Part shown: positions 1 through 64,000 of the stretch, piece by piece
Position numbering within the stretch: position 1 is the stretch's first letter
How the letters are laid out: each line of letters begins with the position of its first letter
Assembly (NCBI RefSeq): GCF_030540775.2
Contig: NZ_CP141266.1
Span: 4,265,001-4,329,000 of the forward strand
Direction: 5' to 3'
DNA length: 64,000 nt
Source of the DNA: Flavivirga abyssicola
GTDB taxonomy: Bacteria > Bacteroidota > Bacteroidia > Flavobacteriales > Flavobacteriaceae
Notes under the pieces: generated by a model
The model's database searches: none
Seen by the model: only the letters and a program-made list of their open reading frames with translations
Told to the model about the DNA's origin: nothing
Position numbers and translations under genes: made by a program

Positions 1-497
1 CCACCCCAAAGTAAAAACACAATATCCTTTTTCTTTTCACTTATAGTTTTTATAACAGCATCAGTAAAGGTTTCCCATCCCCTTTTTTGATGGCTCCCTG
101 CTTGATGTGCTCTAACTGTTAACGTTGCATTTAGTAATAACACACCTTGGTCTGCCCATCGCATCAGATTACCACTTTTTGGGTATGAAATTCCTAAATC
201 TGTTTCTATCTCTTTAAAAATATTGATCAATGATGGTGGGTGAGGAATACCATCGTTTACAGAAAAACATAACCCATTTGCTTGTCCACGTCCATGGTAT
301 GGATCTTGACCAATAATTACAACTTTTACATCGTTAAAATGACAATGATTAAAAGCATTAAAAATTTGTTTACCTGGTGGGAAACAAGTTTGAGATTTAT
401 ATTCTGTTTTTACAAAACTTACTAATTCTTTAAAATAAGGTTTATCAAACTCTTCTTTTAAATGAGGCTTCCAGCTTTCGTGAATTTCTACATTCAT
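1..497 (-). CDS. ung: Uracil-DNA glycosylase, 3' end outside window (partial)
   Basis: Family 1 uracil-DNA glycosylase, which removes uracil from DNA to start base excision repair. Reading the minus strand from an ATG at 497 gives [17 protein letters not shown]..., then the water-activating loop [14 protein letters not shown] and the following CFS and PHPPSL segments that are diagnostic of Ung. About 165 residues are visible; the C-terminal part with the HPSPLS-type loop lies before position 1. The start codon lies one base beyond the stop of holA, so the two genes are almost certainly cotranscribed with holA first. Identification is secure; only the C-terminus is unseen. Confidence 0.96.
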
Positions 498-498
498 A

Positions 499-1506
499 TC
501 AATTAGATAATATTCTTACTAATAATTCTTTTAATAAATCTCCTTGCGAAACCGCATTAGCCCCTACACCTTTACTTTTCACATCAAAATCTCTTAATGT
601 AGAAACAACCATACTTACTTTACGCATTGGGTAATGCCTTGCTGCCGCTATATATTCATTCACAAAATAGGGGTTAATTTTTAAAGCAGATGCAACATTT
701 CTAGGCGATTTATCGCTTAAACCATGAAAATGAAGTAACTGTGAAAAGAAATTAAAAAGCAAAGACACTGTTACAACCATTGGGTTATCCTTTGGGTTTT
801 CAGCAAAATAATTAATAATTTGATACGCCTTTATGGTATTTCTTTCTCCAATAGCTTTACGTAATTCAAAATTATTATAGTCCTTACTTATGCCTATATT
901 TTCTTCAATATGCTCAGGCGAAATTTGAGTTCCCTTTGGTAAAATAATTTGAAGTTTTTCTAACTCATTATTTATTTTACTTAAATCCGTTCCCAAAAAC
1001 TCAACAAGCATTTGCGCAGCTTTAGGTGAAATAGAATAGTTTTTAGGAGATAACACACGTCGAATCCAATCAGCTACCTGGTTTTCATAAAGTTTTTTGC
1101 TTTCGTAAATTACACCCGTTTTTTTAAGCGTTTTATACAATGACTTACGCTTATCTATCTTTTTATACTTGTAATTAACTACTAAAACGGTTGTAGGTTG
1201 TGGATTTTCTGCATATGAGGCCAGTTTTTCAATAGTCCGTGATAAATCTTGAGCTTCTTTAACAATAACCACCTGATATTCTGCCATCATAGGATAGCGC
1301 TTAGCGTTACTAACAATATCTTCAACAGCTACATCTCGGCCATACAAAACCATTTGATTAAAACCACGTTCCTCTTCAGCCAAAACAGTGCTTTCAATAA
1401 AATCGGAGATCTTATCTATATAATAGGGCTCCTCTCCCATCAAAAAATAGATCGGTTTCAGGTTTTTATTCTTTATATCTGTGACTAATTGTTTGACTTC
1501 GTCCAA
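499..1506 (-). CDS. holA: DNA polymerase III subunit delta
   Basis: Clamp-loader delta subunit, which opens the beta sliding clamp during replication. The 335-residue protein has the expected length and begins [31 protein letters not shown], where the LMGEEPYYI stretch is the typical N-terminal signature of delta. The remainder fits the delta AAA-like fold followed by the helical collar domain (for example the [20 protein letters not shown] segment). It is the first gene of a minus-strand pair with ung, and it is divergent from the HsdR-N-like gene at 1635, so the 1507-1634 gap must hold both promoters. Confidence 0.93.
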
Positions 1507-1634
1507 ACTATTTTAATTTTCGAATTACAAACACTAAAACCAAATTGAGAATTATAATTATTTAAGGATTTAGTACTTGAATATTGTGATTTCTGGTTTT
1601 GTAACTTAACTTTGAAAAAAATCAGGATGCGTTC

Positions 1635-2090
1635 ATGCAAGCACTTAATTTTCCGAAGTTTTCGTTTCGATTCAAAAATAACGAAAATAAAGTTTCTATT
1701 TTCGATAGTATTCGCAAAAAATTTGTGATTTTACAACCCGAAGAATGGGTACGCCAACACTGTGTTCAATATTTAATAAATAACAAAGGGTACCCTAAAT
1801 CTTTAATTAATGTTGAAAAAGAACTGATTATTAACTCTTTAAAAAAACGTTACGATATTGTGGTGTATAATTCTAATGGAAGTATTCATTTAATAGTAGA
1901 ATGCAAGGCTCCGAAAATTGTTATAAACCAAAGTACATTCGATCAAATAGCTCGTTATAATTTAAAGTTAAATGCAACATATTTAATGGTTACAAACGGA
2001 TTAAATCATTATTATTGCCAGATGGATTTTAAAAATGAACGCTATAATTTTTTAAAAGAAATTCCTGATTTTAGTAAGCAGTCGCAGTAA
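1635..2090 (+). CDS. Stand-alone HsdR-N-like PD-(D/E)XK domain protein
   Basis: A 151-residue protein resembling only the N-terminal nuclease domain of type I restriction endonuclease R subunits. It keeps a plausible PD-(D/E)XK active site: Asp74 in KRYDIVVY, Glu89 and Lys91 in LIVECKAP, and a downstream Gln in FDQIARY. No helicase domain follows, and no hsdM or hsdS is nearby, so this is not a restriction system. Such stand-alone proteins are common next to holA in Flavobacteriia (from memory) and have no established function. The last five codons (SKQSQ and stop) are built from the repeat that continues to 2123, so the C-terminus may have been rewritten by the repeat. Confidence 0.8.
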   Translation: MQALNFPKFSFRFKNNENKVSIFDSIRKKFVILQPEEWVRQHCVQYLINNKGYPKSLINVEKELIINSLKKRYDIVVYNSNGSIHLIVECKAPKIVINQSTFDQIARYNLKLNATYLMVTNGLNHYYCQMDFKNERYNFLKEIPDFSKQSQ

Positions 2091-2123
2091 GCAGTGTTCA
2101 GTGTTCAGTGTTCAGTGTTCAGT
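2078..2123 (+). repeat. CAGTGTT heptamer tandem repeat overlapping a stop codon
   Basis: Four exact copies of CAGTGTT (2092-2119) plus a partial CAGT, preceded by degenerate units (CAGTCG, CAGTAAG) that run back into the last codons of the preceding gene. A related array lies at 34999-35029 and a diverged copy on the minus strand at 40308-40340. All three directly follow a stop codon. Confidence 0.9.
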
Positions 2124-2171
2124 AAATATGTAGTAAATAGAAAATAAACTTTTAAACGACACACTTAAAAC

Positions 2172-3161
2172 TTGAAAATAGCAATCGTCATATTGAATTG
2201 GAATGGTAGAAAGCTTTTAGAACAGTTTTTACCATCTGTAATTGAACATTCAAAAGAAGCAGATGTATACGTTGCGGATAATGCGTCGACAGATGATTCA
2301 ATTTCTTTTTTAAAAGGAACTTACCCATCAATTAAAATAATTGAAAACAAAGAAAATGGTGGCTATGCTCAGGGATATAATGAAGCTTTGAAAGATTTGA
2401 ATGCTGATGTTTTTTGTTTACTTAATAGTGATGTAGAAGTTACTAAAAACTGGTTGTTACCCATCTTTGAAACTTTTAAAAAAGAAGCAAATACTGTCAT
2501 CATTCAACCTAAACTACTCGATTATAAAAAGAAAGACTATTTTGAATATGCTGGTGCTGCCGGGGGGTTTATTGATAAGTATGGTTATCCTTATTGTAGA
2601 GGTCGCATTTTTAATACTATTGAAAAGGACTCTGGACAGTTTAATGATAACTCTGAAATATTTTGGGCATCTGGTGCCTGTTTTTTTATCAGAAGACCCG
2701 TATTTCAAGAACTAAATGGGTTAGACAAACACTTTTTCGCGCATATGGAAGAAATAGATTTATGCTGGCGTGCTAAAAATTTAGGATACAACATAAAATA
2801 TATTGGGCAATCTGAAATTTACCATGTTGGTGGTGCTACACTTGATGCGACCAACCCTAAAAAAACTTGTTTAAACTTTAGAAACAGTTTGTTTACATTA
2901 ACTAAAAATGCTAAAGGACTATTATTTCCATTAATACTTGTTAGACTAATTTTAGACGGCATGGCTGGAATGAAGTTTTTGTTTGAATTAAAACCTAAAC
3001 ATACTATAGCAATAATAAAAGCGCACTTCGGATTCTATTATAACTTAAGAAGGTTATTAAAACAACGAAAATCTATAAAAAACAAAATAAAATATTACCA
3101 AAGAACATCCATTGTAGTTGATTATTTCGTAAATAAGAAGACCGATTACGAAAGTTTATAA
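2172..3161 (+). CDS. Glycosyltransferase family 2
   Basis: A cytoplasmic-face GT-A glycosyltransferase of the rhamnosyltransferase/WbbL type, which transfers a sugar from a nucleotide donor to a surface glycan. The start is TTG at 2172, giving MKIAIVILNWNGRKLLEQFLP. The NWNG motif, the DNASTDDS donor-binding segment (about residues 36-43), the NSDVEV metal-binding stretch near residue 85 and the HMEEIDLCWRAKNLGY block near 190 are all typical. The C-terminal 80 residues are basic and hydrophobic, consistent with membrane association. It stands alone here rather than in a polysaccharide cluster, so the acceptor is unknown. Confidence 0.9.
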   Translation: MKIAIVILNWNGRKLLEQFLPSVIEHSKEADVYVADNASTDDSISFLKGTYPSIKIIENKENGGYAQGYNEALKDLNADVFCLLNSDVEVTKNWLLPIFETFKKEANTVIIQPKLLDYKKKDYFEYAGAAGGFIDKYGYPYCRGRIFNTIEKDSGQFNDNSEIFWASGACFFIRRPVFQELNGLDKHFFAHMEEIDLCWRAKNLGYNIKYIGQSEIYHVGGATLDATNPKKTCLNFRNSLFTLTKNAKGLLFPLILVRLILDGMAGMKFLFELKPKHTIAIIKAHFGFYYNLRRLLKQRKSIKNKIKYYQRTSIVVDYFVNKKTDYESL

Positions 3162-3186
3162 ATAGTTAGCAAAAGTTTTGTTAACA

Positions 3187-3219
3187 TTGTTAAAATTTAA
3201 CGTTTTTTATATATTTTTG
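3187..3219 (+). promoter_or_regulatory. Bacteroidota-type promoter for the OmpA-like gene
   Basis: TTG at 3187-3189 and TATTTTTG at 3212-3219 (a fit to the TAnnTTTG -7 box) are separated by 22 bases. The box lies 40 bases before the ATG at 3260. Position and match support it as the promoter. Confidence 0.6.
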
Positions 3220-3259
3220 TTTAATCAATTTTAAGGAAAATAAATCCACACAACATATT

Positions 3260-4099
3260 ATGAAAAGACTTTTATTAATTAGCTTATCTACAACACTTCT
3301 CTTAAGTTCATGTGTTTCTAAAAAACAATTTACAGACTTAGAAGCAAAACAAAAAGAAACTCAAGATTTACTTAATTCCGCAACGGTAAAATTAAATGCC
3401 TGTATAACAGATAAAGCAGCTGCAACAGCAAGAGCTACTGCCTTAGAAGAACAAATAGCAGATTTACGTAAAAATAATGATAATCTACAGGTTTTATCTG
3501 CAAAGGGAGCTAGTAACATCGAGAAAACGTTAGAAAGCATTAAAGAAAAAGATTTAAAAATCACACGCTTACAAGATGCTATTACTAAAAAGGATAGTGT
3601 TACTTTAGCATTAGTAACAAGCTTTAAACGCGAAGTAGGAATCAACGATCCGGATATTGAAGTCAATGTAGAAAAAGGTGTCGTGTTTATTTCTATTGCA
3701 GATAAACTATTATTTAAAAGTGGTAGCTATAATGTAACATCTAAAGCTAAAGATGTTCTTGCAAAAGTTGCTAAAGTTGTAAATAGCAAGCCAGATTTTG
3801 AATGTATGGTAGAAGGACATACAGATAGTGTTCCTTATAAAAAAGAGCCTTTATTAGATAACTGGGATTTAAGTGTTAAACGTTCTACATCTATTATTAG
3901 AGTACTAGAGACTTTAAATGTAAATCCTGGTAGATTAATTGCTGCTGGTCGTAGTTCTTACGTTCCATTAGTAGATAACGATACTGCAGAAAACAGATCA
4001 AAAAACAGACGTACACGTATTGTTGTGCTTCCAAAAATCGATCAGTTTTATGATATGATTGAAAAAGAAATGAAAAATCTTGAAGCTGGAGGAAACTAA
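3260..4099 (+). CDS. OmpA family lipoprotein (peptidoglycan-binding)
   Basis: An outer-membrane lipoprotein that tethers the membrane to peptidoglycan. The N-terminus MKRLLLISLSTTLLLSSC is a lipoprotein signal with the lipidated Cys at residue 18. Residues about 25-115 are Ala/Glu/Lys-rich and predicted coiled coil. Residues about 140-265 are an OmpA C-terminal domain, with the VEGHTDSVPY motif and the NRSKNRRTRI basic motif that holds diaminopimelate. Length is 279 residues. A good -7/-33 promoter precedes it and a strong hairpin terminator follows, so it is probably a single-gene, highly expressed transcript. Confidence 0.92.
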   Translation: MKRLLLISLSTTLLLSSCVSKKQFTDLEAKQKETQDLLNSATVKLNACITDKAAATARATALEEQIADLRKNNDNLQVLSAKGASNIEKTLESIKEKDLKITRLQDAITKKDSVTLALVTSFKREVGINDPDIEVNVEKGVVFISIADKLLFKSGSYNVTSKAKDVLAKVAKVVNSKPDFECMVEGHTDSVPYKKEPLLDNWDLSVKRSTSIIRVLETLNVNPGRLIAAGRSSYVPLVDNDTAENRSKNRRTRIVVLPKIDQFYDMIEKEMKNLEAGGN

Positions 4100-4121
4100 T
4101 CAGTTTTGAAAAACATAAATC

Positions 4122-4153
4122 AAAGCTCAACTTTTTAAGTTGGGCTTTTTTTA
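4122..4153 (+). terminator. Rho-independent terminator after the OmpA-like gene
   Basis: AAAGCTCAACTT (4122-4133) pairs with AAGTTGGGCTTT (4137-4148), a 12-bp stem with one G-T pair and a 3-base loop, followed by a T tract. Confidence 0.85.
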
Positions 4154-4297
4154 TGGGGTTCTATTATTAGAAGATCATTAATAAAATAATAATAGCTAGC
4201 CTATTTTTAAATCCATTAGATTTGTAATTAATATATATTAAATATATGTGTACCAGTGTACATATCCATTGTTGTAAGCAATTTTAAAAACTAACCT

Positions 4298-5518
4298 ATG
4301 AAATACATTCTGCTAATCGGCTTAATCTTATTAAATTTTTCAGGCCATTCTCAAAACGCTATCATTATAGGTGAAACCACCACAATTCATTCAGAAATAC
4401 TAGATGAGGATAGAATGCTGGAAATCTATCTACCTAAAAACTATGAAGAATCAGATAAAACTTATCCCGTTCTCTATTTGCTTGATAGTTATTATAATTT
4501 TTCACATGCTGTAGGCTCCGTTGAATATCTTTATTTGAATGAACTCATTCCTAAGATGATCATTGTGGGTATAAGGAATACTAGGCGCAATCGTGATTTG
4601 ACCCCAGATTCTCCAGAGCTTAGTAAGAAACATAGAGAAAGGATGGGATTAACAGGTGGCGCTGATAAATTTATAGCTTTTCTTGATAAAGAATTAATTC
4701 CGTACGTAGAACAAACATATAAAGCAGCTCCATACAAAATAATCGTTGGACATTCTTTAGGAGGGCTTTTCAACGTTTATACTTTTTTTAAAAAACCAGA
4801 ACTCTTTAATGCATATCTTACCATCAGTCCTAGTTTATGGTATCCAAATGAATTAAATTCTCAAGAATTCGAAAGCATATTTACTGATCATTTAGAACCT
4901 AATAGAACTTTTTATTTAACCTTAGCCAATGAAAATAGTGGAAATATGCGCGGGAATATTCTTAAGTTAAGTGGAGAGTTCAAAAACTATATAAATGCTC
5001 ATAAAGAGACAGGTCTTCGATTCAGATATGACCCAATGCCTGAAGAATCTCATGGTTCTGTAGGGTTACCTTCGATATATAATGGTTTACGCTTTATTTT
5101 TAAACCAACTCAATATGAAATCCCTAAAACCAAAGAAGAAGTTATGCAGCAGGGAGGACCAGATGATGCGATCGAAAAAGTTATTACATACTTCAGTCAA
5201 CTCTCCGAAAAATATGGATATGAAGTGACAAATGAATATGCCTTAACTAATCTTGGCTATGCTTTTCTTAGAATAGAAGATTTAAATGAATATTCTGTAA
5301 ATGCATTTAAAGCCAATGTCGATGCAAACCCAAATTCCCATGATGCATACTCCAATTTAGGAATGGCTTACGAAAAACTCGGCAAATTACAAAAAGCTAA
5401 GGATAGTTATGAGAAAGCATTAAAGATGATTAAGAAAACCGAAGATCCTGAATGGGAATTCTATCAAGCTGACCTGGATAATTTGGAAAAGAAAATAAAG
5501 GCAAAAGATAGCGATTAG
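4298..5518 (+). CDS. Secreted esterase (PF00756 type) with C-terminal TPR
   Basis: An exported alpha/beta hydrolase of the putative-esterase (Fes/esterase D) family. Residues 1-19 are a signal peptide (MKYILLIGLILLNFSGHSQ). The nucleophile elbow is GHSLGG with Ser153, and a candidate catalytic His is His252 in EESHGSVG. Residues about 320-400 form TPR-like helices (SHDAYSNLGMAYEKLGKLQKAK), a fusion seen in Bacteroidota members of this group. The substrate cannot be told; siderophore, acyl-ester or carbohydrate-ester cleavage are all possible. A -7-like TAGATTTG at 4217-4224 and a TGTAC-N4-GTACA inverted repeat at 4249-4262 lie upstream. Confidence 0.83.
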   Translation: MKYILLIGLILLNFSGHSQNAIIIGETTTIHSEILDEDRMLEIYLPKNYEESDKTYPVLYLLDSYYNFSHAVGSVEYLYLNELIPKMIIVGIRNTRRNRDLTPDSPELSKKHRERMGLTGGADKFIAFLDKELIPYVEQTYKAAPYKIIVGHSLGGLFNVYTFFKKPELFNAYLTISPSLWYPNELNSQEFESIFTDHLEPNRTFYLTLANENSGNMRGNILKLSGEFKNYINAHKETGLRFRYDPMPEESHGSVGLPSIYNGLRFIFKPTQYEIPKTKEEVMQQGGPDDAIEKVITYFSQLSEKYGYEVTNEYALTNLGYAFLRIEDLNEYSVNAFKANVDANPNSHDAYSNLGMAYEKLGKLQKAKDSYEKALKMIKKTEDPEWEFYQADLDNLEKKIKAKDSD

Positions 5519-5601
5519 TGTAGATTTAGAAATGATTCTCTTTCCTAGTTTTGTTGCATTTGCTATACACAAAAGCCTTTTTAGAATTTGGTTGTAAAGC
5601 A

Positions 5602-6222
5602 TCAAAAAATCTCCAAACTTCCTTTACCTTCTCTAATAACAACAGGTTCGCTTTCAGATAGGTCTATAACTGTAGATGCCTCATTGTCTCCATAACCACC
5701 ATCAATAACCAAATCAACCAAATTATCCCATTTTTCTAAAATAAGCTCAGGGTCTGTAGTGTATTCAATAACTTCATCCTCATCCCGTATAGAAGTGGAT
5801 ATAATAGGGTTTCCCAGTTGTTTTACAATTTCCAAAGCAATGTTATTATCCGGTACACGAATACCAACTGTCTTTCTTTTTTTAAAAGGATTAGGTAATG
5901 ATTTCGACCCAGGAAGAATGAATGTATAAGGCCCAGGAAGTGCTCTTTTTAAAATCTTAAAAACCGAAGTGTCGATTTGCTTTACATAATCACTTAAGTT
6001 ACTTAAATCACGGCATACAAACGAGAAATTAGACTTTTCTAACTTTACTCCTTTGATTCTCGCAATACGTTCTAAGGCTTTAATATTTGTAATATCGCAC
6101 CCAAGACCATAAACAGTATCTGTTGGGTAAATAATAATTCCTCCACGTTTTAGAATAGCCACTACCCTTTCAACCTCCTTAGGATTAGGATTTTCTTCAT
6201 ATATTCTAAAAAAATCAGCCAT
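5602..6222 (-). CDS. tsaC: L-threonylcarbamoyladenylate synthase (YrdC/Sua5 family)
   Basis: Makes threonylcarbamoyl-AMP for the t6A37 modification of ANN-decoding tRNAs. The 206-residue protein carries the YrdC fold signatures: KRGGIIIYPTDTVYGLGCDI near residue 28, KRKTVGIRVPD, and GNPIISTSI. It is the short form without the extra Sua5 domain. It is divergent from the hydrolase at 6271 with only 48 bases between start codons, so the two share a compact promoter region. The family assignment is firm; the tsaC versus sua5 name is a convention. Confidence 0.9.
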   Translation of the reverse strand: MADFFRIYEENPNPKEVERVVAILKRGGIIIYPTDTVYGLGCDITNIKALERIARIKGVKLEKSNFSFVCRDLSNLSDYVKQIDTSVFKILKRALPGPYTFILPGSKSLPNPFKKRKTVGIRVPDNNIALEIVKQLGNPIISTSIRDEDEVIEYTTDPELILEKWDNLVDLVIDGGYGDNEASTVIDLSESEPVVIREGKGSLEIF

Positions 6223-6270
6223 AATAATTATCTTGCATTATCGTTTTACAAAGTAAATACTATTTTCTTT

Positions 6271-7134
6271 ATGAGAAGTCTAAAATATCATTTCTTAAGC
6301 TTAATCTTTATAATAACATGTCTTAATTGTTCAAATGAAACCGCTGAAGAAGAGATTACTAATAGTTTAGATCCAAGAAGTTACTATGTAGAACAAGATA
6401 TTTCCTATGGCACAGGTAGTGATCAAAAATTTGATTTATATCTACCTGCAAATCGAAATTCAAATACTAAAACAATGATTTTGGTACACGGTGGCGGTTG
6501 GACATCGGGCGATAAGGAAGACATGAATCCTATCAAAGATTTATTGCGATTAGATTTTCCAAATCTAGCTATTGCAAACATCAATTACAGATTAGCTGAT
6601 GCAAACAATGCCCCTTACCCAATGCAAATTGAAGACATTTCTACTATAATTAATTATTTAAAGAATAATAAAACAAAGTATAATATTTCTGAAAGTTTTG
6701 GTTTTATAGGCACCAGTGCTGGCGGACATTTATCGCTCTTATGGAGTTATGCTTTTGATAATGATAATAACACAAAAATGGTTTGCAGTATAGTAGGACC
6801 TACTAATCTCACAGATCCTGCTTATTTAGATAATACAAATACAGAGTTACAAGAATTATTAGATTTATTTGGTATAGATCCGGTAACATCCTTTTTAGAA
6901 GAAGCTAGTCCGCTACATCGTGCTACAGCTTCAGCTCCTCCATCTATTTTGTTTTATGGTGGTAAAGACCCTTTAATTCCTACAACACAAGGAACCGATT
7001 TACGAGATAAGCTCGAAAATCTAGGTGTTGTAAATCAGTTTACTCTATATCCAGATGCAGGTCACGGTTGGGATGGTATAGAATTACTAGACACATGGAC
7101 AAAACTTAAAGTTTTCATAAATAATTATTTGTGA
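6271..7134 (+). CDS. Alpha/beta hydrolase lipoprotein (BD-FAE/esterase-lipase type)
   Basis: A 287-residue exported hydrolase. The N-terminus MRSLKYHFLSLIFIITCLNC looks like a lipoprotein signal with Cys at residue 20, so it is probably surface or periplasmic. The oxyanion motif LVHGGGWTSGDK, the nucleophile elbow GTSAGGHLSLL, the acid region GGKDPLIP and the His in DAGHGWDG form a complete hormone-sensitive-lipase-like set. These enzymes cleave carboxyl esters such as acetyl or feruloyl groups on polysaccharides; the substrate here is unknown. No polysaccharide utilisation locus surrounds it. Confidence 0.85.
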   Translation: MRSLKYHFLSLIFIITCLNCSNETAEEEITNSLDPRSYYVEQDISYGTGSDQKFDLYLPANRNSNTKTMILVHGGGWTSGDKEDMNPIKDLLRLDFPNLAIANINYRLADANNAPYPMQIEDISTIINYLKNNKTKYNISESFGFIGTSAGGHLSLLWSYAFDNDNNTKMVCSIVGPTNLTDPAYLDNTNTELQELLDLFGIDPVTSFLEEASPLHRATASAPPSILFYGGKDPLIPTTQGTDLRDKLENLGVVNQFTLYPDAGHGWDGIELLDTWTKLKVFINNYL

Positions 7135-7176
7135 TCTTATAGTGTAACAATTCATACTTATCTTAGTCTTTATAGT

Positions 7177-8154
7177 ATGCTAAGATCCTTTTATTTTATC
7201 TTTTTTCTAGCTTTTAGTATCAATCTGGCACATGCAAATGATGGTGATACTTATACACCTATTTTTTTTACCCAAGCTGAAGTCTTAAATAATCATATCA
7301 CCAGAATTCCATTTAAACTGGTAGATCATTTAATTGTCGTTGAAGCAGAACTTTTAAATAAAAAAGGAAACTTTATTGTTGATACAGGTTCGGAAACCAT
7401 GATACTTAATAAAGTTCATTTTTCGGATTTTTATAATTATCAAAGAAAAACACAAGAAACTTCTGGTGTAATACAATCGATAGATAATTCATATGAAAGA
7501 AGCGTAAAAGAGTTTGCTTTAGAAAGTTTAAAACTTCGTGATAAAGACTCTGACGTTATTGATATGTCTCACATAGAAAAAAGTAAAAAAATTAAGCTTT
7601 TAGGAGTTATAGGCTATAGTATTTTAAAAGATTATGAAGTTTTTATAGACTTACATCTAAATCAGATAACACTTACTAAAGTAGATCGTTTTGGTAACAA
7701 GTTAAATAATAATGTGTATTTGGAAAAAATTGTAGATAGTTTAACTTTTAACTTAAAAAATCATACCATTGTAATAAACGGGACAATTAATAATCAAAAC
7801 GTTACATTTGGAATAGACTCTGCTGCAGAATTTAACCAAATAAATAGAAAGATTAATAAAAAAGCTTTGAAATATTTTATTCCAAAAAGACGCTTATCTT
7901 TATCTGGAGTTAGTAACAAAAAAATAGAAGTTTTGGCAGGAAAATTGCATCGTGTTAAACTAAGTGAAACTGTTTATTTTGGTCCTATGCTTACTGTTCT
8001 AACAAATTTAAATAAAATGAATAAAGCCTTTGGAACACAATTAGATGGTATTCTGGGATATGAATTTTTTGCTCAGAAAAGAACTATTATTAATTATCAA
8101 AAAGAAAAATTATATTTTATAAATTACCCTATAAACACACAGTGGAGCAAATAA
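7177..8154 (+). CDS. Exported retropepsin-like aspartyl protease, duplicated domain
   Basis: Signal peptide at residues 1-20, then two retropepsin-like lobes. The first holds NFIVDTGSETMILN with catalytic Asp69. The second, about residues 195-320, holds VTFGIDSAAEFNQIN, a DSA variant of the DTG motif. The single-chain, two-lobe arrangement is usual for bacterial clan AA proteins of this length (325 residues). The 3' end overlaps the next gene by 13 bases, which implies translational coupling to the triple-CBM48 protein. The substrate is unknown. Confidence 0.78.
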   Translation: MLRSFYFIFFLAFSINLAHANDGDTYTPIFFTQAEVLNNHITRIPFKLVDHLIVVEAELLNKKGNFIVDTGSETMILNKVHFSDFYNYQRKTQETSGVIQSIDNSYERSVKEFALESLKLRDKDSDVIDMSHIEKSKKIKLLGVIGYSILKDYEVFIDLHLNQITLTKVDRFGNKLNNNVYLEKIVDSLTFNLKNHTIVINGTINNQNVTFGIDSAAEFNQINRKINKKALKYFIPKRRLSLSGVSNKKIEVLAGKLHRVKLSETVYFGPMLTVLTNLNKMNKAFGTQLDGILGYEFFAQKRTIINYQKEKLYFINYPINTQWSK

Positions 8155-9110
8155 AATTACATATCAGTTATTTAATTTTTGCTTTTATAAGCTTCTATTC
8201 GCTTGGACAAAATAATACGTTTAAAGGCTATGAAATAAAAGGAGATACCGTAGTGTTTGCCTTTGATGCAAGAGATTATTCAAAGTTTACTCAAGAGCAT
8301 ACCGAACAAACTCATGATTTTGAGGATTTTGATATTGAAAATGTTGTAGTTTCAGGAGAATTCAATTTATGGTCCAGAGACAACTGGAAAATGAAAAAGA
8401 TAGATGAATTCAATTATGAACTCAGAAAGCATATTGGAGATTTTACAGATGAATTTTCATGGGAATTTAAGTTTGTTATAAACAATGCTTATTGGGCAGA
8501 ACCTTCAAAAAAAGATCCAAACGTTTCTAAAGCTATTAAAAATGGACGTAAACTTCGGGGCGTCTATAACTTAAAGATGTATACCGCTTATCCAAATAAA
8601 GATGGTAATGCCTGTTTTAAATTAAAAGGTTACAAGGATGCAAAAAAAGTAATTTTAGCAGGTTCATTTAATAAATGGAATGAGTCTCTTTTTAAAATGA
8701 ATAAAACGAAAACAGGCTGGGAATTAACTTTACAATTAAAACCAGATGTTTACCAATACCGTTTTATTGTGGATGGTCACTGGATGGAAGATCCCAATAA
8801 CCCCAATAAAACAGAAAACGAGTTCGGCGAATATAATTCTGTAATCGATATAAAAGAATACACAGCATTCAAACTTAAAGGTTATACCAATGCGAGAAAA
8901 GTAATTCTTGCCGGCTCTTTTAATAATTGGAACGAGCACGAATTTGTTATGCGGAAAATGGATTACGGGTGGAAGTATGTAGTCCCTTTATCTGGAGGGA
9001 AACATCACTACAAATTTATTGTAGATGGCGTATGGGTTGTAGACCCTAATAATAGCGTAAAAGAATATGATGGAAACGGCCATGTAAATTCAGTTTGCAT
9101 GGTAAAATAA
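8142..9110 (+). CDS. Exported protein of three tandem CBM48/AMPK-type domains
   Basis: A 322-residue protein starting at GTG 8142, inside the previous gene; this start gives a good signal peptide ending near FYSLGQ. The mature part contains three copies of an AMPK1-type glycogen-binding fold, at about 62-140, 150-236 and 240-322. The second and third are near-repeats: KKVILAGSFNKWNE with YRFIVDGHWMEDPNNPN, and RKVILAGSFNNWNE with YKFIVDGVWVVDPNN. No catalytic domain is present, so it is a pure glucan-binding or scaffold protein. Coupling to a protease gene is unusual. Confidence 0.82.
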   Translation: MEQIKLHISYLIFAFISFYSLGQNNTFKGYEIKGDTVVFAFDARDYSKFTQEHTEQTHDFEDFDIENVVVSGEFNLWSRDNWKMKKIDEFNYELRKHIGDFTDEFSWEFKFVINNAYWAEPSKKDPNVSKAIKNGRKLRGVYNLKMYTAYPNKDGNACFKLKGYKDAKKVILAGSFNKWNESLFKMNKTKTGWELTLQLKPDVYQYRFIVDGHWMEDPNNPNKTENEFGEYNSVIDIKEYTAFKLKGYTNARKVILAGSFNNWNEHEFVMRKMDYGWKYVVPLSGGKHHYKFIVDGVWVVDPNNSVKEYDGNGHVNSVCMVK

Positions 9111-9804
9111 TGTATGAAAAAAAGCTTTTATTGGCATTAGGTTGTTTTTGTTTCAATCTTCACTTTTGTCATATACTTCAAGATAAAAGCTTTCCCTACA
9201 CAATTTTTTGAACTCATTATCTGAAAAATTTCAGATGTAATCAAAGCTTTAAGTATTAAGAACGATTTGTCTTCCTTTTTGAGAGATTTGTTCTCATGAT
9301 TATCATAAGTCTATTGTATTTTTAAAAAATTAAATTTCGATTGAGATCGTTCGTTTAATAAAAATATTTCACAATTTAATTAAACCACTCTAGCCCGGGA
9401 AAGCTCTCAGCTTTCTTTATAAAGAGGTCTGAAAAGTAAAACATTTATTATATAATGACTTTTCAGACCTTTATTTTGAAATCTATTGATTTTTATCTTA
9501 AGCTAAAGGTCAATTTGATTTAATTTTTCACAAAAAACAATATTAAATCAATGATTTTCAGTTGTTTGTGATTTCGATAGAGCGAAGTATGAGCATTTCG
9601 ACTTCGCTCAAGATAAACTTTCGAGAAATCTAATAAGGATGGGATTCCTCTTCGAAAGCTCAGCTTCATATCTTCAAACAAAATATATTTTGTTTTTGAT
9701 AGCATTCGGAATTGACATAGTTTCTTTATTAAAACAGTTAAACAACTGACTGTCAGATTTTAATATATTAAAATCACGTTAACCCAATTTTTCACTAAAA
9801 AACA
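9111..9804. other. Gene-free region rich in inverted repeats
   Basis: About 694 bases with no convincing ORF. It holds at least three hairpins: AAAGCTTTTAT (9121-9131) with ATAAAAGCTTT (9183-9193); a 13-bp perfect stem at 9425-9470; and GAGCGAAGT (9580-9588) with ACTTCGCTC (9601-9609). The last lies within a 'tttcgacttcgctcaa' type sequence that I recall as a dispersed flavobacterial repeat. It separates a plus-strand block from the minus-strand helicase gene. Confidence 0.6.
9425..9470. terminator. Long-stem hairpin, possible bidirectional terminator
   Basis: AGGTCTGAAAAGT (9425-9437) and ACTTTTCAGACCT (9458-9470) form a perfect 13-bp stem with a 20-base loop. A T-rich run follows at 9471-9477. 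It lies between convergent genes, as expected for a terminator, though the loop is long. Confidence 0.5.
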
Positions 9805-12141
9805 TCACCCTACAACCTCCAACTTAGCAAATCGCAACAGTAATTTTTTAACTCCTCCATGCTGAAAATTAATTTCGGCTTTAGTATCTGCTCCTTTTCC
9901 TTCAATTTTTAAAACTTCACCTGTTCCAAAACGAATATGCTTAACAATATTACCAACGACTAGTTTACTATCAAACAAATTAGTATTCCCGTTAGTATCT
10001 GTTTTTGAAACTGGTTTTAAGTTTTTAGGTGTTGTTACTTGAAACTTTTCTGGTGCTTTCTTTACGCTTCCTTTCTTTAGTACAGCCTGTTTTGCTGGCT
10101 TATATCTAATCTTATTAGGTTCTACATCTCCAAAAATATCGGCATCCAACATAGGATTAAAGCGACGTTCTTCAATAGGTGTTAGGATCTCTAAGTATTG
10201 TTCATCTATTTCTTCAATAAAACGACTTGGTTCAGAATCAACTAATTTCCCCCAACGATATCTTGATAGTGCATAGGTTAAATAAGCTTGCTTTTCAGCA
10301 CGGGTTAACGCCACATAAAACAATCGTCTCTCCTCCTCTAGTTCACTACGTGTGTTCATACTCATGGCACTAGGAAACAAATCTTCTTCCAGGCCTACGA
10401 TATACACATACGGGAACTCTAGTCCTTTAGCCAAGTGTATGGTCATAAGGGCCACATGATCAGTATCTCCTTTATCTGCATCTAAATCGGTAGCTAATGC
10501 CACATCTTCCAAAAACTCGGCCAAAGACCCTGTGGTATCGGCTATCTCTTTTTGACCTTCAACAAAATCCTTCATACCATTTAGGAGCTCTTCAATATTT
10601 TCCATTCGGGTAACACCTTCTGGTGTGCCATCTTTATTGAATTCTTTTATGAGTCCACTCGTTCTGGTAACATGTTCAGCTAATTCAAATACATCAGCAG
10701 TTTGATTCAGTACTTGAAAACTTTCTATTAGAGTTACAAAATTCTGAAGCTTAGTTTTAGTCCCTGAGTTAATTTTAACATCTGTTTTATCAATGTTTTT
10801 CATCACCTCAAACATGGTACGATTATAACCATTGGCTGAAACAATTAATTTATCAACCGTCGTTTGGCCAATGCCTCGAGGTGGAAAGTTTATAACACGC
10901 TTTAAAGCTTCTTCATCGGCAGGGTTAATAATCAGCCTCAAATAAGACAAAACATCTTTTATCTCTTTACGCTGATAAAACGATAAACCACCATAAATTC
11001 TATAAGGAATATCACGCTTACGCAATGCATCTTCAATAGAACGCGATTGTGCATTGGTTCTATATAAAATAGCAAAATCACTGTTTTTTAACTGATCTTG
11101 CATTTTGCTTTCAAAAATAGTACTTGCTACATAACGCCCTTCATCACCATCCGTTAATGATCGATTTACTTTTATTTTACCACCTTCATCATTAGCAGTC
11201 CAAACAACTTTGTCTAGTTTTGTTTGATTTTTATCAATGATTGAATTTGCTGCATTCACAATGTTTTTTGTAGAGCGATAATTTTGCTCAAGTCTAAAAA
11301 CCTTCACATCATCATAATCCTTCTGGAAATTCAAAATATTATTAATGTTAGCACCACGGAACGCATAAATACTTTGGGCATCATCACCCACCACACAAAT
11401 ATTCTGAAATTTATCAGATAACGCTCTCACAATTAAATATTGTGAGTGGTTGGTATCCTGATACTCATCAACTAAAATATATTTAAAACGGTTTTGGTAT
11501 TTTGCTAAAACCTCTGGAAATCGCGTTAACAGTTCATTTGTTTTAAGCAGTAAATCATCAAAATCCATAGCACCTGCCTTGAAACAACGATCTACATATT
11601 CTTTATAAATTTCCCCCATTCTAGGACGCCTTGCCATCGCATCGGCTTCTTTTAACTCAGGGTTTTGAAAATAAGCACGCACGGTAATTAAACTGTTTTT
11701 ATACGATGAAATTCTAGAACGTACTTGCTTATACTTATAAATATCTTTATCAAGATTCATTTCTTTAATAATAGATGCAATTAATCTATCAGAATCCTGA
11801 GTATCATAAATTGTAAAATTACTAGGATACCCTAGCCTATCTGCTTCTATTCTTAAAATTTTGGCAAATACCGAGTGAAATGTACCCATCCATAAATTCT
11901 TGGCTTCACTGGCTCCAACAATAGTGGCAATACGCTCTTTCATTTCCCGAGCTGCTTTGTTGGTAAAGGTTAAAGACAAGATATTAAAAGCGTCAATACC
12001 TTTGCTCATCATATAAGCAATGCGATACGTAAGTACTCGCGTTTTTCCGGAACCAGCACCCGCAATAACAATCATAGGACCATCAATTTGAATTGTAGGC
12101 TCTAGTTGCGCTTCATTTAACTGGCTTAAATATTTTTCCAA
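9805..12141 (-). CDS. UvrD/PcrA-type superfamily 1A DNA helicase
   Basis: A 3'-5' DNA helicase for nucleotide excision repair, mismatch repair or plasmid replication functions. Walker A is GAGSGKT (28-34), Walker B DEYQDT (225-230), and the Q-motif LNEAQLEP is at 8-15. Helicase motifs LTFTNKAAREM, FRLEQNYRST, MTIHLAKGLEFPYV and VALTRAEKQ follow in order. The C-terminal 60 residues (VGNIVKHIRFGTGEVLKIEG) are the PcrA/UvrD Tudor-like domain that contacts RNA polymerase. Length 778 is typical. Whether to call it uvrD or pcrA cannot be decided from sequence alone. Confidence 0.93.
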   Translation of the reverse strand: MEKYLSQLNEAQLEPTIQIDGPMIVIAGAGSGKTRVLTYRIAYMMSKGIDAFNILSLTFTNKAAREMKERIATIVGASEAKNLWMGTFHSVFAKILRIEADRLGYPSNFTIYDTQDSDRLIASIIKEMNLDKDIYKYKQVRSRISSYKNSLITVRAYFQNPELKEADAMARRPRMGEIYKEYVDRCFKAGAMDFDDLLLKTNELLTRFPEVLAKYQNRFKYILVDEYQDTNHSQYLIVRALSDKFQNICVVGDDAQSIYAFRGANINNILNFQKDYDDVKVFRLEQNYRSTKNIVNAANSIIDKNQTKLDKVVWTANDEGGKIKVNRSLTDGDEGRYVASTIFESKMQDQLKNSDFAILYRTNAQSRSIEDALRKRDIPYRIYGGLSFYQRKEIKDVLSYLRLIINPADEEALKRVINFPPRGIGQTTVDKLIVSANGYNRTMFEVMKNIDKTDVKINSGTKTKLQNFVTLIESFQVLNQTADVFELAEHVTRTSGLIKEFNKDGTPEGVTRMENIEELLNGMKDFVEGQKEIADTTGSLAEFLEDVALATDLDADKGDTDHVALMTIHLAKGLEFPYVYIVGLEEDLFPSAMSMNTRSELEEERRLFYVALTRAEKQAYLTYALSRYRWGKLVDSEPSRFIEEIDEQYLEILTPIEERRFNPMLDADIFGDVEPNKIRYKPAKQAVLKKGSVKKAPEKFQVTTPKNLKPVSKTDTNGNTNLFDSKLVVGNIVKHIRFGTGEVLKIEGKGADTKAEINFQHGGVKKLLLRFAKLEVVG

Positions 12142-12275
12142 ACTATATAAATTTTACGATGTGAAAATAACCATTGTTATGCTTTTAATTAAAGGGATTT
12201 ATTAATAATTATAAACAATTAACACTTGCTTATTCTTTTTGAATATCTTTAAGCTTCAAAATCTAAATAAACTAT

Positions 12276-13547
12276 ATGAGATTCTTTTTTTTAGCAGTCG
12301 CTTTCTTGGGAATATCCAACTCCTACGGACAAAATAATTTAGAACAACAATTTGCAGATATAGAGCCAAAAGTCATTGAATGGCGTCGGCATTTTCATCA
12401 AAATCCTGAGCTTTCAAACAGAGAATTTAAAACGGCTGAAACTATTGCCAAACATTTAAAATTGTTAGGTTTAGAAGTGCAAACAGGAGTCGCTCATACG
12501 GGTGTGGTTGCCATTTTAAAAGGGAGCTCTCCTGGAAAAGTGGTCGCTTTAAGAGCAGATATCGATGGCCTTCCCGTAACAGAGAGAAATGATCTTCCTT
12601 TTAAATCTGAAGTAAAAACAACCTTTCTAAATACAGAAACTGGTGTGATGCATGCCTGCGGACATGATACACATACTGCGATCTTAATGGGAGTTGCAGA
12701 AATCCTAACAAAGAATAAAGATAAAATTAAAGGTACTGTGAAATTTATTTTTCAACCCGCTGAAGAAGGTCCCCTTCCAGGAGAGGAAGGTGGCGCAAAA
12801 ATGATGATTAAAGAAGGGGTTTTAGAAAATCCGAAAGTAGATGCTATCTTCGGATTACATATTCGTTCCAATTATGAGGTTGGAACCATCCACTATAAAA
12901 AAGGAGGTATTATGGCTTCGGTAGAACGTTTTGTTATTAATGTTAAAGGCAAACAAACACATGGTGGTAGGCCTTGGCAAGGTGTAGATCCTATTTTAAT
13001 TTCTGCTAAAATTATTGATGGTTTACAAACTATAATAAGTAGAGAATCAAAACTTGTAGATGAAGCAGCCGTTATTACAGTTGGAAAAATTACAGCTGGT
13101 ACTCGTTTTAACATTATACCAGAAAGTGCAGAACTTATAGGTACTGTAAGAACGTTAGACCCCAAAATGAAAGCTCATATTGAAAAACGAATGACCGAAA
13201 TGGTAACAACTTTAGCTAAAGCCTATGGAGGTGAAGCTACTATTAGTTTTCAGAATAATACAGCTATTACTTATAATGATTCGGATTTGGTGAACAATAT
13301 GTTACCTACTCTACAAAAAGTAGCTGGTGTTAAAAATGTGCACTTAAGAAAAGCAACGACTGGTGGGGAAGATTTTTCATATTTCCAAGAAGTCGTTCCC
13401 GGATTTTATTTCTTTTTAGGAGGTATGACTCCAGGTAACAAAGAAGCATTCCCACATCATACACCAGATTTTATGATTGATGAAAGCGGGATGCTTTTAG
13501 GCGTAAAAACATTAACTCAAATAGCTTTTGACTTTTTAAATAATTAG
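12276..13547 (+). CDS. Exported M20 family amidohydrolase
   Basis: A dizinc peptidase/amidohydrolase related to hippurate and N-acyl-amino-acid hydrolases (IAA-amino-acid hydrolase type). Residues 1-19 (MRFFFLAVAFLGISNSYGQ) are a signal peptide, so it acts in the periplasm. VEWRRHFHQNPELS, VALRADIDGLPV, MHACGHDTHTAILMG and FIFQPAEEG are the family motifs, including the metal-binding Cys/His and the catalytic Glu pair. The next gene starts one base after the stop, so the two form an operon. Products would be amino acids released from acylated or aromatic conjugates. Confidence 0.9.
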   Translation: MRFFFLAVAFLGISNSYGQNNLEQQFADIEPKVIEWRRHFHQNPELSNREFKTAETIAKHLKLLGLEVQTGVAHTGVVAILKGSSPGKVVALRADIDGLPVTERNDLPFKSEVKTTFLNTETGVMHACGHDTHTAILMGVAEILTKNKDKIKGTVKFIFQPAEEGPLPGEEGGAKMMIKEGVLENPKVDAIFGLHIRSNYEVGTIHYKKGGIMASVERFVINVKGKQTHGGRPWQGVDPILISAKIIDGLQTIISRESKLVDEAAVITVGKITAGTRFNIIPESAELIGTVRTLDPKMKAHIEKRMTEMVTTLAKAYGGEATISFQNNTAITYNDSDLVNNMLPTLQKVAGVKNVHLRKATTGGEDFSYFQEVVPGFYFFLGGMTPGNKEAFPHHTPDFMIDESGMLLGVKTLTQIAFDFLNN

Positions 13548-13548
13548 A

Positions 13549-15114
13549 ATGAATAATATATTAGATTTTCTATCAAACATTTCCTGGTGGGGTTGGGTTT
13601 TAATTGGATTAGCTTTGGTAGCTATACGCGATATTTTTCTTCAAAAGAGCCATACCATTAGTCATAACTTCCCAATTATAGGTCATTTGAGATATTGGCT
13701 AGAAAGTATTGGACCAGAAATGCGTCAATACTTTGTAGCAAATAATAGAGAAGAACTCCCTTTTAATCGCATTGAGCGTGGTTGGATTTATGCTTCCGCT
13801 AAAAAAGAAAATAATTATGAAGGTTTTGGTACCGATAGAGATATTTATGAGCATCAGCACATGTTTATAAATAATGCCATGATGCCTTTTAAAGTTGATA
13901 AAGACCACCCTAACAGTATTGACAAAACATTTTTGCCATGTGCTAAAGTTATAGGCGAATTTAATAAACGGAAAAAACCATACCGTCCGGCATCTGTTAT
14001 TAATGTGTCTGCTATGAGTTTTGGTTCACTTTCTGCCAAAGCAGTAGATTCATTAAACAAAGGTGTAAAAATAGCAGGAGCCTATCATAATACAGGTGAA
14101 GGCGGTTTATCACCTTATCATAGTAACGGAGGAGATGTGGTATTTCATTTTGGCACAGGATACTTTGGTGTTCGTGCAGAAGACGGTGGGTTTTCAATGG
14201 AAAAAATGAAGGAATTGGTTCATGACAACCCTTTTATTAGAGCTATTGAAATAAAGCTATCTCAGGGGGCAAAACCAGGAAAAGGCGGTGTATTACCAGG
14301 CGCAAAAATAACCAAAGAAATTGCTGCAATTCGAGGTGTTGAAGTTGGTAAAGATGTATTATCTCCTCCTAATCACAAAGCGTTTTCCAACGTTCCGGAA
14401 ATGGTAGATTTTATAGAAGATATTGCTGAAGCTACAGGTTTACCTGTTGGCATCAAAGCAGCCATAGGAAAACTAGAACAATGGAATGAACTCGCCGATA
14501 TCATGCTTAAAACAGGTAAAGGTCCGGATTTTATTACCGTAGATGGTGGTGAGGGTGGTACTGGAGCTGCACCACCTAGCTTTGCAGACCATGTATCACT
14601 CCCCTGGGTTTATGGATTTGGTAATCTGTATAAACTTTTTAAACACAAGGGCTTATCAGAACGTGTTGTATTCATTGGTAGTGGGAAATTAGGGTTTCCT
14701 GCCAAGGCTGCTATGGCATTTGCCATGGGAATAGATTGTATTAATGTAGCTCGCGAAGCTATGATGAGCATTGGTTGTATCCAGGCACAGGTTTGCCACA
14801 CTAATAGATGCCCGAGTGGTATTGCCACACAAAGCAAATGGTTACAAAATGGTATCGATCCGACTCTAAAATCGGAACGATTAGCACAATACTTTAAAAC
14901 CTTTAAGAAAGAATTAGTAGAAATTACACATGCTGCCGGATACGAGCATCCCTGCCAATTTAAAATGAATGATATTGAAATTAATGTAGATGACCATAAC
15001 CTTTCAAAAGAATTAGACAGAACTTATATGTATGAAAAAACACCTGTACCATTTAATAGTATGCAGGATTTAAAAGATTGTTTATATTTGGGATCAAATT
15101 ATAACAAGAAGTGA
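13549..15114 (+). CDS. FMN-binding glutamate synthase family protein, membrane anchored
   Basis: A 521-residue protein homologous to the central FMN/Fe-S domain of GltB, without the glutaminase domain. An N-terminal membrane helix (WWGWVLIGLALVAIRDIFL, about 13-31) precedes it. The FMN barrel includes TVDGGEGGTGAAPPSFADH, and the 3Fe-4S loop is GCIQAQVCHTNRCPSGIATQ. Genuine glutamate synthase needs the amidotransferase and small subunits, neither of which is here, so the physiological reaction of this stand-alone type is unresolved. It is cotranscribed with the M20 amidohydrolase. Confidence 0.88.
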   Translation: MNNILDFLSNISWWGWVLIGLALVAIRDIFLQKSHTISHNFPIIGHLRYWLESIGPEMRQYFVANNREELPFNRIERGWIYASAKKENNYEGFGTDRDIYEHQHMFINNAMMPFKVDKDHPNSIDKTFLPCAKVIGEFNKRKKPYRPASVINVSAMSFGSLSAKAVDSLNKGVKIAGAYHNTGEGGLSPYHSNGGDVVFHFGTGYFGVRAEDGGFSMEKMKELVHDNPFIRAIEIKLSQGAKPGKGGVLPGAKITKEIAAIRGVEVGKDVLSPPNHKAFSNVPEMVDFIEDIAEATGLPVGIKAAIGKLEQWNELADIMLKTGKGPDFITVDGGEGGTGAAPPSFADHVSLPWVYGFGNLYKLFKHKGLSERVVFIGSGKLGFPAKAAMAFAMGIDCINVAREAMMSIGCIQAQVCHTNRCPSGIATQSKWLQNGIDPTLKSERLAQYFKTFKKELVEITHAAGYEHPCQFKMNDIEINVDDHNLSKELDRTYMYEKTPVPFNSMQDLKDCLYLGSNYNKK

Positions 15115-15295
15115 TTTTGAACTTTTTTGATTGAAGTGAAAAATAGCAATTTCATTCCCAAATTAAGGCTTTTTTGAGCTGCATAGCATCGCTACGGAGT
15201 AATAAAAAGACAAAATATGGGGATGTAAAGGGCATTTTGTAGCCAATTATAAAAAGTCTAAACCACTTCTATAAACCCAAATCGATTAACATTTT

Positions 15296-15817
15296 ATGGA
15301 TGCACAAAGAATTTTAGATTTATTTTTATTCGCAATCCCATCATTAATAACTGGTGTCATTGCGTATTATTTTTTTAAAGAGCATACCAAAAATGAAGAT
15401 GGCCGCAGACGGTTTTTATTAAAAAAAGATTTACAAGTCACAGCGATGCCTTTGCGCTTGCAAGCCTATGAAAGAATGGCTTTATTTTTAGAACGCATCA
15501 CACCTTCTAAATTATTAATCAGAACAACCCCATTAACCTCAAATAAAGAGGATTACGAAGCTTTACTTATACATACTATTGAACAGGAATTCGAACATAA
15601 TTTATCACAGCAAATATATATCAGTGATAAATGCTGGAGCATTATTACTACGGCAAAAAATGCCACGATTCAACTTATAAGAAAAGCTAATTTACTTGAG
15701 AAAACAGATACAGCGAATAAACTACGAGAAGTTATTTTAACCGAAATGATGGAACGTCATTCACCTAGTGATGCTGCGCTTTCTTTTATTAAAGAAGAAG
15801 TATCAGACTTGTGGTAA
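15296..15817 (+). CDS. Conserved hypothetical protein with N-terminal membrane helix
   Basis: I do not recognise a function. The 173-residue protein has a single membrane helix (about residues 9-27, LFLFAIPSLITGVIAYYFF) followed by a charged, helical cytoplasmic region with a conserved-looking RRRFLLKKDLQVTAMPLRLQ segment. This type is widespread as a hypothetical in Flavobacteriia, by recollection. It ends 15 bases inside the 3' end of the convergent patatin gene. The 181 bases before it may contain a dispersed repeat. Confidence 0.75.
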   Translation: MDAQRILDLFLFAIPSLITGVIAYYFFKEHTKNEDGRRRFLLKKDLQVTAMPLRLQAYERMALFLERITPSKLLIRTTPLTSNKEDYEALLIHTIEQEFEHNLSQQIYISDKCWSIITTAKNATIQLIRKANLLEKTDTANKLREVILTEMMERHSPSDAALSFIKEEVSDLW

Positions 15818-16732
15818 ATCGTCATCAATACGTAGCTCGTTTGAACGGGCTTCACGATATTTTTCTTTTGCATAGTCATATCCTTGTTGCCACCATGAAG
15901 TCATCAATTTTTTATTAAAAATCAATGAGTTTTCAATAAGTTTAGAGGGTGTATAATAAAAATTGAGTTTTACACCTTTATTTTTTGCTGCTAATTTTCC
16001 AATGGTAATGTCGCTGCGTTCCACTTGATCCAAAAGGTGACTAAACAAATTAATCATTAAAGAAAATGGGTTTTTACCCAGCACTTTATTGTACTCCATA
16101 TTTTCAGACTCTAAAACAACTGCATCAACTTCGGTAGCCCCTCGTAATATAGCTTCTCTAATAGGAATCACACACCCTAAGCCACCATCGGCATATTCAA
16201 AACCGTTTCTTTTAACTAAAGACATAAATGGAATATAATTACATGAAATCCATACCCAATCACAAAACTCATCATAACTAAAATCTTTTATGGATTTATA
16301 TTCGACTCTGTTTTTAGATAAATTAGACACTGTAACTACAACATCATCTTTGGTTTTTCTAATTACGTTGTATTCTGCTTCTGTAAAATGTTTTTTTATG
16401 TGACGCCTCAAAGCTTTACTCTCACCAAAAGTCCGTTTCATTTTTATGAATTGCCAAAGCGTGTTTATAAAATCGATTGAAACAAATTCTCGATTTCCCT
16501 TTTTTCGTTGTACAAAAGGATTTACACTAAAAATATTACTCTGATTAACATTCGTAAAGACTTCTTTGATTTTATCAATTTCCCCAGCTGCTATATGCGG
16601 AACCAGTAAACTCCCTGTAGATGTCCCTAAATACATATCATAATCCCTACCTTCTTCCTGTATTAAATACTGAGCAACCCCGCCTGCATAAGCTCCTTTA
16701 CTACCTCCTCCTGAAATTACTAGTGCTTTCAT
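15803..16732 (-). CDS. Patatin-like phospholipase family protein
   Basis: A serine lipid acyl hydrolase. The best start is ATG 16732, giving MKALVISGGGSKGAYAGGVA; a longer reading adds 12 residues with no family support. The oxyanion glycine motif GGGSKGAYAGG, the nucleophile elbow GTSTG (about residues 39-43) and the catalytic Asp in ADGGLG give a complete Ser-Asp dyad. No signal peptide, so it probably acts in the cytoplasm or at the inner leaflet. It resembles the RssA-like bacterial patatins. Its 3' end overlaps the upstream hypothetical gene tail to tail. Confidence 0.88.
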   Translation of the reverse strand: MKALVISGGGSKGAYAGGVAQYLIQEEGRDYDMYLGTSTGSLLVPHIAAGEIDKIKEVFTNVNQSNIFSVNPFVQRKKGNREFVSIDFINTLWQFIKMKRTFGESKALRRHIKKHFTEAEYNVIRKTKDDVVVTVSNLSKNRVEYKSIKDFSYDEFCDWVWISCNYIPFMSLVKRNGFEYADGGLGCVIPIREAILRGATEVDAVVLESENMEYNKVLGKNPFSLMINLFSHLLDQVERSDITIGKLAAKNKGVKLNFYYTPSKLIENSLIFNKKLMTSWWQQGYDYAKEKYREARSNELRIDDDLPQV

Positions 16733-16828
16733 TTTTATTTTTCTAATCGTAAATATAATAAGAACCAATATTAATTTTAATACTAAAATTCTTTATTTAG
16801 GTATTTATAGTGTTAGATATCTATTTTA

Positions 16829-16924
16829 TGCATTTTGTAGATTATCTCCTATTAATTTCGAAATTATAACTTCTTATTTTAATTGCTAAATGTTTTACAT
16901 ACCCTGAATTGTGCATTTTGTAGA
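16829..16924 (+). repeat. 13-bp direct repeat upstream of the giant adhesin
   Basis: TGCATTTTGTAGA occurs exactly at 16829-16841 and 16912-16924, 83 bases apart, in the 277-base gap between the divergent patatin and adhesin genes. The spacing is close to eight helical turns, so it may be a paired regulator site; this is inference. Confidence 0.4.
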
Positions 16925-17009
16925 ATAATTTAACATATGTTATTATTAAATAGTGCCTCATTAAAAAGAATATCTATTTTAGTATCAGCTATTAACACAA
17001 TTATTTTAC

Positions 17010-20000
17010 ATGAGGAAGGGTTATTTTCTTACAGCTATTTCTTTTTTTATAATCAGTCTTTCATTCTTTGCTTTAAATCACTCTGATTTAAAAAATACAA
17101 TAAAAACAGATTCATTAAAAGCGCACAAAAAAGTCAAAACTTCACTTCCGCCGTCTGCTACTATTTCCGGAACAACGCAGGTTTGCAGAAACGATACACA
17201 ACCGCAAATAACGTTTACAGGGTCTGGAGGTAATGCACCATACACATTTACCTATAATATTGGAGGTTCTAATCTAACTGTAACATCTACTGGAAATACA
17301 GCAACAGTAGGTGTAAACACTACCAGTGTTGGTTCTTTCACTTATCAACTGGTATCTGTTCGGGATGGTTCCAATGACACATCATCTGCAAATGGTACAG
17401 CAACTGTAACCGTTAGTGAACCAACAGTAGATTTTACTTTTAACAATGACGGTGCCTGCTCAGGAACTTCTGTGAATTTCACGTCAAGTGCCACCGGAAA
17501 TGGTCCATTTACCTACAGTTGGAGTTTTGGAGATGGAAGTACGAGTACTAACACCAATCCTTCTCATACTTTTACTTCTTTGGGGTGTGGGTTTCAAAAT
17601 TCCAATGTAACACTTACAGTAACTGATACTAATGGTTGTAGTAATTCCATAACCAAACCTGTTTCAATTCAGCAAAAACCCAGATTAGAATTTGAGGATA
17701 TAGACAACAGGTTTGATCCGTTTAATAACTGCGGAAACAATACTACAGATCCTTCTTTCACTATTAATGTTGGAATAAGTAATGTTTCCTCAGCTTGCAT
17801 AAACTCATATGATGTAGACTGGGGAGATGGAAGTCCCGTTGAAACCAATGTTACATTTCCAGCTACACACACTTACACACAGTTAGGTTCTTTTAATATG
17901 GACATAACAGGAAGAGGCAGTAACTGTGATAATACAGTTACTTATTTAGTAAAAAACTCTAGCAATCCCACAGGTGCTATTGTAAACCCCGGAAATACTG
18001 TAAATTTATGTATTCCCACCTCTCCAATTGATTTTGCTATTGGTTCTTGGGGAACTAATGCTCCGGACACAACATATCTGGTTGACTTCGGGGATGGGGC
18101 AGTTGAAAATTACACCCAAGCCCAATTAGAAAGCTCTACATATTATAATGCAGCAGATCCTGCAAATTCTCAAAATTTCCCAATACCTCATACCTATACA
18201 GAATCCAGTTGTCCCAGCAGTTATACTGTTTTTTTGAATATTTCCACATCATGCGGGCAAACAAACTTAACAGCTGGTCCTATTATTATTTTAAGAAAAC
18301 CTGAAGTCGATTTTGAAGCTCCCCCTATTAGTTGCGTGAATTCTACAGTGCAATTTAATAATACATCAACAGGAGGCTACAGTAATAATTGTAGTGTTAA
18401 TGATGGCTATTATTGGGACTTTGGAGACAGCACAACATCTACATTAAGAAATCCTAGTCATGTATACACTTCCCCTGGTACATACACAGTTTCTCTTTAC
18501 GGCGAAAACTCCTGTGGCACTACAAACATCATTACTGAAACGATATGCATAGAGCCTCAGTTAACAGCTGCTTTCACATTAAATACCAATAATGGTTGTG
18601 CACCGCTTGGAATACAAACTACAAACACAACAAACCTAGCGTCAAGCTGTGGTGGTGAAACGTATCTTTGGGAAGTTTCTTATACTTCCGGTTTTTGCGG
18701 TACCGCTCCTGCCACCTGGAATTTCACCAATGGAACCGATGAAAACTCAGCAGCACCAAGAATAAATTTTGTAACTGCCGGAACTTATACATTAACACTT
18801 ACGACTACAAATGCCTGTGGCAATAGTACAACTTCAGAAACCATAGAAGTAAAACAACCTCCTACAGCCACCATTAATGCCATTTCGAATTTTTGCGGCT
18901 CAGCAAGCATAAACCCTGTAGCAAATGTGACGAGCTGTGCGCCTGCATCAGAAACTTTAACATACAGTTGGAGCTTCCCCGGAGGCTCACCTGCCAGTTC
19001 AAGTACCTTAAACCCAGGCACCATAAATTATCCTACACCGGGCAACTACCAAATTACATTTAATGTTACAAGTAGTTGTGGCACCACGACAGATACCGAA
19101 GACTTTATTGTTAACCCAATTCCAACAATAACGAATACTAACTTAGCACAGACTATTTGTTCTGGGACCGACACAAATCAAGTGCCATTAACGTCAGATA
19201 TAACTGGCACAACATACAATTGGACAGCTACTGCCCCTGCCGGTGTAACAGGGTTTATAGCCTCTGGTAGTACAGATACAATTCCAGTTCAGACTATTTT
19301 TAATTCCAATAGCACATCACAAGATGTCACTTATGTTATAACACCTTCTGTTGGTGGTTGCTCCGGAACACCTGCAAACCTTGTCATAACAGTTGATCCT
19401 GCTCCCTCTTTCACTAGTCAGCCACAATCGGAAACTATTTGTTTAAATGGGCCTATAAACCAGCTCTCTGTTGCTGTTAATGGCCCTGGTACTCCAACGT
19501 ATCAATGGTATAGCAATACTATTAACAATAATACAACAGGAACTATTATAACAGGCGAAACATCAGCAACATACACTCCCCCAAATAATCCGGTTGGAGT
19601 AACCTTTTATTATTGTGTTGTATCCTTTTCATCTGGTTCTGGGTGTAATGAAATAACCTCTGATACGGCCCGTATAGAAATTGTAAACGGTATTCAAATT
19701 GATACAAATCCTATAGTTAGCCAAAATATTTGTATTGGCGGTGATATAAATACTACATTATCTGTCGTTCACTCTGGGGGTACCGGAACTATTACATACC
19801 AATGGTATTCAAATACAACCAATTCCAATACAGGAGGGACTGTTATTACTGGAGCGAACAGTTCCAGTTACACACCTCCCACTTTTACTGTCTCAGGTAA
19901 TTACTATTATTATGTAACTATAACTCCGAACGGAAGTGGTTGTAGTCCAATAACCAGTAACACCTCTGAAGTCATTGTAGTAGACGATCCTATTCTTACA

Positions 20001-23000
20001 ACCCAACCTATAGCCTCTCAAACATTATGCGAAGGTACGACACCACAAGACTTACAAGCGGCAGCTACCGGAGGATCTGGAACCACATATAACTACCAAT
20101 GGTACAGTAATACAACCAATAGCAACTCTGGTGGCACTCTAATAACCGGAGCTACGAATGCGACCTTTACACCTCCTACAAATATTGTAGGTACATTGTA
20201 TTACTACTGTATTATTACACAATCTGATCCGGGTTGTAGTGTTACCAGTAATACTTCTAGTGTGACTGTTAATCAAGCGCCTTCATTTTCGTCTCATCCC
20301 TTGTCCGAAACTATTTGCTCTGGTGAGACTTTCAATACGCTATCAGTCTCTTACTCTAATGGTGTTGGAACACCCACTTATCAATGGTATTCAAATACGG
20401 TAGACAATAACGCAACAGGAAACATTTTAACCGGAGAGACCGCTTCTACCTTTATCCCTCCCTCAGGATCTATTGGTAGAGTTTATTATTACGCAACCAT
20501 TACGTTTTCTTCTGGCGGGTGTACTCAAATTACATCACAAACAGCAGAACTTATAGTCAATCAAACCCCTAGTATTTCAGACACATCATTAACCATCTGT
20601 AGTGGTATTAACTTCAATATTATTCCTGATTCCACTGGTGGAGACACAGTTCCTACCGGAACCCAATATATCTGGACAACTCCTGTAATAAGTCCCGCAG
20701 GTACCATAACGGGAGCCTCTAATGAAATCACCCCGCAAAACAATATTAGCCAGACACCAATAAATAATACAGCTAATCCAGCTACAGTAACTTATACAGT
20801 AACTCCTATATCCGGTAATTGCACTGGAACAGATTTTACTATTACTGTTACTGTTAACCCTTCAATCAGTATTACCAGAAACCTGACCAATAGTAGATGC
20901 TATCTTTCTAATACAGGAACTATTGAAATAACTATTAGTGGAGGTATTCCTTTTACAACTGGTCCCCCGTATCAAATATCATGGACTGGTCCTAATGGAT
21001 ACACCAATTCCAATGAAGATATTTCTAATTTAGAGCCTGGTAATTATGCTGTAACGATAAATGATGAAGGCGACTGTCCTTTTACAGATACATTTACCAT
21101 TCTCGAACCTGAGGAACTTATTTTTAGCTCTATTAGTTTTGATCCGGAGACTATTTCCTGTTTCGGTGCTGATGATGGCTCTATAAATATTGATATTTAT
21201 GGAGGTACCACCCCTTATACATATAACTGGACACGAAACGGAAATCCCTTTTCCAATACAGAAGATTTATCAAATCTAGGTCCCGGAGATTATCAAATCA
21301 CGGTTACCGACGCAAACAATTGTACACCTATAGTTCAAAATTTTCAGATTATAGAGCCTCCTGTATTGGATGTAAGCCTAGTAAATCAAGTTGATATTAT
21401 TTGTTTTGGTGATGCTACGGGTGCTATTAATATTAACACTATAGGAGGAAGACAAATAGAAATATCTACTGGAGTTTTTGATTATTCTTATTCATGGACA
21501 GGGCCAAACGGGTACACAAGTAACCTCCAAAATCTGTCAGGATTATTTGCTGGAACATACCATTTAACTGTAACTGATAAATCTGGTTGTACAGATACAT
21601 TAGAGGTTATTTTAGATCAATCTGATGAAATTATTATAGATTATTCCACAACCGAAATTGAATGCTATGGAAACAATAATGCTTCTATAACTATCGACAA
21701 TATTTCGGGAGGTAATCCACCTTATACCATACAATGGAGTACGCTTGGTTCTGGACCTGTACAGAACAATTTATCTGCCGGGACTTATATTATTACAATT
21801 ACAGACGATACCAATTGTGAGAAACAAGCAACTGTTATTATAGATGAAGCTCCGGAGTTTTCAATTAACCCAACTGTAGCGAATGTCTCCTGTTATGGAG
21901 AGAATGATGCCAACATTGCCTTAAATCTAGTTGGAGGTATCGCCCCGGTAACACTTGTTTGGAATGACGATGCTTCTGCCGGTGTAGAACGAAACAATTT
22001 AAGTCCAGGAACTTATTCTGTAACTATTACAGATGCCACCCCTTGTATTATATCGGAAACCTTTGTTATTTCAGAACCAGATCCGTTAGAGTTATCTGCT
22101 GTTACAACTGATGCTTTAGACTGTGATAATGCTAATAGCGGAGCTATTAATTTAACAGTAACTGGAGGCACTCTTCCGTTAAGTTATTCATGGTCTAACG
22201 GTGAAACTACCGAAGACTTAGACGCTATCCCTCCTGGTACTTTTTCAGTTGTGATTACCGATGCTAATGGATGTGAAATATCAAACAATTGGACAGTTAA
22301 CAGATTTGATCCGCTTACTATTGATGTAGAGACTATTACCGATTTTGATTGTATAACTCGACATGTAGAACAAACTTTTGTTGCCAGAGTTACCGGAGGT
22401 ATCCCTCCCTATCAAATAAGTTGGTCAAGCGGAACAATTAGTGGTGCTAATAATGAAATTATGAATACCGATCAGGATGGTTTAGCAATTGTTAGTGTTA
22501 TTGATAGTTTTGGATGCTCAACAAACTTTTCACATAATGTGGATATTCCTGTTCTTGGCGATGCAGGTTTCGAACTAAATTCCATTGGTTATACCTCTTT
22601 TGGAATATATTCAAAAAAAGACCCTATTCAATTTACGAATACTGCTATAGGTGATTACATTTCTATTCTTTGGGATTTTGGAGATGGTAATTTTTCCAAT
22701 GAAGAAAACCCGGAGCATACTTACACTACTGAGGGAGGCTATATAATAAAGCAAACTGTCACGTACCCTTTTGGTTGTATTTATGAAAAAATCATCACGT
22801 TATCTGTTGAAAAAGGATATAGCCTTATGATGCCTAATGCTTTCACACCAAATAACGATAATATAAATGATTTTTTCAATCCAGCATTTGTTGGGTTAAA
22901 CAATATGGTTTTAGATATCTATGACACCTGGGGAAGTTTAATCTATTCCGAAAAAGGAGACGATATTGATGGCTGGAACGGTAAAATAAATGATGCTGAT

Positions 23001-23093
23001 GCAGAAAACGGTAATTATTACTTTAAATTTTCCGCTAAGACTTTTTATGGAGAAACCATTACAAAAGAAGGCCCTGTTGTATTAATTAAGTAG
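17010..23093 (+). CDS. Giant type IX-secreted surface protein (PKD, Ig-like, SprB repeats, type B CTD)
   Basis: A 2027-residue exported repeat protein, most likely an adhesin carried to the cell surface by the type IX secretion system. The order is: signal segment (1-22); an Ig-like domain (about 48-130); several PKD-type domains with WSFGDG or WDFGDS motifs (137-620); four Ig-like repeats each with a YQWYSNT signature (near 830, 930, 1028 and 1124); about seven SprB-type repeats (1290-1840, for example SCFGADDGSINIDIYGG); a final PKD domain (1860-1935, ILWDFGDGNFSNEENPEHTY); and a gliding-motility-type C-terminal sorting domain (about 1940-2027, PNAFTPNNDNINDFFNP to the end). The stop codon abuts the ATG of the SprF-like gene, so partner and cargo are coupled. 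Confidence 0.93.
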   Translation: MRKGYFLTAISFFIISLSFFALNHSDLKNTIKTDSLKAHKKVKTSLPPSATISGTTQVCRNDTQPQITFTGSGGNAPYTFTYNIGGSNLTVTSTGNTATVGVNTTSVGSFTYQLVSVRDGSNDTSSANGTATVTVSEPTVDFTFNNDGACSGTSVNFTSSATGNGPFTYSWSFGDGSTSTNTNPSHTFTSLGCGFQNSNVTLTVTDTNGCSNSITKPVSIQQKPRLEFEDIDNRFDPFNNCGNNTTDPSFTINVGISNVSSACINSYDVDWGDGSPVETNVTFPATHTYTQLGSFNMDITGRGSNCDNTVTYLVKNSSNPTGAIVNPGNTVNLCIPTSPIDFAIGSWGTNAPDTTYLVDFGDGAVENYTQAQLESSTYYNAADPANSQNFPIPHTYTESSCPSSYTVFLNISTSCGQTNLTAGPIIILRKPEVDFEAPPISCVNSTVQFNNTSTGGYSNNCSVNDGYYWDFGDSTTSTLRNPSHVYTSPGTYTVSLYGENSCGTTNIITETICIEPQLTAAFTLNTNNGCAPLGIQTTNTTNLASSCGGETYLWEVSYTSGFCGTAPATWNFTNGTDENSAAPRINFVTAGTYTLTLTTTNACGNSTTSETIEVKQPPTATINAISNFCGSASINPVANVTSCAPASETLTYSWSFPGGSPASSSTLNPGTINYPTPGNYQITFNVTSSCGTTTDTEDFIVNPIPTITNTNLAQTICSGTDTNQVPLTSDITGTTYNWTATAPAGVTGFIASGSTDTIPVQTIFNSNSTSQDVTYVITPSVGGCSGTPANLVITVDPAPSFTSQPQSETICLNGPINQLSVAVNGPGTPTYQWYSNTINNNTTGTIITGETSATYTPPNNPVGVTFYYCVVSFSSGSGCNEITSDTARIEIVNGIQIDTNPIVSQNICIGGDINTTLSVVHSGGTGTITYQWYSNTTNSNTGGTVITGANSSSYTPPTFTVSGNYYYYVTITPNGSGCSPITSNTSEVIVVDDPILTTQPIASQTLCEGTTPQDLQAAATGGSGTTYNYQWYSNTTNSNSGGTLITGATNATFTPPTNIVGTLYYYCIITQSDPGCSVTSNTSSVTVNQAPSFSSHPLSETICSGETFNTLSVSYSNGVGTPTYQWYSNTVDNNATGNILTGETASTFIPPSGSIGRVYYYATITFSSGGCTQITSQTAELIVNQTPSISDTSLTICSGINFNIIPDSTGGDTVPTGTQYIWTTPVISPAGTITGASNEITPQNNISQTPINNTANPATVTYTVTPISGNCTGTDFTITVTVNPSISITRNLTNSRCYLSNTGTIEITISGGIPFTTGPPYQISWTGPNGYTNSNEDISNLEPGNYAVTINDEGDCPFTDTFTILEPEELIFSSISFDPETISCFGADDGSINIDIYGGTTPYTYNWTRNGNPFSNTEDLSNLGPGDYQITVTDANNCTPIVQNFQIIEPPVLDVSLVNQVDIICFGDATGAININTIGGRQIEISTGVFDYSYSWTGPNGYTSNLQNLSGLFAGTYHLTVTDKSGCTDTLEVILDQSDEIIIDYSTTEIECYGNNNASITIDNISGGNPPYTIQWSTLGSGPVQNNLSAGTYIITITDDTNCEKQATVIIDEAPEFSINPTVANVSCYGENDANIALNLVGGIAPVTLVWNDDASAGVERNNLSPGTYSVTITDATPCIISETFVISEPDPLELSAVTTDALDCDNANSGAINLTVTGGTLPLSYSWSNGETTEDLDAIPPGTFSVVITDANGCEISNNWTVNRFDPLTIDVETITDFDCITRHVEQTFVARVTGGIPPYQISWSSGTISGANNEIMNTDQDGLAIVSVIDSFGCSTNFSHNVDIPVLGDAGFELNSIGYTSFGIYSKKDPIQFTNTAIGDYISILWDFGDGNFSNEENPEHTYTTEGGYIIKQTVTYPFGCIYEKIITLSVEKGYSLMMPNAFTPNNDNINDFFNPAFVGLNNMVLDIYDTWGSLIYSEKGDDIDGWNGKINDADAENGNYYFKFSAKTFYGETITKEGPVVLIK

Positions 23094-24107
23094 ATGTATC
23101 AAGACAAGCTAATGAAATTTAAAATATCAGTCCTAATTATTATAAGTTGTTTCTGTTTAAAAGTAAGCGCCCAAGACCCTGTATTTACGCAATACCATTT
23201 AGTACCGGAAACTATGAACCCCGGGTTTTCAGGATTTGAAGATGCTACATATTTTGGCTTAATCCATAGGACACAATGGCCTCGCTTAAACCTAAGAATA
23301 GATACCGAATATGCTTTTTTTAATACTTGGCTTGAAAATATTGGTGGCGTTGGTATTAGTATTTTAAATCAGCATGAAAACAATACCAGCTACAATCATT
23401 TGCAAGGGAATATCAACTACTCATATCACGTAAAGTTGGCTAACAACTGGTTCTTCAGACCTGCTGTAGAATTTGGTTTTGGTACAAAGTCCTTTAATTT
23501 CAGTAATCTGGTATTAGCCGATCAAATCAATATTAATTCAGAAACTATAAATCCTATTTCATCAGATATATTTGCAATGAATGCCAACAGAAATGTTTCT
23601 TTCTTTGATTTTAATGCTGGTTTTGTTTTTGATAAAAAAAATACACGAAACGATACGGATTTGTGGCTAGGAGCTTCTATAAAACACCTGAACAGACCCA
23701 ATATTTCATTTGTGGAAAATGGGAATGTGCCATTAGATATCTTTTATTCCATTCATGCTAATTATAAGTTTCCATATTTTGATTATAACGATATGCTTGT
23801 CTCTATTAATTACATGCAACAAGGACAATATAACAGGTTAGATATAGGAACTACTGTAAAGCTCGAAAAGCTTATGTTGGGAGCTATGGCTGTTACCAAT
23901 CCTGCAAAAAACAGCTTAAACAGCCATTTATTAACTTCTATTAATGCGTTTATAGGATTAGAATTAGAGCAGTTACGCTTTGGTTTTTCTTATGATTTAA
24001 ACACTACCGACATTGGTAGAACCGATGGTGTTTATGAGCTTTCCATCACCTATTTAGCAGGCTGTTTAATTTGCAAAAACCCAGCATATTTGGAACGAAG
24101 AAAATAA
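23094..24107 (+). CDS. PorP/SprF family type IX secretion partner protein
   Basis: An outer-membrane beta-barrel protein of the PorP/SprF family, which is needed for secretion or anchoring of type B CTD cargo. The 337-residue chain begins after a signal peptide (FKISVLIIISCFCLKVSAQ) and shows the family signature QDPVFTQYHLVPETMNPGFSGF, followed by alternating strands such as GGVGISILNQHENNTSYNH. The ATG at 23094 directly follows the adhesin stop; a second ATG at 23112 (MKFKIS) gives a more canonical signal peptide and may be the true start. The pairing indicates that it serves the 2027-residue adhesin, as SprF serves SprB. Confidence 0.92.
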   Translation: MYQDKLMKFKISVLIIISCFCLKVSAQDPVFTQYHLVPETMNPGFSGFEDATYFGLIHRTQWPRLNLRIDTEYAFFNTWLENIGGVGISILNQHENNTSYNHLQGNINYSYHVKLANNWFFRPAVEFGFGTKSFNFSNLVLADQININSETINPISSDIFAMNANRNVSFFDFNAGFVFDKKNTRNDTDLWLGASIKHLNRPNISFVENGNVPLDIFYSIHANYKFPYFDYNDMLVSINYMQQGQYNRLDIGTTVKLEKLMLGAMAVTNPAKNSLNSHLLTSINAFIGLELEQLRFGFSYDLNTTDIGRTDGVYELSITYLAGCLICKNPAYLERRK

Positions 24108-24110
24108 CAG

Positions 24111-26063
24111 TTATTTTATTTTTAGCATCTCTTTTGCAAACTTTGAAAACTGCCAATTATGATGCTTTGTAGCCTGTTGCAAATTTTCTTGACATTCCTC
24201 TCCACAAGAACTTATCCACATTAAATAATTAAATGCATTCATACGTATTTCAAAACCGTATTTTGGACTTGTATAATCTAATAATTCTTTAAAAAACAAC
24301 GCACTGTTTTCAGGTTCAAAATCATCAGTAATTAGTGCCAATGTTAACCAAAGCGTTCTAATATTCTTGTTGTTAAACCCTTGAATGTCTTTAGTTTTTT
24401 CCAAATACTTGCTTTGCTCTTGAGGAAAACTATTCCATAACCTAAATAAAGCAGACTCTATAGTTACATATGACTTATCGTCAAGAAATGTTTCGTATTC
24501 TTTTTTAAATTCTTCCGATACTTTGGATATACTTTTAGCAATGGCTTGGCGTACTTTTAAAGAATTCTTGAAATCTTCTTTTTTTAATCGATTTGGCATT
24601 TGAGAAACGACTTTTATTTTAGCTTCATCCGAAATTCCAGATAATAAATAACCCGAACATTTGGATGTGTACCCAGTACAATCTACCATCAAATATTCCT
24701 GTATAAATACTGATTTTTCAAGACTCTTTAAAGCGTCATCATAATTAAACTTTTTAGCCTCTAGCCAAGTTTCAACAAACGCATCTAAATGCTGTCCACT
24801 TGCCTGCTCCACCTCTTTTATAAAATCATCTGTTTCAACATTTTTGAATTGATTTTTATTCAAATAGTTTATCACCGCAGTTCTAAATGCCGAATCTCCT
24901 ACCTTTTCTCGAAGCATATGCAATACCCAGGCTCCTTTTTTATAAAAAGTTGTGCTACTCGATTTAGGGTCTAAAAGCGAGGTACTTTGCCTGGCATTAT
25001 GCTGTTCCAATAACTCCTGAGCATATTCGTAAAGCCTCCAATAGTAATAATTATCACCAAAAACCTTACGTTCTGCCAATAAAGCATAATACGTTGCAAA
25101 GCCTTCTTGTAACCAATGGTGCGTTCCTGAAGTTTCTGTAACCAAATTTCCAAACCATTGGTGTGCTAATTCATGTGCATTGACATTTACATAATTTTTA
25201 TCAACAAAAGCAATGGAATCAACCACAAAAGCATCAGAAAAAATCGTAGTACCTGTATTTTCCATACCAGCATACAGAAAATCTTTTACTGGCACTTGCT
25301 TATAATTTTGCCAAGGATACGGAACACCAATTTCTTCTTCCAGAAAATCGAACATGGGTTTGGTGTAACGATAAGTTGGTTCAAACTTTAAGGAATCTTC
25401 AGGATAATAATACATCTCTAACGGAATCCCGCTTTTTGAGTATGCTACTTTTTTATCGTATTTGCCAATAGCTAAAGCTACTAAATAGCTGGACATGGGC
25501 TTTTGCATATCATAATGCCAAATAATTGTCGATTCGTTTATCTGTTTATTTGTTAGTTTTCCGTTGGCAATAACTTCGTAATCTTTATCGAAAGTGACTG
25601 TTAAATCAAATTCAATTTTATCATTCATATCATCTATTGATGGCAACCAATTACTTGTATATTTCCCTTGTCCTTGCGTCCAAATTTGTTTGTTACCGTC
25701 TTCGTAATCCCTATCAATAAAATATAAAGCTTTTTTAGGCTTTGCCCTAAAAACAAACTGCACTTCATGAGAAGTTCCTCGCTTAAAATTAGAATAAACA
25801 CAAAGTTTTTTTGTGTCATTTTTATGTTTGACTCCTTTTCCATCCATACGTATTGCTTTAAAATTTATATTCTGAGCATCAAAAAAAACAGAGTCGGTTT
25901 TTTTCAATATTTCAAATGAATACTTTACAACACCTACTATTCCTAACGAATCAATATTAACTCCAATATCAACCTCTGCCTTTTTAAAATCGACATATTC
26001 CGTTTGTTGAGAAAAACCAAATGAAGTGAAAAATAAAAATAGGCCCGGAAAAAAGTATTTCAT
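24111..26063 (-). CDS. Exported M1 family zinc aminopeptidase
   Basis: A periplasmic metallopeptidase that removes N-terminal residues. Signal peptide MKYFFPGLFLFFTSFGFSQ; the substrate-binding motif YAGMENTGTTIF (a GAMEN variant) precedes the zinc site NAHELAHQWFGN at about 297-304, with the third zinc ligand in LQEGFATYYALLAE. The C-terminal 200 residues are helical, as in M1 enzymes that end in a HEAT-like domain. Length is 650. It converges with the sprF-like gene, the stops being 3 bases apart. The YAGMEN rather than GAMEN form is common in Bacteroidota members. Confidence 0.92.
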   Translation of the reverse strand: MKYFFPGLFLFFTSFGFSQQTEYVDFKKAEVDIGVNIDSLGIVGVVKYSFEILKKTDSVFFDAQNINFKAIRMDGKGVKHKNDTKKLCVYSNFKRGTSHEVQFVFRAKPKKALYFIDRDYEDGNKQIWTQGQGKYTSNWLPSIDDMNDKIEFDLTVTFDKDYEVIANGKLTNKQINESTIIWHYDMQKPMSSYLVALAIGKYDKKVAYSKSGIPLEMYYYPEDSLKFEPTYRYTKPMFDFLEEEIGVPYPWQNYKQVPVKDFLYAGMENTGTTIFSDAFVVDSIAFVDKNYVNVNAHELAHQWFGNLVTETSGTHHWLQEGFATYYALLAERKVFGDNYYYWRLYEYAQELLEQHNARQSTSLLDPKSSSTTFYKKGAWVLHMLREKVGDSAFRTAVINYLNKNQFKNVETDDFIKEVEQASGQHLDAFVETWLEAKKFNYDDALKSLEKSVFIQEYLMVDCTGYTSKCSGYLLSGISDEAKIKVVSQMPNRLKKEDFKNSLKVRQAIAKSISKVSEEFKKEYETFLDDKSYVTIESALFRLWNSFPQEQSKYLEKTKDIQGFNNKNIRTLWLTLALITDDFEPENSALFFKELLDYTSPKYGFEIRMNAFNYLMWISSCGEECQENLQQATKHHNWQFSKFAKEMLKIK

Positions 26064-26201
26064 AGAAAATAAAACATTAGACTAAAATAACATTTTATAT
26101 TCAAATATATTCTTTAACTAATTGTTAAAATTTGATGATAAAATCAAATAAAAATATTTTCAATATATTTATTTATTCTTTATAGGTCTAATCCAATTAA
26201 A

Positions 26202-28616
26202 ATGCATAAAAACATCATTTTTTTAATATTATTTTCCATTTTGGCTCAAGGATATGCACAAAAAGAAGCGGCATTTTGGTATTTTGGACAAAATGCTGGA
26301 GTTGATTTTAATGATGGTATACCCAAGCCTTTATATAACGGTAAAATAACTACTGGTGGTGCTATTGCTTCAATATCTAATGGTAAGGGTGATTTATTAT
26401 TTTATACAGATGGGATAACAGTATGGGATAAAAACCATTCTATAATGCCAAATGGTGAAGGGCTTAAAGGAGGGAGATATATTTCAGCAAATACTCATAG
26501 CGCAGCATCATGTCTTATCATCCCTCTTCCCGGCAGTAAAGAAGTCTATTATATTTTTACTAATGATTATTCGGAAAAAGGGAATGGTTTACAATATCAT
26601 ATTGTAAATATGACTTTAAACGGAGGTTTAGGTGATGTAATTTCAAAAGACATGTACATTGCTAAAGCTCATGAAAATTTGACTACTGTATTTCACGATA
26701 ATGGCCAAGATATATGGGTAATCACGCACAAAAAGAATGTAGACACTTTTTTTGCTTACCTATTAAATCAAAATGGTTTAATAACTAAACCAGTGACAAC
26801 CCAAATCCCCATAAAACCTTTAAAACAGCTTGTAGGAAAACTAAAAGCATCTACAAATGGAAAATTTCTGGCTTTGGCAGGTCATGATGATGATATTTTC
26901 TCACAAAATATTCTAGCTGAACTCTTTAGTTTTGATTCAGCTACGGGAAAAGTCAGCAACCCTATTGATTTAAGCACGGTTATTGCTAGTAATACTCCAG
27001 GAGTTGTAGTTACTAGTTCAGCTAGATTAACTTCACTTGTAGATGGTGTAGAATTCTCTGTTGACAGCAGTAAACTCTACATTAGTAGTAATTTTTATGG
27101 CGGAAGAAGCAGTAATTTTTCACTTGATAAAGAATTTAGTTTTATTTTTCAATTTAACCTTGATTCCAATAATATAGAACAATCTATATTTCCAGTTGTT
27201 AAAAGTAAAGTAGGTGTTCCCGGCTATAAGGATTTACAACTGGCTATAGATGGGAAAATATATGTAGCACGCCAACATCATAATTTTTTATCTGTAATTG
27301 ACAACCCAAATGTTAGCGGTGCAGCTTGTAATTTTATAAACGAAGGTGTTAATTTATCTCCCAAAATTTGTAATGGATGGCTTCCTGGTTTTTTTCAATC
27401 CTTTTTTAAGACAGGAATAAAAGCTAAAGGTTTGTGTTTTAGAGATGAAACTGAATTTTCTCTTTATATAAATGAACCGCTTAAATCTATTAAATGGGAT
27501 TTTGGTGATGGGCATACATCTACGAAAGTAGCGCCTTCTCATATATATGCTAATCCTGGAAAATACATAGTAAAGGCTAAAATAACTTCAGGTTTTAGAA
27601 CAAAAACAGAAACTAAAGAGGTCATTATTTACGATACGCCTGTGGCAAATCCTGTAACGGATTACAATATATGTATAGAGGAAGATACATATCGCTTCGA
27701 CTTATCCACAAAGGACAGTGAAATCTTGGGAGGGCAATCTGTGGCTGAATATGGAGTGAAATATTATTCAAATATTGATGATGCTAGAGTTGACATAAAC
27801 GAATTGCCTATTTTATATACAATCAATGAACCTGAGCAAAAAGTTTATGCTAAGGTTTTTAATATAAATAACACGCAATGCTACGATATTACAAGTTTCA
27901 AATTAAGTGCAAATGTCTTTGACTTAGAAGATTTAAAAAAAACGGGGTATCTATGTGTTAATAATACCGAGGTGACAAGAGACGGAGGTGATTTTGAAGG
28001 ATGGCAATGGAAGGATAGTCATGGAATCGTAAAGGGCACATCACGATTCATTACAATTACAGAGCCAGATACTTATAGTTTAACCGTATCTAAAACAAAA
28101 AATAATCACACCTGTTCAAAAACCATTATGTTTGAGGTAAAACAAGTAGATTCTCCAACCAGCCTTGACACTGATGTTTCTGGTTTTTCAAATCTAATCA
28201 CACTAACTTTGAAAACGTCCCATATTGGAGATTTTGAATATTCTATTGATGGAGAACATTTTAAAACCGATAATACATTCAAGGTTCCTCCTGGAGAATA
28301 TACAGTGTATGCAAGAGATAAATTTAAATGCCATACTCTTAGAAAAGATGTTGTAGCTTTAGGTTATAACCAATTTTTCACACCAAATGGAGATGGAATA
28401 AATGAAAGGTGGCATATAAAAGGCTTAAGTAAATATCCAAAATCAGTTGTTTATATTTATAATCGTCACGGTAAGCTTATCAAGCAGTTATCACTTAATA
28501 GTTTAGGCTGGGACGGTAATTTTAATGGCTCCCCTCTGCCAGATGAAGATTATTGGTTTCGTTATGTTTACGAAGAAGGAAAAGCATACATTGGTCATTT
28601 CACATTGAAACGATAA
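26202..28616 (+). CDS. PKD-domain protein with type B type IX sorting domain
   Basis: An 804-residue surface or secreted protein. After the signal peptide (HKNIIFLILFSILAQGYAQ) comes a propeller-like region (about 20-400) beginning KEAAFWYFGQNAGVDFNDG, with repeated SNGKGDLLFYTDG-type blades. A PKD domain lies at about 405-480 (IKWDFGDGHTSTKVAPSHIY). The C-terminal domain (about 724-804, FFTPNGDGINERWHIKGL to the end) is the gliding-motility-associated type B sorting signal. No SprF-like partner is adjacent, so it may use the one at 23094 or one elsewhere. Ligand and function are unknown. Confidence 0.9.
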   Translation: MHKNIIFLILFSILAQGYAQKEAAFWYFGQNAGVDFNDGIPKPLYNGKITTGGAIASISNGKGDLLFYTDGITVWDKNHSIMPNGEGLKGGRYISANTHSAASCLIIPLPGSKEVYYIFTNDYSEKGNGLQYHIVNMTLNGGLGDVISKDMYIAKAHENLTTVFHDNGQDIWVITHKKNVDTFFAYLLNQNGLITKPVTTQIPIKPLKQLVGKLKASTNGKFLALAGHDDDIFSQNILAELFSFDSATGKVSNPIDLSTVIASNTPGVVVTSSARLTSLVDGVEFSVDSSKLYISSNFYGGRSSNFSLDKEFSFIFQFNLDSNNIEQSIFPVVKSKVGVPGYKDLQLAIDGKIYVARQHHNFLSVIDNPNVSGAACNFINEGVNLSPKICNGWLPGFFQSFFKTGIKAKGLCFRDETEFSLYINEPLKSIKWDFGDGHTSTKVAPSHIYANPGKYIVKAKITSGFRTKTETKEVIIYDTPVANPVTDYNICIEEDTYRFDLSTKDSEILGGQSVAEYGVKYYSNIDDARVDINELPILYTINEPEQKVYAKVFNINNTQCYDITSFKLSANVFDLEDLKKTGYLCVNNTEVTRDGGDFEGWQWKDSHGIVKGTSRFITITEPDTYSLTVSKTKNNHTCSKTIMFEVKQVDSPTSLDTDVSGFSNLITLTLKTSHIGDFEYSIDGEHFKTDNTFKVPPGEYTVYARDKFKCHTLRKDVVALGYNQFFTPNGDGINERWHIKGLSKYPKSVVYIYNRHGKLIKQLSLNSLGWDGNFNGSPLPDEDYWFRYVYEEGKAYIGHFTLKR

Positions 28617-28685
28617 TTTTCAGATAAAAATTTCTTTTACTATTTTTAATTCTATGCCTAAACGAAATATATTAATTTCGCTTTT

Positions 28686-30845
28686 ATGTCCGCAAAACTT
28701 CAAACTCCAATAGATTATTTAAAAGGCGTAGGTCCAAACCGTGCCGATTTATTGCGAAAGGAACTAGGCATTCACACTTATCAGGATTTAATTAACTTAT
28801 TTCCAAACCGGTACATAGATCGGACACGATATTATAAAATCAACCAACTACAACGCAATAATGCGGATGTACAAGTGATTGGTAAAATTATCGCCTTTAA
28901 AGAAGTTGCTCAAAAACGCGGAAAGCGGCTAGTAGGAACTTTTCAAGACGATACTGGTACGATGGAATTAGTTTGGTTTCGAGGACAAAAATGGATTCGT
29001 GACAGCTTGAAACTCAATAAACCTTATGTGATCTTTGGAAAAACCAATTGGTTTAGTGGTAAGTTTAATATGCCTCATCCAGATATAGAAGAATTGGAAG
29101 CCCATAAACAAAATTTACGCTCTGCCATGCAACCGGTATATCCTTCTACAGAAAAATTATCCAATAAAGGCATTACAAATCGTGTGATTGGTAAAATTAT
29201 GCAACAGCTATTTATAGAAACTGGAGGACGGTTTGTCGAAACACTATCTAAAAATTTACTTACCAAACTCAAATTAATTCCTAAAAGCGAAGCACTTTTT
29301 AATGTGCATTTTCCTAAAAGTCAAGAGCTACTTTCAAGAGCTCAATTTAGATTAAAATTTGAAGAATTATTTTATATTCAGCTACAGCTTATCATCAAAA
29401 ATTTAGCTCATAAAACAAAAATAAAAGGCTTTCCTTTTGAAAAAGTAGGCACACATTTCAACACCTTTTTTAAAGCACATTTACCCTTCGAATTAACGGG
29501 TGCTCAAAAACGTGTTTTAAAAGAAATTCGTGCCGATTTAGGCAGCAATGCACAAATGAATAGGTTATTACAAGGTGATGTGGGTTCCGGTAAGACGATA
29601 GTAGCTCTAATGTCAATGTTAATAGCACTTGACAACGGTTTTCAAGCTTGCTTAATGGCTCCGACTGAAATTTTGTCAGTTCAACACTATAACGGATTAA
29701 TTGAACAATGTAACAAATTGAATATCAGAATAGGACTGTTAACAGGTTCAACTAAAACTTCAGAAAGAAAAATAATTCATGAGAATCTAGAAAATGGCGA
29801 TTTACAGATACTTATTGGCACGCATGCCTTACTTGAAGATAAGGTGAAATTTAAAAATTTAGGGCTTGCTATTATAGATGAACAACACCGATTTGGAGTA
29901 GCACAACGAAGCAAATTATGGAAGAAAGGTCCTCCTCAATCCTCCCAAAGGGAGGACGCAAAATCCGTTCGACAAAATAATGGAACTTCTACACCTCCAC
30001 ATATTTTAGTGATGACGGCCACTCCTATTCCAAGAACCTTAGCCATGTCTGTTTATGGTGATTTAGATATTTCCATTATTGATGAATTACCACCAGGCAG
30101 ACAGTCTATAAAAACGGTACATCGGTATGATAAAAACCGATTAAATGTTTTTAAATTTATTAGAGATGAGATAGCCAAAGGAAGACAAATTTATATTGTA
30201 TATCCATTGATTCAGGAAAATGAGAAAATGGATTATAAAGATTTAATGGATGGTTATGAAAGTATTTCCAGAGATTTCCCTTTACCAGATTATCAAATAT
30301 CCATCGTTCACGGTAAAATGAAACCTGCAGACAAAGATTACGAAATGCAGCGCTTTATAAAGGGAGAAACTCAAATTATGGTAGCCACAACTGTTATTGA
30401 GGTTGGTGTAAATGTACCTAATGCTTCGGTTATGATTATTGAAAGTGCAGAACGTTTTGGCTTATCACAATTGCATCAGCTTCGTGGTCGTGTGGGACGT
30501 GGTGCAGAGCAGAGCTATTGTATTTTAATGACAGGCCATAAGCTTAGTAATGATAGCAAAACCAGATTAGAAACTATGGTTAGAACTAGTGATGGTTTTG
30601 AAATAGCAGAAGTTGATTTACGCTTACGCGGTCCTGGTGATATTATGGGCACACAACAGAGTGGCGTTTTAAACCTTAAAATTGCTGATATTATTAAGGA
30701 TAACGATATTCTTAAATTAGCAAGACATCATGCTAAGAACGTACTCAAAAATGACTCCACACTCGCTTCTATAGATAACGAAGTGATTTTAGAAACTTAT
30801 AAGTCTTTAGGTAAGTATAAGAATATCTGGAATTACATCTCGTAA
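28686..30845 (+). CDS. recG: ATP-dependent DNA helicase RecG, with an unusual insertion
   Basis: Branch-migration helicase acting on stalled forks and Holliday junctions. The 719-residue protein has the wedge/OB domain (about 60-150, FKEVAQKRGKRLVGTFQDDTG), Walker A GDVGSGKT near 297-304, the DEQH box near 398-401, TATPIPRT, and the RGRVGRG motif VI. Between RSKLWKKG and PPHILVMTATPIPRT there are about 20 extra residues (PPQSSQREDAKSVRQNNGTST) that are not expected in RecG. The DNA there contains a palindromic repeat, so the insert looks repeat-derived but is in frame and leaves all motifs intact. Probably functional. Confidence 0.93.
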   Translation: MSAKLQTPIDYLKGVGPNRADLLRKELGIHTYQDLINLFPNRYIDRTRYYKINQLQRNNADVQVIGKIIAFKEVAQKRGKRLVGTFQDDTGTMELVWFRGQKWIRDSLKLNKPYVIFGKTNWFSGKFNMPHPDIEELEAHKQNLRSAMQPVYPSTEKLSNKGITNRVIGKIMQQLFIETGGRFVETLSKNLLTKLKLIPKSEALFNVHFPKSQELLSRAQFRLKFEELFYIQLQLIIKNLAHKTKIKGFPFEKVGTHFNTFFKAHLPFELTGAQKRVLKEIRADLGSNAQMNRLLQGDVGSGKTIVALMSMLIALDNGFQACLMAPTEILSVQHYNGLIEQCNKLNIRIGLLTGSTKTSERKIIHENLENGDLQILIGTHALLEDKVKFKNLGLAIIDEQHRFGVAQRSKLWKKGPPQSSQREDAKSVRQNNGTSTPPHILVMTATPIPRTLAMSVYGDLDISIIDELPPGRQSIKTVHRYDKNRLNVFKFIRDEIAKGRQIYIVYPLIQENEKMDYKDLMDGYESISRDFPLPDYQISIVHGKMKPADKDYEMQRFIKGETQIMVATTVIEVGVNVPNASVMIIESAERFGLSQLHQLRGRVGRGAEQSYCILMTGHKLSNDSKTRLETMVRTSDGFEIAEVDLRLRGPGDIMGTQQSGVLNLKIADIIKDNDILKLARHHAKNVLKNDSTLASIDNEVILETYKSLGKYKNIWNYIS
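29931..29956 (+). repeat. Palindromic repeat inserted in frame in recG
   Basis: TCCTCCC-AAA-GGGAGGA at 29940-29956 is a perfect 7-bp inverted repeat, preceded by cctcctcaa and followed by cgcaaaatcc. This layout resembles dispersed flavobacterial repeats normally found between genes. It coincides with the extra peptide in RecG between the DEQH and TATP motifs. Confidence 0.6.
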
Positions 30846-30893
30846 TTTTAGTTGATAGTTACTTAATAATATTACTTTTACATAAAAACAATT

Positions 30894-31475
30894 ATGCTTG
30901 GTTTAAAACTGGAAACAGACCCACGTTGGGTAAATATTGTAGAATCAAATATTGAAGAGATTTTAACCGATCACGCTTGGTGTGAACAAAAGGCTGCTTC
31001 TAATGCTATAACTATAATTACTCTAAATTCTGAGTATACCGATCTGGTTACTGATTTATTAGTTTTAGCCCAAGAAGAACTAGAACACTTCCAAATGGTT
31101 CATGATATTATAAAAAAGCGCGGTTACAAGCTGGGTAGAGAACGTAAAGATAGTTACGTTAACGAGCTTTATAAATTCATGAATAAAGGCGGTAACAGAC
31201 TGCAATGTATGGTAGACAGACTACTATTTTCAGCTATGATTGAAGCTAGAAGCTGTGAACGTTTTAAACTATTATCGAAAAAAATAAAAGATCCAGAACT
31301 TTCTAAATTCTACCATGACTTAATGATTAGTGAAGCTGGACATTACACAACATTCATAGGGTTTGCCCGTAAATATGGGAAAGATATTGATGTTGATAAA
31401 CGTTGGGAAGAGCTTGTAGAATTTGAAAGCATAGTCATAAAAAACTATGGCAAAACCGAAACCATTCATGGATGA
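30894..31475 (+). CDS. miaE: tRNA-(ms2io6A)-hydroxylase MiaE
   Basis: A non-haem diiron monooxygenase that hydroxylates the isopentenyl group of ms2i6A37 in tRNA. At 193 residues it matches the family. The ferritin-like four-helix bundle is visible with AWCEQKAAS, AQEELEHFQMVHD, EARSCERFKLL and ISEAGHYTTFI supplying the Glu and His iron ligands. Oxygen-dependent, which indicates an aerobic lifestyle. It lies 48 bases after recG in the same direction and may be cotranscribed. The start MLGLKLETDPRW is the usual N-terminus. Confidence 0.92.
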   Translation: MLGLKLETDPRWVNIVESNIEEILTDHAWCEQKAASNAITIITLNSEYTDLVTDLLVLAQEELEHFQMVHDIIKKRGYKLGRERKDSYVNELYKFMNKGGNRLQCMVDRLLFSAMIEARSCERFKLLSKKIKDPELSKFYHDLMISEAGHYTTFIGFARKYGKDIDVDKRWEELVEFESIVIKNYGKTETIHG

Positions 31476-31479
31476 AAAA

Positions 31480-31502
31480 AGCCCAACCAAAATGGCTGGG
31501 CT
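31480..31502 (-). terminator. Terminator for the DUF2911/TPR gene (minus strand)
   Basis: AGCCCAACC (31480-31488) pairs with GGCTGGGCT (31494-31502) with one mismatch. Read on the minus strand, the stem is followed by TTTTTT, giving a standard intrinsic terminator for the gene ending at 31539. On the plus strand there is no T tract. Confidence 0.75.
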
Positions 31503-31538
31503 AATCACAATGTTTGTAGTTTGATTGATGATTTTTTA

Positions 31539-32627
31539 TTAAGCGTCGAGTTCTTTTAAAAGTTTTTCTGAATTTGCTTTTACATTAGCCGGAGGATTTA
31601 ATGACAATGCCTTTTTTAAATACTTAATAGCATTCTTTTTATCTCCCATAGTTTTATAGCATTCACCCAAACTGTCATAAGAATTAGCATCTTTAGGGTT
31701 GTTTTTTACATTCAGCTTAAAATATTTAAGAGCTCGATTATAATCTTTTGAAGCTAGCATTTGATAGCCTATAGTATTCAACTGGTTTTTATTTGCCATC
31801 GTTGAAGCCTCATCCATTAAAGCAGCATATTTCTGTGTTTTACCTAATTTATTTAATATTTGTCCTTTAATAGCCAAATTGTTAAATGTTTTTTGGCTAT
31901 AAAAATTACCTGCAATAGCACCATTAATCCAACCTAAAGCCTCATTTAAATCACCACCATTATTTAATGAAAAACGAGCCATGTTTTCCCAATTTTGTCT
32001 ATTAAAACCTAAATTACCAATAGATTTATCTCTAAATTCATTTAAAACAATATTTGTTACATCGAATTCTACTTTAAAAGGAATTTCTTTTTTCTCCCAT
32101 ACAAGAGATATAATAGCAAAAGTTGGTTGGATATCATTTACTTCATAAGTTAATAGTTCTTTATGTGGTACCGCTTTAGTTTTAACATCTGCTCGCAAAG
32201 CATCTTTTGAAGCATCGTAGAAATAACTTCCCCAGGCATTAGCGTCATGAGACAAAATTATAGTGGCATGATCTGCGTCTTTTAATTCTACATGTAATCC
32301 ATAAGTTCCAGCCTTAATAGCCTTTCCTTCTAGTTTAGCATCATGCGTAAAAGTTATGGTCGTGTTTTCGTTTGCTCCAGCTCTCCAAGGTGCCGCAGTT
32401 GCCGTTCCAAAACCTAAATTATTCATCCCATAAGGAACCAATTTTCCCCATATTTCTCGACCCTTTACACTTGGTCTGGAATATATTATTGAAACATCCG
32501 AAATGCCTACGCGTTGAGACATTGTAGCTTGTTGACTTCCTCGTGGGGTATTTACTTGTGCGAATGCGCTAAAACTTAAAGCAAGCAATAGACACACCAA
32601 TAATGTGGTAAGGTTGTTAGTTTTCAT
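31539..32627 (-). CDS. DUF2911 domain protein with C-terminal TPR repeats
   Basis: A 362-residue exported protein. The start is placed at ATG 32627 (MKTNNLTTLLVCLLLALSFSAFAQ), a clean signal peptide; a longer reading adds 16 residues with no signal-peptide character. Residues about 20-190 are DUF2911 (QRVGISDVSIIYSRPSVKGR, then PWRAGANENTTITF), a beta-rich domain of unknown function common in Bacteroidota. Residues about 215-360 are TPR helices (NPKDANSYDSLGECYKTMGD). Function is unknown; periplasmic protein-protein scaffolding is plausible. A good terminator follows. Confidence 0.87.
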   Translation of the reverse strand: MKTNNLTTLLVCLLLALSFSAFAQVNTPRGSQQATMSQRVGISDVSIIYSRPSVKGREIWGKLVPYGMNNLGFGTATAAPWRAGANENTTITFTHDAKLEGKAIKAGTYGLHVELKDADHATIILSHDANAWGSYFYDASKDALRADVKTKAVPHKELLTYEVNDIQPTFAIISLVWEKKEIPFKVEFDVTNIVLNEFRDKSIGNLGFNRQNWENMARFSLNNGGDLNEALGWINGAIAGNFYSQKTFNNLAIKGQILNKLGKTQKYAALMDEASTMANKNQLNTIGYQMLASKDYNRALKYFKLNVKNNPKDANSYDSLGECYKTMGDKKNAIKYLKKALSLNPPANVKANSEKLLKELDA

Positions 32628-32827
32628 TTTAGTTATGTTTTTTGATTGTGTTTTCAAGGTATGTACAAATCTCATTCACAGATGTTAGCATTTTGTTAAA
32701 GAATTATAACCCTCTGTTAATTAACACTTTTTAAGAGTTTTAGACCTTTTATTTACTTCTTATAAAACCATGCCCAAATTGAATAGAATTTTTAACTTTG
32801 TTTTCTTATACCCAGATGAGAAAACGA

Positions 32828-34996
32828 ATGATAAACATTCATGACAAAACATTAAAAGACTTAGAGTTTTCAACTGTTCTACAACAAGTAAGTGAACACT
32901 GCGTAACCGCATTAGGAAATGAAAAAGCATTATTAACTGCCCCTTACAAAACAAAGGAAGAATTACTGGGTGCTTTACAATTAACTAACGAATACTTATC
33001 CTCTTTTTATAATGATAACCGTATTCCAAACCATGGATTTGATCCTATAACAAAGGAAATTAAGTTATTACGTATTGAAAATACTTATTTAGAAGTACAT
33101 GCATTAAAAAAAATAGTTTCAATTTCATTAACTGCAAATGAAATTGTTAAATATCTAAAAAAGTTTGAGGAATATTATCCGGGACTTAGTGCATATGCGT
33201 CACATATAGAAGTCACTAAAGTAATTATTGAAAAAATAGATGCTATTGTAGACCGATTTGGAGATATAAAAGATAATGCCTCTAGCTTACTTTTTGAGTT
33301 ACGTCAATCTATTAATTCTATAAAAGGCAAAATAAATGCCAGCTTCTCCTCTGCTCTAACCACTTACCATAATCTTGAATATTTAGATGATATTCGTGAA
33401 TCTGTAGTAGAGAACAAACGTGTACTCGCTGTAAAAGCCATGTATCGCCGTAAAGTAAAGGGTGCTATTATGGGAGGTAGTAAAACAGGCAGTATTGTTT
33501 ACATAGAGCCCGAAACAACTTTACAGTATTCGCGGGAACTTAACAATTTAGAATACGAAGAACAAGAAGAGGTTATTCGTATTTTAAAAGACCTTACTAA
33601 TTTTATACGTCCGTTTTTACTATTATTAGAAAACTACCAGGCATTTTTAATAAACATCGATGTTATTTCAGCAAAAGCGAAGTATGCGCGATCTATGAAT
33701 GCTATTCTTCCTGAGATTTCTGAAGAGAAAAGCATGTTTTTAAGAGATGCCTACCATCCTTTATTATATTTAAACAATTTAGAAAAGAAAGAAACGACTT
33801 TTCCACAGACCATAGAATTAAAACAAGAGAGTAGAATTATAGTCATTTCAGGACCCAATGCTGGTGGAAAAAGTATTACATTAAAAACGGTTGGTTTATT
33901 ACAAGTCATGCTACAAAGTGGCTTATTGATTCCAGTACATGAGCGCAGTAACGTTTGTTTATTCGATAGGATTTTGAGCGATATTGGAGACAATCAATCT
34001 ATTGAAAACCATTTAAGCACATACAGTTACCGTTTAAAACAAATGAATTATTTTTTAAAGAAATGTAATAAAAACACACTCTTTTTAATTGATGAGTTTG
34101 GTACGGGAAGTGATCCTGAGTTAGGTGGTGCTTTAGCCGAAACTTTTTTAGAAGAGTTTTATCATAGAGAGGCCTTTGGTATTATAACTACGCATTATTC
34201 CAATTTAAAAATTTTAGCAAATGAGTTACCATATATGCTCAATGCGAACATGCTTTTTGATGAACGGACGCTTCAACCGCTTTTTAAATTAGTTATTGGA
34301 CAGGCCGGAAGTTCTTTTACTTTTGAAGTGGCTCAGAAAAATGGCATTCCTTACAGTTTAATAAATCGTGCTAAAAAGAAGATTGAACGTAGCAAAGTAC
34401 GCTTTGATGCAACCATTGCTAAGCTTCAAAAGGAACGTTCCCGATTAGAAAAAACTGGACAATCGTTAAAATTGAATGAAAAGAAAAAAATAGAAGAGGC
34501 TGATAAGTTAGAGGAAATTAATGCTAAAATTCAGAAGAAACTGGAAAGCTATCAGGAACTATATGATAGTAACCAACGCCTTATCTATTTAGGCCAAAAA
34601 GTAAACGATATTGCTGAAAAATACTTCGCCAACAAACAAAAACGGGAATTGATGGCAGAGCTATTTAAAGTCGTTCAAATTGAAAACTCTAAGCGCAAAA
34701 AAGTAACAGCCAAACAGAAAAAAGCCATAAAAGCTAAAGAAGAACAGGTAAAAAAGGAAGCTGAAAAAGTAGTCACCGTTATACGTAAAAAGAAAAAAGA
34801 GGCAAAGAAAAAGGCTATTGAAACACCTAAGCCTAAACCTGTTTTAAAAATTGGAGATCGCGTTCGCATGGAAGATGGACGTGCTATTGGAAGCATCGAT
34901 AAAATTGAAAAAAACAAGGCTGTTGTAAACTATGGTATCTTTACGACTAATGTAAGTATAGAACAATTAGAGCTTGTGGAAGCAGTGAGGAAATAA
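32828..34996 (+). CDS. mutS2: MutS2 family ATPase lacking the Smr domain
   Basis: A MutS-like ATPase that binds branched DNA or, as shown in Bacillus, acts on collided ribosomes. I place the start at ATG 32828 (MINIHDKTLKDLEFSTVLQQ), the usual N-terminus; TTG 32798 and ATG 32816 are in-frame alternatives. Walker A is GPNAGGKS near residue 341, followed by the ABC-type signature and DEFGTGSDPELGG. A long basic coiled region (about 510-660) leads to a KOW-like tail (IGDRVRMEDGRAIGSIDKIE) that ends the protein. There is no C-terminal Smr nuclease domain as in Bacillus MutS2. A heptamer repeat begins 3 bases after the stop. Confidence 0.88.
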   Translation: MINIHDKTLKDLEFSTVLQQVSEHCVTALGNEKALLTAPYKTKEELLGALQLTNEYLSSFYNDNRIPNHGFDPITKEIKLLRIENTYLEVHALKKIVSISLTANEIVKYLKKFEEYYPGLSAYASHIEVTKVIIEKIDAIVDRFGDIKDNASSLLFELRQSINSIKGKINASFSSALTTYHNLEYLDDIRESVVENKRVLAVKAMYRRKVKGAIMGGSKTGSIVYIEPETTLQYSRELNNLEYEEQEEVIRILKDLTNFIRPFLLLLENYQAFLINIDVISAKAKYARSMNAILPEISEEKSMFLRDAYHPLLYLNNLEKKETTFPQTIELKQESRIIVISGPNAGGKSITLKTVGLLQVMLQSGLLIPVHERSNVCLFDRILSDIGDNQSIENHLSTYSYRLKQMNYFLKKCNKNTLFLIDEFGTGSDPELGGALAETFLEEFYHREAFGIITTHYSNLKILANELPYMLNANMLFDERTLQPLFKLVIGQAGSSFTFEVAQKNGIPYSLINRAKKKIERSKVRFDATIAKLQKERSRLEKTGQSLKLNEKKKIEEADKLEEINAKIQKKLESYQELYDSNQRLIYLGQKVNDIAEKYFANKQKRELMAELFKVVQIENSKRKKVTAKQKKAIKAKEEQVKKEAEKVVTVIRKKKKEAKKKAIETPKPKPVLKIGDRVRMEDGRAIGSIDKIEKNKAVVNYGIFTTNVSIEQLELVEAVRK

Positions 34997-34998
34997 TT

Positions 34999-35029
34999 AG
35001 TGTTCAGTGTTCAGTGTTCAGTGTTCAGT
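34999..35029 (+). repeat. AGTGTTC heptamer tandem repeat after mutS2
   Basis: Four exact AGTGTTC units (34999-35026) plus AGT. In rotated phase this is the same CAGTGTT unit as at 2092-2123. It begins 3 bases after the mutS2 stop, in the sense orientation. Confidence 0.9.
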
Positions 35030-35079
35030 AATAAAATTAACAAAGAAATTTTACAATTGGAGTTCTCTTAAACAAATTT

Positions 35080-35496
35080 ATGATTGATTTACCTAAACAT
35101 AAAAAACTTATTTTATTTGATGGTGTTTGTAACCTATGCAATACTAGTGTGCAGTATGTTATAAAACATGATAAAAAAAACATATTTATGTTTGCGCCTT
35201 TGCAAAGTGATATTGGTAAAAACCTTATTGAACGCTTTAATATAGACACCAAAAAAACAGATTCTATATTATTATACACTCCTGATAGTAGTTTAGTATC
35301 AAAATCTACTGCTGCTATAAAAATTGCAGTACACCTAGGCTTTCCGCAAAGTTTAATGGGTGTGTTTTTTATTATCCCACCATTTATCCGAAATTGGGTT
35401 TACGATTACATTGCTAAAAATCGTTATAAATGGTATGGCAAAAAGGAGGCTTGTATGATTCCAACTCCTGAGTTGAAGAGTAAGTTTTTGGAGTAG
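35080..35496 (+). CDS. DCC family thiol-disulfide oxidoreductase-like protein (DUF393)
   Basis: A small thioredoxin-fold protein of the DCC/YuxK family, 138 residues. The signature is FDGVCNLCNTSVQYVIKHDK, where the CxxC-type pair DGVCNLC is the DCC motif, followed by FAPLQSDIGK and the cis-Pro-like region. A hydrophobic stretch (SLMGVFFIIPPFIRNWVYDYIAKNRYKWYG) with the terminal NRYKWYGK motif is typical of the family. The substrate is unknown. It converges with the CPBP protease gene, 3 bases apart. Confidence 0.88.
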   Translation: MIDLPKHKKLILFDGVCNLCNTSVQYVIKHDKKNIFMFAPLQSDIGKNLIERFNIDTKKTDSILLYTPDSSLVSKSTAAIKIAVHLGFPQSLMGVFFIIPPFIRNWVYDYIAKNRYKWYGKKEACMIPTPELKSKFLE

Positions 35497-35499
35497 ACT

Positions 35500-37353
35500 C
35501 TATATTCCTGATAATAATTTAGTAGCCATATAAATTGCAAATAACGCAGCAAAATTATTAACTGCATGAAAAACAATTCCTGTGAATAAGCCATTTGTAC
35601 GCTTAACAGTATAGCCTGTAATAATTCCAAAAATAAAATAAAAAATAAAAAACTTTAAACTAAAGTGCACTGTAGCAAATAAGCATGCTTGTATAATATT
35701 TGCACGTGCAAACCCTAAGTGTTTTTCTGTAGAAGACAAAATAACACCTCTAAATATAATCTCCTCATAAAACGGGACAATCAAAGCCACAATAAGTACT
35801 GAAATCACAAAACCATATTCATTAAATACGGCAACTATCTCCTCTTTTGCACTTAATGCTTTAATAAAATTAGCCGCATCGGTTAAATCAAAAAAACCGC
35901 CTAAAATTTTCAGTATTATGAAATTAAAAACCACAAAAAGGATACTAAATCCTATCATCTGCCTGAAACTAAAAATTGAGCTTAACACAAATTTTAGTCG
36001 TTTTTTATTTAGAAATAATAATGTCGAAACGAGCATAAGACTTGAAAAAACAATAACAGAATTTGCTATTTCCAACTCACTTTCTACAAGGCTTTCATCA
36101 ACATATGAATACCCAATATCAAATAGGTAATTGATATAATCTTGATAATAGTAGACAAGCCCTAAAACAACTTGGCAAAACAAATAAAAAAAACTAATTA
36201 CCCAAAAATGTTTAAGAGACCAATTCACAGATAGTTTTTCTTCTGTTTTAACCTTTTCCAGTTTAAAAAACCTGCTAAAACTATAAATTGGTAAAATCCA
36301 TAAATAGGGTATTAAAAATAAAACTACAATTAAAGCTACTAAGATCAGTAAATGTGAAATTTCAGTAAATGTCCAAGATTCAAAAGGTGATTTTATAAAT
36401 AATTTCAACCTTTTAATCCCTAAAAAATCATCATAATAACTTTCCTTTTGCAACCTTCTATAACTTTCTAATGCTAATTGGGGGTTTGAATACAATAAAT
36501 CATGACTAAATAATTTCTGAATATTTATAGTTTTATTCCAAGTATCAAGTGTATCCTTCAATAAATACATTCGAGCTTGTTTATAATTTTCTTTTTCTAA
36601 AAAGATTTTGTACAAACCCTCTGTATTTAAAAGCGTAGAATCCTTTTCATTAACACGATCAAACATTTTTAAAGCTTTTTCATATTCATTTAACTCAACC
36701 AAAAGCTTTCCTTTTTCATTTAAAACCCATGCTTCATGATCAATGTCTAATGACGTCAATAATCTTTTCTTTGCTTTTTCTTTATTATTAAGATTTAAAT
36801 AAGCCCTAGAAATTAAAACTGATAAATCGAGTGTATCATTAAATTTTTCAGCTTTTTTTGCATAAGAAATTGATTTATAATGATCATCATAAAAACGATT
36901 TGCACAAATCTCATAAAAATGACTAATTTGTTCAAAGTTCCAATCCGTTTCATTCGATTTGTAAATCGATATAATATTATCTATAAGTTCATTACCCTCT
37001 TCTCCATATGTGTTTTCTAATTTGTATAGTAATACTTCTGGATTATTAGGATAGGTACTATACAAGTCATCAATGCATTCTTGAGTTTCCTCATATTTTA
37101 AATTATAGCCTTCATTTTCATCATAATAGGCACTCCCAATGAATTTACATTTATACACTTTTACTGTAATGTTTTCAGGGTGCAACGCTATAAAATTATT
37201 ATATGCATTTAATATGTCTTGGTATTTTATCTCTTTGGAGTTTGTTAATGTCTTTACAAATAGGGTGTAACTATTTTTTTGATTAACTTTTATCCCTTGG
37301 CTAGAAACAGAGAATGTAAATAAGATGAAGACTAATTGTAAAAACTTTTTCAT
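35500..37353 (-). CDS. TPR-containing CPBP-family intramembrane glutamic protease
   Basis: A 617-residue membrane protein. After a signal-like segment (MKKFLQLVFILFTFSVSSQG) there are about 300 residues of TPR-like helices on the outside, then about seven membrane helices. The C-terminal CPBP (ABI/CAAX protease) domain has the full motif set: FYEEIIFRGVIL (paired Glu and Arg), ATVHF (His) and IVFHAVNNFAAL (His/Asn). It is the last gene of the minus-strand run, 6 bases after the QEGLA peptidase, so it is cotranscribed with it. It could cleave or export a peptide made by that cluster; this is inference. Confidence 0.85.
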   Translation of the reverse strand: MKKFLQLVFILFTFSVSSQGIKVNQKNSYTLFVKTLTNSKEIKYQDILNAYNNFIALHPENITVKVYKCKFIGSAYYDENEGYNLKYEETQECIDDLYSTYPNNPEVLLYKLENTYGEEGNELIDNIISIYKSNETDWNFEQISHFYEICANRFYDDHYKSISYAKKAEKFNDTLDLSVLISRAYLNLNNKEKAKKRLLTSLDIDHEAWVLNEKGKLLVELNEYEKALKMFDRVNEKDSTLLNTEGLYKIFLEKENYKQARMYLLKDTLDTWNKTINIQKLFSHDLLYSNPQLALESYRRLQKESYYDDFLGIKRLKLFIKSPFESWTFTEISHLLILVALIVVLFLIPYLWILPIYSFSRFFKLEKVKTEEKLSVNWSLKHFWVISFFYLFCQVVLGLVYYYQDYINYLFDIGYSYVDESLVESELEIANSVIVFSSLMLVSTLLFLNKKRLKFVLSSIFSFRQMIGFSILFVVFNFIILKILGGFFDLTDAANFIKALSAKEEIVAVFNEYGFVISVLIVALIVPFYEEIIFRGVILSSTEKHLGFARANIIQACLFATVHFSLKFFIFYFIFGIITGYTVKRTNGLFTGIVFHAVNNFAALFAIYMATKLLSGI

Positions 37354-37359
37354 TATATG

Positions 37360-38520
37360 TTACTTCAAACTCCTTAAAATAAAATCCACCTTTTTATTAG
37401 TATTATTATTTACAGCATAAGAGTCTGTAATATGCTTCGCAGGAACTGCTAAACCCTTTTTAATAAGTACTTCTATTTCATTTGCATATTCCAGAGTTAC
37501 CTTCCCTGTCAATAATAAACTTAAATTTTTTCCTTCTTGATAATAATTGTAAATCTTTTTAAGTCCAGTGAGATACAAATAATCTTTAGTAAAACCACCT
37601 CCTCTATGTACGCGTACGGTTATATAAAAAGCTACTTCTCTATCTAAGTCGTATTGATTATGTAGCAATCTAAAGGTTTTAGAAAATGAATAGCCTTTTG
37701 CCAAACTATCTACAGCAATAACACGATATGCCAACTCTTTTAAGCGTGTTATTGTCAAATTATCACTCATATATTCCGAAAAAACCGCTAATCCCTCTTG
37801 TGTTTCCTCATTATTAGGAAATCCATGAGAAAATATTTTCAGAGGATGCGATAGTCCATTCATAGTTGTTACCATGTGCACCCCTATTTCATGGTTGGTT
37901 AGTACAGCTATTTCATTATCAGAGTAGGTATGATTTGTATTTAAAACCAAAGTTCTGTTATTATTCAGTACCATGGCTATTGCAGAAATTTTATCGGATT
38001 GTTTTATAGTATAACTGAAATCATATTTCTTTGAAAATGCTTTAAAAAACGGTTCTGCTTCAGAGGCATTATATTTTGGTATAAAATCCGAAACATTTTT
38101 ATCTTCATCATCAAAATGAAGAATAAACTTAGCGTTTTCTACATCTCTTTCTGTAGGGGTTCCAAAACAACGCAAAGAATTATAATAGAATTTCTTTCCG
38201 CTACCTATAGTTTCTATACATTGTATAAGCCCTGAATATTCATAAATAATATCCTCATAAAGATTTTTGATTTCAGAATCTTCAATAAGTTCCAAAGATT
38301 GTGTAAATAATTCTCTATGTAGTTTAAACTTATCGAAATTTATATTAGGGTATTTAAAAACAGGATCGGTTAAATATTTAGATGAAAAGAACCTCGTTTT
38401 TTCTTCTTCAATATTAATAGGATTCACAAAACTCAGCAATTCTATTTGCTTAACTAATGAATCGATACTCTTATCAATCTGTAAAAGTGCCTGGGTAGAC
38501 ACATCATTATCAATCTTCAT
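37360..38520 (-). CDS. QEGLA-motif zinc peptidase (DUF1704, MATCAP-like)
   Basis: A 386-residue metallopeptidase of the family known as flavohemoglobin expression-modulating QEGLA protein. The zinc motif is HEIGVH (residues 210-215, HExxxH) and the third-ligand motif QEGLA is at 241-245. Eukaryotic homologues (MATCAP) remove the C-terminal tyrosine of tubulin, so a carboxypeptidase or peptide-tag role is plausible. In bacteria the family is often found with N-formylglutamate amidohydrolase and GshB-like ATP-grasp genes, as here. Substrate unknown. It starts 8 bases after the amidohydrolase stop. Confidence 0.88.
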   Translation of the reverse strand: MKIDNDVSTQALLQIDKSIDSLVKQIELLSFVNPINIEEEKTRFFSSKYLTDPVFKYPNINFDKFKLHRELFTQSLELIEDSEIKNLYEDIIYEYSGLIQCIETIGSGKKFYYNSLRCFGTPTERDVENAKFILHFDDEDKNVSDFIPKYNASEAEPFFKAFSKKYDFSYTIKQSDKISAIAMVLNNNRTLVLNTNHTYSDNEIAVLTNHEIGVHMVTTMNGLSHPLKIFSHGFPNNEETQEGLAVFSEYMSDNLTITRLKELAYRVIAVDSLAKGYSFSKTFRLLHNQYDLDREVAFYITVRVHRGGGFTKDYLYLTGLKKIYNYYQEGKNLSLLLTGKVTLEYANEIEVLIKKGLAVPAKHITDSYAVNNNTNKKVDFILRSLK

Positions 38521-38528
38521 AATACTTC

Positions 38529-39359
38529 CTATCTTTTAAACTCACTATACACTCTTAATGCATGTTCTGGGATTCGAGATATTAGTTCTTTTTCTACTGT
38601 TCGAACAACTTCTGGATATATAATCCCATCAGATTCATCACAATACACTTTTGCAATTTCGGTTGCCAAAACTAAGGTATTTTTAAAGTTCTGGGTAATG
38701 TATTTTAAGAAATATCCATGACCTTGAAATGTATCATTAATTTTTGAAGTTGATTTAATGTCGTTTGGAAATGTAATTTCAGATAGACTTTGCCTCCAAT
38801 CTTCAATACTATCTCCAAATCTAACATTATCAACATTACTAGCACCTAAATTCCAGGTTGGCACCTCCCTATCCCAACGTTTCCAATTGTAACTATGCAT
38901 ATCGTAAACGGTACAAAATCCAAATTTACTTTCTAATTTTTGAACAAGTGTATGTACAACTTTGTAAAAATTAGTGTGCTTTCTAAGGCTTTTATCTTTC
39001 ATTGTTTGCGAAAGCGGTTTGCGCCATAACTGTTTTCCCCAAGCCGTTTCAAAAACAGCTTCTTCGGGCATTCTATTTAAATCGTATTCAAATCTGGAAT
39101 CACACCCCGCAATAACAATGGGATGCGATTTAATCATATTCTTAGTCTCGGGATCTTCTTCATACCAACGCTCATATTCGGTATGCATACAGTTATCCCA
39201 AAGTTCTTTTCTAAATTGATGTCCATCGTGTATAGCTGCGCAAGCATAGGGTACGTAAGAATCTATCTTAATGGTAAATGAATAGTCTGAAGAGACCGCT
39301 TCAAAGATTTCTTCTTTACAAATTTTGCTTATAATATCTTTAAGCGAAAGCTTTTCCAT
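38529..39359 (-). CDS. N-formylglutamate amidohydrolase-like protein
   Basis: A zinc-dependent amidohydrolase of the HutG/PF05013 family, 276 residues. The visible motifs are CAAIHDGHQFRKELW, then AGCDSRFEYDLNR with the Asp/Glu/Asn metal and substrate residues, and FCTVYDMHSYNW. No histidine-degradation genes (hutU, hutI, hutH) are near, so it is unlikely to serve the Hut pathway. The neighbours are an amide ligase and a peptidase, which suggests removal or capping of a glutamyl-type amide. It starts 3 bases after the sulfurtransferase stop. Confidence 0.85.
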   Translation of the reverse strand: MEKLSLKDIISKICKEEIFEAVSSDYSFTIKIDSYVPYACAAIHDGHQFRKELWDNCMHTEYERWYEEDPETKNMIKSHPIVIAGCDSRFEYDLNRMPEEAVFETAWGKQLWRKPLSQTMKDKSLRKHTNFYKVVHTLVQKLESKFGFCTVYDMHSYNWKRWDREVPTWNLGASNVDNVRFGDSIEDWRQSLSEITFPNDIKSTSKINDTFQGHGYFLKYITQNFKNTLVLATEIAKVYCDESDGIIYPEVVRTVEKELISRIPEHALRVYSEFKR

Positions 39360-39362
39360 GGT

Positions 39363-40184
39363 TTATTTATTAACTAAACTACCCCACTCGGTCCAGGAAC
39401 CATCATAAACGGATATATTTTTATAGCCAGAAATATTGGCTCCTAAAGCTAATACACATGCTGTAATTCCCGAGCCACAGGAAAAAATAATAGGATCTTC
39501 TTTATTGGCTTTTTCATTCAAAGCTGCTTCAATGGCTTCTCTAGATTTTAATTCACCAGCATCTAATAGATTCGTATAAGGTAAATTCACCGAATTAGGA
39601 ATAGTTCCCATTCGCAAACCTGCTCTTGGTTCTGGTTCTAAACCTTTAAACCTTGTCTCTGAGCGTGCATCTATAATACGATGTGTTTTATGTTCTGAAG
39701 CCTCTTTCATGGCATTAAAAAACGTCATGTTTTCCGGTTTGTAATTAGCTATAAAATCACCTGATTTGCCATCATATTCTTTCATAGCTTCGATATCATA
39801 ATTCGCTTTTTCCCAAGCAGGAAATCCACCGTTCAAAACAGCAATGTTATCATAGCCAAAAGCTTTAAACAGCCACCAAACCCTAGCACTTGAGTAAATA
39901 CCTTTGTCGTCATAGACCACAATAGCACTATCTTTATTTATACCTAAAGTCCTTGCTTCTCTTTGAAAATGCTCCTCTGTTGGAAATGTACTAGGAAACG
40001 GTGCATTAACATCACTAAATTTCTTTTTAATATCAAAAAATCGAGAGTTAGGTATTTGGACTTGTGTGGTATCAAATACTTTATTTATAGTACCGTCCAG
40101 AATAATAAGATTATTAGCTTCTATGTTTTTATGAAGCCATTCTACAGATACTAATGGTGATGATATTGAAATACTGGAATTCAT
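39363..40184 (-). CDS. Two-domain rhodanese sulfurtransferase
   Basis: A thiosulfate or 3-mercaptopyruvate sulfurtransferase, 273 residues. Two rhodanese domains are present: an inactive N-terminal one (about 10-130) and a catalytic C-terminal one with IIFSCGSGITACVLALG, where the Cys opens a CGSGITA loop. That loop type favours 3-mercaptopyruvate as donor. RIIDARSETRF and GTIPNSVNLPY are the usual CH2-type features. It heads the tightly spaced four-gene run ending in the CPBP protease. Its relation to the amide-ligase set may be functional or incidental. Confidence 0.9.
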   Translation of the reverse strand: MNSSISISSPLVSVEWLHKNIEANNLIILDGTINKVFDTTQVQIPNSRFFDIKKKFSDVNAPFPSTFPTEEHFQREARTLGINKDSAIVVYDDKGIYSSARVWWLFKAFGYDNIAVLNGGFPAWEKANYDIEAMKEYDGKSGDFIANYKPENMTFFNAMKEASEHKTHRIIDARSETRFKGLEPEPRAGLRMGTIPNSVNLPYTNLLDAGELKSREAIEAALNEKANKEDPIIFSCGSGITACVLALGANISGYKNISVYDGSWTEWGSLVNK

Positions 40185-40307
40185 TTGAAGCTTTCTTTAA
40201 CTGGCAATAATGCTAAAATTTTATTTTATTCTTTAATCTAAATAAGAGTTAGCTACTTTTTATGTTATAATAGTACTGTATATTTCTCTCACAAAGAGAT
40301 TAATAGA

Positions 40308-40340
40308 ACACTGCGACTGCTAACTGTAACTGAATACTGA
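40308..40340 (-). repeat. Diverged CAGT-type repeat after the ATP-grasp gene
   Basis: On the minus strand this reads TTCAGTATTCAGTTACAGTT then AGCAGTCGCAGTG. The second half shares GCAGTCGCAGT with the array around 2080-2090. It begins 6 bases after the stop of the gene ending at 40347, again in the sense orientation. Confidence 0.65.
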
Positions 40341-40346
40341 ATATTA

Positions 40347-41387
40347 TTACGCATCCTGTACTGTTTTACGAAGTCTGGTACGTCTATCAAAAGCTTGAAG
40401 TTTATCTATAACTTTCATTTCTAAAAAGTCAATGACTTTTTCTTCAATCTTGGTTTTTAGCTTGTACACTTTATTAATGTATGTAATACCTCCCGGAGAC
40501 ATAACGTTAACTTCCACTAACTTACCTCCAATAACATCAATCCCGACAAAATACAATCCGTCGTTTACCAATTTAGGACCTATTTGCTTACATAATGCTT
40601 TTTCTGCTTTAGTCAAACTGTGCTTTTGCACACTACCGCCTGCTGAAACATTAGAACGATGATCGTCTGTTCCCGGAACACGCTTCATAGCTCCTACAGG
40701 CTCTCCATTTAAGATTAAAATACGTACATCACCTTCATCTGCTCCCTCTATATAATCTTGAAGAATCACATAATTAGACGTACCATTACTACTATTATTA
40801 ATATAAAAATCTAATAATGAATTAATATTACTCATCGCCGACTTTTCAATTAAAATAACACCAGAACCACCAAAACCGTTTAGAGGTTTTAAAATCATTT
40901 TATCTGCGGTAGATTCTTTAATCTGACGTATTAAGTACTTTTTACTTTTTGATACGTGTGTGGCTGGAATAATGTTACTATGCGCATCGCCAAAAGCAGC
41001 GGTATATAATTTATTATTAGCTTCCCGCATGCCTTCTAAGGAATTCATAATAAAGACATCATCTTTAACAGAATCTAGAAAATTAAGCATAATAGGATCC
41101 AAAGGAGGGTTTGCTCTAAAAAATATCACATCAAAACCTGCCAACGGAAGCATTTCTTCTCGAAGTTCTGCTTTATTATAAAATGATTTTAAGGAACTAG
41201 GTGTTTTTTCCATCCTACCTATCACCATACACGAAGCGTTCGTTACACTATTTCGAATGGTTAAATTAGCAGGTGAACATATCGCTACACCATGTTTTCT
41301 CTTCACACATTCTTTAATTAAAGCTAGAGATGTATCATTTTCAGGGTCGATTTCTTCCCACGGATACATTATAAAACACACATTCAT
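40347..41387 (-). CDS. GshB/RimK-like ATP-grasp amide ligase
   Basis: An ATP-grasp ligase related to glutathione synthetase and RimK, forming a carboxylate-amine bond through an acyl phosphate. I use ATG 41387 (MNVCFIMYPWEEIDPENDTS), a better N-terminus than TTG 41417. The glycine-rich loop LNGFGGSGVILIE, the acidic YIEGADEGDVRILIL and the metal-binding FVGIDVIGGKLVEVNVMSPGG are present. It is 346 residues. A true GshB would normally be paired with GshA, which is not here; this organism class uses bacillithiol, so a different peptide or tag product is more likely. Neighbours are a QEGLA peptidase and an N-formylglutamate amidohydrolase-like gene. Confidence 0.84.
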   Translation of the reverse strand: MNVCFIMYPWEEIDPENDTSLALIKECVKRKHGVAICSPANLTIRNSVTNASCMVIGRMEKTPSSLKSFYNKAELREEMLPLAGFDVIFFRANPPLDPIMLNFLDSVKDDVFIMNSLEGMREANNKLYTAAFGDAHSNIIPATHVSKSKKYLIRQIKESTADKMILKPLNGFGGSGVILIEKSAMSNINSLLDFYINNSSNGTSNYVILQDYIEGADEGDVRILILNGEPVGAMKRVPGTDDHRSNVSAGGSVQKHSLTKAEKALCKQIGPKLVNDGLYFVGIDVIGGKLVEVNVMSPGGITYINKVYKLKTKIEEKVIDFLEMKVIDKLQAFDRRTRLRKTVQDA

Positions 41388-41434
41388 CGTTATTCTTTTT
41401 TTAGGATCATTTTTCAATCTTAAAGTTAAATATA

Positions 41435-42757
41435 TTATTTTACTTTTTCATAATTATCATCCCATTCTTTAGGTTGAGGTTTGTGTAATTTTCCTAAAGA
41501 TTTAGCAACCATCATAGATACAGTAGCATCCCCTGTTACATTTACAACCGTTCTACACATATCTAAAGGTCTGTCTACAGCAAAAATAAGTGCTAATCCT
41601 ATAGGTAATAATTCTGCTGGAAAACCAATAGATTCTAAAACTATAACCAACATCACCATACCAGCACTAGGAACAGCTGCACTACCAATAGAAGCCAAAA
41701 GTGCTGTTGCGATTATAACCAATTGATTTGTAAACGTTAACCCCTCAGGCCAGATAACCTGCATAATAAATACGGCTGCAATACCTTGATATAAACTCGT
41801 TCCGTCCATATTAACCGTAGCACCTACTGGTAAAACAAACCCAGATACTTCCTTATCAACTCCAAGATGTTCTTCTACACGTTCCATAGTAACAGGTAAA
41901 GTTGCAGCGCTACTACTTGTAGAAAAGGCTAACAGTTGTGCCGGACTAATTTCTTTTAAAAACCACAACGGTGATTTTTTTGTATAAAAACTTACTAAAA
42001 GAAGGTAAAAACCAATCATTAAAATTAAGCCCCCAACAACGCATAAGGCATAATTTAATAACTTAAGAAGTATTTCAGTATCATCAAAGGCAATAATAAC
42101 GTTTGCCATTAAAGCAAACACGGCATAAGGTGCAAAAAGCATAATTAAATCAACCATTTTCATAACGACTTCATTCAACGAATCGAAAAAATCCACTAAG
42201 GGTTTTGCTTTTTCTTCTGGAATTAACAATAAACAAATACCAACAAATAAGGCAAAGAAAATAACTTGAAGCATTTTTGCGTTTCCTAATGCTTTAAATA
42301 TATTACTTGGAAAAATATCGACTAATGCCCGTAGAGGACCAGCATCTTTTTGTGCAGTTGCTTTTGTAAGCTTGTCGGCCACACCTGCATCATTTGCATA
42401 TTTAGACTTGATCTTTTCAATGGTATTTTGAGACATCCCATCACCAGGTTTTACCATATTTACAATACTTAACCCTATAATTATAGCTACTAATGTTGTT
42501 GTTATGTAAATACCTATGGTACGTAACCCCATGGTTTTAATTTTAGAAATATCTTTTAAGTCTGAAATTCCTTTTATTAAAGACGCTAAGATTAATGGTA
42601 CTGCAATAAGCTTAAGCAAGTTTATAAAAATGGTTCCAAAAGGTGAAATCCAATCACTTACAAAGTCTTTCCCTCCAACGGAATTCATAATAAAACCAAA
42701 AATGATTCCAAGAATCATTCCTATAATAATCTTCCAATGTAATGCTAGTTTTTTCAT
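41435..42757 (-). CDS. Dicarboxylate/amino acid:cation symporter (DAACS)
   Basis: An inner-membrane transporter of the GltP/GltT family that imports glutamate, aspartate or C4-dicarboxylates with protons or sodium. The 440 residues include the serine-rich hairpin SSSAATLPVTMERVEEHLG, the NMDGT motif in VGATVNMDGTSLYQG and helices typical of the family. An insertion of about 50 residues (SQNTIEKIKSKYANDAG and following) between early helices matches the longer Bacteroidota members. It lies directly upstream of the ATP-grasp gene (47-base gap, same strand), so it may feed that pathway with an acidic amino acid; this is inference. Confidence 0.92.
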   Translation of the reverse strand: MKKLALHWKIIIGMILGIIFGFIMNSVGGKDFVSDWISPFGTIFINLLKLIAVPLILASLIKGISDLKDISKIKTMGLRTIGIYITTTLVAIIIGLSIVNMVKPGDGMSQNTIEKIKSKYANDAGVADKLTKATAQKDAGPLRALVDIFPSNIFKALGNAKMLQVIFFALFVGICLLLIPEEKAKPLVDFFDSLNEVVMKMVDLIMLFAPYAVFALMANVIIAFDDTEILLKLLNYALCVVGGLILMIGFYLLLVSFYTKKSPLWFLKEISPAQLLAFSTSSSAATLPVTMERVEEHLGVDKEVSGFVLPVGATVNMDGTSLYQGIAAVFIMQVIWPEGLTFTNQLVIIATALLASIGSAAVPSAGMVMLVIVLESIGFPAELLPIGLALIFAVDRPLDMCRTVVNVTGDATVSMMVAKSLGKLHKPQPKEWDDNYEKVK

Positions 42758-43221
42758 GTACTAATTGATCTTTTTAGAGTGTCTAATATAACTATTTTTA
42801 ATGTGCTAAGAGTAGTATGGCCTTAAGGATACTAGCTATTTGTATTTTTTTCTGATTTTAGTGCTAATTTGATTTTACAATGCTACTAAAATTATTTCAA
42901 CTAAAACAAATAATTATTACATTGAGATTAATTGAATCCTAATATTTTGAAACAAAATCAGCTTCGTAGATAACATCAGGACACCAATTTATAAAATAGC
43001 ATAAACAGAGCGCTAGATAAATAGCTTAGTTCTATATCATTTTACAGTACTACTTTTTATCATACCTCAATTATTCGACAAAATTCATTGTAAGAATGCA
43101 TCGACCATCTTTATATTTGCTGTAAATAAAGGCATATTAGTAGAGCTAAAGAATTAATTTTCTTCAGAAATACGATCTTAACTTCGCGTAAACTTAACTT
43201 TTAGTAAAAAATAATAACTAA
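42758..43221. other. Gene-free region with a plus-strand promoter-like element
   Basis: About 464 AT-rich bases between aroC and the DAACS gene. No ORF of note. It contains a good Bacteroidota-type promoter on the plus strand (43088-43119) with no gene after it, and unremarkable low-complexity sequence otherwise. Confidence 0.5.
43088..43119 (+). promoter_or_regulatory. Orphan promoter-like element pointing into the 3' end of aroC
   Basis: TTG at 43088-43090 and TATATTTG at 43112-43119 are 21 bases apart, a full match to the Bacteroidota consensus. No plus-strand gene follows before 44597; transcription would yield a small or antisense RNA over the aroC 3' end. Confidence 0.35.
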
Positions 43222-44283
43222 CTAGCTATACATTTTATTAATCAAATGAAAGTCGGCTAAAACCAAGGCTGCCATAGCTTCTACAATGGGAACCGCTCTA
43301 GGAACCACACATGGATCATGACGTCCTTTTCCTTGCATTTCTACAGTATTACCTGCTTTATCTATAGTTTCGTATTTTTGAATAAGTGTTGCTACAGGTT
43401 TAAATGCTACATTAAAATAAATATCCATACCATTGCTGATGCCACCTTGAATACCTCCCGAAAAATTAGTTTTGGTTGTACCACCGTTATTAAACGCATC
43501 ATTATGGTCGCTACCATACATTGTACTACCTTCAAAACCGCTACCGTACTCAAATCCTTTTACAGCATTAATAGAAAGCATCGCTTTACCAAGCTCTGCA
43601 TGTAATTTGTCAAATACCGGTTCTCCTAAACCAACTGGTACATTTTTAATCACACAACTAACAATACCCCCTACGGTATCTCCTTTACTTCGTACTTCCT
43701 TTATGTAAGTTTCCATATTGGCTGCCATAGCCTGATCTGGACATCTTACAATATTTGATTCTGTTTTTGTTAAGTCTAATTCGGTATAAGGTTTATTTAA
43801 TTTCATAGTGCCTACACCAGAAACATAAGCCGTAATTTCAATACCTTTTAACATTTGCTTTGCAATGGCTCCTGCAACTACACGACAAGCCGTTTCTCTT
43901 GCAGAACTTCGTCCACCACCACGATAGTCTCTAAAACCATATTTTTTGTCATACACATAATCCGCATGACTTGGTCTATAACTATCTTTTATATGGGTAT
44001 AATCGTGGGATTTCTGATTGGTATTTTCTATAACAAAACCAATGGAAGTACCTGTTGTTTTTCCTTCAAAAATTCCTGAATGAAATTTAACAGTATCTGG
44101 TTCTTTACGTTGTGTAACGATAGCCGATTGACCAGGTTTCCTTCTATTTAATTCATTTTGAATGGCTTCTATATCCAATTCGATTCCTGGTGGGCAACCA
44201 TCAATAACTCCACCTAAAGCTGGTCCATGAGATTCTCCATAAGTTGTTAAATTAAATAGTTTTCCAAAGGAATTGCCTGACAT
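43222..44283 (-). CDS. aroC: Chorismate synthase
   Basis: Converts EPSP to chorismate, the last common step of the shikimate pathway, using reduced FMN. The 353-residue protein has all three signatures: [35 protein letters not shown], and near the C-terminus [20 protein letters not shown]. It stands alone with gene-free regions of about 313 and 464 bases on either side. The start [10 protein letters not shown] is standard. Confidence 0.97.
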
Positions 44284-44596
44284 AAGTAATTTTTTTGCTA
44301 AAATAAAGCTTTTTTAGAAATCACGTGCCCTAATATCAAGTCATAATAGTATTTTTTATGTCCATAAATTTATAGCACGAACCCCTTTATTTTAGATTCC
44401 TAGTTTTACTAAAATACTAAAACAAGTTCTACGCAAACAAGTTCAGCACAAACATGTGTATGATAATTTCCACGAGTAATTTATTGTAACAAACTAACAT
44501 CTGTTTAACATAATACTCATAATTAAATAATTATAAGGTAATATTTACATAATATAAAAACTGGTAATTTGTAAAGAAATAAAACACAACTATTTA
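44284..44596. other. Gene-free region between aroC and the phosphoesterase
   Basis: A 313-base AT-rich divergent intergenic region. AACAAGTTC occurs at 44421-44429 and 44436-44444. No clear RNA gene or ORF is present. It must hold the promoters of both flanking genes, but neither has an exact TAnnTTTG box that I can place. Confidence 0.4.
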
Positions 44597-45448
44597 TTGA
44601 AAATAAAACGCAAAATAGAAATCGCAGTAATCTCAGATGTTCATCTAGGAACTTATGGTTGCCATGCCAAGCATCTTCTAACCTATTTAAATAGTATTGA
44701 ACCAAAGAAATTGGTCTTAAATGGGGATATTATTGATATTTGGCAATTTAGCAAACGCTATTTTCCTAAATCTCACTTAAAAGTTATCAAGAAAATTATG
44801 GATATGGCTTCTGATGGTGTTGATGTTATTTACATTACTGGAAACCATGACGAAATGTTACGAAAATTTAGCAATACAACGATTGGTAAAATTTCTATTG
44901 TTGATAAACTTGTTTTAGAACTAAATGGCAAAAAAGCATGGTTTTTTCATGGCGATGTATTTGATGTTTCTATACAAAATGCAAAATGGCTTGCTAAATT
45001 AGGGGGGTACGGATACGATTTACTAACCCTTCTTAACCGCATAGTTAACTGGTACTTGGAAAAACGCGGAAAAGAACGTTACTCCTTATCTAAAAAGGTA
45101 AAGAATGGTGTCAAAGGTGCTATAAAGTATATAAATGATTACGAAGAAGTTATTTCTGATTTAGCTATTGAAAATGGTTATGATTATGTGGTTTGTGGAC
45201 ATATTCACCAACCTAAAATGGAGTATAAAGAAAATAAACATGGTAAGACCATGTATTTAAACTCTGGCGATTGGGTTGAAAACTTCACAGCTCTTGAGTA
45301 TCAATTTAAGCGCTGGAAAATATACAATTACAATAAAGACAAGTTTGCTCCTTTTTATGTTGATGAAGACATAGAAAACATGGAAGTTAAAGATTTAATC
45401 GCTGCTATTACCATAGTTGAGCAACGTGAAAATAAAAAGATTAAATAA
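44597..45448 (+). CDS. UDP-2,3-diacylglucosamine diphosphatase-like metallophosphoesterase
   Basis: A calcineurin-type phosphoesterase resembling LpxH, probably cleaving UDP-2,3-diacylglucosamine in lipid A synthesis or a related nucleotide lipid. The start is TTG 44597 (MKIKRKIEIAVISDVHLGTYG). Metal-binding motifs are AVISDVHLG, LNGDIIDIWQ, ITGNHDEMLRKF, WFFHGDVFD and VCGHIHQPKM, in order. At 283 residues it is longer than E. coli LpxH (240), with a helical insert between the HGD and GHIH motifs. No lpx genes are adjacent, so exact activity is unconfirmed. Confidence 0.82.
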   Translation: MKIKRKIEIAVISDVHLGTYGCHAKHLLTYLNSIEPKKLVLNGDIIDIWQFSKRYFPKSHLKVIKKIMDMASDGVDVIYITGNHDEMLRKFSNTTIGKISIVDKLVLELNGKKAWFFHGDVFDVSIQNAKWLAKLGGYGYDLLTLLNRIVNWYLEKRGKERYSLSKKVKNGVKGAIKYINDYEEVISDLAIENGYDYVVCGHIHQPKMEYKENKHGKTMYLNSGDWVENFTALEYQFKRWKIYNYNKDKFAPFYVDEDIENMEVKDLIAAITIVEQRENKKIK

Positions 45449-45505
45449 TTTCTTTACTATAAACTACTGTAATACTAAATTCTTTTTTTTACTATAAAAT
45501 TCCGT

Positions 45506-45513
45506 TAATTTTG
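45506..45513 (+). promoter_or_regulatory. -7 box before the WYL regulator gene
   Basis: TAATTTTG fits TAnnTTTG, 33 bases before the ATG at 45547. No matching TTG is placed at the usual distance, so confidence is moderate. Confidence 0.4.
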
Positions 45514-45546
45514 TTAGCTAATCTATAATAACTGATCCCTAACTTA

Positions 45547-46236
45547 ATGAACAGACTAACCAGAATAACTTCAATTCTTATTCAATTACAATCTAAGAAG
45601 GTCGTAACTGCTAAAGAGATTGCAGATAGATTTGAAATTAGTTTACGAACTGTTTATCGAGATATTAAAACACTTCAGGAAGCAGGCGTTCCAATTGGTT
45701 CAGAAAATGGAGTTGGTTATTTTATTGTTGATGGGTACTCACTACCTCCTATAATGATTACAGAAGAAGAGGCTAACGCATTAATTGTTTCTGAAAAACT
45801 TATTTCTAACCAGGGAGACAAGTCGCTTACAAAAGATTTCAATTCGGTACTTATAAAAATTAAATCGGTGTTAAGAAGCCTTGAAAAAGAAAATGTAGCC
45901 AAATTAGAAAACAGAATAATCCCATCCTATCGGAAAAATGCATTTGAAAGTAATTGGCTTTCATTAATTCAAAAATCAATTACTAATGCAAGGGTATTGG
46001 AAATAGTTTATCACTCGATTTATAAAGATGAACAGACATTAAGAAACGTTGAACCTTTAGGTGTTTATTATACAGATAAAGCCTGGATAATGATCGCCCA
46101 TTGTAAATTAAGAAATGAAACCAGAGAATTTAGATTAGATAGAATTTTAAAAATAAATTCGACACTCCAAACCTTTGATTACCAAGAAGATTTCAGCCTT
46201 TTAAAATATTTTAGCAGATTTATAGAATCTAGTTGA
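45547..46236 (+). CDS. YafY-type HTH/WYL transcriptional regulator
   Basis: A DNA-binding regulator of 229 residues. The N-terminal winged helix (about 1-60) contains VVTAKEIADRFEISLRTVYRD. The WYL domain (about 130-210) has IVYHSIYKDEQTLRNVEPLG and HCKLRNETREFRLDRI, which in other members senses nucleic acid or small ligands. It lies directly upstream of a small protein and an AlkC-like DNA glycosylase on the same strand, and an inverted repeat overlaps its stop codon. Regulation of that cassette in response to DNA damage is a fair inference. Confidence 0.9.
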   Translation: MNRLTRITSILIQLQSKKVVTAKEIADRFEISLRTVYRDIKTLQEAGVPIGSENGVGYFIVDGYSLPPIMITEEEANALIVSEKLISNQGDKSLTKDFNSVLIKIKSVLRSLEKENVAKLENRIIPSYRKNAFESNWLSLIQKSITNARVLEIVYHSIYKDEQTLRNVEPLGVYYTDKAWIMIAHCKLRNETREFRLDRILKINSTLQTFDYQEDFSLLKYFSRFIESS

Positions 46237-46268
46237 CATACAGCTGTCACCCCTCCATTTTATTTTTG
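46234..46268 (+). promoter_or_regulatory. Candidate promoter and operator before the AlkC cassette
   Basis: TGACA (46234-46238) and TGTCA (46245-46249) form an inverted repeat, and ACAGCTGT (46240-46247) within it is a perfect palindrome. A -7 box TATTTTTG follows at 46261-46268; the nearest TTG, 46233-46235, is 25 bases away. The site overlaps the regulator's stop codon, as expected for an autoregulated or downstream operator. Confidence 0.5.
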
Positions 46269-46314
46269 TTCTATTATTAATTTATAAAATAAATTACAGA
46301 AATAAAAACTAAAA

Positions 46315-46530
46315 ATGAATATACTAGTATTTAAAACAGACATAGATAATACTCATAAACTAGCATCAATAAACAATTCTTTTGCCCAAGTTCCCGAAAT
46401 AAATCATTGGTCTGTTGATATGGAAGATATTGATAATGTTTTAAGAGTAGAAACTTCTGGAGATATATTAGAATCTAATATTATAGATTTGCTAAATAAG
46501 ATTAATGTTTATTGTCAAGATTTAGCTTAG
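46315..46530 (+). CDS. Small HMA-fold-like hypothetical protein, 71 aa
   Basis: A 71-residue protein between the WYL regulator and the AlkC-like gene. Its pattern of strand-helix-strand-strand-helix-strand (NILVFKTDIDNTHKLASINN, WSVDMEDIDNVLRVETSG) suggests a ferredoxin-like fold as in heavy-metal-associated domains, but the CxxC metal motif is missing, so metal binding is unlikely. It ends 33 bases before the AlkC-like start and is probably cotranscribed with it. Function unknown; a small accessory or sensor protein is possible. Confidence 0.75.
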   Translation: MNILVFKTDIDNTHKLASINNSFAQVPEINHWSVDMEDIDNVLRVETSGDILESNIIDLLNKINVYCQDLA

Positions 46531-46563
46531 TATCTCTAAAAAAATTTCTAAGTAAAAAGTAAA

Positions 46564-47673
46564 ATGGCAGAATTATTAAAAAATATATACAATACAACAT
46601 TCTTTGATCGCTTTATCTCTTCTGTTTTAGAAGTTGAACCAGTATTCAACAAAACTTCTTTTTTAAATGCAATATATGATACCGAATGGGAAAATAGAGA
46701 GCTAAAACAGCGGATGCGACATATAACTCTTGCGTTTAAAGATCATTTGTCAGATGATTTTAATAAAAATGTCGAGATTATATTAAAACTTATTCCTATA
46801 TTAGAAAAAAATGGTTTTAAACCAGATAATTTAGAGTTCATCTTTTTCCCGGACTTTATAGAAATTTATGGTTTAGAGCATTACGAAACATCAATAAATG
46901 CTTTTGAAGAGATTACACAATTTGTGAGTTGCGAATTTGCAGTTAGACCTTTTATAATAAAATACCAAGACCAGATGATACAACAGATGGCACTCTGGTC
47001 TAATCACAAACATAGCTCAGTGAGACGACTAACTACAGAAGGCTGTAGACCAAGACTCCCTTGGGCTATGGCTATTCCATATCTAAAAAATAATCCTGCT
47101 CCTATTATTCCTATTCTTAAAAAATTAAAAAACGACCCATCGGAATACGTGAGAAGAAGTGTTGCTAATAATTTAAACGACATCTCAAAAGACAACCCAG
47201 AAATAGTTATATCTCTTGTTAAAAAATGGGAAGGAAAAACCAAAGAAACCGATTGGTTAATTAAACATGCCAGTAGAACACTTTTAAAACAAGGAAATGC
47301 AGAAGTGATGACATTATTTGGTTTTGGAGCTATTAACAAAATAATGGTGACTGATTTTAAAATCCTCACACCGGAAGTTAAAATTGGAGATTCTGTAGAA
47401 TTTGCTTTTAAACTTGTAAACACTAATAAGAACGCCTCTAAAATTCGATTAGAATATGGGCTATACTATCAAAAAGCGAATGGTACACTATCTAAAAAGG
47501 TTTTTAAAATAAGTGAGAAGACATATTCAGAAAACTCAACTACAAGTATTCACAGAAAACAATCATTTAAGCTTATCACAACCCGTAAATTCCATATTGG
47601 GAAACACCAGGTTTCTATAATTGTAAATGGAAAAGAAATGGATACCATATTAGATTTTGAGCTTATTCAATAA
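46564..47673 (+). CDS. AlkC-like DNA alkylation repair glycosylase with Ig-like tail
   Basis: A HEAT-like-repeat DNA glycosylase that removes alkylated bases without base flipping. The 369-residue protein shows helical HEAT-like repeats (about 30-265), with VRRLTTEGCRPRLPWAMAI near residues 155-175, a signature of the AlkC branch of the AlkC/AlkD superfamily. The last ~100 residues (TPEVKIGDSVEFAFKLVN onward) are beta-rich and match the Ig-like C-terminal domain of alpha-type AlkC. Known AlkC excises 3mC, 1mA and 3mA. Substrate here is inferred. It is coupled with the WYL regulator and the 71-residue protein. Confidence 0.85.
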   Translation: MAELLKNIYNTTFFDRFISSVLEVEPVFNKTSFLNAIYDTEWENRELKQRMRHITLAFKDHLSDDFNKNVEIILKLIPILEKNGFKPDNLEFIFFPDFIEIYGLEHYETSINAFEEITQFVSCEFAVRPFIIKYQDQMIQQMALWSNHKHSSVRRLTTEGCRPRLPWAMAIPYLKNNPAPIIPILKKLKNDPSEYVRRSVANNLNDISKDNPEIVISLVKKWEGKTKETDWLIKHASRTLLKQGNAEVMTLFGFGAINKIMVTDFKILTPEVKIGDSVEFAFKLVNTNKNASKIRLEYGLYYQKANGTLSKKVFKISEKTYSENSTTSIHRKQSFKLITTRKFHIGKHQVSIIVNGKEMDTILDFELIQ

Positions 47674-47789
47674 CTAAAGGCTAATGTATCTTTTCGGTTT
47701 AATATCTATTACATTAGGTTGTTATTGAAAAAATTATTAACTCTACTTAATCAAAATTGAATACTTATAATAATAAACCGGACACTAGT

Positions 47790-47810
47790 GTGCCTTCGCA
47801 GGAATGACAA
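47790..47810. repeat. Fragment of a dispersed intergenic repeat
   Basis: The bases 'gtgccttcgcaggaatgacaa' resemble the 'cgcaggaatgaca' end of a repeat I recall from many flavobacterial genomes. One partial copy is present here between convergent genes. CTAATGTA (47691-47698) and TACATTAG (47710-47717) nearby form an 8-bp inverted repeat that may act as a weak terminator. Confidence 0.4.
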
Positions 47811-47828
47811 TAGTTAACAGCTAAAATA

Positions 47829-50765
47829 TCATATTGAAGTCACATTAATCAACGCTTCTTTTAAAATAGTAATGGGGTGTTTGGCTTCTCGTTGTGTGCC
47901 ATCTTTTATTTGATGCCTGCAACTAGTCCCATTTGCTGCAATAATAACATCCTTGGGCGCTTTTCTAACGGCAGGAAAAAGCGTTTGTTCCCCTATTTGC
48001 ATGCTCACATCATAATGTTCTTTTTCATAACCAAAACTTCCCGCCATACCACAACAACCACTAGACATAATAGTTACTTTATAATTTTTTGGTAAGTTTA
48101 AAACAGCAAAACTAGATAATTGATTACTCATCGCCTTCTGGTGGCAATGGCCGTGAAACTTAATCGTTCTTTCCTCTAGTGTAAATTGCTCTTGGGTTAT
48201 ATGCCCCAACGCTATTTCTTGCTGAATAAATTCTTCTATTAGAAAAGTGGATTTTGCTATGCTTTCTGCAGAGGCCTTATCGTCAGCTAATTTTAAATAT
48301 TCATCTTTAAAAGTTAAAATAGCTGATGGCTCAATTCCTAATAATGGTGTATCTTCTGAAACCTTACCTTTAAAAACATCAACATTTTTGTTAGCAAAAT
48401 CTTTGGCTTGTTCTAGTAATCCTTTTGATAAAAAAGCGCGTCCGGACTCTACATTATCAATAATTTCTACAAAGTAATTTAAACGCTTTAAAAGTTCTAA
48501 TGCGTCTACCCCAATCTTAGTATCTAAATAATTGGTAAACTCATCATTAAACAAATACACTTTTTTAATATAATTACCTCTACGTCTTTTTATTTTAAAC
48601 GTATTGTAATAAGCCTTCAAACTACGTTTAGAAATTAGCGGTAGTTCTCTGCTTTTAGCAATTCCAAAAGATTGCTTTAAAATAGCGGATGTTGCCCCAT
48701 TAGAGAATATAAAATTAGTAAGCCTAGGCAATTTACTTCCTAAACTGTTTAACTTATTATTATAAGCAAATAGTTTTGTCCGCAATGACACCCCATTTTC
48801 TTTTTGGTATTGATATTGAAATTCGGCTTTTAAACTTGCAACATCAACACTACTAGGACATTCGCTAGCACAGGCTTTACAACTTAAACATAAATCGAAA
48901 ACCGCCTTTAGTTCTTTATGATTAAACCGATTTGCTTTATCTGAATTCGTTAAAAACTCACGTAATGCATTGGCTCTTGCTCGTGTTGTGTCTTTTTCAT
49001 CTCTAGTGGCGCGATAACTAGGACACATGGTCCCTCCAAATTCAGGAAGCTTTCTACAGTCTCCAGAGCCATTACACTTTTCAGTTTCTCTTAATATACC
49101 CTGAGATTTTGAAAAATCAAGTAGCGTTTCTATTTCTGGTTCTTCTCTGTTGGAAATATAACGCAACGAGGCATCCATGGGGAGTGCATCTATAATCTTA
49201 CCTGGATTAAAAATGGTATCAGGATCGAATGCTGCTTTTATTCGTTTTAATATCTCATAGTTATCAGCTCCAATCATCATGGATATAAACTCAGAACGCA
49301 CTATACCATCGCCATGCTCTCCACTCATTGAGCCTTTGTAAGATTTCACCAAATGAGCGACATCTGTTGTTATTTTTCTAAACAACGCTACGTCAGTTTG
49401 CTTTTTTAAATCTAAAATTGGACGCAAATGAATTTCCCCGGCTCCTGCATGGGCATAGTATATGGCTTCTTGATTATAGCCTGCCATGAGTTTTGCAAAA
49501 TCCATAATATAGTTAGATAAATCTGGCAGTGCCACTGCCGTATCTTCAATGCAAGCAACACCTTTTTTATCGCCAACAATGTTCCCTAAAAGCCCTAACC
49601 CTGCACTTCGTAAATTATTTGCTTTGTTAATGTTATCTCCTTTAAGCGTTGGGAATGTATAACTTAAACCAGAAGATTCTATATCTTCCAATAAGTTTTT
49701 TACTAGAACTTCTGCATCGTTTTTATTATCTGCCCTAACTTCACACATTAAAATAGCTTTGGGATCTCCCTCAATAAAACGTCTATTTTCTTGTTGTGTT
49801 TTATTGTGTTTTGTACAATCTAAAATGGTTTTATCCATCATTTCACAAGTGTACAAATTATGCTTCATAACAGGCTCAACGGCTTTTAAGCAGCTTTCTA
49901 TGCTATTAAAATGCGCCGCTACCATAATCCCTTCTTGTGGTGGTAGTTTATCTAATTTTAAAGTGATTTGTGTAGTAAAAGCCAATGTTCCTTCACTTCC
50001 CGAAAGTAATTTACACATATTGAATTTTTCTGAAGTATCTGTAAATACTTCGGATTTTATTAATTCATCTATAGCATACCCTGTATTTCTTCGGTGAATG
50101 TCTGGATTTGGAAAATGGTCAACAATCGTCTTTTGAGCCGTTTCAGAAATGAGTTCTGAATGTATCGTTTTATAAATATGGCCTTCTAATGACTGTTCTT
50201 TTGTCTTATTAATGAATTCGTCTGAAGATATTTCTCCAAAAACAACATCGCTCCCATCACTTAAAACTGTTTGTAATTCCAGAACTTTGTCACGTGTCAC
50301 CCCATATTGTATTGATGTGGTTCCTGATGAGTTATTTCCGACCATACCTCCTATCATACATCTATTAGAAGTAGATGTGTTTGGTCCAAAAAATAAACCA
50401 AAAGGTTTTAAATAGTTATTTAATTTATCGCGTACTACACCGGGTTGAACAGTAACAGTTTGCGCCTTTTCATCAAGATCTATAATCTTTGTGAAATATT
50501 TAGATACATCTACCACAATCCCCTCACCTACGCATTGCCCTGCAAGCGATGTTCCCGCCGTTCTTGGGATTAAAGACGTCTTGTGAGTTTTAGCAAAGGT
50601 TATTAAAAGCCTTATATCTTCTTTGTCTTTGGGGTATGCAACTGCCAATGGTAATATTCTATACACGGAAGCATCTGTTGCATATATTGATTTTATTAAA
50701 TCGTCATAATATAGCTCACCAGAAAGCTTATCTTTTAATCCTTGAAAATGTGGACTCAACACCAT
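47829..50765 (-). CDS. FAD-linked oxidase fused to Fe-S and CCG domains (D-2-hydroxyacid dehydrogenase type)
   Basis: A 978-residue fusion like YdiJ or DLD-GlpC, oxidising D-lactate or another D-2-hydroxyacid and passing electrons to the quinone pool. The FAD domain (about 45-190) includes RTAGTSLAGQCVGEGIV and MIGGMVGNNSSGTTSIQYG. The oxidase C-terminal domain (about 220-545) ends in YAHAGAGEIHLRP and SGEHGDGIVRSEF. The Fe-S part has a Cys-rich segment CNGSGDCRKLP near 562 and a 4Fe-4S motif CLSCKACASECPSSVD near 622-640. A C-terminal CCG-type site SSGCCGMAGSFGYE is near 905. No membrane helix, so it is peripheral. Confidence 0.88.
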   Translation of the reverse strand: MVLSPHFQGLKDKLSGELYYDDLIKSIYATDASVYRILPLAVAYPKDKEDIRLLITFAKTHKTSLIPRTAGTSLAGQCVGEGIVVDVSKYFTKIIDLDEKAQTVTVQPGVVRDKLNNYLKPFGLFFGPNTSTSNRCMIGGMVGNNSSGTTSIQYGVTRDKVLELQTVLSDGSDVVFGEISSDEFINKTKEQSLEGHIYKTIHSELISETAQKTIVDHFPNPDIHRRNTGYAIDELIKSEVFTDTSEKFNMCKLLSGSEGTLAFTTQITLKLDKLPPQEGIMVAAHFNSIESCLKAVEPVMKHNLYTCEMMDKTILDCTKHNKTQQENRRFIEGDPKAILMCEVRADNKNDAEVLVKNLLEDIESSGLSYTFPTLKGDNINKANNLRSAGLGLLGNIVGDKKGVACIEDTAVALPDLSNYIMDFAKLMAGYNQEAIYYAHAGAGEIHLRPILDLKKQTDVALFRKITTDVAHLVKSYKGSMSGEHGDGIVRSEFISMMIGADNYEILKRIKAAFDPDTIFNPGKIIDALPMDASLRYISNREEPEIETLLDFSKSQGILRETEKCNGSGDCRKLPEFGGTMCPSYRATRDEKDTTRARANALREFLTNSDKANRFNHKELKAVFDLCLSCKACASECPSSVDVASLKAEFQYQYQKENGVSLRTKLFAYNNKLNSLGSKLPRLTNFIFSNGATSAILKQSFGIAKSRELPLISKRSLKAYYNTFKIKRRRGNYIKKVYLFNDEFTNYLDTKIGVDALELLKRLNYFVEIIDNVESGRAFLSKGLLEQAKDFANKNVDVFKGKVSEDTPLLGIEPSAILTFKDEYLKLADDKASAESIAKSTFLIEEFIQQEIALGHITQEQFTLEERTIKFHGHCHQKAMSNQLSSFAVLNLPKNYKVTIMSSGCCGMAGSFGYEKEHYDVSMQIGEQTLFPAVRKAPKDVIIAANGTSCRHQIKDGTQREAKHPITILKEALINVTSI

Positions 50766-50924
50766 GTTTAATAAATATGTTTATAAATCTAAAAAGATGT
50801 TAAATATAAATACAATTTTGGCGTTATTTTTGTTTAACCGATCAAATCTTAATAGAATAATCTTTTTAATTAAAAATACCGTATATCAATCATATATCAT
50901 TAATCAAATTAAACTTTTAAACTT

Positions 50925-51416
50925 ATGAAGAAATTACTTTTATTGTCAGTTGCCATTTTTGGATTCACTTTTATTTCAAACGCTCAAAGCATTTCAGATA
51001 ATGCTATAGGGTTACGATTAGGGGATAGCGATGGTTTAGGTGCTGAAGTATCTTATCAACGTGCTCTAGGAGAAAGTAATAGGTTAGAAATAGACTTTGG
51101 CTGGAGAGATGGAAAAAACTATGATGGTTTTAAACTTGCTGGATTGTATCAATGGATATTTCCTCTAGATGGCTCTTTTAATTGGTATGCTGGTGCCGGT
51201 GGTGGTTTTGGTTCTTATAGTATTGATCTCCCTGGTGGAAGAGATGTATCTGATACATTTATTTTTGCTGCTGGTGATATTGGTATTGAATATAATTTTG
51301 AAATTCCATTATTGATTTCATTAGACGCCAGACCAGAAATTGGTTTTGGTGATGATGCTTATGATAATGATGACTTAGATTTTGATATCGCTTTCAGTAT
51401 TCGCTATCAGTTCTAA
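50925..51416 (+). CDS. Small outer-membrane beta-barrel-like protein
   Basis: A 163-residue exported protein with signal peptide MKKLLLLSVAIFGFTFISNAQ. The mature chain alternates aromatic and polar residues in about eight strands (GLGAEVSYQRALGESNRLEIDFGW, GAGGGFGSYSIDLPGG) and ends in IAFSIRYQF, with a terminal Phe as in barrel proteins. It resembles OmpX-like or DUF3575-like small barrels; ligand unknown. A -7-like TATTTTTG lies at 50825-50832 with a long leader of about 90 bases. A very strong terminator follows. Confidence 0.78.
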   Translation: MKKLLLLSVAIFGFTFISNAQSISDNAIGLRLGDSDGLGAEVSYQRALGESNRLEIDFGWRDGKNYDGFKLAGLYQWIFPLDGSFNWYAGAGGGFGSYSIDLPGGRDVSDTFIFAAGDIGIEYNFEIPLLISLDARPEIGFGDDAYDNDDLDFDIAFSIRYQF

Positions 51417-51418
51417 AC

Positions 51419-51481
51419 TATAAAAAACATATATAAAAAAAGTGCCATAAATAGGCACTTTTTTTATATATGTTTTTTATA
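51419..51481. terminator. Perfect 28-bp inverted repeat, bidirectional terminator
   Basis: TATAAAAAACATATATAAAA plus AAAGTGCC (51419-51446) and its exact complement at 51454-51481 enclose a 7-base loop. Poly-A on one side and poly-T on the other serve both directions. It lies between the convergent barrel gene and bshA, whose stop codon (51477-51479) is inside the right arm. Confidence 0.9.
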
Positions 51482-52613
51482 ACACAAGGCACTTAGTTAA
51501 AGTATCTTCATAAATAGCTTCATACTGAGGTACTATGGTGTGTAAATCGAATTTTAAAGCTTCTTTTCTTGCTTTATCCTTAAAAGATTGCAACCTTTTT
51601 TCATCACTTAAGATATGAAGAGCATTCCTTGTCATATCTTCTACATCTCCTACATTGCTTAAAAACCCAGACAAACCATGCGCATTTACTTCAGGAATCC
51701 CGCCTGTATTACTAGATATAACGGGTACGTGAGATGCCATAGCTTCTAACGCAGCCAATCCGAAGCTCTCCGTTTGAGAAGGCAGTAAAAACAAATCACT
51801 AAAGCATAGTATTTTATCTATTTCGTTACTTTTTCCAAAGAAAATAACTTGGTCCAAAATACCTAGTTCTTGGCAACGGCGCTCTATTTTTTCACGCTCT
51901 GGTCCTTCTCCAACCAGCATTAATTTAGCTGGTATTTCTTTTTGAATGTTATAAAAAACAGAAATAACATCCTGAGCACGTTTTACAGGACGTAAATTAC
52001 TAATGTGCGTGATTATTCTTTCGTGATCGTCTGCCATCATACCACGTTGGCAGTCAGTAAAATCATGTTTATATTTATCTAAATCAATAAAGTTTGGAAC
52101 AACATGAATATCATTTTTAATATTAAATAGCCTCAGTGTATCGTCTTTTAAACTTTTTGATACTGCTGTTACTGCATCTGATTTATTAATACTAAATGTG
52201 ACTGCCGATTTATAAAATGGATGACTTCCTACAAGTGTAATGTCGGTTCCGTGTAATGTTGTTACTATAGGCACATAAATACCTTCTTCTTGTAACATTT
52301 TCTTAGCCATATAGGCAGCATAAGCATGCGGAATAGCATAATGAACATGTAAAATTTCTATTTTATGAAGCTTTACCATGTCTACTAATTTACTGGACAA
52401 AGCGAGCTCATAGGGCTGATAATGAAACAACGGATATTCCGGAACGTTTACCTCATGGTAATGCACATTGTTACTTAACAATTCCAACCGTACTGGTTGT
52501 TTGTAAGTAATGAAGTGAACTTGGTGTCCTCTTTTAGATAATTCCAAACCCAGTTCTGTGGCGACAACCCCACTTCCTCCAAATGTTGGATAGCAAACAA
52601 TTCCTATTTTCAT
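51477..52613 (-). CDS. bshA: N-acetyl-alpha-D-glucosaminyl L-malate synthase BshA
   Basis: The GT4 enzyme that joins GlcNAc from UDP-GlcNAc to L-malate, the first step of bacillithiol synthesis. The 378-residue protein starts MKIGIVCYPTFGGSGVVATELG, the BshA signature, followed by HVHYAIPHAYAAYMAKKM and TLHGTDITLVGSHP. The C-terminal UDP-binding half contains GEGPEREKIERR and SQTESFGLAALEAMA. The Bacteroidota version lacks nearby bshB and bshC here; they would be elsewhere. It lies downstream of the GH3-beta-lactamase gene on the same strand (93-base gap with a hairpin). Confidence 0.94.
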   Translation of the reverse strand: MKIGIVCYPTFGGSGVVATELGLELSKRGHQVHFITYKQPVRLELLSNNVHYHEVNVPEYPLFHYQPYELALSSKLVDMVKLHKIEILHVHYAIPHAYAAYMAKKMLQEEGIYVPIVTTLHGTDITLVGSHPFYKSAVTFSINKSDAVTAVSKSLKDDTLRLFNIKNDIHVVPNFIDLDKYKHDFTDCQRGMMADDHERIITHISNLRPVKRAQDVISVFYNIQKEIPAKLMLVGEGPEREKIERRCQELGILDQVIFFGKSNEIDKILCFSDLFLLPSQTESFGLAALEAMASHVPVISSNTGGIPEVNAHGLSGFLSNVGDVEDMTRNALHILSDEKRLQSFKDKARKEALKFDLHTIVPQYEAIYEDTLTKCLVL

Positions 52614-52631
52614 TGAAATTTTATTTTTTTT

Positions 52632-52651
52632 ATTCCCACGAAAGTGGGAAT
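52632..52651. repeat. ATTCCCAC-GAAA-GTGGGAAT hairpin repeat
   Basis: Perfect 8-bp arms with a GAAA tetraloop between bshA and the GH3 gene. GGGAATC/CGAAAGTGGG hairpins of this kind are dispersed in flavobacterial genomes, by recollection. It might attenuate readthrough between the two genes. Confidence 0.6.
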
Positions 52652-52706
52652 CTAATTTTTGTTAATCTAAATTTTGTTCTTATAAGGTTTTAAGAACCTT
52701 GCGTAA

Positions 52707-55625
52707 TTATTCAATTATCGCTTCGTAAATCAAGCGTTGTATTTCGGTTCTAATATTTTCTCTTAGCAACAAATTTTTCCCTGCTTTAGGATATGTTCTA
52801 TTTGCTAAGAAGATATATACGATTTCTTCTTCTGGATCTGCCCAAGCATAGGTTCCTGTAAAACCTGAATGTCCAAAGCTTGTCATAGATATACAACCAC
52901 ATGTTGGTCCTTCCTCTCCTAATTGTGGCTTATCAAAACCAACACCTCTTCTATTTCCTTTGCTACAATAATAACATGTATTGAACTTATCTATAGTTTC
53001 TGCTTTTAAATAACGCTTACCTCCATAAAACCCTTTTTGCAAATACATTTGCAAAATTTTTGCTACATCATTGGCATTACTAAAAATACCTGCATGCCCT
53101 CCAACACCATTTTGCATAGCTGCTCCCATATCATGAACAAAACCATGCACCTTTTGGTGTCTATAATAATCGTCTACTTCTGTAGGTACAATTTTCTTAC
53201 TACTTATTTTATAGTATGGGTTATACAATGTATTATTAGCTCCTAATGACTGATAAAAATGGTCTTGCACTAATTTATCTAGTGTTTTGTCGTAATGCCC
53301 CTCTATAAATTTCTTTAAAATATAATATGGAAAGTCACTATACCTATATCTTAGTGTTGTTAATAATTCTGAGTCCTTAATAATACCATTTATAGAATCC
53401 TTATAATCAGATCTTAAGTATAAATTTTTAGTGACTTCTATATTGAATTTATTGGTTCTTTTTCCTCTATAATATTTTTTGCTTGGTCGTTTTGTAACGG
53501 TATCTAAAGTATGATAATAAAATGGTTCCCATGGCCTTAATCTGGCATAATGAGATAACATGCTTTTTATTGTTATATCCTCTTTATTTGAGCCTTTATA
53601 CTCTGGCAATATTTTTGAAAGTTTGCTATTTAATGATACAATACCATCCTCTTCTAATTCCATTAACAATGGCAACGTAGCTAATATTTTCGTTAAGGAT
53701 GCGACATCGTAAATATCATCAAATTGCACCTTATTTTTTGCATTGTAAGTATGTTTTCCAAAATTCTTATTATATATCACTTGTCCTTTTCTTGCTACCA
53801 ATAATTGAATTCCTGGTGTCATTTTATGATTGACTGCATGTTGTGCAATGGAATCTAATCGTTTTAACTTCTGGGAACTCATACCGACACGTTCTGGAAT
53901 TGTATATCCTAACCTTTTAATGGCATTAATATTGAAGCCGTCGCCTTCATTAAAAAATGTTCCAATTGATACTGGTAAATGCCCTTTGGCTGGAATAGCT
54001 CCAAAAATGAGTTGTGCCGATTTTTGCTGTGCTATCTCGCTATTTTGATAACTGACGACTATGCTCTCTATATTCTCAATACTCTCTAAATCTGAAAGGG
54101 CATAAGGTTTAACAAAAGCATCTAAAATAACAGTATGGGTCTGAGCTATTTCTTGTAGCCAATCTAATTCCTTTTTGGTAAATTGATATGCCTTCCATGG
54201 ACTATCATTAGAGCGATGCAAACCAATAATTACGGTGTTATATACGCGAAGTTTTTTACTTAAATCATTTAATTTTTCTGCCTCAACATGATGTACTTTT
54301 GTATATTTTTTTAATTCGTTAAAAAATGTAGAACCACTATCATCACCTAAATTCACATAGGCAATCGTTTTAGTTTCCAATTCCCTTAAAGGCACAAAAT
54401 GCTTATCATTTTTCACAACGGTAATCGCATTTTCAATCAATTCTTCATATAAAATATCATCTTCTAACCTATTCAAATCTTTTGTTAAATGATATAGACC
54501 TATAGGTTCATAATCGTACAATCCTACTTTATATTTTGCTTGTAATATCTTTTTAACCGAATGCGCCAAACGTTCTTCTGTTATATCTCCTTTATTGCAG
54601 GCTTCTATAATTTTAGAGGCTCCTATACCAACATCTTCAGACATTAACATGACATCGTTCCCGGCATTAAAGGCAGCTAAATCTATATCTCCCGTTTCAC
54701 TAAAGTCTGAAGCGCCTTTCATGGTAAGCGCATCGGTAAATATAAGTCCTTGAAAACCTAAAGAATCTTTTAAAATATCTGTAACAATATGCTTTGATAA
54801 TGATGAAGGATACCCTGGCCGGGATTCTAAACTAGGCACATTTAAGTGTGCTACCATAACACTAGATAATCCTTCTTTAATAAGCTTTTTATACGGGTAT
54901 AACTCTATGGAATCAATACGTTTTTCATTAAAATTTATAGTTGGTAATGTTTCGTGTGAGTCTTGGTCTGTATCTCCATGGCCTGGAAAATGCTTTGCGT
55001 TAGCCAAAACACCAGCCGCTTGCATACCCTTCATAAAAGCAGATGCTTTTTCGGTTACATTATCTCTATCTTCGCCAAAAGATCGATTGCCTATTATTGG
55101 ATTTTTAGGATTTGTATTAATATCTACAACTGGAGCGAAATTAAAATGAACCCCTAAACGCTTACAGTGTTCTCCTATCTTTCTTCCTGTTTGCTCTATA
55201 AGATCGTTATCTTTTATAGCTCCAAGCGTCATATTCCATGGAAATGAGTAAGTGGAATCTAAACGCATACTTAGCCCCCATTCCGCATCCATTCCAACTA
55301 ATAATGGTGTTTTGGAAAACGATTGTAATTCATTATTCAATTTTGCTTGTCTAACTGGACCTCCATTTGAATAAATTAAACCGCCTATATGATAATCTTT
55401 AATTAGTTTAACAATTTTGTTTTTTGAAGCAGCGTCTTGATCGGACATGACTTGCACCATAAATAATTGTCCTACTTTCTCAGCTAAAGTCATGGATTCA
55501 TAAATACTATCTACCCATTTTTTTTGAGCTTCTAAATCTTCGGCTAATAAAGGGTTTTTAGTTGTTTGACTAAACGTAGGTAAAATTGTAAAAAGAAAGG
55601 TTATTATATAAAAAACACGGCGCAT
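52707..55625 (-). CDS. GH3 glycosidase fused to a serine beta-lactamase-like domain
   Basis: A 972-residue exported enzyme. The N-terminal half (about 35-370) is glycoside hydrolase family 3, as in NagZ, with AKHFPGHGDTDQDSHETLP near 207 and the nucleophile region FTDALTMKGASD near 295. A GH3 C-terminal-type domain (about 390-570) follows. The C-terminal part (about 585-960) is a class C beta-lactamase-like serine hydrolase with SLTK (near 641) as the SxxK motif and YSDF in the YxN position. Likely role: beta-N-acetylhexosaminidase plus serine hydrolase in murein recycling or similar glycan processing. Signal peptide MRRVFYIITFLFTILPTFSQ. Confidence 0.88.
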   Translation of the reverse strand: MRRVFYIITFLFTILPTFSQTTKNPLLAEDLEAQKKWVDSIYESMTLAEKVGQLFMVQVMSDQDAASKNKIVKLIKDYHIGGLIYSNGGPVRQAKLNNELQSFSKTPLLVGMDAEWGLSMRLDSTYSFPWNMTLGAIKDNDLIEQTGRKIGEHCKRLGVHFNFAPVVDINTNPKNPIIGNRSFGEDRDNVTEKASAFMKGMQAAGVLANAKHFPGHGDTDQDSHETLPTINFNEKRIDSIELYPYKKLIKEGLSSVMVAHLNVPSLESRPGYPSSLSKHIVTDILKDSLGFQGLIFTDALTMKGASDFSETGDIDLAAFNAGNDVMLMSEDVGIGASKIIEACNKGDITEERLAHSVKKILQAKYKVGLYDYEPIGLYHLTKDLNRLEDDILYEELIENAITVVKNDKHFVPLRELETKTIAYVNLGDDSGSTFFNELKKYTKVHHVEAEKLNDLSKKLRVYNTVIIGLHRSNDSPWKAYQFTKKELDWLQEIAQTHTVILDAFVKPYALSDLESIENIESIVVSYQNSEIAQQKSAQLIFGAIPAKGHLPVSIGTFFNEGDGFNINAIKRLGYTIPERVGMSSQKLKRLDSIAQHAVNHKMTPGIQLLVARKGQVIYNKNFGKHTYNAKNKVQFDDIYDVASLTKILATLPLLMELEEDGIVSLNSKLSKILPEYKGSNKEDITIKSMLSHYARLRPWEPFYYHTLDTVTKRPSKKYYRGKRTNKFNIEVTKNLYLRSDYKDSINGIIKDSELLTTLRYRYSDFPYYILKKFIEGHYDKTLDKLVQDHFYQSLGANNTLYNPYYKISSKKIVPTEVDDYYRHQKVHGFVHDMGAAMQNGVGGHAGIFSNANDVAKILQMYLQKGFYGGKRYLKAETIDKFNTCYYCSKGNRRGVGFDKPQLGEEGPTCGCISMTSFGHSGFTGTYAWADPEEEIVYIFLANRTYPKAGKNLLLRENIRTEIQRLIYEAIIE

Positions 55626-55898
55626 AAAAGAATGAATTAGAGGCTTTATAGTAATTAATTTGTCACTTACAATAATGCCAAATTAACACTTTTAAAGAGA
55701 AGATAAAAAGACTTTTAGAGAGTTTTTTAAAGAAATAGTAATCTACTATTTTAAAACGTAGCAAAATTAGTCTTTGTAAACAATAACTTACACGCCTTAT
55801 TTGAACTCAAAACTAGGTTTTAAATATAACTGTTATGAAGACTATATTTTATAAACTAAAGTGTTTATTCTTTATTCTGAGATCAAGTATTTTGCAAT

Positions 55899-57122
55899 CT
55901 AATCTATTAAATCTATATGCCTATCGTGATAGCCTAACAAATACAGTACCCCATCTAATCCTATGCTCGAAATAGAACTTTGCGCATTGTCTTTTACCGT
56001 TGGTTTAGCATGAAAAGCAATCCCTAATCCCGCAAGATTAAGCATTGGTAAATCATTTGCCCCATCACCAACAGCTATGGTTTGGCTAATATCTATATCT
56101 TCATTTCTAGCAATTTCTTTAAGGTACTCTGCTTTTTTATTGCCATCGACAATATCACCAAGGTAGCCACCAGTTAAAACACCGTCTTTGATTTCTAATT
56201 GGTTAGCATACACATAATCCATACCCAATTTTTCTTTTAAATAGTGTCCAAAATATGTAAATCCACCAGAAAGAATAGCTGTTTTAAACCCGTAGCTTTT
56301 TAAAGTATCTATAAGTCTTTTTGCTCCTTTAGTAATAGGTAAATTTACAGCGACTTCTTGAAGTACTTCTTCACTTAAACCTTTTAAGAGTTTCATACGT
56401 CTTTTAAAACTTTCTGTAAAGTCTATTTCGCCTTGCATGGCAGATTCTGTAATGGCTTTTACTTCATCACCAACTCCTGCTAACTCGGCTAATTCATCAA
56501 TAACCTCTGTTTGTATTAATGTAGAATCCATATCAAAACAAACTAAACGTCTGTTTCTTCTGTATATATTATCTTCTTGAAATGCTATATCTACATCTAA
56601 ATCGCTTGAAATTTGCATAAATTTCTCCGTGAATTCAGACTTATTATCAATTTTTCCTCTAATAGAAAGTTGTATACATGCTCTAGGGTAATCTTCTTCT
56701 CTAATAAGAGATAAACGCCCAGTAAGTCTTTTTATAGAATCTATATTTAAATTCTTTTCTGAAATTATCTTTGTTACCTCAGAGATTTGTTCGGCTGCTA
56801 GTTTTTCTCCCAAAATAGTAACGATATATCGATCCTTACCTTGTAGGGTTACCCAATTTTCATAATCATCGTGGGTAATTGGTGTAAACTTTGCCTGAAT
56901 ACCCAGTTCGTAAGCTTTAAAAAGTAAATCTTTTAATACAGCTGCTGATTTCTTCCCAGATTCTATTTTAAACAGGATTCCTAAGGATAGTGTATCGTGT
57001 ATGTTTGCTTGTCCAATATCTAAAACTTTGGCGTTATATTCTGCCAAAACAGATGTTAAACTAGATGTTAATCCTGGTTTATCTTGCCCTGAAATATTTA
57101 ATAAAATAATATCGTTAGCCAT
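55899..57122 (-). CDS. serB: Phosphoserine phosphatase with N-terminal ACT domains
   Basis: The last step of serine synthesis: phosphoserine to serine. I place the start at ATG 57122 (MANDIILLNISGQDKPGLTS), removing 12 unsupported residues. Residues about 1-175 form two ACT-like domains, as in SerB2-type enzymes, for feedback by serine. The HAD phosphatase part has VCFDMDSTLIQTEVIDE (nucleophile Asp near 197), motif II AILSGGFTYFG, and motif III/IV IAVGDGANDLPML. Length is 408. The 219 bases before the start separate it from the upstream gene, so it is probably transcribed alone. Confidence 0.93.
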   Translation of the reverse strand: MANDIILLNISGQDKPGLTSSLTSVLAEYNAKVLDIGQANIHDTLSLGILFKIESGKKSAAVLKDLLFKAYELGIQAKFTPITHDDYENWVTLQGKDRYIVTILGEKLAAEQISEVTKIISEKNLNIDSIKRLTGRLSLIREEDYPRACIQLSIRGKIDNKSEFTEKFMQISSDLDVDIAFQEDNIYRRNRRLVCFDMDSTLIQTEVIDELAELAGVGDEVKAITESAMQGEIDFTESFKRRMKLLKGLSEEVLQEVAVNLPITKGAKRLIDTLKSYGFKTAILSGGFTYFGHYLKEKLGMDYVYANQLEIKDGVLTGGYLGDIVDGNKKAEYLKEIARNEDIDISQTIAVGDGANDLPMLNLAGLGIAFHAKPTVKDNAQSSISSIGLDGVLYLLGYHDRHIDLID

Positions 57123-57341
57123 AATTACATGTTTACGCTTTAGGAGCATAAAAATCATTATTCTATTTGATATATGAAAGTTTTTTGAGGTTTAATACCT
57201 ATCCCTTCACGAATTTTGTAGTTATCTTAAATTTTAAGATTTACTTTTAAAAATTAATTAGACATTCAATAAAAAATCGAAAAGAATAGCAATCCAAATA
57301 AAGTATAATAAAATATTATTTGAACCTACGAAAGCATTGAG

Positions 57342-57827
57342 CTATTTAATAAATCTGCTGTGCCAACTTTCACTTGCTGGAACCTCCCAGTTTTCTTTAA
57401 ATTCTGAAATATTTGTTACTAAATTATTGAAGACAATAGTATTTTTAGAAACCGCTTTATCCTTTGCCATTTTCTTAAAGTCAACAAGGGGCTTATATGC
57501 AATATATTCTCCTTGTTTATAAGATACATTCATTTTGTCCATTAAATCGACATTATACTCTTTTTCTAATTGTTGAATAAAATGAACTGAGGCATCAATA
57601 GAGCAACCTGTTGCATTATTCAAATTCTGATTTAAACCTATGATTATAAATCGTTTATACTTTATTAAATGTCCTGCTTGCAAATCACTTCCGTGGGCAG
57701 TCCAGTTTTCAATAAACATATTTAGTTTTGATTGAATGTCTTCTATCTCTTGCTCTGTAAATGAGCGATTAGCCTGGTATATCCAAACTCGTGATTCTTC
57801 TGGTAATGTATTGAAATTTACTAGCAT
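57342..57827 (-). CDS. Conserved hypothetical protein, 161 aa
   Basis: I do not recognise a function. Homologues in Flavobacteriia are often labelled 'ABC transporter ATPase' (by recollection), but there is no Walker A, signature or Walker B motif, so that label is not supported. Start ATG 57827 (MLVNFNTLPEESRVWIYQANR) is preferred; TTG 57836 adds three residues. The sequence is a compact alpha/beta fold with FIENWTAHGSDLQAGHLIKY and GCSIDASVHFIQQLEKEYN. It lies 47 bases after the start-side end of the Fe-S gene cluster on the same strand, so it probably belongs to that operon. Confidence 0.82.
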   Translation of the reverse strand: MLVNFNTLPEESRVWIYQANRSFTEQEIEDIQSKLNMFIENWTAHGSDLQAGHLIKYKRFIIIGLNQNLNNATGCSIDASVHFIQQLEKEYNVDLMDKMNVSYKQGEYIAYKPLVDFKKMAKDKAVSKNTIVFNNLVTNISEFKENWEVPASESWHSRFIK

Positions 57828-57874
57828 TTTAGTCAATTAAATAAAGTGGATTCCTATTTGCTCTGCAATTAAAA

Positions 57875-58666
57875 CTATAAATCCTGAGCATTAGCTACCA
57901 ACTCAGCAATGTCCATAACAGCCACATCGGCTTCTTTTTCTTTCGCTTTAACACCATCTGTCATCATGGTGTTACAAAACGGGCAACCAGCTGCAATAAT
58001 TTCCGGCTTAGTTTCTAAAGCTTGTTCGGTACGCTCAACATTTACTTCTTTATCACCTTTTTCGGCATCTTTAAACATTTGAGCGCCACCAGCACCACAA
58101 CATAAACCGTTGCGTCTACAATTTTTCATTTCAACGAGTTCTGCTTCTAATTTTTGTATAAGTGCTCTTGGTGCTTCATATACATTATTGGCTCTTCCTA
58201 AATAACACGGGTCATGAAATGTAATACGCTTCCCTTTAAATTGTCCGCCTTCTATAGTTAAGCGCCCGTCATCCAACAACGTTTTTAAAAACTGCGTATG
58301 GTGCATAACCTCATAACTGCCTCCTAATTCTGGGTATTCATTTTTTATGGTATTAAAACAATGCGGACAGGCCGTTACTATTTTTTTTACTTCATAGGCA
58401 TTTAAAACCTCTATGTTGGTTACTGCCTGCATTTGAAATAAAAACTCGTTCCCTGCTCTTTTTGCTGGGTCTCCTGTACAACTTTCTTCGGTTCCTAATA
58501 CTGCAAATTCAACATTGGCTTTGTTTAATAGTTTAACAAATGCTTTTGTTATTTTTTTTGCTCTATCATCAAAACTACCTGCACAACCCACCCAAAATAG
58601 TACTTCCGGTTGTTTGCCTTGAGCCATAAATTCTGCCATTGTTGGCACTTTTAGTAATTCGCTCAT
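57875..58666 (-). CDS. (Fe-S)-binding CCG-domain protein (HdrB/LutA-like)
   Basis: A 263-residue cytoplasmic protein with two Cys-rich CCG-type domains, as in heterodisulfide reductase subunit B, GlpC and LutA. The two sites are VGCAGSFDDRAKK with ACPHCFNTIKNEYP, and FHDPCYLGRANN with NGLCCGAGGAQMF and AAGCPFCNTMM. It follows the membrane Fe-S protein in the same operon, so the pair forms an electron-transfer complex of HdrBC/DE type. The electron donor is unknown. Oxidoreductase accessory or lactate-type roles are all possible. Confidence 0.88.
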   Translation of the reverse strand: MSELLKVPTMAEFMAQGKQPEVLFWVGCAGSFDDRAKKITKAFVKLLNKANVEFAVLGTEESCTGDPAKRAGNEFLFQMQAVTNIEVLNAYEVKKIVTACPHCFNTIKNEYPELGGSYEVMHHTQFLKTLLDDGRLTIEGGQFKGKRITFHDPCYLGRANNVYEAPRALIQKLEAELVEMKNCRRNGLCCGAGGAQMFKDAEKGDKEVNVERTEQALETKPEIIAAGCPFCNTMMTDGVKAKEKEADVAVMDIAELVANAQDL

Positions 58667-58711
58667 CTTTTATTTTGATTTTTTGTATGATACACTTTAA
58701 GCATAAGTAAA

Positions 58712-60019
58712 CTATTCATTTTTCCAATTTAATCGATCCATTTGATTGTACGGCCATGGTGCACCATTGTTTTCAATATTAGTCATCATATTATTTAACT
58801 CTACTGGGGCAGCAGACTGCTCCATAACTAAATAACGACGCATCTCTAAAATGATTGATAGTGGATCTATACTTACTGGACAAGCTTCTACACATGCATT
58901 GCATGAGGTACATGCCCAAAGCTCTTCTCTTGTTATATAATTATCTAAGAGTTGTTTTCCGTCTTCTACAAACTCACCTTTATTGGTATCAATATTTTTA
59001 CCAACTTCCTCTAAACGGTCTCTGGTATCCATCATGATTTTACGCGGTGACAACTTCTTACCTGTTTGATTTGCTGGACACTCACTCGTACAACGTCCAC
59101 ATTCTGTACATGTATACGCATTTAACAATTGAACCCAATTTAAATCTTGTACATCACTTGCTCCAAACTTAGCAGGCACGTCTCCTTCTGCTTCTTCTGC
59201 TGGAGCTGCAAACGGATCAACATTAGGGTCCATCATCATTTTAACTTCTTTTGTAACAGCCTCCAGGTTATCCATCTGCCCTTTGGGCTGCAATTTTCCA
59301 TAAAATGTATTTGGAAATGCTAATAGGATGTGTAAATGCTTCGAGTAGTAGAGGTAGTTTAAGAAAACTAATATACCTATAATGTGTACCCACCACACGC
59401 CTCTTTCAATAAAATGTAATGTAGTATCTGAGAGACCACTAAACCAAGGTGCTATAAATTGACTCATTATATTACCTGAATTCATATCCTGAAAATGAAC
59501 ATCCGTAGCGTTCATAACTAAAAACAGCGTCATCAATACCATTTCAAAATATAGAATATAATTCGCATCATTTTTTGGCCAGCTCGTCATTTCCGATTTC
59601 CAAAAACGCTTCAATTTTATAATGTTTCTTCTAATCCAAAAAAGGGTTACAGATACAAAAACCAAGACTGCTAATATTTCAAAAGCACCTATTAAAACGC
59701 CATATAAACTTCCTATTGAAGCAAAAACACGATGTGTACCAAATAAACCATCAATAATGATTTCTATAACTTCTATATTAATGATTATAAAGCCAACATA
59801 TACTACAAGGTGCAGAAAACCAGCAATAGGACGACGTACCATTTTACTTTGCCCCAAGGCAATCATCGTCATGTTTTTCCATCTCTGTGATTTATTATCA
59901 CTAATATCCACATCACGACCCAACTTAATATTTCTGGCAAGTTTTTTTACATTCTTAACAAAAAAACCAATACCACTTATTAGTACAATAGCAAAAAGAA
60001 TATTAGGGATATAATGCAT
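58712..60019 (-). CDS. Membrane 4Fe-4S protein (HdrE/HdrC-like fusion)
   Basis: A 435-residue protein with membrane helices in the first 260 residues (for example IPNILFAIVLISGIGFFVK and GVLIGAFEILAVLVFVSVTL) followed by a dicluster ferredoxin domain. The Fe-S motifs are CTECGRCTSECPANQ and CTSCNACVEACPVSID. The membrane part resembles the haem b subunit of NarI/HdrE type. It acts with the CCG protein downstream as a quinone-linked electron carrier. It starts 5 bases before the MCE gene stop, so it belongs to the same operon. The partner enzyme is unresolved. Confidence 0.87.
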   Translation of the reverse strand: MHYIPNILFAIVLISGIGFFVKNVKKLARNIKLGRDVDISDNKSQRWKNMTMIALGQSKMVRRPIAGFLHLVVYVGFIIINIEVIEIIIDGLFGTHRVFASIGSLYGVLIGAFEILAVLVFVSVTLFWIRRNIIKLKRFWKSEMTSWPKNDANYILYFEMVLMTLFLVMNATDVHFQDMNSGNIMSQFIAPWFSGLSDTTLHFIERGVWWVHIIGILVFLNYLYYSKHLHILLAFPNTFYGKLQPKGQMDNLEAVTKEVKMMMDPNVDPFAAPAEEAEGDVPAKFGASDVQDLNWVQLLNAYTCTECGRCTSECPANQTGKKLSPRKIMMDTRDRLEEVGKNIDTNKGEFVEDGKQLLDNYITREELWACTSCNACVEACPVSIDPLSIILEMRRYLVMEQSAAPVELNNMMTNIENNGAPWPYNQMDRLNWKNE

Positions 60020-60024
60020 ACAGT

Positions 60025-60957
60025 TTATTTAGTTTCTTCCTCTTTATATGGAATTTCTTTTTTTGATAAAATTCTGAAATAACGCTTCGGGTGTAGTTTG
60101 ATATCTTTTAGCAACGCTTCCATTTCTTTAGTTGCTCCTTCCAAATTATTATATAAGGTTTCATCTTTAAGCAATTTTCCCATAGAGCCTTCTCCTTTAT
60201 TAAGAGCTGCTAACATACCATTTAAATTGTTAAGCGTTTTATTTAAAGTCTCTACAGTCGTACCTATATTAGCATTTTTTAATTCGGTACTTAAAGCTGC
60301 CAAACCGTCACTGGTTGTTTTAAATTTTTCAAGAATACTAGCTAAATTCTTATCGTTTTTAGAAAGCACATTATTAACTGTATTAGACGTTGTTTTAAAG
60401 GATTTTAAAGTTTCGTTTAATTCTTTGATAGTACTTTTTAATCCTGCTTCAGAGTTATCATTAATAAACTCATCTAAACTCGTAAATAATGTATCTGTAG
60501 CCCTTAATGTAGAATTTAACTCACTACTAATTCCCGAAAAGTTTTTTGAAAGACTGGATACTAAACCTGCTTCTACCTCAGATTTTAAAACATCTCCAGA
60601 TTTTGCAATCTCACCATCTTTAGCTAATATTATGGCAATGGCATTCCCTCCCATTAAACTAGTTTCATAAAGTCTAACGACACTATTTTTAGAAAACTTC
60701 AACTCTTCATTTACAAAAAATGATACTCTGGTTTTTCCTGTTTTAAAGTCATAAGTAATGTCTTTAACTTTCCCTACAGAGTTACCTCGAACTGTAACTA
60801 CAGACGATTGGGTCAAGGCATTGTAATCAAACTCGGTATAATAAACATTATTAGAATCGAATAGATTTTGACCTTTTAAATAATTAAATCCAAAAATAAA
60901 TAGGATGATTCCTAATATTAATAAAATGCCCGTTTTAACTTCTTTTGATATTTTCAA
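60025..60957 (-). CDS. MlaD-type MCE domain lipid-transport protein
   Basis: A 310-residue inner-membrane-anchored protein. One membrane helix (about 9-25, TGILLILGIILFIFGFNYL) precedes an MCE domain (about 35-115; YYTEFDYNALTQSSVVTVRG). After it lies a long helical and coiled region. MCE proteins bind lipids and move them between membranes. No MlaE/MlaF permease or ATPase is adjacent, so the ABC partners are elsewhere. It lies between the amidase gene (49-base gap) and the Fe-S gene (5-base gap), all on the minus strand. Confidence 0.9.
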   Translation of the reverse strand: MKISKEVKTGILLILGIILFIFGFNYLKGQNLFDSNNVYYTEFDYNALTQSSVVTVRGNSVGKVKDITYDFKTGKTRVSFFVNEELKFSKNSVVRLYETSLMGGNAIAIILAKDGEIAKSGDVLKSEVEAGLVSSLSKNFSGISSELNSTLRATDTLFTSLDEFINDNSEAGLKSTIKELNETLKSFKTTSNTVNNVLSKNDKNLASILEKFKTTSDGLAALSTELKNANIGTTVETLNKTLNNLNGMLAALNKGEGSMGKLLKDETLYNNLEGATKEMEALLKDIKLHPKRYFRILSKKEIPYKEEETK

Positions 60958-61006
60958 ACTAAAATGTATTAGAAAACAAATTTAAAATAAATTTGAAAGA
61001 AACCGC

Positions 61007-62104
61007 TTAATTGGTAGCTGTTTTTAAAGCGTCAACTAATGCTATCTTTTCTCCGTTTTTAAAAGCTACTATAAAACTAGAAGTATATCCTTTCTCAGCA
61101 GCTTCTGCTTCCAAGCCTTTTATTTTATCATAATTGGATGAAGCTCCGTAAAAATATTTGTAAACATTCCCATCCTTTAAACGAGAAACACCTTCTAGTC
61201 CCTTAAAGTTATAGGGCTTTGTTTCGAGGGGGTTAGCGCCTGCAGCAATCTGAACTTTAAAAATGATATCGCCAGTTATCGTTTCAACAGGTTTTGTTGT
61301 ATCATTTACAACAGAATAATCGTTTACATTTTCATCTAAGCTGTTTTTATATTCTAAAATAGCCTTAACTATAGAGTTAGATATTTGTTGTTGTCCTTTT
61401 TTTGAATTTAAATAGGCCCCTTCTTTTTTATAGGATAGAAACCCTGTTTCAACTAAAACACTTGGCATAACCGTTTGATGTAAAACAATAAACCCTGCCT
61501 GCTTAACTCCTCTGTTTTTACGTTTTAATGAATGTGTAAATTTATTCTGTATTAAACTCGCCAACATAATACTTTGGTCTAGATACTCTTCTTGACTTAG
61601 TAAAATACTCATAACGGATTCTGGTGAATTAGGATCGAAGCCTGCATAATTTTTTTCATAGTCATTTTCAAGAAAGATTACCGAATTTTCCTTTTTTGCT
61701 ACTTCAAAATTTGTTTCGTTTCTATGTGTTCCTAATACAAATGTTTCTGTTCCGTGGGCTTGGGATTTATGTGAATTACAATGAACAGACACGAATAAAT
61801 CTGCATTAGCTTTATTTGCTATCTGTCCCCTAACAAACAAATCAATAAACACATCTTTCTTTCGTGTATAGATTACTTTAATGTCAGGATTTTTTTCAAG
61901 TTGCTTCCCTACTTCCAAAACAATCTTTAAGGCAATATCCTTTTCTTTATAACCATTACCTAAATTACCTGGATCATGTCCACCATGGCCTGCATCTAAA
62001 ACAACAACAAACTTTCCATTACTAAAATCCTGATCTTTTTTAAATGAAGAAAATGTTAATACTATTATAAAGGATACGAAAAGTAATACTCTGTGCGTTT
62101 TCAT
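61007..62104 (-). CDS. N-acetylmuramoyl-L-alanine amidase (AmiC-type, SPOR-like tail)
   Basis: A peptidoglycan amidase of the Amidase_3 family, splitting stem peptides from MurNAc. Signal-type N-terminus MKTHRVLLFVSFIIVLTFSSF. Zinc motifs: VVLDAGHGGHDPGNLGNG (His), KEKDIALKIV (Glu), FVSVHCNSHKS (His) and PSVLVETGFLSYKKE (Glu). The C-terminal ~90 residues (DIIFKVQIAAGANPLETKP and GNVYKYFYGASSNYDK) look SPOR-like, so septal targeting is likely. It is divergent from lptD, sharing a ~217-base promoter region. Confidence 0.92.
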   Translation of the reverse strand: MKTHRVLLFVSFIIVLTFSSFKKDQDFSNGKFVVVLDAGHGGHDPGNLGNGYKEKDIALKIVLEVGKQLEKNPDIKVIYTRKKDVFIDLFVRGQIANKANADLFVSVHCNSHKSQAHGTETFVLGTHRNETNFEVAKKENSVIFLENDYEKNYAGFDPNSPESVMSILLSQEEYLDQSIMLASLIQNKFTHSLKRKNRGVKQAGFIVLHQTVMPSVLVETGFLSYKKEGAYLNSKKGQQQISNSIVKAILEYKNSLDENVNDYSVVNDTTKPVETITGDIIFKVQIAAGANPLETKPYNFKGLEGVSRLKDGNVYKYFYGASSNYDKIKGLEAEAAEKGYTSSFIVAFKNGEKIALVDALKTATN

Positions 62105-62265
62105 GTGGTATATAAATTTATTTTAATCGAAAACATGCAACAACCTATACTATTTATTATTGTTTTGACAAGGATACCGATAAAGGCTTTAACGATTAAA
62201 AAACTCAGTTTATTTTAATTTTAAATTTTTAATTGATTATTAAATCAATCACAGAAAAATATATG

Positions 62266-62273
62266 TAATTTTG
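62266..62273 (+). promoter_or_regulatory. -7 box before lptD
   Basis: TAATTTTG matches TAnnTTTG. No TTG is found at 19-23 bases upstream. If used, transcription would begin near 62280, which favours the TTG start at 62322 over the one at 62271. Confidence 0.4.
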
Positions 62274-62321
62274 GCTTTTCAAAAACCGAGCCATACTTTT
62301 ACAAAAATACATTTAAAAGCG

Positions 62322-64000
62322 TTGCATACAAACAACTTTAAAATACTTTTTGCACTAAGTTTTACAGTGTTTATTAACACGTTAAGCTTTGCTCAAGATA
62401 TTCCCAAAAAGGGTAAAACCATCAACCGAAGCCTTAAGGATAGTGTTGTTGTTAAAACTGATAGTCTACTTATTCCTGAAATTTCTGAAAAAACTCAAGA
62501 TTCTACATTAACAGATTCTGTACCACCTAAAAAAGAACTTTTAGAGCACACAGTTACCTATCATGCAGATGATTACACGAAATTCAATCAAAAAAAACAA
62601 AAACTCTACTTATACAATAATGCCAAGATTGACTATGGAGATATGAATATTACTTCTGGTAATATTGTTATTGATTATACTAAAAATACAGTATATGCTA
62701 AAGGAATAACAGATTCTATTGAAGGGTATACTCAAAAACCTGTTTTTACCCAAGGAAGTAATGTTGTAGAGCCCGATTCAATTATTTTTAATACTGAAAC
62801 AAAAAAGGCACTTATATTTAATTCTAAAACGGAACAAGGTGAAGGGACGGTAATTGCTCAAATTACAAAGAAAGAGAATGATTCTGTTTACTTCTTAAAA
62901 AATGCTAAATATACAACTGCTGAAGATCTTGAAGACCCCGAGTACTATATAAAACTTAGAAAGGCAAAAATTGTTCCTGGTAAAAAAATAGTTACGGGAT
63001 TAGCCAATTTATTTATATATGATGTCCCGACTCCTATTGGGGTTCCATTTGCTTTTTTTCCACAAACTGAAACACACACATCTGGGATTATAATACCCAC
63101 TTTTGGTGAGCAAAATGATCGTGGGTTCTTTTTACAAAATGGCGGATATTATTTTGCTATTAATGATTATGTAGATTTGGCCGTTATAGGAGATTATTAT
63201 ACGAATGGTAGTTATGGTATGCGCTTAGAAAGCACCTACTCTAAACGTTATAAATTTAGAGGTAATTTAGGTTTTAGATACGAAAGCATAATTAATAGTG
63301 AACGTGGTTTTCCTGACTATTCTAAAAGTACTATTTATAACATTCGTTGGTCTCATAGTCAAGATGCTAAAGCAAACCCTAATTCGCGATTTTCTGCTTC
63401 GGTTAACTTAGGTAGTAGTACCTATTATCGTTCTTCTGTAAATCAAGTCAATACTGGAGCCTTTTTAAATAATTCTTTGTCATCATCTGTATCGTACTCT
63501 AAAACATTTCAAGGAGAGCCTCAAGTAAATTTTAGTTTAACGGCAACGCATTCGCAAAACACCAATACTGAAGTAATAAACATGACGCTTCCTACATTTC
63601 AGGGGAGTGTTGGCAGAATGTACCCTTTTGCCTCAAAATCCGGGTCTAAAAAAGGGATTATTCAAAATATGAACTTGCAGTACAATATAAGAGGGGAAAA
63701 TAGAATTCAAACAACCGATGAATTTTTCTTTAAAAAAGAAATGTTTGATGATGCCAGTGCTGGTTTTCAACATTCAATTCCATTAAGTACAAATTTCAAA
63801 ATATTTAAATATTTTAGCCTTAGTGCTTCTACTAATTACAATGAAGTCTGGACTTTTAAGACTATTGACAAAACTTACGATGTTGTGGAACGTAATTTTG
63901 TAAACGATACTATTAAAAAGTTTGATGCTTTTAGAACTTACAATTTCAGTACTAGTATAGGTACAACTGTTTACGGAATGTTTGATTTTGAAAAAGAAGG
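62322..64000 (+). CDS. lptD: LPS-assembly protein LptD, 5' part (partial)
   Basis: Outer-membrane barrel that inserts lipopolysaccharide into the outer leaflet; only the first ~559 codons are in the window. I choose TTG 62322, which gives a good signal peptide (HTNNFKILFALSFTVFINTLSFAQ); an in-frame TTG at 62271 adds 17 residues and is possible. Residues about 60-240 form the periplasmic OstA/LptA-like beta-jellyroll (YNNAKIDYGDMNITSGNIVI, DYTKNTVYAKGITDS). The barrel then begins (PIGVPFAFFPQTETHTSGII, then alternating strands). It is divergent from the amidase. Confidence 0.9.
   Translation, partial: MHTNNFKILFALSFTVFINTLSFAQDIPKKGKTINRSLKDSVVVKTDSLLIPEISEKTQDSTLTDSVPPKKELLEHTVTYHADDYTKFNQKKQKLYLYNNAKIDYGDMNITSGNIVIDYTKNTVYAKGITDSIEGYTQKPVFTQGSNVVEPDSIIFNTETKKALIFNSKTEQGEGTVIAQITKKENDSVYFLKNAKYTTAEDLEDPEYYIKLRKAKIVPGKKIVTGLANLFIYDVPTPIGVPFAFFPQTETHTSGIIIPTFGEQNDRGFFLQNGGYYFAINDYVDLAVIGDYYTNGSYGMRLESTYSKRYKFRGNLGFRYESIINSERGFPDYSKSTIYNIRWSHSQDAKANPNSRFSASVNLGSSTYYRSSVNQVNTGAFLNNSLSSSVSYSKTFQGEPQVNFSLTATHSQNTNTEVINMTLPTFQGSVGRMYPFASKSGSKKGIIQNMNLQYNIRGENRIQTTDEFFFKKEMFDDASAGFQHSIPLSTNFKIFKYFSLSASTNYNEVWTFKTIDKTYDVVERNFVNDTIKKFDAFRTYNFSTSIGTTVYGMFDFEKE

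Follow-up and report, generated by a model that had tools for sequence, protein, structure and literature searches.

A GshB-like ligase, an FGase-class amidase and a MATCAP/QEGLA peptidase encoded together in Bacteroidota: a probable module for making and breaking amide bonds

Closest described systems

One system close to the locus described here is that of tubulin, where TTL/TTLL ligases, which are ATP-grasp enzymes, and CCP hydrolases, which are M14 enzymes, act on the same tails. MATCAP, a missing tubulin detyrosinase, was discovered in 2022−2023. The human MATCAP/TMCP proteins (KIAA0895L and KIAA0895) have their Pfam family, fold, HExxxH motif, and EGLA-type motifs in common with bacterial MATCAP and, according to the available text of one report, human TMCPs cut off C-terminal Tyr as well as Glu and make Glu chains shorter (PMC10499314). 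The bacterial locus differs from the human system in that its ligase is GshB-like and not TTL-like, its second hydrolase is FGase-like, and its genes are clustered; tubulin is not to be expected as the substrate of the bacterial module.

Likewise, RimK-RimB and RloA-RloB-RloC (Pseudomonas) combine an ATP-grasp protein with a peptidase acting on glutamate-rich sequences, and the Rlo system has a hypo-osmotic phenotype, as described in the available part of PMC12239564. However, the peptidases of these systems are retropepsins and their ligase belongs to another ATP-grasp subfamily than that of the module. The locus falls outside the RimK-RimB type, with a ligase that scores 89.5 bits against rimK_fam, below the cut-off of 143.4, and with no aspartyl-protease family among its six genes.

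N-formylglutamate amidohydrolase, whose FGase fold and motifs are found in the amidase of the module, works in a catabolic pathway, as do the aspartoacylase/succinylglutamate desuccinylase enzymes, whereas the partners of the module amidase are a ligase and MATCAP. A 2009 survey by Iyer et al. reportedly covers ATP-grasp ligases with peptidase neighbors, and may list the GshB-FGase-DUF1704 context. Regarding the bacterial relatives of MATCAP, no description of their function was found among the literature matches listed.

Gene map and properties of the encoded proteins

The window, i.e., the whole stretch of 64,000 nucleotides that was analyzed, carries all six minus-strand open reading frames that the initial annotation had placed at this locus (Table 1). 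The last four had been described as 3−8 bases apart, and the measured gaps are indeed 3 (rhodanese-FGase), 8 (FGase-MATCAP), and 6 bases (MATCAP-CPBP), while 162 bases separate the ligase and rhodanese genes. The gap between the DAACS and ligase genes is 17 bases, or 47 if the ligase starts at Met 11; this start, at 41387, is probable because Met 11 is conserved among homologues, so that the ligase gene more likely spans 40347−41387. Neither promoter-like sites (38 vs 43 in shuffles) nor terminator-like sites (2 vs 3) are in excess at the locus, so the sequence is no firm guide to transcript structure.

Table 1. Genes of the locus, with window coordinates, profile match, and standing relative to the conserved unit
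Gene	Coordinates	Strand	Profile match	Standing
DAACS-type dicarboxylate/amino-acid symporter	41435-42757	minus	SDF 6e-125	accessory in Flavobacteriaceae
GshB-like ATP-grasp amide ligase (PRK12458 subfamily)	40347-41417	minus		core
Mercaptopyruvate-sulfurtransferase-like rhodanese	39363-40184	minus	Rhodanese 3e-30	accessory in Flavobacteriaceae
FGase-class zinc amidase	38529-39359	minus	PF05013 (FGase) 4e-11	core
MATCAP/QEGLA zinc peptidase	37360-38520	minus	PF08014 9e-98	core
TPR + CPBP (Rce1-like) membrane protease	35500-37353	minus	Rce1-like 2e-18	outside conserved module

The ligase matches the Pfam profile GSH-S_ATP (3e-54) and, with 452.5 bits against a cut-off of 408, belongs to the PRK12458 subfamily. 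The MATCAP protein scores 328 bits against PF08014 (cut-off 27) and 311.9 against the NCBI QEGLA model TIGR02421, under the cut-off of 338.65. Its zinc site, HExxxH plus a downstream Glu, consists of H210, E211, H215, and E242, conserved in at least 95% of filled alignment rows, and HExGxH is kept in 99 of 100 MATCAPs. Human MATCAP is the nearest structure to its predicted model (TM 0.51−0.59), followed by BsuCP, the best Foldseek match being 7z5g (TM 0.59, E 7e-8).

The score of the FGase-like protein against PF05013 is modest (44 bits, cut-off 28.9), and the protein matches no NCBIfam model and, by sequence, no solved structure at E up to 10. In the fold comparison, its predicted model has solved FGases as nearest neighbors (2q7s, TM 0.71) and M14 carboxypeptidases as the next ones (TM 0.35−0.42). 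The motifs HxGH (94/96), D[LV]NR (95/96), and DxHS (94/96) are kept in nearly all homologues.

The rhodanese (207 bits against the mercaptopyruvate-sulfurtransferase model, below the cut-off of 250) and the transporter are lineage accessories of the Flavobacteriaceae: the former is encoded at 77 of the 80 nearest loci vs 3 of 20 Bacteroidota loci, and the latter at 69 vs 8, in those 69 nearest loci upstream of the ligase gene. All 77 transporter homologues keep a D-x-x-R-T motif, presumably the acidic-amino-acid signature of this transporter, which makes glutamate or aspartate a fair guess for its substrate. The CPBP protein, whose TPR_19 match is slightly under its cut-off, had been proposed to act last in the system; despite its 6-base spacing it was rejected as a member of the module, since only 1 of the 80 nearest loci and none of the 20 Bacteroidota loci encode it. 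A role in anti-phage defense was rejected as well, because no PADLOC model was matched at E up to 0.001 by any of seven proteins, five encoded at the locus (all but the DAACS transporter) and two taken from relatives.

Co-inheritance of ligase, amidase, and peptidase

The conserved unit is made up of three genes, encoding the ligase, the FGase amidase, and the MATCAP peptidase. Co-conservation with the ATP-grasp gene across related genomes was the comparative half of the refutation test set by the initial annotation, and for these three genes the comparison came out in favor of its proposal. In a sample of 395 Bacteroidota genomes, MATCAP occurs in 19, and a strong PRK12458 ligase (at least 396 bits) occurs in 18 of these 19 and in 0 of the other 376, and the genome that ranks next reaches 215 bits (Fisher p about 3e-30, genomes being counted without correction for kinship). 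In each of the genera g3, g4, and g44, MATCAP and the ligase occur together in one member and are both missing from another, while genus g19 includes one genome with MATCAP only. The same gene cluster is present at 18 of 20 Bacteroidota flank loci; of the remaining two, genome G088 has the ligase and the FGase-MATCAP gene at the starts of two contigs, and G360 has MATCAP with no PRK12458-type ligase, its ORF as read also lacking HExGxH.

At the 80 nearest loci, which are close kin, FGase adjoins MATCAP without exception (median gap 15 bases), the named genes all lie on one strand, and 79 loci include the ligase; the one that does not is interrupted by a contig start. Farther away, the trio is complete in seven of the eight plasmid loci opened, from rhizobia and Photobacterium; the eighth, from Pseudoalteromonas, lacks the full trio and has MATCAP without the ligase. 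Given this case and that of G360, the MATCAP family has uses outside the module. The association of the three genes exceeds chance, because the grouping recurs widely, and its recurrence in distant bacteria indicates that they probably form one biochemical system.

Further ties come from gene architecture. FGase-MATCAP fusions, found in G062, G088, and two Photobacterium, link the FGase fold to MATCAP, and the two subtypes seen in the ligase tree recur in the MATCAP tree. Two genomes are hybrids, in which the other subtype's MATCAP and ligase occupy the expected MATCAP place. An apparent MATCAP-ligase fusion in G404 (a 914-aa ORF) was discarded, as Pfam finds no MATCAP in it and the frames differ; the MATCAP of this genome is a separate 691-codon frame.

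MATCAPs of the second subtype carry an N-terminal extension of 240−283 residues, which matches a profile of 94 stand-alone FGases (hhalign 93%, E 3.6e-7), the controls (ligase, MATCAP, and AspA profiles and five column shuffles) giving at most 2.1%. The extension lacks HxGH, D[LV]NR, and DxHS in 12 of 12 cases and has no Pfam match in the four long MATCAPs scanned (L034, L012, L013, and L014). It thus appears to be a degenerate FGase-like domain, at 15% identity, a reading that leans on the larger, mostly A-type profile since a profile of five B-type FGases did not match (hhalign 2.1%).

FGase itself is missing from 4 of 21 genomes, and in these four the ligase has an AstE/AspA-like gene at a distance of 15 to 3,106 bases, vs 0 of the other 17 (p 1.7e-4, for a comparison picked after the data were seen). 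In G445 this gene is on the opposite strand, and in G075 it is 3.1 kb from the ligase with two ORFs between. The AspA-like proteins do not match the FGase profile (hhalign 0.1%); in the alignment, their motifs and those of FGases come in comparable order. Both families belong to a common M14-like clan, and this membership and the comparable motifs are what suggests that they are kin. The three genes, or two with the FGase replacement, are one co-inherited unit, with the catalytic motifs in nearly all copies.

A candidate make/break cycle and its alternatives

The reading that fits the co-conserved ligase and hydrolases best, already put forward in the initial annotation, is that the system produces an amide-linked tag, or a small peptide, and also removes it. 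In chemical terms, the module is probably a ligase that makes amide bonds together with two unrelated zinc enzymes that break them, and we give a probability of roughly 65% to the trio being a cytosolic module of this kind. The GshB-like ligase would use ATP to couple the carboxylate of an acceptor with an amino acid that is most likely acidic. MATCAP would then trim C-terminal residues from the ligase product, and the FGase-class amidase would cleave the amide beside an acidic amino acid, its target being either an N-acyl cap or a linkage resistant to MATCAP. We infer the reaction directions, the acidic substrate, and the hydrolases opposing the ligase and not following it, and likewise the cytosolic place, because inspection by eye found no evident signal peptide at the N-termini of the three core proteins.

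The target of such a cycle could be a soluble, perhaps N-acylated, pool of di- or oligopeptides made by the ligase and dismantled by the two hydrolases, e.g., a nitrogen store or an osmolyte that is turned over as salinity shifts; this is plausible, at somewhat less than even odds. N-acyl acidic amino acids are substrates of both the FGase and the AspA-like families, and the pool is favored by the substitution of one for the other at module loci, by the DAACS gene upstream of the ligase, and by the standalone QEGLA gene of Pseudoalteromonas, which has betABI and a BCCT transporter in its vicinity. In Photobacterium damselae, gshB (RS17020) and the QEGLA gene (RS17025), presumably adjacent in view of their consecutive locus tags, are up 38.4-fold and 27.5-fold, respectively, at 1% vs 3% NaCl, according to the available text of PMC10308900. 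However, with 1,808 genes responding in that experiment, the induction speaks only weakly for an osmotic role, and in the same text the authors regard gshB as a glutathione synthetase.

A more tentative possibility is that the ligase extends a cellular protein at its C-terminus or on a side chain and that MATCAP and FGase take the added residues off again, on the model of RimK/RimB with ribosomal protein S6 or of TTL(L)/TMCP/CCP with tubulin. The characterized MATCAP relatives act on protein tails (PMC10499314, available text), RimK/RimB is a precedent (PMC12239564, available part), and in at least 12 of 21 genomes, counted by eye, a RimK-like ligase lies directly beside an AspA-like gene. Against it, no candidate substrate protein turned up in passing, and a small gene located between rhodanese and FGase at some loci is absent from the window. 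A bolder version, which we regard as doubtful, is a one-operon bacterial cycle like that of tubulin tails, in which the ligase would extend a C-terminal protein tail, MATCAP would trim it, and an FGase/AspA-class enzyme would take the last branch-type residue. If true, eukaryotic MATCAP would have its origin in a bacterial enzyme that erases a modification, and the dead FGase domain of the second subtype would be the docking or tail-reading part of MATCAP.

Improbable, in our judgment, is a biosynthetic pathway for a peptide product, with the hydrolases serving its maturation at a step that precedes or follows that of the ligase. Graspetide pathways also pair ATP-grasp ligases with proteases and the gene order is compatible with such a route, but most loci viewed, at ORFs of at least 90 aa, have no precursor-like small gene or exporter, and the lack of evident signal peptides also speaks against it.

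Ordinary glutathione synthesis and turnover is the least probable explanation, and a very unlikely one. In its favor are the NCBI name of PRK12458 (glutathione synthetase), a PRK05246 glutathione synthase score just over its cut-off (278.7 vs 272), and E. coli GshB as the closest solved structure by sequence; against it are a TIGR01380 score of 232.4 that is below the cut-off of 299 and a ligase strictly tied to MATCAP. Synthesis of glutathione by the module is unlikely because its own genome lacks both gamma-glutamylcysteine-ligase families searched, PF04107 and PF04262 (GshF and PF08886 were outside the search). Among the 19 MATCAP genomes, PF04262 is found in none and PF04107 is absent from 13; GCS2 is present in 6, and in those genomes a gamma-glutamyl precursor is possible.

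Because a MATCAP is clustered with a single type of ligase and a single type of amidase in Bacteroidota, rhizobia, and Photobacterium, the role of bacterial MATCAP is directly testable, with three soluble enzymes to assay and one product predicted. It also suggests that the names "glutathione synthase" and "flavohemoglobin expression-modulating QEGLA motif protein" are misleading at module loci, and the P. damselae salinity paper, as far as its available text goes (PMC10308900), may be affected by such names.

The conserved core of the window locus

The genome from which the window comes (one contig, 4.68 Mb) has one match to MATCAP, the QEGLA zinc peptidase (PF08014), and the six consecutive minus-strand genes described in the initial annotation are present as it stated, flanked by aroC and a DCC1-like gene (plus strand), with intergenic gaps of, in order, 17, 162, 3, 8, and 6 bases, the last three separating the last four genes. 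The GshB-like ATP-grasp ligase (PRK12458 subfamily) probably starts at Met 11, a conserved residue. Of the named relatives found, Flavivirga amylovorans is the nearest (MATCAP identity 90%).

PF08014 is uncommon in Bacteroidota, occurring in 7 of 198 genomes of a class draw and 19 of 395 of a phylum draw. The PRK12458 ligase reaches at least 396 bits in 18 of these 395 genomes (17 above the curated cut-off and G040 slightly below), with 215 bits as the best score of the next genome, and all 18 carry MATCAP (Fisher p ∼ 3e-30, shared ancestry ignored); the sole MATCAP genome of this draw without such a ligase is G360. Both genes are also present in two class-draw genomes, G088 and G075. Three genera (g3, g4, and g44) have one member with both genes and another with neither, and one genome of genus g19 has MATCAP only.

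The ligase lies in the MATCAP cluster in 18 of 20 wider flank loci, the other two being those of G360 (L029) and G088 (L010), the latter on two contigs, one starting with the ligase and the other with FGase-MATCAP. Among the best 80 of 240 loci from named genomes, which are close kin (identity 69−90%), the FGase-class zinc amidase (PF05013) is next to MATCAP in all 80, and the ligase is found in 79, the one miss being a locus cut by the contig start. Rhodanese is present in 77/80 near and 3/20 wider loci, the DAACS symporter in 69/80 and 8/20, and the TPR-CPBP protease in 1/80 and 0/20; the five non-CPBP genes, where present, share one strand in all 80. These counts make ligase, FGase, and MATCAP the conserved core, DAACS and rhodanese accessories of one lineage, and CPBP a neighbor by chance or a late arrival. 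The comparison across Bacteroidota that the initial annotation had proposed thus bears out the co-conservation of the trio; its six-gene set is reduced to this core with two lineage accessories, and the CPBP protease drops out as a member. The single near relative with CPBP at the matching position is L051.

Small genes are inserted in some related loci. One of ∼108 aa, with weak, sub-threshold similarity to TerB, separates rhodanese from FGase in at least 23 of the 80 loci by pattern, many from Tenacibaculum and Polaribacter, and is absent from the window. Between the same genes, seven of eight Kordia loci (L099, L108, L115, L116, L117, L120, and L122) have one to three small membrane-protein-like genes, and L113 has none. 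In four loci, from Aestuariivivens, Seonamhaeicola, and an uncultured relative, the ligase and rhodanese genes are separated by a lipoprotein-like gene of one shared family (∼170−190 aa).

Positions of genes in the window locus and in related or parallel loci
Feature	Genome or locus	Position	Strand	Remark
DAACS symporter	window		minus	first of six
GshB-like ATP-grasp ligase	window		minus	second
Rhodanese, mercaptopyruvate-sulfurtransferase-like	window		minus	third
FGase-class amidase	window		minus	fourth
MATCAP/QEGLA metallopeptidase	window		minus	fifth
TPR-CPBP membrane protease	window	35500-37353	minus	sixth; EExxxR and His motifs present
∼108-aa gene (example)	L079	8821-9147
Lipoprotein-like gene	L061	7816-8340
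Lipoprotein-like gene	L062	7493-8002
Lipoprotein-like gene	L065	7351-7935
Lipoprotein-like gene	L118	7492-8004
Split FGase and MATCAP	L128	4858-7576
Standalone QEGLA region	L125	127-11450
AstE/AspA-like ORF	G165			87 bases from ligase
AstE/AspA-like ORF	G537			15 bases from ligase
AstE/AspA-like ORF	G445		opposite	34 bases from ligase
AstE/AspA-like ORF	G075			3,106 bases from ligase, two ORFs in between
RimK-like ATP-grasp + AstE/AspA-like	window genome (G000), C1	1445350-1446018 and 1446133-1446675		outside window
GCS2 + second FGase	G345, C42	9793-11599
GCS2 + second FGase	G385, C5	281408-283239
GCS2 + second FGase	G360, C3	208653-211257		weak ATP-grasp match directly upstream

Subtypes, fusions, and substitutions

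The ligase tree (24 sequences) and the MATCAP-domain tree (25) show an identical split into two groups (support 100/100 and 100/99), except for two hybrids and for MATCAPs with no ligase counterpart in the tree; the placement of the long branches G360 and Pseudoalteromonas is uncertain. Subtype A, with the order ligase-FGase-MATCAP, comprises the window, other Flavobacteriaceae, G062, G088, and Photobacterium, and G062, G088, and both Photobacterium loci have an FGase-MATCAP fusion. Subtype B (other Bacteroidota, rhizobia) has a long MATCAP followed by the ligase, usually with FGase ahead. The 12 long MATCAPs have 240−283 additional N-terminal residues; in the four scanned, Pfam recognized no family in this stretch. 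With hhalign, this extension and the FGase profile align over nearly their full length (93%, E 3.6e-7, 15% identity), against no more than 2.1% for the profiles of ligase, MATCAP, and AspA and for five column-shuffled controls; a small profile built from five B-type FGases likewise reached only 2.1%, and the three FGase motifs are missing from all 12 extensions. We read the extension as a putative FGase fused to MATCAP that would have lost its activity, the active amidase being kept as its own gene.

Two Flavobacteriaceae, G282 and G296, have a subtype-A ligase (93% identical to the window ligase in G282) and a window-like FGase, with a subtype-B MATCAP and then a subtype-B ligase in place of the short MATCAP. 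Four of 21 genomes lack FGase; in all 4, against 0 of the 17 others, an AstE/AspA-like gene is found in the ligase neighborhood (p 1.7e-4, a post hoc comparison). Motifs of presumed functional role, of the HxxE, DLNR, DxH, and Glu types, are legible in the alignment of these AspA-like proteins. This replacement suggests that a hydrolase of the N-acyl-acidic-amino-acid type is required beside the ligase. By eye, at least 12 of 21 genomes, that of the window among them, have a RimK-like ligase adjoining an AspA-like gene, and a parallel ligase-FGase pairing, with GCS2 beside FGase, occurs in G345, G385, and G360.

Occurrence in other phyla

When the window MATCAP served as a protein query against 72,556 plasmid records, 127 matched, 79 of them from Sinorhizobium, and the ORFs of eight plasmid loci were compared with the three core proteins. 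The full trio is present in seven (two Sinorhizobium meliloti, Shinella, Phyllobacterium, Rhizobium sp. RCAM05350, and two Photobacterium, where FGase and MATCAP form a single protein of 662−665 aa); in S. meliloti and Shinella it is annotated as N-formylglutamate amidohydrolase, QEGLA motif protein, and glutathione synthase/synthetase. The FGase and MATCAP matches of RCAM05350 (L128) are each split over two overlapping frames, so these copies look disrupted or affected by sequencing errors. The eighth locus, from Pseudoalteromonas (L125), has QEGLA alone, with betABI and a BCCT transporter nearby and astD/astA on the opposite side. COG3930 we take to be the QEGLA family. Vibrio vulnificus VV2_1203 (COG3930) and VV2_1204 (glutathione synthetase) fill adjacent rows of a clade-2-specific gene table (PMC3091676). 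For P. damselae at 1% versus 3% NaCl, 'gshB' is listed as up 38.4-fold and a QEGLA gene as up 27.5-fold, under separate headings (PMC10308900); their consecutive locus tags there suggest one module.

Catalytic motifs and the proposed cycle

MATCAP keeps HExGxH in 99 of 100 proteins (G360 being without it), literal EGLA in 92, and RxxRGGG.[TS]KD in 95, and human MATCAP aligns over this region, where it has HEIGTH and EEGLA. FGase motifs are kept in 94−95 of 96, the miss in L010 being a truncation at the contig end, and 75 of 80 rhodaneses have a loop of CGSG/CGTG type. In the alignment with E. coli GshB, three residues that presumably form the metal site are unchanged in the ligase, and D294, E302, and N304 are among its conserved positions. 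The structure models of FGase and MATCAP (mean pLDDT 89.2 and 89.3) have unrelated folds, the former nearest to solved FGases (2q7s, TM 0.71) and then, at low TM (0.35−0.42), to M14 carboxypeptidases, and the latter to human MATCAP (TM 0.51−0.59) and then to carboxypeptidase BsuCP (TM 0.45). Characterized MATCAPs cleave Tyr and Glu from C-termini and also trim poly-Glu (PMC10499314).

Ordinary glutathione synthesis is a most improbable role, weighted very slightly up because the window ligase just passes PRK05246; the ligase fails TIGR01380, however, so its name alone is not decisive. PF04262 and PF04107 are absent from the window genome and occur in 0 and 6, respectively, of the 19 MATCAP genomes, and γ-Glu-Cys is therefore no obvious substrate.

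The protein families of the trio are already known, and some neighborhood of this kind may reportedly be listed in a 2009 amidoligase survey. There is a fair chance that the outline of such a system, an ATP-grasp ligase with opposing peptidases, was predicted earlier, and a literature search found no recognized work on the bacterial trio among the papers listed.

The DAACS homologues have a D-x-x-R-T motif in 77/77, which we take as a sign of acidic-amino-acid transport, and the FGase and MATCAP families both presumably cut amides beside a free carboxylate. Because the ligase is tied to two such hydrolases, a make/break cycle is the best reading, and the making and removal of an amide-linked tag or small peptide proposed initially is retained, without a role for CPBP. 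The linkage and the motifs are observed, and the direction of the reactions and the substrate are inferred, with the DAACS motif, the activities of characterized MATCAPs, and the rise of the two P. damselae genes at 1% NaCl as clues. In this reading, the ligase would form an amide that FGase and MATCAP would break.
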